Part shown: positions 1-34,472 of the stretch, in pieces
Layout of the letters: each line of letters opens with the position of its first letter
Position numbering within the stretch: the stretch's first letter is position 1
Assembly: GCA_016839605.1 (NCBI GenBank)
Contig: JAEOTX010000043.1
Span: forward strand, 1 to 34,472
Reading direction: 5' to 3'
Length of the DNA stretch: 34,472 nt
From: Candidatus Thorarchaeota archaeon
GTDB taxonomy: Archaea; Asgardarchaeota; Thorarchaeia; Thorarchaeales; Thorarchaeaceae
Position numbers and translations under genes: made by a program
The notes under the pieces: generated by a model
The model's database searches: none
What the model saw: the letters and a program-made list of their open reading frames with translations, nothing else
What the model was told of the DNA's origin: nothing

Positions 1-443
1 TCAACCTTGGTGTGAAACATGGTGGCCGTGCATATTCTATTGGCATGTGGAACGTTGCATATAGTCGGAGTTTCTTCGGTAAGCACATTTATGGAAAGAT
101 GGCGAAGATAAAGAAAAAGACTGATCCGAAGAACTACATGAACCCTCATAAGGTGTTCACTGGACCACTCAGACTTTCTCTTCGATTGAACCTACTGATT
201 GTGTTTGCAGCAGCAGTGGCAGCACCTATCATCCTCTGGCTTGCTGGATTGATAGTCCCTAGCATACTCAATGCCTATGTGCCTTGGCTGATAATCACTG
301 ACCTGTCGAGCATATTGCTAGCATTTGGACTCGGCATCATTGCTGGAGTTGCAGTAATTGAGATAGCTAACCTTATTCCCATCTCCTTCATGCTAACTAT
401 AGGGGGTCCGTTCCTTCGAATTGGGAGGAAAATCTGGCACTAG
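1..443 (+). CDS. C-terminal part of FAD-linked oxidase (GlcD-like), 5'-truncated by the window edge, with a hydrophobic C-terminal extension
   Basis: Reading frame is open to base 3 (NLGVKHGGRAYSIGMWN...). FGKHIYGKMAKIKKKTDPKNYMNPHKVF resembles the C-terminal end of FAD-linked oxidases (...K..lDP.nilNPgK.f). It is followed by about 90 aa with 2-3 hydrophobic helices. Confidence 0.65.
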   Translation, partial: NLGVKHGGRAYSIGMWNVAYSRSFFGKHIYGKMAKIKKKTDPKNYMNPHKVFTGPLRLSLRLNLLIVFAAAVAAPIILWLAGLIVPSILNAYVPWLIITDLSSILLAFGLGIIAGVAVIEIANLIPISFMLTIGGPFLRIGRKIWH

Positions 444-455
444 AACCTAGTACTA

Positions 456-1499
456 CTACTCCGGTGGAGTAGACAGGCTCCTATACTGGAGGAGAGTGAC
501 GAAGAGCAATGCAAGTCCAACAACCAACACAATCTCTAGTTGAAGACCTAATCCATGCATGATGTATGCGATTGTGAGATACAGGCCAGTTAGCAGATGA
601 TTCACTACTGTTGCAGCATTTGCAGGAACGAGTACTGGAGTATTGCTGTGATGTTCCATTGCATGACGTGTTGCGAATACTGCTAGAGGCAAGGTGGTCA
701 TTGCGACCAATGCATACAACGATACGAAGTTGAGTAGTATCCCTATTGCTATAGTACCATAGACGCAGGCCATCAAGACTCCATAGCCTGTCGCCGCCTT
801 CTTCTTACCCAGCCGCACAACTATGGTCAACTTTCCAGCTGCCTCATCTGCTGTTGCATCTGGAAACTCATTGATGTACAGCACCGCAGTAATCAACAAT
901 GCTACTGGCAGCGATGCAACGACAGGTTCCCAAGCTACTGTGAGAACTTGAATGTAGTATGAACCAAGAACCATGAGTACACCAAAATTCAGCCCTATAA
1001 ACACCTCTCCATATCCGCGTGACACGAACCTGAATGGTGGAGCTGTATAGAAGAAACCAGAAGCAGCACCAACTATGCCAAAGACCAGAAGAAGCATATC
1101 CCGAGTGAAAGCAAGATAGAGCCCTATCCCTACAGCAATTCCAAAAGCTACGAACGAACCAGTCAAAACCTCACGTGGAGAAAGCCATCCAAGCTGAATC
1201 ATTCTGCTGCCGCCAGTGAAAGGTCTGACATACTCGACGTTGATATCATCGGTTGTACTTATGTGATCGAAATAATCATTGCTGATGTTTGCTCCGAGAT
1301 GAAGGCACACACCTACAACTAGAGTGAGTAGGAATATATCCCAAAGGAAGACTCCATGTATCCCCCACGCCATTGCTGTGCCCAGCAGGACAGGAGTGAT
1401 GCTTGCTGTCAGAAAGGGCAATCGCATCTCAAGCATCCAAATTTTGAGCTTACTTGGTTTCTCAGGGATATCCTGTGGAGATACATCGCCTTCGCTCAT
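456..1499 (-). CDS. UbiA-family prenyltransferase, MenA-like
   Basis: Polytopic; MRLPFLTASITPVLLGTAMAW N-terminus; NDYFDHISTTD and DATADEAAGK Asp-rich motifs. ATG at 1499 has an upstream GGTGAG-like RBS; the ORF-track start at 1517 is a TTG. Confidence 0.8.
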   Translation of the reverse strand: MSEGDVSPQDIPEKPSKLKIWMLEMRLPFLTASITPVLLGTAMAWGIHGVFLWDIFLLTLVVGVCLHLGANISNDYFDHISTTDDINVEYVRPFTGGSRMIQLGWLSPREVLTGSFVAFGIAVGIGLYLAFTRDMLLLVFGIVGAASGFFYTAPPFRFVSRGYGEVFIGLNFGVLMVLGSYYIQVLTVAWEPVVASLPVALLITAVLYINEFPDATADEAAGKLTIVVRLGKKKAATGYGVLMACVYGTIAIGILLNFVSLYALVAMTTLPLAVFATRHAMEHHSNTPVLVPANAATVVNHLLTGLYLTIAYIMHGLGLQLEIVLVVGLALLFVTLLQYRSLSTPPE

Positions 1500-1596
1500 A
1501 CTCACCAGCGATATCAACGAAAAAGCAGCTCAAGAAAAGACTTCCTGAAAATTACAGTGGTGCTCTATAGCCCCACAACATTGCTCTTTCCCGAAA

Positions 1597-1605
1597 CGTT
1601 TAAGG
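1597..1605 (+). promoter_or_regulatory. putative BRE/TATA promoter element (CGAAA-CGTTTAAGG)
   Basis: cccgaaacgtttaagg upstream of the polyprenyl synthase; the CGTTTAA core recurs at 12005, 13837 and 20460. Confidence 0.4.
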
Positions 1606-1715
1606 ATGCTGCCACCATCCCAAAGCGTTAGTAAGACCAATGCAAGGGTCTTGGAGATGGAGCTTTGCGCGCACCTGAGAAACGAACAACGACAGGACCT
1701 CAGCATGAGGAGAGG

Positions 1716-2696
1716 ATGACATCTGTTGAGGACCTGCTTAGTGATGACAGTCTTCAAACGCGAATGACGCTTATCGACCAAGAAATGAAGAGATTTCTCG
1801 ACAATTATAGAGGTGAGCCCTCAGTCCTCTATGATGCCGCACATCATCTACTCCTTGCTGGAGGCAAGAGGCTTAGGTCATTGATCACCCTTCTTAGCTG
1901 CGAGGCAGTAGGCGGCGATATCCAGAGTATCCTCCCTTTTGCATTGGCAATGGAGCTTCTCCAGACAGCTAGTCTAGTTCATGATGACATCATAGATGAG
2001 GACTTGATGCGCAGAGGCGTTGAAACTACCCACAAGAAGTTCGGCGCGAAAATTGCGGTTCTCGCGGGAGACCTACTGATTGCACAAGCAGTTGAGATTA
2101 TCGGAGAACAGGCAACTCCAGAGCTACTCGTACATCTGGGAAGGGGAGGTATTCGTATGACTGAAGGAGAGGCCCTCGACTTCCTCATGTGTGAAGATAG
2201 TCCAGCATCATTCAACCGGCAGAGGTACTTGAAGGTAATCGAGCAAAAAACTGCGACATTCATGAGAGAAGCTGCACGCGTAGGTGCAATTGTCGGAGGA
2301 GCCTCAGAAGAACAGAAGCAGGCTCTCACTAAGTACGGAGAGATGCTTGGATTTGGTTTTCAAATAAGAGATGACATCCTAGATGTGATCGCTTCGCTAC
2401 AGGTCGCAGGAAAGACTGTGCAATCTGACCTTAAGGGCAGAAGATGCAATTATCCATTAGTACACGCTCTAGAGGTCAGCTCGGAATCAGAACGTCAGAC
2501 AGGCATCGTTGCTCTGAAAGAAGGAGATCTCGCTCCAGTCCTCAAGATGATTGATGAGACGAAAGCTATTCACCATGCTACAGAGCTCGCTAAGACCTAT
2601 GTGGAACGTGCAAAGAGCGTACTTGAGGCTGTGGACCTCAAGAACGACAAGCTGCTGAACAAAGTTGCAGACTTTGTGCTTGAAAGGATTCATTGA
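1716..2696 (+). CDS. polyprenyl (geranylgeranyl-type) diphosphate synthase
   Basis: LVHDDIIDEDLMRRG (first Asp-rich motif) and GFGFQIRDDILDV (second Asp-rich motif). ATG at 1716 is preceded by GAGGAGAGG. Confidence 0.92.
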   Translation: MTSVEDLLSDDSLQTRMTLIDQEMKRFLDNYRGEPSVLYDAAHHLLLAGGKRLRSLITLLSCEAVGGDIQSILPFALAMELLQTASLVHDDIIDEDLMRRGVETTHKKFGAKIAVLAGDLLIAQAVEIIGEQATPELLVHLGRGGIRMTEGEALDFLMCEDSPASFNRQRYLKVIEQKTATFMREAARVGAIVGGASEEQKQALTKYGEMLGFGFQIRDDILDVIASLQVAGKTVQSDLKGRRCNYPLVHALEVSSESERQTGIVALKEGDLAPVLKMIDETKAIHHATELAKTYVERAKSVLEAVDLKNDKLLNKVADFVLERIH

Positions 2697-2706
2697 GGCA
2701 CTTGTA

Positions 2707-3906
2707 TCATTCCATGTAGCTTAGCACTTTGACCAGAGTCTTTGATGCGAAATCTACAGGAACTGGCAGTCTACATCTAATCAAATGCTTCAGATATCTG
2801 GGTCCAGCTAAGCGCATACACTGGTCGGTTATTATGTCGGAGGGCATAACCTGGTCGGCAATCCTAAGAATTCTGAGGGCAGCATACAGCTCCTTCCCTA
2901 TCTCCTCCCTCCATGTTTCCTCATAGACTGCAAGCGAAACCCCATCTTTCAAATGACTGACGACGGCTTCTCCAGCTATTTCACCCCCAACTAATGCTGT
3001 GGGAATGCCTCCACCATTGGAGGCCATGACATGACCTGCCGCATCCCCGACAAGAACAGCATTTTCTGAAAACGTTCTATCCACAGGCCCGCCAACAGGA
3101 ATGATGGCTCCAACTCGAGAAACGATGTTTGATTTCTTGGTGCGTGGGGATACAAGTGGATGAAACTGAATGAATCTTCGAAGATACTCCTTCAGCGGCA
3201 CATCCGGGACTCCGAAAAGTCGTCGCATGCCAAAGCCAATGTTGGCTGTGTCATCACCCTTGGGAATAATCCATGCATACCCACCTGGAGCAACTTGTTT
3301 CCCAAAGTACATCTCTGTGGTCTTCGAGTCGCATTCTATCTCAGTGACGACATAGTTTAGAGAAGGACAGAGGTCTCTTCCAGGGTTGTGATAGTGATTG
3401 CCCATTGACTTGGATATGAGAGAGCTTGGTCCATCAGCACCTATCACTACACGGGCATTCATCTCTGCCTTTTTACCCGCTTGCCTCACAATGAGCCTGT
3501 TCGATTTTGATCTCTCAATCACTGTCGAATCCAGCATTATCTTAGCGCCTGCATCCTCAGCTTGATTTGCAATACGCTGGTCAAAATTCGTTCTGTCAAT
3601 AACATGAGCATCAAGTTTGAAATAGAACTCGTTATTCAAAGGAGAAGCGAGCATGAGTCTGCTGGTCCGATTAGTGATGAGCCTATTCGGGATTCTGACA
3701 AGACGTGATGCTCTTGAGGAGTCACGCAAAAGGTCCTGCATCTCTCTGGAAGTAGGCAAGAACTCACCACAATGGATTGGAACTCCTATCTCTCTCCTTC
3801 TGTCAACTACCAGTGTCTTAAAGCCTGCAGCTGCAACCACTCTAGCTGCTGTGCAACCTGCAGGACCTGCACCTACGACAATGACATCATAGGAGTTCTC
3901 AGCCAT
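2707..3906 (-). CDS. geranylgeranyl reductase family FAD-dependent oxidoreductase
   Basis: N-terminal YDVIVVGAGPAGCTAARVVAAAGFKTLVVDRR Rossmann motif; VLVGDAAGHVMASNGGGIPTALVGG FAD motif; start MAENSYD at 3906. Confidence 0.88.
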   Translation of the reverse strand: MAENSYDVIVVGAGPAGCTAARVVAAAGFKTLVVDRRREIGVPIHCGEFLPTSREMQDLLRDSSRASRLVRIPNRLITNRTSRLMLASPLNNEFYFKLDAHVIDRTNFDQRIANQAEDAGAKIMLDSTVIERSKSNRLIVRQAGKKAEMNARVVIGADGPSSLISKSMGNHYHNPGRDLCPSLNYVVTEIECDSKTTEMYFGKQVAPGGYAWIIPKGDDTANIGFGMRRLFGVPDVPLKEYLRRFIQFHPLVSPRTKKSNIVSRVGAIIPVGGPVDRTFSENAVLVGDAAGHVMASNGGGIPTALVGGEIAGEAVVSHLKDGVSLAVYEETWREEIGKELYAALRILRIADQVMPSDIITDQCMRLAGPRYLKHLIRCRLPVPVDFASKTLVKVLSYME

Positions 3907-3978
3907 AACATAGGGCGCATCCGTCAGACTAAAAAAAGAGTTGGTTGCTCCCACAATGACCCGTGTGAGGCTCTCCAG

Positions 3979-4653
3979 ATGATATCGATACAAGTTGAAG
4001 GACTTACCAGACGCTACGGATACAGAGTCGCTCTAAATGACATATCGTTCGATGTCCCAGTCGGTGGTGTTCATGCCCTATTCGGGAACAACGGTGCAGG
4101 GAAGACAACGCTCATGCGTATCATATCAACACTCCTGCAGCCCCACGCTGGAAAGGTGGCAGTCCTTGGATTTGATACGAAAGAAGACCCCATAGAAGTC
4201 AGAAAGAGGATTGGTGTTGTCGGAGATAAGCCGCTCCTGTATGGCGAGTTGACTGGTAGGGAGAATCTGAATTTCTATTCAGACCTTTACGATCTAGAGA
4301 GTTATACAGCTAGTGCCAGCATAGAAGACCTAGCTGAACAATTCGACGTCAAACGTTGGTTAGATGAACCAACAAAGATACTCTCCACGGGACTGAGGAA
4401 GAGATTCGATATAATCAGAAGCTTGCTACATAGTCCTGACTTGTTCTTACTCGACGAACCATTCTCAGGGCTCGACAAAGACTCCACTCAGGTGTTCAGA
4501 GACTACATTGAAGAAAAACGACAAGACAGAACCGCCATTGTAACTACACACAACTTGTCATTGGGATCGGAGATATGTGATGATTTCATCACGCTGAGAA
4601 AAGGTGAGATTGTAGGCCAAGGGCCAATTTCAGAGTTTGATGGAAACATTTGA
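3979..4653 (+). CDS. ccmA: ABC transporter ATP-binding protein, CcmA-like (heme exporter)
   Basis: Walker A GNNGAGKTT, LSTGLRKRFDI signature, LFLLDEPFSGLD Walker B; directly upstream of ccmB/ccmC. ATG at 3979. Confidence 0.85.
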   Translation: MISIQVEGLTRRYGYRVALNDISFDVPVGGVHALFGNNGAGKTTLMRIISTLLQPHAGKVAVLGFDTKEDPIEVRKRIGVVGDKPLLYGELTGRENLNFYSDLYDLESYTASASIEDLAEQFDVKRWLDEPTKILSTGLRKRFDIIRSLLHSPDLFLLDEPFSGLDKDSTQVFRDYIEEKRQDRTAIVTTHNLSLGSEICDDFITLRKGEIVGQGPISEFDGNI

Positions 4654-4663
4654 GGTGAATGAA

Positions 4664-5386
4664 ATGGGTTCTGGTCTATCATATGCACTTGCAATTGCCA
4701 AGAAAGATCTAGTCACTCAGATGAGGAAGCGATTCGAAGCATTCTCTATGTTCCTGTTCGCGATTATTGCAGTCTTTGTATTGGGTCTTGTTCTGAGTTC
4801 TGCCACCTTTATTGTGCCAGATCCAGAGACAAGACTAATTGTCATGACCGAGATTGGGGCTGGAATGCTGTGGGTAGTAGTGTTTTTCACAGGCATGTTC
4901 GGATTCTCCCCGGTCTTCATCTCAGAGTCTGAAACTGGCACATTGAAGGGATTATCTCTCGCACCCATACCAGCTTGGTCAGTATACCTTGGAAAGGTGA
5001 TCTACGGGTTCATTCTCATGGGTCTGGTCGAGCTGTTCCTGGTACCAATCTCCATGGGACTTCTGGGCTTCACTTTTGCAGCTGACGTGTCACCCATTTT
5101 CATACTTGCAACGTTCTGCCTGGGGACATTAGACTTAGCAGCTGTTGGGGCGATGGCATCAGCTCTGACAATGCCAGCTGAGTCCAAAGCCACGGTCTAT
5201 CCTATAGTGTATTTCCCAACTGCTACTACTGCGCTCATCCTTTTAGTTGAAATCACGAGAATGTTGGCTATCGGAATTCCTTTAGTTGGACCAGGAATCG
5301 TTGATCTATTGATTATCCTTTCAGGACATGTGTTTGCAATGGTAACACTCTCAGCCACAGTGTTCCATTTCACACTTACATCTTGA
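4664..5386 (+). CDS. ccmB: heme exporter membrane protein CcmB
   Basis: Six-TM-like hydrophobic protein (KKDLVTQMRKRFEAFSMFLFAIIAVFVL...) between CcmA and CcmC; ATG at 4664 with GAGGTG RBS. Confidence 0.8.
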   Translation: MGSGLSYALAIAKKDLVTQMRKRFEAFSMFLFAIIAVFVLGLVLSSATFIVPDPETRLIVMTEIGAGMLWVVVFFTGMFGFSPVFISESETGTLKGLSLAPIPAWSVYLGKVIYGFILMGLVELFLVPISMGLLGFTFAADVSPIFILATFCLGTLDLAAVGAMASALTMPAESKATVYPIVYFPTATTALILLVEITRMLAIGIPLVGPGIVDLLIILSGHVFAMVTLSATVFHFTLTS

Positions 5387-5457
5387 AACCATAGGAGAAG
5401 CATAAGGTTCATATTGACTTCAATTATCGAAACGAGCCCAGCAAGGGATGTGAAGAA

Positions 5458-6129
5458 GTGAACACAAAACGGATGGTTCTCTATATCCTCTCACTGATAG
5501 TATCTTTCGTCTATCTCTATATGGTATGGATTTTCGCACCGCCGGAGTTGAACCTTGGGGAAAGGATTAGGATCTTTTTCCAGCACGTGGCTCCAGCCTT
5601 GATAGGCTATCTGGCATTTGGAGTCACTCTGGTTGCGGGAGTAATGTATCTCTGGAAGCAAGACCTAAGATACGATTTGATTGGAGCAGCATCCATCAAG
5701 ATCGGACTGGTCTTCACAACAATTACCTTGTTAAGTGGAATGATCTGGGCTAACGCCAGCTGGGGTGTATACTGGAATTGGGACCCCAGAGAAACGACTA
5801 CACTCATCTTGTGGATCGCATACGCATGTCTAATTGCCTATCGTGCGTCAGTAAATGACAGAGATGTCAGAGCGCAATATGGATCCGTCTTTGGAATCAT
5901 TGCGTTTCCTGCAGTCATTCTTAGTTATATTTCAATCCGCATTTGGGAAACCCTACATCCCATCGTAATTACTGGCGAGGGTCTTCAGATGGGCCCAGAG
6001 CACGGCATGACGCTAATGGTCAGCCTAATTGCTGTCGGTCTTGTCTATCTGCTGATACTTGATCTCACATATCGAATCGATTCGGTTGCTGAAAGACTGA
6101 TGGAGCTTAGAATGCAGAGGAGTGGATAG
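5458..6129 (+). CDS. ccmC: cytochrome c biogenesis protein CcmC
   Basis: WWD-type signature WGVYWNWDPRETTTLILW; flanking histidines in FFQHVAPALIGY and WETLHPIV. GTG start. Confidence 0.93.
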   Translation: MNTKRMVLYILSLIVSFVYLYMVWIFAPPELNLGERIRIFFQHVAPALIGYLAFGVTLVAGVMYLWKQDLRYDLIGAASIKIGLVFTTITLLSGMIWANASWGVYWNWDPRETTTLILWIAYACLIAYRASVNDRDVRAQYGSVFGIIAFPAVILSYISIRIWETLHPIVITGEGLQMGPEHGMTLMVSLIAVGLVYLLILDLTYRIDSVAERLMELRMQRSG

Positions 6130-6130
6130 T

Positions 6131-6517
6131 ATGCAGTCACCGGACATAATTCTCTCAAATGAACTCTTCACAGTTTCAGTAATACTTTGGGTAGGTACCT
6201 TCACACTACTGTTCTGGCTCTTCATTCGGATGCATAGTCTTGACAAGGCAATTAAAACACTAGCACTGGCAGAGAATCAGGAGTTGAACTCTCAGTCAAT
6301 GTCTAACAAGATTGTTGCTTATGTCGCATTAATCTTGGAACTGATCGGTGCTGCTATCCTCTTGTTAGGGCTTATCGCATGGGTTCCAATCCCGCTTTTC
6401 CCTATGTCAATTGTTATTTGGGTCGGGGTCTTCATTATGCTGCTGTGGCAAATGCTAGGCGTATCTTCTCTTGAAGACTCTCTGGCTACGCTGTCCTTGG
6501 AATCATTTCAGGAGTGA
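6131..6517 (+). CDS. small membrane protein in CcmD position with two related TM modules (CcmD-like duplication)
   Basis: Located between ccmC and ccmE; SVILWVGTFTLLFWLFIRMHSLDKAIKTLAL and SIVIWVGVFIMLLWQMLGVSSLEDSLATLSL align as an internal repeat. Confidence 0.6.
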   Translation: MQSPDIILSNELFTVSVILWVGTFTLLFWLFIRMHSLDKAIKTLALAENQELNSQSMSNKIVAYVALILELIGAAILLLGLIAWVPIPLFPMSIVIWVGVFIMLLWQMLGVSSLEDSLATLSLESFQE

Positions 6518-6523
6518 GCATTG

Positions 6524-6919
6524 ATGAAGAAGAAGACAAGAATGATGTTAATTGCTGGTGTCTTAGTAGTGGTCGTAGGGCTGGTCTCATATGCAATGCT
6601 CAATCTATTTGTTGATCCATACATCAGCGTTGACGCGGTGGTGGACAATCCTGATGCGTACAGAGGTAGAGTCATTCAGGTTAAAGGCACACTCCAACCA
6701 GGATCGATCTCTATCAATCCTGGAAACGTGACACTAGTGTTGGAGGGTAACAACTCAACTATCCTTGTAATAGTAGACACCGACCTTCCTTCGTTGACAG
6801 ACGGCCAAGAGATGGCAGCCATAGGTGTACTTGAAGATGGGGAGAATTTAGCCATCCGAGCCTCACAGATACTCACTCAGTGTTCAAGTAAATATACAGC
6901 TGTGACAACAACAGACTAA
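6524..6919 (+). CDS. ccmE: heme chaperone CcmE, CXXXY variant
   Basis: N-terminal TM anchor followed by an OB-fold-like domain (YRGRVIQVKGTL...VLVIVDTDLPSLTDGQEMAAIGVLEDGENLAIRASQILTQCSSKY); CSSKY takes the place of HXXXY. Confidence 0.85.
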   Translation: MKKKTRMMLIAGVLVVVVGLVSYAMLNLFVDPYISVDAVVDNPDAYRGRVIQVKGTLQPGSISINPGNVTLVLEGNNSTILVIVDTDLPSLTDGQEMAAIGVLEDGENLAIRASQILTQCSSKYTAVTTTD

Positions 6920-7548
6920 TCAGATGTGCGCCATTCATCTCCGAATCTTGCCTTCTCATCGGGAGAACGCGGTTCGTAATGCCACGGAACAGGTAGCTTG
7001 GCCACGGTATCCGAAAGAGCAGCAACTCGTTTACCCATCTGCTCCGCCATTCGCATGGCTTCCATGTCACTTCTAATATCGCCGACGTTCATAGCAAATC
7101 CAACTGGCCAAGAAACCCCGCCAGGAACAATCATTTCTTTGACAAGCATGAAGAAAATCAATTGATTAAGAGCAGTATCCGTACCTGATTTCCTTGCTAC
7201 AACGAGCGCAGCTCCAATCTTCCCCTCTAGGTGAGCAAAGCGACCAACTCGGTCCATGAAATTCTTCATCTGAGAGGTGACACTCGCATAATGCACTGGA
7301 CTTCCAAATATGATGCCTTGCGCCTCTGACATCTTCTCAATAATTGGATTTAGACCATCATTCTGAATGCACTTGCCCAGCTCATAGCATTCGAGACCAT
7401 GTTTGCAAGGATTAATCTCTACATCAGCAATCTCAATGAAATCTATGTCGGCACCGAACTCTTCTGCTGCATGAAGAGCTGTTTCAACAAGAATAGAAGT
7501 GTTGCCACCCTGTCTATTGCTTCCGGATATGCCTAGGACTCTTGCCAT
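6916..7548 (-). CDS. NADPH-dependent FMN reductase / iron-sulfur flavoprotein-like
   Basis: VLGISGSNRQGGNTSILVETAL N-terminus, CKHGLECYELGKC cysteine cluster, IIFGSPVHYASVTSQMKNFMDRVGR. Confidence 0.85.
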   Translation of the reverse strand: MARVLGISGSNRQGGNTSILVETALHAAEEFGADIDFIEIADVEINPCKHGLECYELGKCIQNDGLNPIIEKMSEAQGIIFGSPVHYASVTSQMKNFMDRVGRFAHLEGKIGAALVVARKSGTDTALNQLIFFMLVKEMIVPGGVSWPVGFAMNVGDIRSDMEAMRMAEQMGKRVAALSDTVAKLPVPWHYEPRSPDEKARFGDEWRTSD

Positions 7549-7634
7549 ATTGAAACCTTCAGAGGAATTGGACTTGCGTGATTTTCAGATTGTAACCCAG
7601 TTCTTAAGTTTCGCTATAAGAAGAAAGAAAGCAA

Positions 7635-7664
7635 ATGCCACTAAAGTTGTCATTTTAGTGGCAT
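7635..7664 (-). terminator. stem-loop downstream of ccmF
   Basis: ATGCCACTAAA-8 nt-TTTAGTGGCAT (perfect 11-bp stem); on the minus strand it is followed by the pyrimidine-rich TTTGCTTTCTTTCTTC. Confidence 0.65.
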
Positions 7665-7687
7665 AGATTGTTCTCAAATGGTCCATA

Positions 7688-16811: not shown

Positions 16812-17264
16812 ATGAACTCGGATGAAGTGTTTGATGCAATTTCTCACCCGATGAGAGTAGAAATCCTGAAGGAATTGGCAAATGGTCCCAAAGGCTTTGC
16901 GGATCTGAAGCGGAAGCTGAAGATAAGCAGCAGCGGACTCTTGGATTTCCACCTGAAGAAGATGGCAAGTATAGTAACCACTAATGCAGATGGGTCATAC
17001 ATTCTGAATGATCGAGGATTTGCTGCAGTGCAAGCGGTCGATGTTGTAGCGAGGTATGGATGGCAGCGAAGGTCCTACTTCATCAACGTCGGCATGTATA
17101 TCGTGATGAATGTATATCTATTCCTCACTATCCAACATTGGGCGGTCCTCATTGTGTTTGGAATATGGACCGCATGGATTGTATTCTATAGCTACTGGAC
17201 GTTCATCAAACGCAGAGTACGATTGAGAAACAACGGCGAGTCTAAGACAAGACCGGAGAGATAA
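16812..17264 (+). CDS. ArsR-like winged-helix regulator with C-terminal transmembrane hairpin
   Basis: FDAISHPMRVEILKELANGPKGFADLKRKLKISSSGLLDFHLKKM wHTH, then INVGMYIVMNVYLFLTI and AVLIVFGIWTAWIVFYSYWTFI TM segments. Confidence 0.8.
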   Translation: MNSDEVFDAISHPMRVEILKELANGPKGFADLKRKLKISSSGLLDFHLKKMASIVTTNADGSYILNDRGFAAVQAVDVVARYGWQRRSYFINVGMYIVMNVYLFLTIQHWAVLIVFGIWTAWIVFYSYWTFIKRRVRLRNNGESKTRPER

Positions 17265-17268
17265 TGAA

Positions 17269-18048
17269 ATGTCAGAAGCAGTAAAGATTGTGAATTTAGT
17301 GAAATCATATGGCGACCTCGTCGCTGTAAACGATGTGTCATTCGAAGTACAGGAAGGCGAGATATTCGGAATCCTTGGACCTAATGGTGCAGGGAAGACT
17401 ACAGCCATCAGAGTCCTAATGGGACTATTGGATGCAGATTCAGGCACGGCTGAGGTCTTCGGAACCAGTTCTAGTGAAGATCCTATTGGTGTCAAGCGTC
17501 TTGTGGGATATGTTCCTGAGGAACAACAACTCTACGAATCCCTAACACCACGGGAGATTTTTGAGTTCATAGCATCGGTAAGAGAGCTGCCCGAAGAGAA
17601 AACGAGCAAACGAGTTGCTGAGTTTGTGCATGCACTCGACTTTGAGAAGTACTACGATGCGATGGTCGTGACTTTGTCGCAGGGCAACAAGCAGAAAGCA
17701 TTACTAATTTCGGCGTTGATTCACAGACCTAAGCTCCTGATTCTAGACGAGCCATTCTCCGGGCTTGATGTCCGTACAGCTTCAATCATGAAAGACGTAA
17801 TCAAGATTCATGCCGAGAATGGCGGCTCGGTCTTGTTGAGCACACATATCATGGAAGTCGCTGAGGCTATGTGCGACCGTGTGGGAATTCTTGATGAGGG
17901 CAAGCTAGTTGCAGTAGGCACACTTGAAGAGCTTCGAGATGTTTCAAAGAGAGAGGGAGCGACTCTGGAAAGAGTATTCTTGGCTCTAACTGAACAAGAG
18001 GATGAAGTACGCGAGGGCATTGACCAGCTTAGGGAGGCCCTTGCATAG
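17269..18048 (+). CDS. ABC transporter ATP-binding protein
   Basis: GPNGAGKTT, LSQGNKQK, LLILDEPFSGLD, STHIMEVAEAMCDRVGIL. Confidence 0.93.
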   Translation: MSEAVKIVNLVKSYGDLVAVNDVSFEVQEGEIFGILGPNGAGKTTAIRVLMGLLDADSGTAEVFGTSSSEDPIGVKRLVGYVPEEQQLYESLTPREIFEFIASVRELPEEKTSKRVAEFVHALDFEKYYDAMVVTLSQGNKQKALLISALIHRPKLLILDEPFSGLDVRTASIMKDVIKIHAENGGSVLLSTHIMEVAEAMCDRVGILDEGKLVAVGTLEELRDVSKREGATLERVFLALTEQEDEVREGIDQLREALA

Positions 18049-19691
18049 TGAAATTCTCTGAGCGATGGAAACTTGCAGGAATCATATCAGCAGAGGTGAG
18101 GTTCAAAGGCTATCTAGAGATGAATCCATCGAACCTTGCGAGGGTGAAAGAGAATCCACAGAAAATCGCTCGAAGTATCAAGTCTAATAGTCGATTCAGC
18201 ACTTTCATAACAACTGCTCTCATATTCTCACTGGCCATCCTAACTGCAGTTATGGCCTTTGTAGATGACACCATTGGTGTTCCCCAGACACGTTTGGCCG
18301 TGGGACTCTCAATCTTCCTTTTTCTCAGCTTTGTATTGCTGATATTTCTCAATCTGTCTGTGACTACTGGCTTCTTCACTGCGGATGTCATAAGTTTCCC
18401 TGCAACACTCCCATTAAGCAAAAGGAATCTCGATGAATTATCACTGCTTGCGTTCATTAGAGTATTCATCGCACCGACAATATTGATCCTCACTATCTTC
18501 CCTATCATCACGCTTCTTGCAATAGGACCAGGTCCTGCTCTTGTGGCATTCGCGGGATGTGCTGCGACAGTCTCCCTCTCGATAGGTGCATTGACAAAGC
18601 TATCCATTTGGTTTCGAAAGCAGTCACTTCAAGTCAACGGCTCAAAAATGAATACAGTGGTCAGAGTGGCAGCATCACTGGGACTTGCAATTGGAATGGT
18701 CGTAGCATTTAGCATGGGTAGCTGGTTACCTTCTTTGATTCATTTCATTGCTGACCTTTCAACTGGAATGGGCAATCAGGGATCCTCATTTCTTGCCTTG
18801 TTATTCCCATTCTCGTTTGGATTCCTGGCTTCTGCAATTCAGTTTGGTCTTGAGCTTCCCTTTACAACCATTCTTGCGGCTCTAGGTGCCTCTGCTCTGT
18901 ATGCGGTGCTAGCAATCATGTCCTATCACGGAACAGGCAATGCACTCCGAAGAATCACAGTTGGAGGGGTGCCGACTAAGAGGACTTTGGAGCTGCGTGA
19001 CATCACTCTGAAGACGAAGACGGTTCTCAGGTCAATCATCAATAAAGACCTCAAACTTGCAACTCGAAACATTGGTTCTTCGTTTGTGTTCATTATCCCC
19101 CTCTTCCTTGCTGTGTTCCTCTATCCCATGATGGCAGGGTGGTCTACTAGTGGGCCTTTACGAAGTCTTACATCTCTCGTATCAATAGAGTACGGCAATT
19201 TCTTTGCGGGGATAACAATCATTTCTGTCATGATGTTCGACACACAGGGGGCTTCAATTCAGTCAGGACTTCCAATCGAATCAAGGAAGGTATTGAATGC
19301 CAAAATAGCAATTGCCATGATTCCCTATGTCGGATCAATGATACTGGTCTCCATTCTCCTGTCAATGTTTCCGTTGACATCACCATTGATACCCCTCATG
19401 CCACTGATTCAGATTCCATGTGGGTATACCGTTTCAATAGCTGTAGGTGCCGTCACATATTGGAAACGAGGTGGTGGTCGGGCGGTATCCATCAGTGTAG
19501 CAGCAGATTCTAAGATGAGCTTCCTTGCTGCAATTATTGGAGCAGTAATAGGGATAGTACCGCTAGTAGGCTATGGAGTAGTCATGATTCTCACTGGGAA
19601 TCACATCGTGAGTCTGGCCACTCAGTTCATGGTAATGATCTTGGAGCTAATCTTGATTCGAAGTCAAGTGCCCAAGCTATTGAAGGATTGA
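18048..19691 (+). CDS. ABC-2-like polytopic permease
   Basis: Highly hydrophobic, about 12 TM; GTG start overlaps the ATPase stop codon (TAGTG). Confidence 0.75.
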   Translation: MKFSERWKLAGIISAEVRFKGYLEMNPSNLARVKENPQKIARSIKSNSRFSTFITTALIFSLAILTAVMAFVDDTIGVPQTRLAVGLSIFLFLSFVLLIFLNLSVTTGFFTADVISFPATLPLSKRNLDELSLLAFIRVFIAPTILILTIFPIITLLAIGPGPALVAFAGCAATVSLSIGALTKLSIWFRKQSLQVNGSKMNTVVRVAASLGLAIGMVVAFSMGSWLPSLIHFIADLSTGMGNQGSSFLALLFPFSFGFLASAIQFGLELPFTTILAALGASALYAVLAIMSYHGTGNALRRITVGGVPTKRTLELRDITLKTKTVLRSIINKDLKLATRNIGSSFVFIIPLFLAVFLYPMMAGWSTSGPLRSLTSLVSIEYGNFFAGITIISVMMFDTQGASIQSGLPIESRKVLNAKIAIAMIPYVGSMILVSILLSMFPLTSPLIPLMPLIQIPCGYTVSIAVGAVTYWKRGGGRAVSISVAADSKMSFLAAIIGAVIGIVPLVGYGVVMILTGNHIVSLATQFMVMILELILIRSQVPKLLKD

Positions 19692-19791
19692 TCCGTTTAG
19701 CTGCACTTGGCGAAGCTTAAAATACGTGGACTCAGGCCTGTCCATTGGCGCTGCATTCGTGCAGTGTTAGTCATCTTTGGATGGTTGGTCT

Positions 19792-20454
19792 ATGAAACCG
19801 CTGCTAGCACCGTCGATACTGTCTGCAGATTTTGCGAACTTAGAGAAAGATATCAAAGCCGCTGAGAAAGGGGGAGCAGATTACTTCCACCTTGATATCA
19901 TGGACGGTCATTTTGTTCCCAACATCTCTTATGGTCCAATGATAGCCAAGACCATGAAGCGCATCACAGATGTTCCATTGGATGCCCATCTTATGATAAC
20001 AAAGCCGAGGGAATATATTCCAAAGTTCATTGATGCAGGTGTTGAACTCATATATCCCCATATTGAGGCATCTTACGATGTCTACAGAACTGTGCAGCTC
20101 ATCAAGGACCTTGGAGGCAAAGCTGGCATCACTCTGAATCCTGGGACTCCAGTATCTCACGTTATGCCACTTCTCGATCTACTTGATTCAGTTCTGCTCA
20201 TGAGTGTGTGTCCGGGATTCGGCGGACAGTCCTACATCGAACCAGTCACGGGGAAGATAACTGAGCTGAGAGCCCTGCTAGATGAACAAAAGCCCGAAGT
20301 CCGAATCGCAGTCGATGGTGGCGTAAAGAAAGACAACATCGCGAGCATCCGAAGAGCAGGTGCTGATTTCTTTATTGCAGGCTCAGCCGTCTTCAAGGCA
20401 GATAACATTGAGCAAGAAGTGAGAAAGCTCAAAGCGCTGCTTGATACTGCCTGA
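19792..20454 (+). CDS. rpe: ribulose-phosphate 3-epimerase
   Basis: LLAPSILSADFANL, DYFHLDIMDGHFVPNIS, DAHLMI, VCPGFGGQSYI, VDGGV. Confidence 0.96.
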   Translation: MKPLLAPSILSADFANLEKDIKAAEKGGADYFHLDIMDGHFVPNISYGPMIAKTMKRITDVPLDAHLMITKPREYIPKFIDAGVELIYPHIEASYDVYRTVQLIKDLGGKAGITLNPGTPVSHVMPLLDLLDSVLLMSVCPGFGGQSYIEPVTGKITELRALLDEQKPEVRIAVDGGVKKDNIASIRRAGADFFIAGSAVFKADNIEQEVRKLKALLDTA

Positions 20455-20459
20455 CCCTA

Positions 20460-20469
20460 CCGTTTAAAT
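20460..20469 (+). promoter_or_regulatory. putative promoter element CCGTTTAAAT upstream of transaldolase
   Basis: TTTAAA about 55-60 nt before the TTG start at 20524. Confidence 0.4.
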
Positions 20470-20523
20470 CGAGTGTGGTAGTTCATCCCAGCAGTTACTC
20501 TAAAGACGGGAGATGATTACAGG

Positions 20524-21171
20524 TTGAAGTTCTTTATCGATACTGCGAATGTTGACGAAATCCGGAAAGCCCACGAGCGGGGAATGGTAGATGGTGTGAC
20601 AACTAATCCTTCCCTTGTAGCAAAGGAAGGAAAAGACTTCCGAAAGATCGTAGATGAGATAGCATCCTTTGTTGAGGGTCCTATAAGCCTGGAAGTTGTA
20701 AGCGAGGATGCGGAGGGCATGCTCAAGGAGGCAAGAGAGCTCAATAGCTGGATTGACAATGCAGCCATCAAGGTACCTCTGACCTGGGAGGGTCTCAAAG
20801 CCACCAAGGTCTGTGCAGACGAAGGTATCAAGACCAATGTCACTCTGTGCTTCAGTGCAAACCAAGCCCTTCTTGCAGCCAAGGCAGGGGCATCATTTGT
20901 TTCACCTTTCATTGGCAGACTTGATGACGTCGGTCACACTGGAATGGAGCTCATCGAAGCCATTGTGCAAATATACTCAAACTATGCCTTTGACACAGAA
21001 GTCATTGTAGCCAGCATTAGACACCCGATACATGTCTATGAGGCCGCGTTGCTGGGAGCTGACATCGCAACTATCCCGCCTGGTGTTCTGGATAGAATGG
21101 TTAAACATCCGTTGACAGACATCGGAATCGAAAGATTCCTGGCGGATTGGGCCAAGGTTCCCAAGAAGTAG
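20524..21171 (+). CDS. tal: transaldolase / fructose-6-phosphate aldolase-like (TalC family)
   Basis: [72 protein letters not shown]. Confidence 0.96.
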
Positions 21172-21241
21172 ATGTAGGGCAAAGAGTAATCAATGACCTC
21201 AATGTAAATCAGGACTGGCGCGCCTCGAAGAGCAAGATATA

Positions 21242-22834
21242 TTGGACATCTGCAATCCTGCTTCAACGGAGGACCAGTCTTTGGAACTAGAGTCAGACCT
21301 AGTTGTCTTCAATGGCAACATCATAACGATGGATCCACATAACCCGAAAGCCACAGCTCTGGCGGTGAAGAGCTACAAGATATTGGCGATTGGTGATGAT
21401 GACTTCATTGCTGATCTTGTACCAAGTGCGGGAAGAGTCATTGATCTTGGGGGTAAGACTGTAATTCCGGGATTTGTTGATGCGCACACGCACTTCACTG
21501 GTGACGGGTATAAATCAAATCATGTGCACCTTCATGATGCAACATCATTAGAAGATGCAATCCAGATATTGAAGGATTCTCTGCCCGTTTACAAGGACGG
21601 AGACTGGGTGATTGCCTTTGGATGGGATGAGAGCCAATGGCCCAAGAAACGGTATCTCACCGCTAGAGATCTGGACAAGGTTTCCAAAACGCATCCTATC
21701 TTTGCGACTAGAATCGACGGGCATCTAGTGTCAACAAATACTCTTGGTATCGAGATGCTAAAGATACCTGTTGATCAGGAAGGAGTAGTGAAGGACAAAA
21801 AGGGAAATCCCAATGGTGTTCTCAAAGACATTGAAGGCATCCATGGAAAGATTCCAAAAAGTGATGAGGAAATTCAGCAAGGCATCATCGCAGGAAACAA
21901 GATAGCTAATGAACTTGGAATCACTACCATAGTTGACAACGCTGCAGCTGGAACTCTCCGCCACTTGCGTGAAGTTGAGCGACAGGACAAGCTCACCGTG
22001 CGCACAGTCCTCAATCCGCCGATTGAACAGATGAATGACATGATAAGGCTCGGACTCTCTTCCGGAATGGGCAGTCCTATGGTAAGAATAGGGGGAGTCA
22101 AGATATTCACTGATGGCTCCATTGGAGCATCCACAGCCTACTTGTCTAGAGACTACAAAGGACAGAAAGGCAACAAAGGTATGTTGCTGATGAGCAAAAA
22201 GGAATACTCGAAGATCATCAAGAAGGCTATCAAGAACAACATTCAGACAGTAACACACGCTATTGGTGATGCAGCAATTGAGATGGTCATATCAGCTTTT
22301 GAAGAATTGAAGGACAAGTCAATGATTAGAGAGCAGAAACACCGAATTGAGCACGCTGAGATGATAAATGAGTGGCAAATTCGACGAGCGGTGAGTCTTG
22401 GGCTCATTCTATCAATGCAACCAAACTTCGTAGGTAAATGGCAATTGGATGGTGGCCTCTATGAAACCAGATTGGATGATGAGATAGTCCGCGGAATGAA
22501 TATGTTGAGGGTGGCGCTTGATAATGGAGCGCGCCTTGCTTTTGGCAGTGATGGCATGCCTTATGGGCCCCTATATGGAATCTGGTCCGCCACGACTCAT
22601 CCCAATGACCGAGTAAGAATCACAGTCGACGAAGCACTGAGGTGCTATACTCTAGAGGCAGCGTATGCATCATACATGGATCGGACGGTTGGGAGCCTGG
22701 CGGTGGGGAAAAGAGCAGACTTTGTGGTGCTTTCGGATGATGTCTTGACCATTCATCCTGATAAGATAAAGGACATCAAGGTCGAGATGACCATTGTTGG
22801 TGGCACCGTGGAATACACTGGACTTGGGACCTGA
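21242..22834 (+). CDS. amidohydrolase, YtcJ/NfdA-like family
   Basis: VIPGFVDAHTHF metal-binding motif; FTDGSIGASTAYL; HAIGDAAIEMVI; HRIEHAEMI; RLAFGSDGMPYGPLYGIW. Start codon uncertain (TTG in the track). Confidence 0.9.
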   Translation: MDICNPASTEDQSLELESDLVVFNGNIITMDPHNPKATALAVKSYKILAIGDDDFIADLVPSAGRVIDLGGKTVIPGFVDAHTHFTGDGYKSNHVHLHDATSLEDAIQILKDSLPVYKDGDWVIAFGWDESQWPKKRYLTARDLDKVSKTHPIFATRIDGHLVSTNTLGIEMLKIPVDQEGVVKDKKGNPNGVLKDIEGIHGKIPKSDEEIQQGIIAGNKIANELGITTIVDNAAAGTLRHLREVERQDKLTVRTVLNPPIEQMNDMIRLGLSSGMGSPMVRIGGVKIFTDGSIGASTAYLSRDYKGQKGNKGMLLMSKKEYSKIIKKAIKNNIQTVTHAIGDAAIEMVISAFEELKDKSMIREQKHRIEHAEMINEWQIRRAVSLGLILSMQPNFVGKWQLDGGLYETRLDDEIVRGMNMLRVALDNGARLAFGSDGMPYGPLYGIWSATTHPNDRVRITVDEALRCYTLEAAYASYMDRTVGSLAVGKRADFVVLSDDVLTIHPDKIKDIKVEMTIVGGTVEYTGLGT

Positions 22835-22843
22835 GGTGGTTCC

Positions 22844-24655
22844 GTGGGCAACATTCGTGTTCTTAGCGATGAATTGGTCTCTCTTATTTCAGCTGGAGAA
22901 GTAATCGAAAATCCCTCGTCGATAGTCAAGGAATTGATTGAGAACTCATTGGATGCGGGCGCTACTAATATTGAGACATCAATTACGGAAGGCGGAATTG
23001 GGTCAATAACTGTTTCAGATAATGGTAGTGGGATAATGAAAGAAGACTGCCCAGTATGCACCTTACGCTACTCAACGAGCAAGATTAGCACAAAAGAAGA
23101 CATCGATTCAATTCTAACGTATGGATTCCGAGGGGAGGCTCTTGCAAGTGTTGCTGCAGTTGCAGATTTAGTTATAGTGACAAAGCACCAAGATGAAGAG
23201 CTTGCGACAAGGCTTGTTTCACGAGCAGGTGAAATTCCGGGGATTGAGGATGCCTCACGACCTACAGGAACTACGGTCGAGATTACAAACCTCTTCAAAC
23301 ATGTACCTGCTAGAAGAAAGCACCTGTCATATCCGAGGGTGGAAAGCCAGAGGGTTCTGGACGTCACGATGCGGCATGCAATTGTCAGAAACGATGTAGG
23401 ATTCAGACTTGTCAGAGATGAACGAGTTGTTCTGGATTGTCCTCCGGGACAAACCGAAAGAGAAAGAGTGCTCCACTTGTGGGGTCCTGATGTTGCAGCA
23501 AGCCTAGTCAAATTTCAACATAAGTCTGGCGAAATCTTGGTGTCTGGATTTGTAGCTCTTCCTCCTGTGTCGAGAGGAAACAGGGGAAGGCAATACTTCT
23601 CAGTTCGAAATCGTCCAATCCACGATGACAAGTTGAATCAAGCTGTTGAGTCAGCTTACTCCTCACTCCTGATGAAAGGGAGATATCCTATCTGCTCAAT
23701 CAGGATTGATGTTGACGTGGAAAAAGTCGATGCCAATGTCCACCCAACAAAGAGAGAAGTAAGAATTCAAGACTTCGATTCGCTTATTGAAATCGTAAGG
23801 ACTGCGGTTCGAGAAGCATTGGATGCAGATAGGCTAGAGGAGGCGCCTCTACCATTGCAGGACTTTGTTGATATGCCGTTGTCGGAGAGACTTATTTCTG
23901 CAGGCGAGTCAGAAGAAGATACAACATTCTCGGCACGAACCTTGGCTGAGGAACCTCTCCTTTTTGAGAGAGTCACCCTTGAAGAACTTGTCACAGATGG
24001 GGTGGAAGGACCTGAACAAATCACCCTTGGTGGAGCTTTCAAAATTGTTGGCCAAATACAGGACCTATATATCCTACTCGAATTCGACGATGGACTAGTA
24101 ATCGTTGATCAACATGCAGCACACGAGAGAATCATCTACGAGAGACTAAAAGCAGAGATGAAAAGCAAGAGCATTGTAACACAGGAGCTTCTGGAACCCA
24201 TTGTTCTGCGACTGAATGCAGCTGATAAAGATGCAATCCTTAGTGCTGAAGAGGTTCTAAATGCGATTGGATATTCAATCGAATCATTTGGTGGAAATGA
24301 AGTTCTAGTCTCGACTCTTCCTGAGGTGTTTGGTCATCGAGCAAACGAAGAGGAACTGATTTCATTGGTCGACAGAATCGTAGAGCTCGGCGTTCGAGCT
24401 GCCGCTGAGGAATTCATGGACAATGTCCTCAAGGTCATTGCATGCCATTCAGCCATCAGAGCTGGAGAAACCCTCAGTCACAAAGAAATCGCTTCACTCT
24501 TAGTAGACCTTGTCAAAGCACCAAACAGATACAATTGTGCTCATGGGAGACCTGCAATGATTAAGTTCACAAGGAAGGAGCTCGACAAGCGATTCGGACG
24601 AGATGGTCCTCAAGCTTTATCTCGCTTCAGGGCACGACACCGATTAAGGCGCTAG
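22844..24655 (+). CDS. mutL: DNA mismatch repair protein MutL with endonuclease motif
   Basis: GHKL ATPase motifs IVKELIENSLDAGA, VSDNGSGI, TYGFRGEALASV; VDQHAAHERIIYE endonuclease motif; ACHSAIRAGE; CAHGRPAMIKF. GTG start. Confidence 0.97.
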   Translation: MGNIRVLSDELVSLISAGEVIENPSSIVKELIENSLDAGATNIETSITEGGIGSITVSDNGSGIMKEDCPVCTLRYSTSKISTKEDIDSILTYGFRGEALASVAAVADLVIVTKHQDEELATRLVSRAGEIPGIEDASRPTGTTVEITNLFKHVPARRKHLSYPRVESQRVLDVTMRHAIVRNDVGFRLVRDERVVLDCPPGQTERERVLHLWGPDVAASLVKFQHKSGEILVSGFVALPPVSRGNRGRQYFSVRNRPIHDDKLNQAVESAYSSLLMKGRYPICSIRIDVDVEKVDANVHPTKREVRIQDFDSLIEIVRTAVREALDADRLEEAPLPLQDFVDMPLSERLISAGESEEDTTFSARTLAEEPLLFERVTLEELVTDGVEGPEQITLGGAFKIVGQIQDLYILLEFDDGLVIVDQHAAHERIIYERLKAEMKSKSIVTQELLEPIVLRLNAADKDAILSAEEVLNAIGYSIESFGGNEVLVSTLPEVFGHRANEEELISLVDRIVELGVRAAAEEFMDNVLKVIACHSAIRAGETLSHKEIASLLVDLVKAPNRYNCAHGRPAMIKFTRKELDKRFGRDGPQALSRFRARHRLRR

Positions 24656-24672
24656 CCTGCGCTGAGCGCAGG
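24656..24672 (+). terminator. stem-loop immediately after the mutL stop codon
   Basis: CCTGCGC-TGA-GCGCAGG perfect 7-bp stem starting on the base after TAG. Confidence 0.5.
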
Positions 24673-24724
24673 ATTAAGTAATAGTGGAAACTCGATTTTT
24701 GCTAAGATTTCAAGAAGGAGTTCT

Positions 24725-25636
24725 ATGAATCAAAGAAAACTCGTCATCGCCACGATTGTATTCCCCGGTGATTCATCTGAAGCAAGTACGCGCCTGCTTG
24801 TAGAAAGCATTCGAGCTTTTGCTGGGTCTCTCTCTGACGTGGATATCTGGTGTTTCATGCCTGAGTCTGGAAAGGATCTCTCTCCAAAGACACGATCCAA
24901 AGTAGATGAGTTGGATGTCAGACTGATTCCATTTGAGATTAAATCCGAAATCAGTTCATTCCCATTTACAAGACACGCTCAGGCTGCGGCCTTAGCAGAA
25001 TCGAAGCTACTTGGTAAATCGAAATTGGTGGCCTGGATAGCTCCAAACACACTCGTACTCCAGGACCCACGCATGTTTCTCTTGAAAGATGACATCAGTT
25101 TAGGATATCGACCAGTTCATCACAAGCTCCTTGGCCTCAATTGTGATGAGCCTCTAGATGCATTCTGGTCAGCTGTCTATGATTTCTGTAATGTCCCTGA
25201 TGACCGCGTCTTTGCCATGAAGCCCCAAATAGAGAATCTGGCTATGCGACCTTACTTCAATGCGGGCTGCATAATTGTGAAACCTGAGATGTCACTGCTC
25301 CAGTCTTGGCGTGACACATTCCTGCAGGTATACCAGGAGCCCGTTTTCAAGAAGTTGTACCAAAAGGACAGTCGTTACGTCATCTTCATGCATCAAGCTA
25401 TACTCTCTGGAGTCATTCTTTCAAGAATGAAGAATGATGAGATAGAAGAACTGCCTGCTAACTACAACTATCCACTACACCTCTACTTCGAGGATGTCAC
25501 AGAACATCGTCCAGATTCGTTGGAGGAGTGTGTCACCATAAGACATGAGGGGTTCTATCAAAATCCAGAGTGGATAAGCAAAATGCCTGCCAATAGGGAA
25601 CTCAAGGAATGGATTGCAGATATATTAGCACAGTGA
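24725..25636 (+). CDS. glycosyltransferase-like protein (GT-A/GT8-like), low certainty on family
   Basis: KLVIATIVFPGDSSEASTRLLVESIRAF, KLVAWIAPNTLVLQDPRMFLL, PYFNAGCIIVKPEMSLLQSWRDTF, MHQAILSGVI resemble the GT-A layout. Confidence 0.5.
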   Translation: MNQRKLVIATIVFPGDSSEASTRLLVESIRAFAGSLSDVDIWCFMPESGKDLSPKTRSKVDELDVRLIPFEIKSEISSFPFTRHAQAAALAESKLLGKSKLVAWIAPNTLVLQDPRMFLLKDDISLGYRPVHHKLLGLNCDEPLDAFWSAVYDFCNVPDDRVFAMKPQIENLAMRPYFNAGCIIVKPEMSLLQSWRDTFLQVYQEPVFKKLYQKDSRYVIFMHQAILSGVILSRMKNDEIEELPANYNYPLHLYFEDVTEHRPDSLEECVTIRHEGFYQNPEWISKMPANRELKEWIADILAQ

Positions 25637-25658
25637 CGGTCAATAGAATAAATGACCG
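25637..25658. other. small inverted repeat after the glycosyltransferase-like gene
   Basis: CGGTCA-10 nt-TGACCG; adjacent cttttata could be the TATA box of the next gene. Confidence 0.35.
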
Positions 25659-25713
25659 CTCTCTTTTATAGAGGGCCGTTATCCTAGGTCTCAATTTCAC
25701 AGATGTGATTTAG

Positions 25714-27540
25714 ATGGGGATCTTCAGCGGTTTGGATAAGAATAGGCAACTCCTTCTTCTCTGTCTCATTCTGATAGGATCATCTGCTCTGCTGGGACAT
25801 GCAATACAAAATGATTTTGGAGCAATAGATGTTGATTATATCAGAATTGTAGATGAGAGTGGTTTCGCAGTAACTGGAAAACTATATCGTCCGGTGACAG
25901 CAACTGAAGATAATCCCGCGCCGGGAGTCTTGCTGCTACATGGAATGAACAACGATAAGGACACTGAAGGTCCTGCTGCATTGGAGCTCGCCAGAAGGGG
26001 CATTGTTGCTTTAGCTTTGGATCAGATAAGTCACGGTGACTCGGATCGCATTATTGATATCATGGGATACTTCACTGGAGCTTTCGACTCCACACTTGGT
26101 GGAAATGCAGCATATCAGTGGTTGAAATCCCTTCCATATGTTGATGAAGCGCAAACTGGTTTGGTGGGTCATAGTATGGGTGCCGGTACTGCGGCTGCAA
26201 TCGCGGCAACTAACCCGGACCATCGAGCTATCGTGATTCAAGCAGATGGTCCGTATAACCTCACAACTCACAGTTACATGAACAACTATCTAGCTGTATG
26301 GTCTATCTATGAGGAATTATTCACAACTCAGCCAAGGTCGGAGTTTCTTCAAGATAGTCTTGAATTGATAGCGTATAATGAGAATCTCACCTCTGCGAGT
26401 AATGCTGAAGCTGACTTCACATACGGAAGCTTCACCGATGGTTCAGCGCACAGATATGCACAGTGTCCGTGTACTCACCCGGGAGCAACGTGGAACTCCA
26501 AGGGAGTAAGTGAAACCACTGCGTGGATGCTTCAGGCACTTATGGGAATGACTGAGTCTGAGGCTACGACTCTCTCTGCTGAGTCAACACAGACCTATAT
26601 GATCAGAGAAGGTGCCACATTATTGGCATTGATTGTGTCAGTCATCTCATTAATCCCATTAGCCAGCATTATCTTGGAGATACCATATTTCAGCAAGATA
26701 GCTAGACCTTTGCCGCAGAAATTCCCGACACAGGGGAGAAAGTGGTGGGGCTATGCAATCTTGAACTCACTAATTGGCGGGATTACTTTCCTTTTCCTGC
26801 CTTCGCTAGGTTTACTGGGGGGAGCTGTACTAGGTGCGTTTGCACCAATCTTTCTCTTGGTGACGGGAAATGGCCTGCTACTCTGGTTTCTTGTCAATGC
26901 CCTCATTGCATGGATTTTCTACAAGATGTGGTTCAGAAAAGCCTCGGTCGGAAATGAAGGGATCACCCATGCAGATGTTGGTCGTCTTGAAACCATAAGG
27001 GATCCCGAGAGTCGCGATGTGATTTTCCGAACTGTTGTACTCTCGGTTGCCCTAATCGCGTATTTGTATATCCTTGTGGGAGCGTCACAGCAATTCCTGG
27101 CAATCGAGTTCAGGTATATGTGGCCAGTCCTTAAGATATTCACACCAGAGAAGTTTGGTCAGTTCATAGTTAACATTCTCCCAGTGTTCCCATTCTTCTT
27201 GATCAATGGGGGAGTGTATGCATATGGCATGATGAGGCTTCCTGAATCAGATTCGCCATTGAAGACGCAGATGATTTGGTGGATCAAGATTGTCTTTGCC
27301 ATGGAATCTACACTTCTGGTGTTGATTCTTGTCAACTACCTCCCAATGTTCCTATTTGGAACCGGACCTTTGCTCTTGATGGGACTCTATGGAATTTTCC
27401 TCATGGCATACTTGCCGATTTTTGCAGGAATCTTCTTCATCATGACAGCGTTCTATGCCAAGACAGGAAGAATCTACTTGGGTTCCATAATGGCCACACT
27501 CTTGGTAGTTTGGATCATGACTGCGGGAATGCTAATCTAA
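25714..27540 (+). CDS. alpha/beta hydrolase fused to C-terminal polytopic membrane domain
   Basis: GVLLLHGMNNDKDTEGPAALELARRGIVALALDQISHGDS; nucleophile elbow GLVGHSMGAGTAAAIA; about 7 or more hydrophobic helices after residue 290. Confidence 0.85.
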   Translation: MGIFSGLDKNRQLLLLCLILIGSSALLGHAIQNDFGAIDVDYIRIVDESGFAVTGKLYRPVTATEDNPAPGVLLLHGMNNDKDTEGPAALELARRGIVALALDQISHGDSDRIIDIMGYFTGAFDSTLGGNAAYQWLKSLPYVDEAQTGLVGHSMGAGTAAAIAATNPDHRAIVIQADGPYNLTTHSYMNNYLAVWSIYEELFTTQPRSEFLQDSLELIAYNENLTSASNAEADFTYGSFTDGSAHRYAQCPCTHPGATWNSKGVSETTAWMLQALMGMTESEATTLSAESTQTYMIREGATLLALIVSVISLIPLASIILEIPYFSKIARPLPQKFPTQGRKWWGYAILNSLIGGITFLFLPSLGLLGGAVLGAFAPIFLLVTGNGLLLWFLVNALIAWIFYKMWFRKASVGNEGITHADVGRLETIRDPESRDVIFRTVVLSVALIAYLYILVGASQQFLAIEFRYMWPVLKIFTPEKFGQFIVNILPVFPFFLINGGVYAYGMMRLPESDSPLKTQMIWWIKIVFAMESTLLVLILVNYLPMFLFGTGPLLLMGLYGIFLMAYLPIFAGIFFIMTAFYAKTGRIYLGSIMATLLVVWIMTAGMLI

Positions 27541-27620
27541 GCAAGGAACTCCTCGATTGGGACAAATAGGAATCCCAACCTCACGCTCATATTCATGAGA
27601 AATTCAGATTGGACCATGTC

Positions 27621-27902
27621 TTAGTGACATTGTGTGCACAATGCTAGAGGTACTTGACCAGTCATAAGATAGTGAAAAGCTAGAAAGCCGATAAACCCAA
27701 TGACTAAGACGAGCAGGATTATTACACCCCTTCTCAATTGTCTCAGCTCCTGACCTGCCGTCGCAAATCTTCTTCTGGATTTTATAACTTGCTGCTGTCC
27801 TTTACCTTCAATGATGCACTCATTAATTAGGCATTCACTTGTTTCAGCGCAAGTGGTTGCGCCGATTTGCTTGTTTATAACTCTGTAAGGAAGAGTTGAC
27901 AT
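27621..27902 (-). CDS. single-TM protein ending in CTQCH (putative monoheme or truncated cytochrome)
   Basis: RRRFATAGQELRQLRRGVIILLVLVIGFIGFLAFHYLMTGQVPLALCTQCH-stop; positive residues before the TM predict an extracytoplasmic CXXCH. Confidence 0.55.
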   Translation of the reverse strand: MSTLPYRVINKQIGATTCAETSECLINECIIEGKGQQQVIKSRRRFATAGQELRQLRRGVIILLVLVIGFIGFLAFHYLMTGQVPLALCTQCH

Positions 27903-27914
27903 GGCGACTCATTG

Positions 27915-28685
27915 GTGTCAGATGGTATTCATATTCAGACACAGGGCCTTTCCAAGGATTTTGGCTCTGTTATTGCGCTGAGAGACCTCGACCTTGCTGT
28001 TCGGAAGGGTAGTGTCTTTGGCTACCTTGGACCAAATGGAGCAGGGAAGACAACAACTGTCAGAATTCTTTCCGGTCTTTTGAAGCCGACTTCAGGGACT
28101 GCAACAGTCTGTGGTTTTGATGTGCATTCTGAACGAAATAGTATCAAGAGAGTCACAGGACTTCTGCCCGAATCACCGGGACTTTACTCGAAGTTATCTG
28201 CTGTGGAGTTTCTAGAGTTCATTGGAGCCTTGAACAATACGGGCGGAGAATCACTCCGTAGACGGATTGATAGTCTTCTGGGAATCCTAGGACTTGAAGG
28301 AAGACAGAATGACCTCTTAGAGAGTTACAGCAGCGGTATGAAACAGAAGGTGCTTGTTGCATCGACTATGCTTCATGAACCAGAACTAGTGTTCCTTGAT
28401 GAACCTACTTCAAGACTGGATCCAGCCGCAAGTGTCCTCGTCAAAGAAATCATCCTTGCTATGGCAAAGGAAACTGATACAACATTCTTCATTTGCACCC
28501 ACATGACAGATTTCGCTGAAGATGTATGTGAGGTCATTGGGATATTGAATGAGGGAATCTTAACGACCCTAGGTGCACCGAATGATATCATCGAACAGAC
28601 AGGCGGCAATGATCTCGAAGATGCTTACCTCAAGATAGTGGGCGGTGGAATCGATCGAGAAACCCTCTTGAGCTGGAGGCATTGA
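27915..28685 (+). CDS. ABC transporter ATP-binding protein
   Basis: GPNGAGKTTTVRI, SYSSGMKQKVLVASTMLHEPELVFLDEPTSRLDP. GTG at 27915 (ORF track begins at TTG 27912). Confidence 0.93.
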   Translation: MSDGIHIQTQGLSKDFGSVIALRDLDLAVRKGSVFGYLGPNGAGKTTTVRILSGLLKPTSGTATVCGFDVHSERNSIKRVTGLLPESPGLYSKLSAVEFLEFIGALNNTGGESLRRRIDSLLGILGLEGRQNDLLESYSSGMKQKVLVASTMLHEPELVFLDEPTSRLDPAASVLVKEIILAMAKETDTTFFICTHMTDFAEDVCEVIGILNEGILTTLGAPNDIIEQTGGNDLEDAYLKIVGGGIDRETLLSWRH

Positions 28686-28686
28686 C

Positions 28687-30333
28687 TTGGTCAGGGTCTG
28701 GGCGGCCATAGCGAAAGCGGAGTTTCTTGTTCGAACTGTCAAACTCCACAAATCTCGCAAGATTCTGTATCCGCTCGCTTTTGGGATTTCACTCGCATTC
28801 GGATTATTTCTTGTTCCACGACTAGTAGGTTTCTTCTTCACAGAAGTTGGCGCAGCGTTCAAAGCAATGCTTGCGACATCTTTCCCAGGTATGCTAAGGA
28901 CGATAATGCTTGCTGTTTGGATGTTCATTCTGATTATTCCAATCTCGAACAGTCTTGAGAACGTCAAGATGGGACAGTGGGAGATCCTCTTCAGCAACAA
29001 TGTAAAGACGAGAGACCTTCTTTTCGGAACATTTGTGGGAAGAATCCCAGTCTATGGCATCTTTGTCATTGCATTGGCCCCAATAGTGGTGTCCCCCTTT
29101 GTCTTTGCGTACAATGTCTCAATACTTGGCCAGCTATTGATGTATCTAGTGATCTTCGTATTTGCAATTGTGACCATCTGGCTTTCGACAGTGTTCAGCA
29201 CAGCCATTCATGCAAAGATTGGTTCTTCCCCTCGGGGGGATGATATTGGCAAAGCATTGAGTTGGGGCCTTGTTCCACTAGTTGCGATCCCTGCTATGGG
29301 TTCAATGTATTGGACGTCTAGTGTTGTGGCCCTGCTGGACTTGGAGATCTCAATGATTCTTCCATCAACTTGGTGTGCAGATATTCTAACTTGGATTGCG
29401 ATGTACACAGGGACGCTTAGGCCATCATCAGTTATGAATCTTGAACTCTATTGGTTTGCAGTCAGTCCCATCGTGGATGTTTTGATACTAGGGATATTTA
29501 CAATGGTCGTGTTCTATGTTGGATTCAAGAGTGCAGATCGATATTTTGCATATAGTGTTAGCCAGGGAAGTCAGAAAGTTCTTAGAGCAGGGCCAGAGAA
29601 TCTATTCATCAGGGGGATTCGTAGGGCCTTCGGAGAGTATTTCGGGACTATTGTTGCTACCTCCTTCAAAGATTTTACAAGGAAACTGCAGAATATAGCA
29701 AAGTTGTCATATGGACTGTTTCTAGCTATCCTCATGCCTTTGCTCATTGGCTTCGGCCCATTTACAACCATGGTTGATGATCCGATTTTCGTTCCCGTCA
29801 TGTCATCATTGACGTTGGGAATGATATCAGGAATATTTTCGGGTGTAATATTTGGAGGTGTTGGACTTCTTGATAGTCGTGATCAGCTTTGGATCCTGAA
29901 GAGCACACCCAGAGGAGCTCAAAAGTTCATTGTAGCTAGAGTGATATCATATATGATGGTGGGAATTCCCTATGCTCTCTTTCCTGCAATATTCACAGGA
30001 GTCTTACTCAATTTCACATTGAGCGATACCCTATTGATGTGCATTTTTGTTTATTCGATAGTACTAGGAGGAATCTTCGTTGGTGTTGGGATTACAGCAA
30101 GTAATCCTTCATTTGAGGACACGTCGAGTGGTGCATTCATCATCAATCAAATTGCGACAATTCTCATCCTAATGATCTTGATAATTGTGTCAATCATTCA
30201 GGGTGTGATAGTCGCGATCACTCAAGGTGTCTTTGGTGCATCTATGCTCCTGTCCAGCATTCTCACACCGATAATTGGGCTAGTGATACTGATGCTTGGA
30301 ATGATTAGACTAAACTTCTTGGAGGCGGACTGA
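28687..30333 (+). CDS. ABC-2-like polytopic permease
   Basis: Large hydrophobic protein directly following the ATPase; TTG start at 28687. Confidence 0.75.
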   Translation: MVRVWAAIAKAEFLVRTVKLHKSRKILYPLAFGISLAFGLFLVPRLVGFFFTEVGAAFKAMLATSFPGMLRTIMLAVWMFILIIPISNSLENVKMGQWEILFSNNVKTRDLLFGTFVGRIPVYGIFVIALAPIVVSPFVFAYNVSILGQLLMYLVIFVFAIVTIWLSTVFSTAIHAKIGSSPRGDDIGKALSWGLVPLVAIPAMGSMYWTSSVVALLDLEISMILPSTWCADILTWIAMYTGTLRPSSVMNLELYWFAVSPIVDVLILGIFTMVVFYVGFKSADRYFAYSVSQGSQKVLRAGPENLFIRGIRRAFGEYFGTIVATSFKDFTRKLQNIAKLSYGLFLAILMPLLIGFGPFTTMVDDPIFVPVMSSLTLGMISGIFSGVIFGGVGLLDSRDQLWILKSTPRGAQKFIVARVISYMMVGIPYALFPAIFTGVLLNFTLSDTLLMCIFVYSIVLGGIFVGVGITASNPSFEDTSSGAFIINQIATILILMILIIVSIIQGVIVAITQGVFGASMLLSSILTPIIGLVILMLGMIRLNFLEAD

Positions 30334-30337
30334 TATA

Positions 30338-31825
30338 ATGAGAATCACAAGATTGGGCGCTTCCATCCTTCTTCTCATTATGATATCAATGGGTTCGGTG
30401 CCGATTGGCAACAACACTGTCGCAGATGTCCATTCTCCGAAATTCGATTTCTCTGTGAGTGAGGAGATCACTGGAGTTCCATATGTCTGGCAAGAGGTCA
30501 ATGGATTCTGCTTCCCCTCTGCACTCTCAATGGTATTGCAGGGTATGGGATTGGATCTTAGTCTCTATGATATATTGGCAGCGTCCGGGACTGGATTCTC
30601 AATGGTATCTATCAGTGTTGATGAGGTCATGATGTTCTCTCCAGGTGTGATGGTGCGACAGGTGCCATGGTTTGAGTTCTTCACGGACCTCTATGGTCTC
30701 GAAATGCAATTCTATCTAGATTCGGACACAGAATATGGATATAATGCACTGCAGATTTTAGGAGGCTGGGGATCGACCGCCATTGACTATAGCGATTCGG
30801 TTTTAATAACTCCGCTCAATGTCGTGCGAGAGTCCATCGATGCAGGTTATCCACTCGCAATCTCTGTAGATACATACTACCTTCCACCTGTAGATTGGGA
30901 CATCATCAGAAACTATGTTGGACCGTTAGAGCCTAATGGTGTTGGACATGCTATTACAATTGTGGGTTACAATGACACATCTCAGACTGTCCAGGTCCAC
31001 GATCCTGGCGTTGGTTTGATGGAACCATATTGTGGATATCCAGACGACGGTCGTTGGAACTATACCATGTCCTATAGCACACTTGATGATGCATGGCAAT
31101 CTTGTGGTTATGTCACTTTTAGAGTATCAAATGGTACAGGACGTGTCTCAGATTTTGAGGACAAACTTGCCTCGTATATTTCCCAGAGAATGGTTGGTAA
31201 CCGCTCAGCATATTTTGAAGGTAGTGAGAATTACTTCTACTTGGGTACAGGAGCAGATGCTTTCAGAGGGATGGGACTTGACATGACTCTGGAAGCAATA
31301 CGCGACTACTGTTATCACTATATGGAAGTTGACAAGCCGAATGCAATTCGATATCTTGGGCATAACCTTGAGGTCATGATGACAATGCAGTATCATGCAT
31401 ATAGAAGCTCCCTTGACTCGTTACCTGACCTTCTTCCATCAATAGACCTTGATGCGTTCTTGAATGAAGCTAGAGAAGCCCTCACACATATGAAGGCATT
31501 GAGTCATAATTCATCTATCACAAGTGGGATTGATGTCATTAGTCGTGACACCATTCTATACAACACATTCTTTGGAATGGCTGCAAGCTTCGAATCTTCA
31601 CATGATCTCGATGGAGCAATAAGCGAGTTCACAGAGGAGCTTGATGAAATTGCAGGCCATTTCTTTGCGATTGCAGATTCCTGGAAGGCGGCTGGTGAAG
31701 CTTTGTCTAATGAACTGGAGAGGCTACAGCCAATATTCGATGACAATCTAATAGTTGCAATTGGTGGTACAGCGAGTATCTTACTCATAAGCGTCGTATT
31801 CATGCAATGGAGGCGAAGGCGTTAG
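30338..31825 (+). CDS. secreted, C-terminally membrane-anchored papain-like / C39-like cysteine protease
   Basis: Signal-like N-terminus; WQEVNGFCFPSALSMVLQGMG (Q, C), GHAITIVGYNDTSQTVQVHDPG (H, D); C-terminal TM followed by WRRRR. Confidence 0.75.
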   Translation: MRITRLGASILLLIMISMGSVPIGNNTVADVHSPKFDFSVSEEITGVPYVWQEVNGFCFPSALSMVLQGMGLDLSLYDILAASGTGFSMVSISVDEVMMFSPGVMVRQVPWFEFFTDLYGLEMQFYLDSDTEYGYNALQILGGWGSTAIDYSDSVLITPLNVVRESIDAGYPLAISVDTYYLPPVDWDIIRNYVGPLEPNGVGHAITIVGYNDTSQTVQVHDPGVGLMEPYCGYPDDGRWNYTMSYSTLDDAWQSCGYVTFRVSNGTGRVSDFEDKLASYISQRMVGNRSAYFEGSENYFYLGTGADAFRGMGLDMTLEAIRDYCYHYMEVDKPNAIRYLGHNLEVMMTMQYHAYRSSLDSLPDLLPSIDLDAFLNEAREALTHMKALSHNSSITSGIDVISRDTILYNTFFGMAASFESSHDLDGAISEFTEELDEIAGHFFAIADSWKAAGEALSNELERLQPIFDDNLIVAIGGTASILLISVVFMQWRRRR

Positions 31826-31912
31826 TGACTGGAGATTGCATGATATCATGAGAATGTCAGAAGTCCTTAGGAATTCGATTATGTTTTATTCCGCCTTCAC
31901 ATCTACTAAGAC

Positions 31913-32710
31913 ATGACACAACTCAAGCACTGGCTTATACGAGAAGAGGAAGAGGGGCAGATTGTATGGCTCCTTCTAAACCATCCCGAGAAGAAGAATG
32001 CATTCAATGAAGAAGTGGGCGTGGAATTCAGTCAATTCGTTGATGGACTGCATTCAAACTCAGAAATACGCGTTCTGGTCATCTCAACTGCATTAGATGA
32101 TATCTTCACTGCAGGAGCAGATATTGAGGGCTTCTTCAAGATCTATGAGAGAGATGTCTACAGTGCAGCTGTTGAGATTTCGAAGACGACTCAGAGCATG
32201 TTTGGCAAGCTCGAAAGCCTACCCTTCCCAGTCATTTCCGCAGTGAAAGGACTCAATTTGACAGCGGGGCTTGAGATGGCATTATGCTGTGATATCATAA
32301 TCGCTGCAGACAATGCGAAATTCGGACAGATTGAACCGAAGCACGGAATCATCCCTGGAGGTGGCGCTACTCAGAGGCTCGCACGATTGGTTGGTCCGCT
32401 CAAGGCTCGAGAGCTAATCTACACCTGTGATATTATTGATGCTGAAGAAGCACTGCGGATTGGTTTAGTCAACAATGTCGTTCCACTCTCAGTCTTGGAG
32501 TCTTATGTAAACGACTTCTGCAAGAAGATAATCAAAAACTCAAAGCAAGCTATTGCGAAATCTAAAGACTTGATCAACAAGGGGATGTACAATAATCCGC
32601 AAGGATTCGAAGGAGAAAACATAGGATTTGGAGAAGTGTTTGCGTCTGGAGAGCCGATGGAGAGATTGTCCGCATTTATGGAAGCCAGGAAGAAAAAGGG
32701 AAATAGGTAA
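31913..32710 (+). CDS. enoyl-CoA hydratase/isomerase (crotonase) family
   Basis: LNHPEKKNAFNEE, TAGADIEGF, GLEMALCCDIIIAADNAKFGQIEPKHGIIPGGGATQRLARLVG. Confidence 0.94.
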   Translation: MTQLKHWLIREEEEGQIVWLLLNHPEKKNAFNEEVGVEFSQFVDGLHSNSEIRVLVISTALDDIFTAGADIEGFFKIYERDVYSAAVEISKTTQSMFGKLESLPFPVISAVKGLNLTAGLEMALCCDIIIAADNAKFGQIEPKHGIIPGGGATQRLARLVGPLKARELIYTCDIIDAEEALRIGLVNNVVPLSVLESYVNDFCKKIIKNSKQAIAKSKDLINKGMYNNPQGFEGENIGFGEVFASGEPMERLSAFMEARKKKGNR

Positions 32711-32773
32711 ACTATCTGTTAATTTATGACAAAGAATATCACTCACGAAGACAGTAGGAGCATAAACGAAGAA

Positions 32774-32793
32774 GGGGGTCCTTGTGACTCCCT
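32774..32793. other. imperfect stem-loop, possible terminator
   Basis: GGGGTC-cttgt-GACTCCC (one bulge) followed by the pyrimidine-rich tctctcatctttct. Confidence 0.3.
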
Positions 32794-32941
32794 CTCTCAT
32801 CTTTCTACTGAATCAACGTTCTTGGAATCAGAGCCCAATTAAAATGCGAAGACTTTTACTAGCTTTTAACAATGAAGTTATCATTAGGTCTTGCTGCAGC
32901 AGAAGAACATGACCAGCTTTGCCCGAAACGAGTCGATAGAC

Positions 32942-33337
32942 ATGAGTACAACCTGGTTCATTGCGAAGGAGTATCTGAAAAGGCTGGAGGTCAATTTTGA
33001 GGAGCATGGAAGAAAGACCTTCAGCTTGTACCCCTATGGACCTACAGAAACCAAGGAGATCGAGGTATTTCCAGGCACGCAATGGATTACTCTCACGACT
33101 AGACTCATGGACTTGAGCACTGTTTCGAAGAAAGCCAAGCTGTATGAAACTCTTCTCAAGTCAAATGCAAAGCTTGCAGAAATGACATTCGGAATTGACA
33201 AGAAGAACTACCTAATCATTAGGAACGCCATGCCTGTCATAGGCATCTCGTATGATGTCTTCAATTGCACATATGAGGCACATCTTGCTGGAATCAGATT
33301 CTTCCATAACAAACTCAAACCATCTCTCACTTCTTGA
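32942..33337 (+). CDS. YbjN/CesT-like small protein (tentative)
   Basis: MSTTWFIAKEYLKRLEVNFEEHG...LYETLLKSNAKLAEMTFGIDKKNYLIIRN layout resembles the YbjN/type III chaperone-like fold; ATG at 32942. Confidence 0.5.
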   Translation: MSTTWFIAKEYLKRLEVNFEEHGRKTFSLYPYGPTETKEIEVFPGTQWITLTTRLMDLSTVSKKAKLYETLLKSNAKLAEMTFGIDKKNYLIIRNAMPVIGISYDVFNCTYEAHLAGIRFFHNKLKPSLTS

Positions 33338-33368
33338 AATGGCGAATCTACTTCTAGGATTAGATTTG

Positions 33369-33403
33369 AAAAAAAAGAAGGTAGAGGGGGTCTCCCCCCC
33401 CTC
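33369..33403 (-). terminator. intrinsic-terminator-like hairpin plus T8 for the minus-strand surface protein gene
   Basis: GAGGGGG-tctccc-CCCCCTC immediately after the TAA at 33408-33410; on minus, followed a few nt later by TTTTTTTT (33376-33369). Confidence 0.65.
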
Positions 33404-33407
33404 CGAT

Positions 33408-34472: not shown

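Follow-up and report, generated by a model that had tools for sequence, protein, structure and literature searches.

A probable tandem CcmD encoded between ccmC and ccmE in a few Thorarchaeota

CcmD is a small membrane protein that assists the attachment of heme to cytochrome c, and in Escherichia coli it is needed for the release of holo-CcmE. This System I protein (PF04995, TIGR03141) is a single module of 69 aa, encoded between ccmC and ccmE (we checked the gene order in E. coli), with one transmembrane (TM) helix whose N-terminus lies outside and whose C-terminus, the cytoplasmic tail, lies inside (PMC10457321). It binds CcmC only (PMC9616876) and contacts heme at both faces of the membrane (PMC12077264), but its role is debated, with release of holo-CcmE, acceptance of heme and stability of the complex all proposed (PMC12077264, PMC11868835). 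The number of CcmD copies per complex, one or two, also differs between two E. coli structures (PMC9616876, PMC10457321). A further family, CcmD_alt (TIGR04391, PF20077), has bacterial forms that are single modules of 36-44 aa in our comparison and shares the core W-x-G-x-F-x-x-L with the archaeal single-module proteins described below, for which it is the best family. Among archaea, the streamlined CcmABCEF system of Methanosarcina acetivorans has CcmABC and a CcmE with a CxxxY motif, while CcmD is reported to be absent and the release of holo-CcmE to be CcmD-independent; the same study describes archaeal genomes as uniformly lacking ccmD (PMC9084895).

The DNA analyzed here, referred to as the window, is a stretch of 34,472 nucleotides from a Candidatus Thorarchaeota genome (assembly GCA_016839605.1, contig JAEOTX010000043.1; G000 in our set), whose nearest named relative is Thorarchaeota MAG WORH6 (ccmC 91% identical). 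Like M. acetivorans, it encodes archaeal CcmABC and a CcmE with the C-x-x-x-Y motif; in contrast to the absence reported for M. acetivorans, it contains what appears to be a CcmD, in doubled form. The genes concerned are:

3979..4653, + strand: ccmA, ATPase subunit (PF00005, 2.5e-27; the listed ORF starts at 3772, the likely start is 3979)
4664..5386, + strand: ccmB (PF03379, CcmB, 3e-17; the listed ORF starts at 4637, the likely start is 4664)
5458..6129, + strand: ccmC, the CcmD partner (PF01578, Cytochrom_C_asm, 2e-31; 91% identical in the congener G003)
6131..6517, + strand: putative tandem ccmD, open frame of 128 aa plus stop between ccmC and ccmE
6521..6919, + strand: ccmE, heme chaperone (PF03100, 1.5e-8; archaeal-type C-x-x-x-Y motif, CSSKY, read from the translation)
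7688..9757, - strand: ccmF (PF01578, 5.8e-28)
12147..13709, - strand: five-CXXCH multiheme protein (five CXXCH motifs in one 520-aa ORF, upstream of ccmF)

The operon order on the + strand is ccmA-ccmB-ccmC-[ccmD]-ccmE, with ccmF on the opposite strand. The 6131-6517 ORF starts 1 nt past the ccmC stop (6129) and ends 3 nt ahead of the ccmE start (6521), directly between the two genes. A sequence-only reading of the window had placed a 129-aa protein at the position expected for ccmD; the Pfam-confirmed neighbors bear out the position, and the length is corrected to 128 aa, as 129 counts the stop codon. The 520-aa five-CXXCH protein is a probable multiheme cytochrome and client of the window's Ccm system. 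Just past ccmE lies an ORF on the - strand (6916-7548) that resembles flavodoxin/NADPH-FMN reductases, judged by sequence only, and its homologues adjoin ccm in G003 (L002) and G007 (L010). MutS-like (14054-16654, + strand) and MutL-like (22844-24655, + strand) ORFs, judged from their translated starts only, are also present in the window, and the start of a MutS-like ORF is found near ccmE in L009 as well.

We surveyed the flanks of ccmC in other archaea, as the sequence-only reading had proposed. Seventy ccmC loci were collected from named genomes of Thorarchaeota, Nitrososphaerota, Bathyarchaeota, Methanophagales, Archaeoglobi and Hydrothermarchaeota, a set biased to ccmC genes close to the Thorarchaeal one and not including M. 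acetivorans. One locus ends at ccmC, leaving 69 that were counted; one false pick (L097) was discarded and the frame was corrected in L116. A CcmD-like ORF lies beside ccmC in 65 of the 69 loci; it is short, has a single TM helix, is mostly 37-58 aa long and is usually followed by ccmE. Four Archaeoglobaceae loci (L093, L095, L097 and L109) have no CcmD-like ORF directly past ccmC. TIGR04391 (CcmD_alt_fam) was the top family for these proteins, with 24 of 53 archaeal singles matching at E<0.1 and only three matching the next family. One single-module protein of another Asgard family scores 30.3 bits with TIGR04391, above its cut-off of 24, another falls one tenth of a bit short of the PF04995 cut-off, and profile-profile comparison of the archaeal singles with bacterial CcmDs gave P 9.5e-10. 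A phmmer search of the PDB with a single archaeal CcmD returned nothing. By genomic place and family, the archaeal single form is CcmD, and the survey indicates that CcmD is widespread in archaea, against the statement of its absence (PMC9084895).

Within the phylum, 232 genomes were searched with ccmC and 29 were found to carry a ccm locus, all of them with a short membrane ORF directly past ccmC. In 25 of these the ORF encodes a single-helix CcmD of 44-56 aa. The remaining four are long (117-143 aa): the window protein (128 aa), its homologue in the congener G003 (128 aa), that of the one-contig genome CP070761 (G022; 117 aa, or 118 aa if read from the printed start one codon upstream) and that of G028 (143 aa). 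The G003 homologue occupies the same place in the operon and is 63% identical to the window protein. Because the long form occurs in two separately assembled genomes, G003 and G022, it is very unlikely to be an assembly artefact. The single CcmDs of other Thorarchaeota (G062, G012 and G009, for example, 44-47 aa) occupy the same operon place as the long forms, but without the middle helix or the second module. The gene is thus kept between ccmC and ccmE in relatives, on which the earlier proposal of a tandem CcmD had depended, as a single module in most and in the long form in four genomes.

A profile built from single CcmDs was run over the 47 genomes of the family and matched exactly the 14 that have ccmC plus one more (G019), whose contig begins at ccmD-ccmE. 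A PF04995 search of the whole family gave background only, with nothing over the cut-off. The single-CcmD profile matched twice within one ORF in G003 (E 1e-10 and 1.1e-5, per genome) and in G022 (E 1.5e-10 and 6.2e-6, per genome), and a search of the whole genome of the window with it found no separate ccmD elsewhere. In G062, a second near-typical single CcmD was observed on another contig (C286:1831-1965, 93.8 bits), which possibly reflects a second ccm locus or contamination.

Three parts are recognized in the window protein, all on the + strand:

6164..6283 (aa 12-51), + strand: module 1, canonical CcmD module by prediction, with an N-out TM helix (core aa 14-32) and a cytoplasmic tail
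6305..6382 (aa ~59-84, core 65-83), + strand: middle TM helix, outside the repeat, hydropathy 2.7
6395..6514 (aa 89-128), + strand: module 2, a duplicate of the CcmD module that aligns with module 1 over 40 aa without gaps

The best local self-alignment pairs aa 12-51 with aa 89-128 over 40 residues without a gap, with a BLOSUM62 score of 94. Shuffles of the whole halves gave a mean of 24.7 (sd 4.7), and none of 5000 reached 94. Block shuffles, which preserve composition locally, were run 5000 times for each of four block sizes, again without reaching 94. Among 898 hydrophobic 128-aa windows of real membrane-protein sequence, drawn from the window and all loci, scores averaged 26 (sd 6.5) and the best unrelated one was 47. 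Split in the same way, G003 scored 77 and G022 56, higher than any decoy, and G028 scored only 26. The self-similarity that the sequence-only reading had named beforehand as its check is therefore significant, and its two related segments (aa 16-46 and 93-123, 12 of 31 residues identical) are part of an alignment longer than it had quoted. Its fused two-module architecture is upheld as to the duplication; the layout is corrected to module, extra helix, module, the third, non-repeated helix having been missed. The amphipathic character that it had ascribed to the tails was not borne out, the hydrophobic moments being no higher than those of shuffles (p 0.41 and 0.51). Both modules keep the W-x-G-x-F membrane core, but the basic residues (RM-type) found in module 1 where the helix meets the cytoplasm are missing from module 2, which has an acidic tail (net -3 in both G003 and the window).

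In the middle helix, Glu70 is common to the window, G003 and G022, and CcmD profiles give no match beyond noise. The middle helices of the window protein and G022 score 41 against each other, compared with a 99th percentile of 37. We considered whether this helix derives from a duplicated N-terminal TM segment of ccmE (ccmD-ccmE'-ccmD-ccmE). Its score with the TM segment of the window's CcmE, 36, is near the decoy 99th percentile of 37, and the other combinations tested gave 19-31, so that this origin is unsupported.

Each half was also compared with CcmD by profile search. With the Thorarchaeal single-CcmD profile, modules 1 of the long forms scored 40-46 bits, the window's module 1 reaching 46 bits (whole-genome E 7e-11), and modules 2 scored 30 bits in G022, 30 bits in G003 and ~17 bits (16.8) in the window; no module 2 was found by this profile in the C-terminal half of G028. 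When whole ORFs were searched (7550 ORFs), modules 2 of G022 (27 bits) and G003 (25 bits) stood above the best unrelated match (12.9 bits), while that of the window, at 12.5 bits, fell below this decoy. A profile of 43 archaeal CcmDs that included no Thorarchaeota gave 29.7 bits for the window's module 1 and, for its module 2, 16.6 bits alone and 11.5 bits in the whole ORF, compared with 10.2 bits for the best true decoy among the 7550 ORFs; all matches above it were CcmDs beside ccmC. A small bacterial CcmD profile gave 16.0 bits for module 2 and 11.7 bits for module 1 of the window. Single-CcmD profiles, including the one without Thorarchaeota, thus find both modules in the comparison of each half to CcmD that the sequence-only reading had proposed. 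Taken together, these converging lines of sequence evidence lead us to conclude that module 2 is homologous to CcmD in the window, G003 and G022, three of the four long forms. The 143-aa ORF after ccmC in G028 (L020) has a two-helix C-terminal extension without a recognizable second module; it may represent either a tandem form that has diverged strongly or an extension acquired independently.

Three hydrophobic helices are present in all four long forms. In each of them the segment ahead of helix 1 and the second loop contain no K/R, and the first loop contains 4-5. From this charge pattern the topology is predicted to be out-in-out-in, with the C-terminal tail on the inner side and both modules N-out/C-in, an orientation compatible with that of CcmD (PMC10457321), as the tandem proposal had supposed. 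Both modules can have the CcmD orientation because the middle helix flips the chain back. A model in which CcmC is read through into CcmD was dropped, as the linker could not cross the membrane. AlphaFold2 models gave helices 4-48, 56-82 and 89-127 for the window protein (pLDDT 65, pTM 0.44) and 2-40, 49-61 and 71-114 for G022 (pLDDT 71, pTM 0.49); at this low confidence the packing cannot be read from the models. A Foldseek search of the PDB with the AlphaFold2 model found nothing below E 3. If CcmD is taken as one N-out/C-in TM helix of ~37-100 aa, each module alone fits this description and the whole protein, with its 128 aa and three predicted helices, does not; we therefore regard it as a CcmD variant and not as a typical member. 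Compared with the single module of E. coli, it has two modules plus an extra helix, and the 128-aa protein as a whole matches no CcmD family in Pfam or NCBIfam at curated cut-offs, CcmD_alt included.

In a tree of CcmB, CcmC and CcmE, the long-form genomes fall into two separate starred pairs, G000/G003 and G022/G028, both outside a clade of single-module Thorarchaeota; a single clade of all four long forms was not rejected (p-AU 0.279). Module-to-module scores do not separate one gain from two origins or from gain and loss. As the other archaea examined are all single, the duplication most simply occurred within Thorarchaeota, once or with later loss. Genus group g10 contains both single (G012, L016/L063) and long CcmDs (G022, L014/L062; G028, L020/L066). 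In the CcmB-C-E tree the ccm operon of G012 falls with a different genus, and together with its single form this placement suggests operon exchange or loss of a module. Between G000 and G003, pN is 0.17 in module 1, 0.33 in the middle part and 0.27 in module 2, and pS is saturated at ~0.8-0.9. Since pN lies far below the saturated pS, all parts are constrained by purifying selection, module 1 most strongly.

The explanation that we consider probable is that the gene is a ccmD orthologue, as its sequence and place document, that was lengthened by a conserved tandem duplication and one extra TM helix, with module 1 as the working CcmD and module 2 as a constrained scaffold. Module 1 would be a canonical CcmD, with its N-terminus outside, one TM helix and a cytoplasmic tail, and we infer that it docks on CcmC, where by homology with the E. 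coli protein it may aid the acceptance of heme and/or the release of holo-CcmE. A CcmD module runs from the outside to the inside, so a second copy fused directly to the first would be inverted. The middle helix would return the chain to the outside; module 2 could then be oriented like module 1, which makes a parallel tandem possible. Module 2 could then lie beside module 1 as an extra scaffold helix on the face of CcmC and the CcmE anchor, stabilizing the complex. The absence of interfacial basic residues from module 2 and its acidic tail point to a scaffold rather than to a second heme-accepting CcmD; taken by itself, this scaffold role is proposed tentatively, at slightly less than even likelihood.

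It is unlikely, in our estimate, that module 2 works as a CcmD alongside module 1. A single polypeptide would then provide two copies, which might serve the pair of CcmC subunits in a Ccm(ABCD)2 complex or share one CcmC. Both modules are constrained, keep the W-x-G-x-F core and have the same predicted orientation, and one E. coli structure holds two CcmD per complex (PMC10457321), another only one (PMC9616876). However, module 2 evolves faster than module 1, has no interfacial basic residues and, in both G003 and the window, ends in an acidic tail. In addition, the symmetric E. coli complex places its two CcmD across the core from each other, and with TM2 and TM3 joined by only a few residues such a reach is doubtful. 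We give the same low likelihood to a natural, tethered dimer of CcmD whose modules each dock on CcmC and either fix two CcmD per complex or bridge two CcmC; if it were true, these archaea would have built one of the two disputed stoichiometries of CcmD in CcmABCD into a single protein.

Somewhat less likely still, module 2 could be a fading duplicate that was kept by chance and has no function of its own. This would agree with its faster evolution relative to module 1, its unrecognizable state in G028 and its absence from the clade that holds most of the Thorarchaeota ccm operons. A fading copy is difficult to reconcile, however, with a pN of 0.27 far below the saturated pS of 0.81 (G000 versus G003), with the frame and length kept in three independent genomes, and with the 25-30 bits at which modules 2 of G003 and G022 match single CcmDs. 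We consider it very improbable that CcmD was extended at its C-terminus by an unrelated TM hairpin that resembles module 1 through convergence of membrane helices: G028 would fit and TM segments share their composition, but the self-alignment scores (94, 77 and 56, with no decoy above 47) largely refute it, and whole-genome profile matches to module 2 in G003 and G022 stand against it as well. Least probable of all is that another small membrane protein came to lie in the operon by chance, for although the 128-aa protein passes no CcmD family cut-off, the gene is present exactly with ccmC and has a fixed place after it across archaea, TIGR04391 is the dominant family of the singles, and their profile matches that of bacterial CcmDs.

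CcmD, which was reported missing from archaea, thus occurs in a few Thorarchaeota with a second copy joined to it through an extra helix; in the reading that we favor, module 1 would be the working CcmD and module 2 its scaffold. A natural two-module CcmD of this kind would be a ready tool for the question of the role and stoichiometry of CcmD.

Follow-up and report, generated by a model that had tools for sequence, protein, structure and literature searches.

Does a protein that stops directly after a heme-attachment motif represent a genuine gene, and if so, could it be a cytochrome? This question is raised by a 93-amino-acid open reading frame (ORF) at positions 27621–27902, minus strand, of a contig (C191) from a 3.08-Mb Thorarchaeota genome bin, analyzed here over its whole length of 34,472 nucleotides (hereafter the window). 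Thorarchaeota are Asgard archaea and relatives of the eukaryote host lineage. Translation of the ORF (MSTLPYR...GQELRQLRRGVIILLVLVIGFIGFLAFHYLMTGQVPLALCTQCH, then TAA; C-terminal end ...GQVPLALCTQCH) confirmed the 93-residue product with a terminal CTQCH described in the original prediction, as well as its basic stretch and its one transmembrane helix (a single strongly hydrophobic segment follows the basic stretch), and no further CXXCH is encoded in the 80 nt up to the next gene (27540). The locus comprises the following elements:

27621–27737, minus strand: probable true coding sequence of a 38-amino-acid membrane micro-protein (MRRGVIILLVLVIGFIGFLAFHYLMTGQVPLALCTQCH), with an inferred TTG start and a TAA stop; homologs of 38–50 amino acids align from here, and a GGAG lies ahead of the TTG.
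27738–27902, minus strand: N-terminal extension of the 93-amino-acid ORF (55 codons), without similarity to any homolog and containing ttataaa.
27781–27787, minus strand: TATA-like element (ttataaa), located 44 nt ahead of the TTG, read from the sequence.
27624–27638, minus strand: CTQCH heme-attachment motif, the final five codons (TGC ACA CAA TGT CAC), read from the sequence.
27621–27623, minus strand: TAA stop immediately after CTQCH, read from the sequence; relatives use TAA, TAG, and TGA.

A first search of relatives with the 93-amino-acid protein yielded weak matches, several of which reached its last residue, and very short ORFs of the same plan could be read at weakly matching loci. 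A six-sequence profile run over 232 same-phylum genomes identified 11 copies of 38–50 amino acids in 10 Thorarchaeaceae genomes, covering three genera, all within the window's own family; a ten-row profile returned the identical member set. Members were clearly separated from noise (E-values of 1.7e-13 or better, about 1e-13 to 1e-23, vs 1.6e-3 or worse), and no relative was found beyond Thorarchaeaceae among these 232 genomes. Scans of genome contigs yielded Candidatus Thorarchaeota archaeon AB_25 (G223), from the same family as the window organism, as the only relative among the matches listed, and a scan of viral contigs yielded none. All members follow a common plan: the N-terminus is basic, a single helix follows, its end marked by an invariant His, and an invariant Gly and Pro precede the CXXCH and the stop. 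The window copy ends in ...LCTQCH, and C-termini elsewhere read ...LCTNCHGA (G229), ...LCTNCHGT (G223), ...SCSNCHTS (G035), ...NCFDCH (G019), and ...PCWTCHAEIAGPP (two copies in G018), with the G222 member being MKKFLKVLVLVIVIGLVVFLGIHYLLSGQLPLQLCTNCHGA. The original prediction had proposed to search for orthologs ending in CXXCH: these do end at the motif or at most seven residues past it (0–7 residues from CXXCH to stop in all eight intact copies), and the motif itself is intact in 8 of 11 copies, with one residue lost in the other three. Judged from these sequences, the micro-protein family is real and conserved.

The same alignment bears on the extent of the window protein, for which the predicted C-terminal part stood while the first 55 residues probably lie outside the protein. 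Since homologs are 38–50 amino acids long, and since a GGAG (27750–27747, nine bases ahead) and the ttataaa element precede an in-frame TTG at 27737, the window protein probably comprises 38 amino acids from this TTG, rather than starting at the ATG. With a TTG start, a normal two-way promoter region would separate the micro-gene from the divergent ABC gene (27912), and 27738–27902 would probably be a non-coding promoter region shared with that gene. No RNA families or tRNAs were found in the window. Beyond this region (27912–31825, plus strand), an ABC transporter pair adjoins a secreted C39-like peptidase that is anchored in the membrane at its C-terminus; paralogs of the permease are numerous in the family. 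A peptide processed by this nearby C39-type peptidase/ABC transporter was considered and rejected, as other micro-gene loci have different neighbors.

Purifying selection, which the original prediction had proposed to check through dN/dS, does act on the gene. Five genomes of one genus carry the ORF at the same site, upstream of a conserved 305-amino-acid protein gene, and Nei–Gojobori dN/dS ratios were 0.05–0.29 in 8 of the 10 pairs of these syntenic orthologs (one pair yielded no value because of saturated dS). The syntenic alignment is gapped in the flanks, vs a gapless ORF apart from one 3-nt in-frame indel. Codons of the motif Cys and His vary synonymously among relatives (TGT/TGC, CAT/CAC), and between the two G018 copies, six codon differences are synonymous and one is non-synonymous. 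These two copies lie on two contigs (L004/L023 and L018/L024) and are 99.5% identical over 190 nt after the ORF. Overall, at least six different gene contexts were observed for the micro-gene, one of them common to five genomes, and no conserved operon, partner gene, or redox neighbor was found across the examined loci. Upstream of the 305-amino-acid gene in G226 (L094), the TATA-like block cctgctttataatttgtgg is kept and an intact micro-ORF is absent; this syntenic site is possibly a decayed copy.

Two features are relevant to how such a protein might hold a heme:

27660–27734, minus strand: single transmembrane helix after the basic start, from hydropathy and AlphaFold2 (residues 2–26 of the 38-amino-acid form).
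27672–27674, minus strand: His at the outer helix end, residue 22 of the 38-amino-acid form, invariant in 10 of 10 aligned members.

The AlphaFold2 model was based on a two-sequence alignment and reached a mean pLDDT of 81, the tail being less certain. Because positive charge is heavier on the N-terminal side of the helix in most members, the orientation is probably N-in, C-out, with the motif tail outside. The helix-end His lies 12 residues ahead of the first Cys in the window copy (11–13 in intact members), and is possibly the second axial heme ligand. With no residue after the motif, the window copy has no folded heme domain with a distal ligand, so that candidates for this ligand could only be the helix-end His or another chain.

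A pathway for heme attachment is encoded in the same cell, as the window includes, at 3772–9757, a Ccm set of the archaeal type, comprising CcmA, B, C, E, and F:

3772–4653, plus strand: CcmA-like ABC ATPase, adjoining CcmB, with a start probably further in; ccmA model at E 4.9e-33, below the cut-off and among many ABC families.
4637–5386, plus strand: CcmB (PF03379 over the cut-off; TIGR01190).
5458–6129, plus strand: CcmC (PF01578 over the cut-off; TIGR01191, E 3.7e-28).
6521–6919, plus strand: CcmE with the archaeal CXXXY motif (CSSKY, read from the sequence; PF03100 over the cut-off).
7688–9757, minus strand: CcmF (PF01578, E 5.8e-28; nrfE/ccmF models).

Between CcmC and CcmE, which is the site of ccmD in bacteria, a 131-amino-acid membrane protein (6122–6517, plus strand) contains two similar segments of ~40 amino acids (40% identity) and has no Pfam CcmD match. 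With its CcmA-like, B, C, E (CXXXY), and F proteins, the window resembles the Methanosarcina CcmABCEF machinery, a streamlined set that is sufficient in that genus and is reported without CcmD (PMC9084895); the micro-protein is itself not part of the machinery. Regarding the length of the substrate, PMC3601427 and PMC3884852, both of which cite Braun and Thony-Meyer 2004, describe CXXCH peptides of 12 residues accepting heme from Ccm, and CcsBA, a different synthase, accepts CXXCH 9-mers and 11-mers, with both thiols and the His being required (PMC8112865). Ccm genes were detected in 8 of 10 micro-gene genomes vs 10 of 37 others (Fisher p 0.004, phylogeny ignored), a link that is weak within the main genus (5/10 vs 2/6, p 0.63). 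Of the two exceptions, G228 (93% complete, Ccm not found) no longer has the motif His, as would fit the missing Ccm, and G223 (85% complete, Ccm not found) has kept its CXXCH.

Among the options raised in the original prediction, the C-terminal CXXCH of the orthologs and purifying selection most favor a minimal membrane-tethered monoheme cytochrome. We put at about even the chance that the window protein is such a c-type cytochrome, matured by Ccm and transferring electrons, and slightly below even the broader proposal of a natural family of ~40-residue micro-cytochromes in Asgard archaea, with heme covalently bound to a bare C-terminal peptide and no cytochrome fold, acting as a relay or subunit at the outer face. 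A stand-alone micro-gene would then encode a membrane protein of 38–50 amino acids (probably 38 in the window), whose only outward part would be a ~12-residue tail terminating in CXXCH. The cell's own Ccm enzymes would attach heme to this tail, giving a membrane-tethered micro-cytochrome without a cytochrome fold, and the other heme ligand would come from the helix-end His, a second copy, or a partner protein. Single electrons could be passed at the outer membrane face, for instance from a membrane donor to an extracellular multiheme cytochrome. Helix anchor and single CXXCH are shared with membrane-anchored monoheme cytochromes c; however, a folded heme domain of ~80–100 residues is present in the known ones, whose distal ligand lies beyond the motif, where the window protein has nothing. 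A heme site without a cytochrome fold also recalls the artificial microperoxidases and short Ccm-matured CXXCH peptides described in PMC3601427 and PMC3884852 with reference to Braun and Thony-Meyer 2004, although those were engineered, and the micro-protein occurs naturally with a membrane helix as its tether. No meaningful match was obtained among solved structures, and the literature search retrieved no paper describing such a protein. If heme is attached, few natural c-type cytochromes would be smaller, and cells would be shown to maintain a conserved heme protein for which no cytochrome fold is required. The heme-dependent electron transfer of Thorarchaeota, on which few studies exist, would then also gain a component. 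Genes this short usually escape annotation, and CXXCH searches demanding a folded domain would overlook them too.

The main rival is that the C-terminal CXXCH and the helix-end His bind a metal ion or form a redox dithiol without heme, possibly in a CydX/CcoQ-like accessory subunit; a C-terminal metal or thiol site was also among the options of the original prediction. Subunits of this type are likewise single helices of roughly 30–60 amino acids, often overlooked in annotation; unlike the micro-protein, which carries a CXXCH and is found at scattered loci, they have no CXXCH and are usually encoded within the operon of their enzyme. Conservation patterns provide some arguments for a metal or thiol site: the first Cys, second Cys, and motif His are each lost in one copy, while the helix-end His, Gly, and Pro are never lost, two micro-gene genomes have no detected Ccm, and no cytochrome neighbor is conserved. 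We nevertheless consider this the less likely reading, as the spacing is exactly that of CXXCH, the Ccm recognition motif, in all intact copies, whereas a metal site could vary, and most members are found in Ccm-positive genomes.

A former micro-cytochrome that is on its way out, with selection relaxed in several lineages and possibly for the window copy too, appears less probable still, though relaxation or decay is plausible for some lineages. The three damaged motifs (CSNGH in ...LCSNGHGT of G026, CTNCP in ...LCTNCPII of G228, and RSECH in ...IRSECH of G009) are each one base change from CXXCH, so that 3 of 10 genomes display a single-base loss; two of these, G026 and G009, have lost one motif Cys each with Ccm present. 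Decay would also be consistent with the patchy distribution, including Ccm-positive relatives without the micro-gene, with the dN/dS of 0.65 between G223 and the damaged G026, and with the G226 syntenic site retained without an ORF. As for the window copy, no same-genus ortholog was found, and the syntenic region of the same-genus G002 is without a copy. However, other pairs are under strong purifying selection, and the motif is intact in most copies, including that of the window.

Much more remote is the NapC/NirT/NrfH-type anchor with its first heme, cut off by a mutation or sequencing error. The likeness to NapC/NirT noted in the original prediction holds for the architecture, i.e., one N-terminal helix and an outer-face CXXCH 10–12 residues later, as in the N-terminal region of NapC/NirT/NrfH/CymA (PF03264), but does not extend to significant homology. 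NapC/NirT proteins are about 200 residues long and bind at least four hemes, whereas the micro-protein ends with its first motif. Among Pfam families, PF03264 matches the window core best (profile positions 9–43, E 0.031, 14.4 bits, vs a gathering cut-off of 24.1), and several other members also match it below threshold. This match may be an effect of composition, since 1 of 10 shuffled decoys keeping the CXXCH tail matches the same family almost as well (E 0.11, 12.6 bits). Membership in NapC/NirT is not supported, given the sub-threshold score, a single CXXCH instead of four or more, and no full-length relative found in the family; the micro-protein may, by analogy, work like a NapC/NirT anchor. 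A truncated or decaying longer cytochrome, another option in the original prediction, was rejected: no longer version of the micro-protein was found among relatives, stops differ between them (TAA, TAG, and TGA all occur), and no NapC/NirT protein scored over the cut-off in 47 family genomes. The varied stops also exclude a shared recoding event, and recoding through the stop was rejected. Finally, the least credible reading takes the ORF as spurious, with a CXXCH arising by chance, or as an assembly artefact. Although its codon usage scores among the lowest 3–4% of gene segments, a range where short membrane proteins may likewise score, this reading is contradicted by homologs in 10 genomes and by purifying selection, and a layout common to nine other genomes makes a chance CXXCH ORF an insufficient account.

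If the micro-protein is a cytochrome, a possible electron partner is encoded in the window:

12147–13709, minus strand: multiheme cytochrome c, candidate partner (PF13435/PF02335; orthologs in 15 of 47 family genomes).

The original prediction proposed a relay to this protein, which our data did not bear out: the two genes co-occur only at the genome level and are 14 kb apart in the window, and while 7 of the 15 family genomes with orthologs or fragments are among the ten micro-gene genomes, no ortholog was found in the three others. As an electron partner, the multiheme protein is at most a possible candidate. This protein has a hydrophobic segment at each end, and its orthologs (L121–L131, L135) contain about seven CXXCH motifs. 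Most of these orthologs also have a conserved motif of atypical form, CXXCM (in the window, CXXCQ), whose proximal ligand would be unusual.
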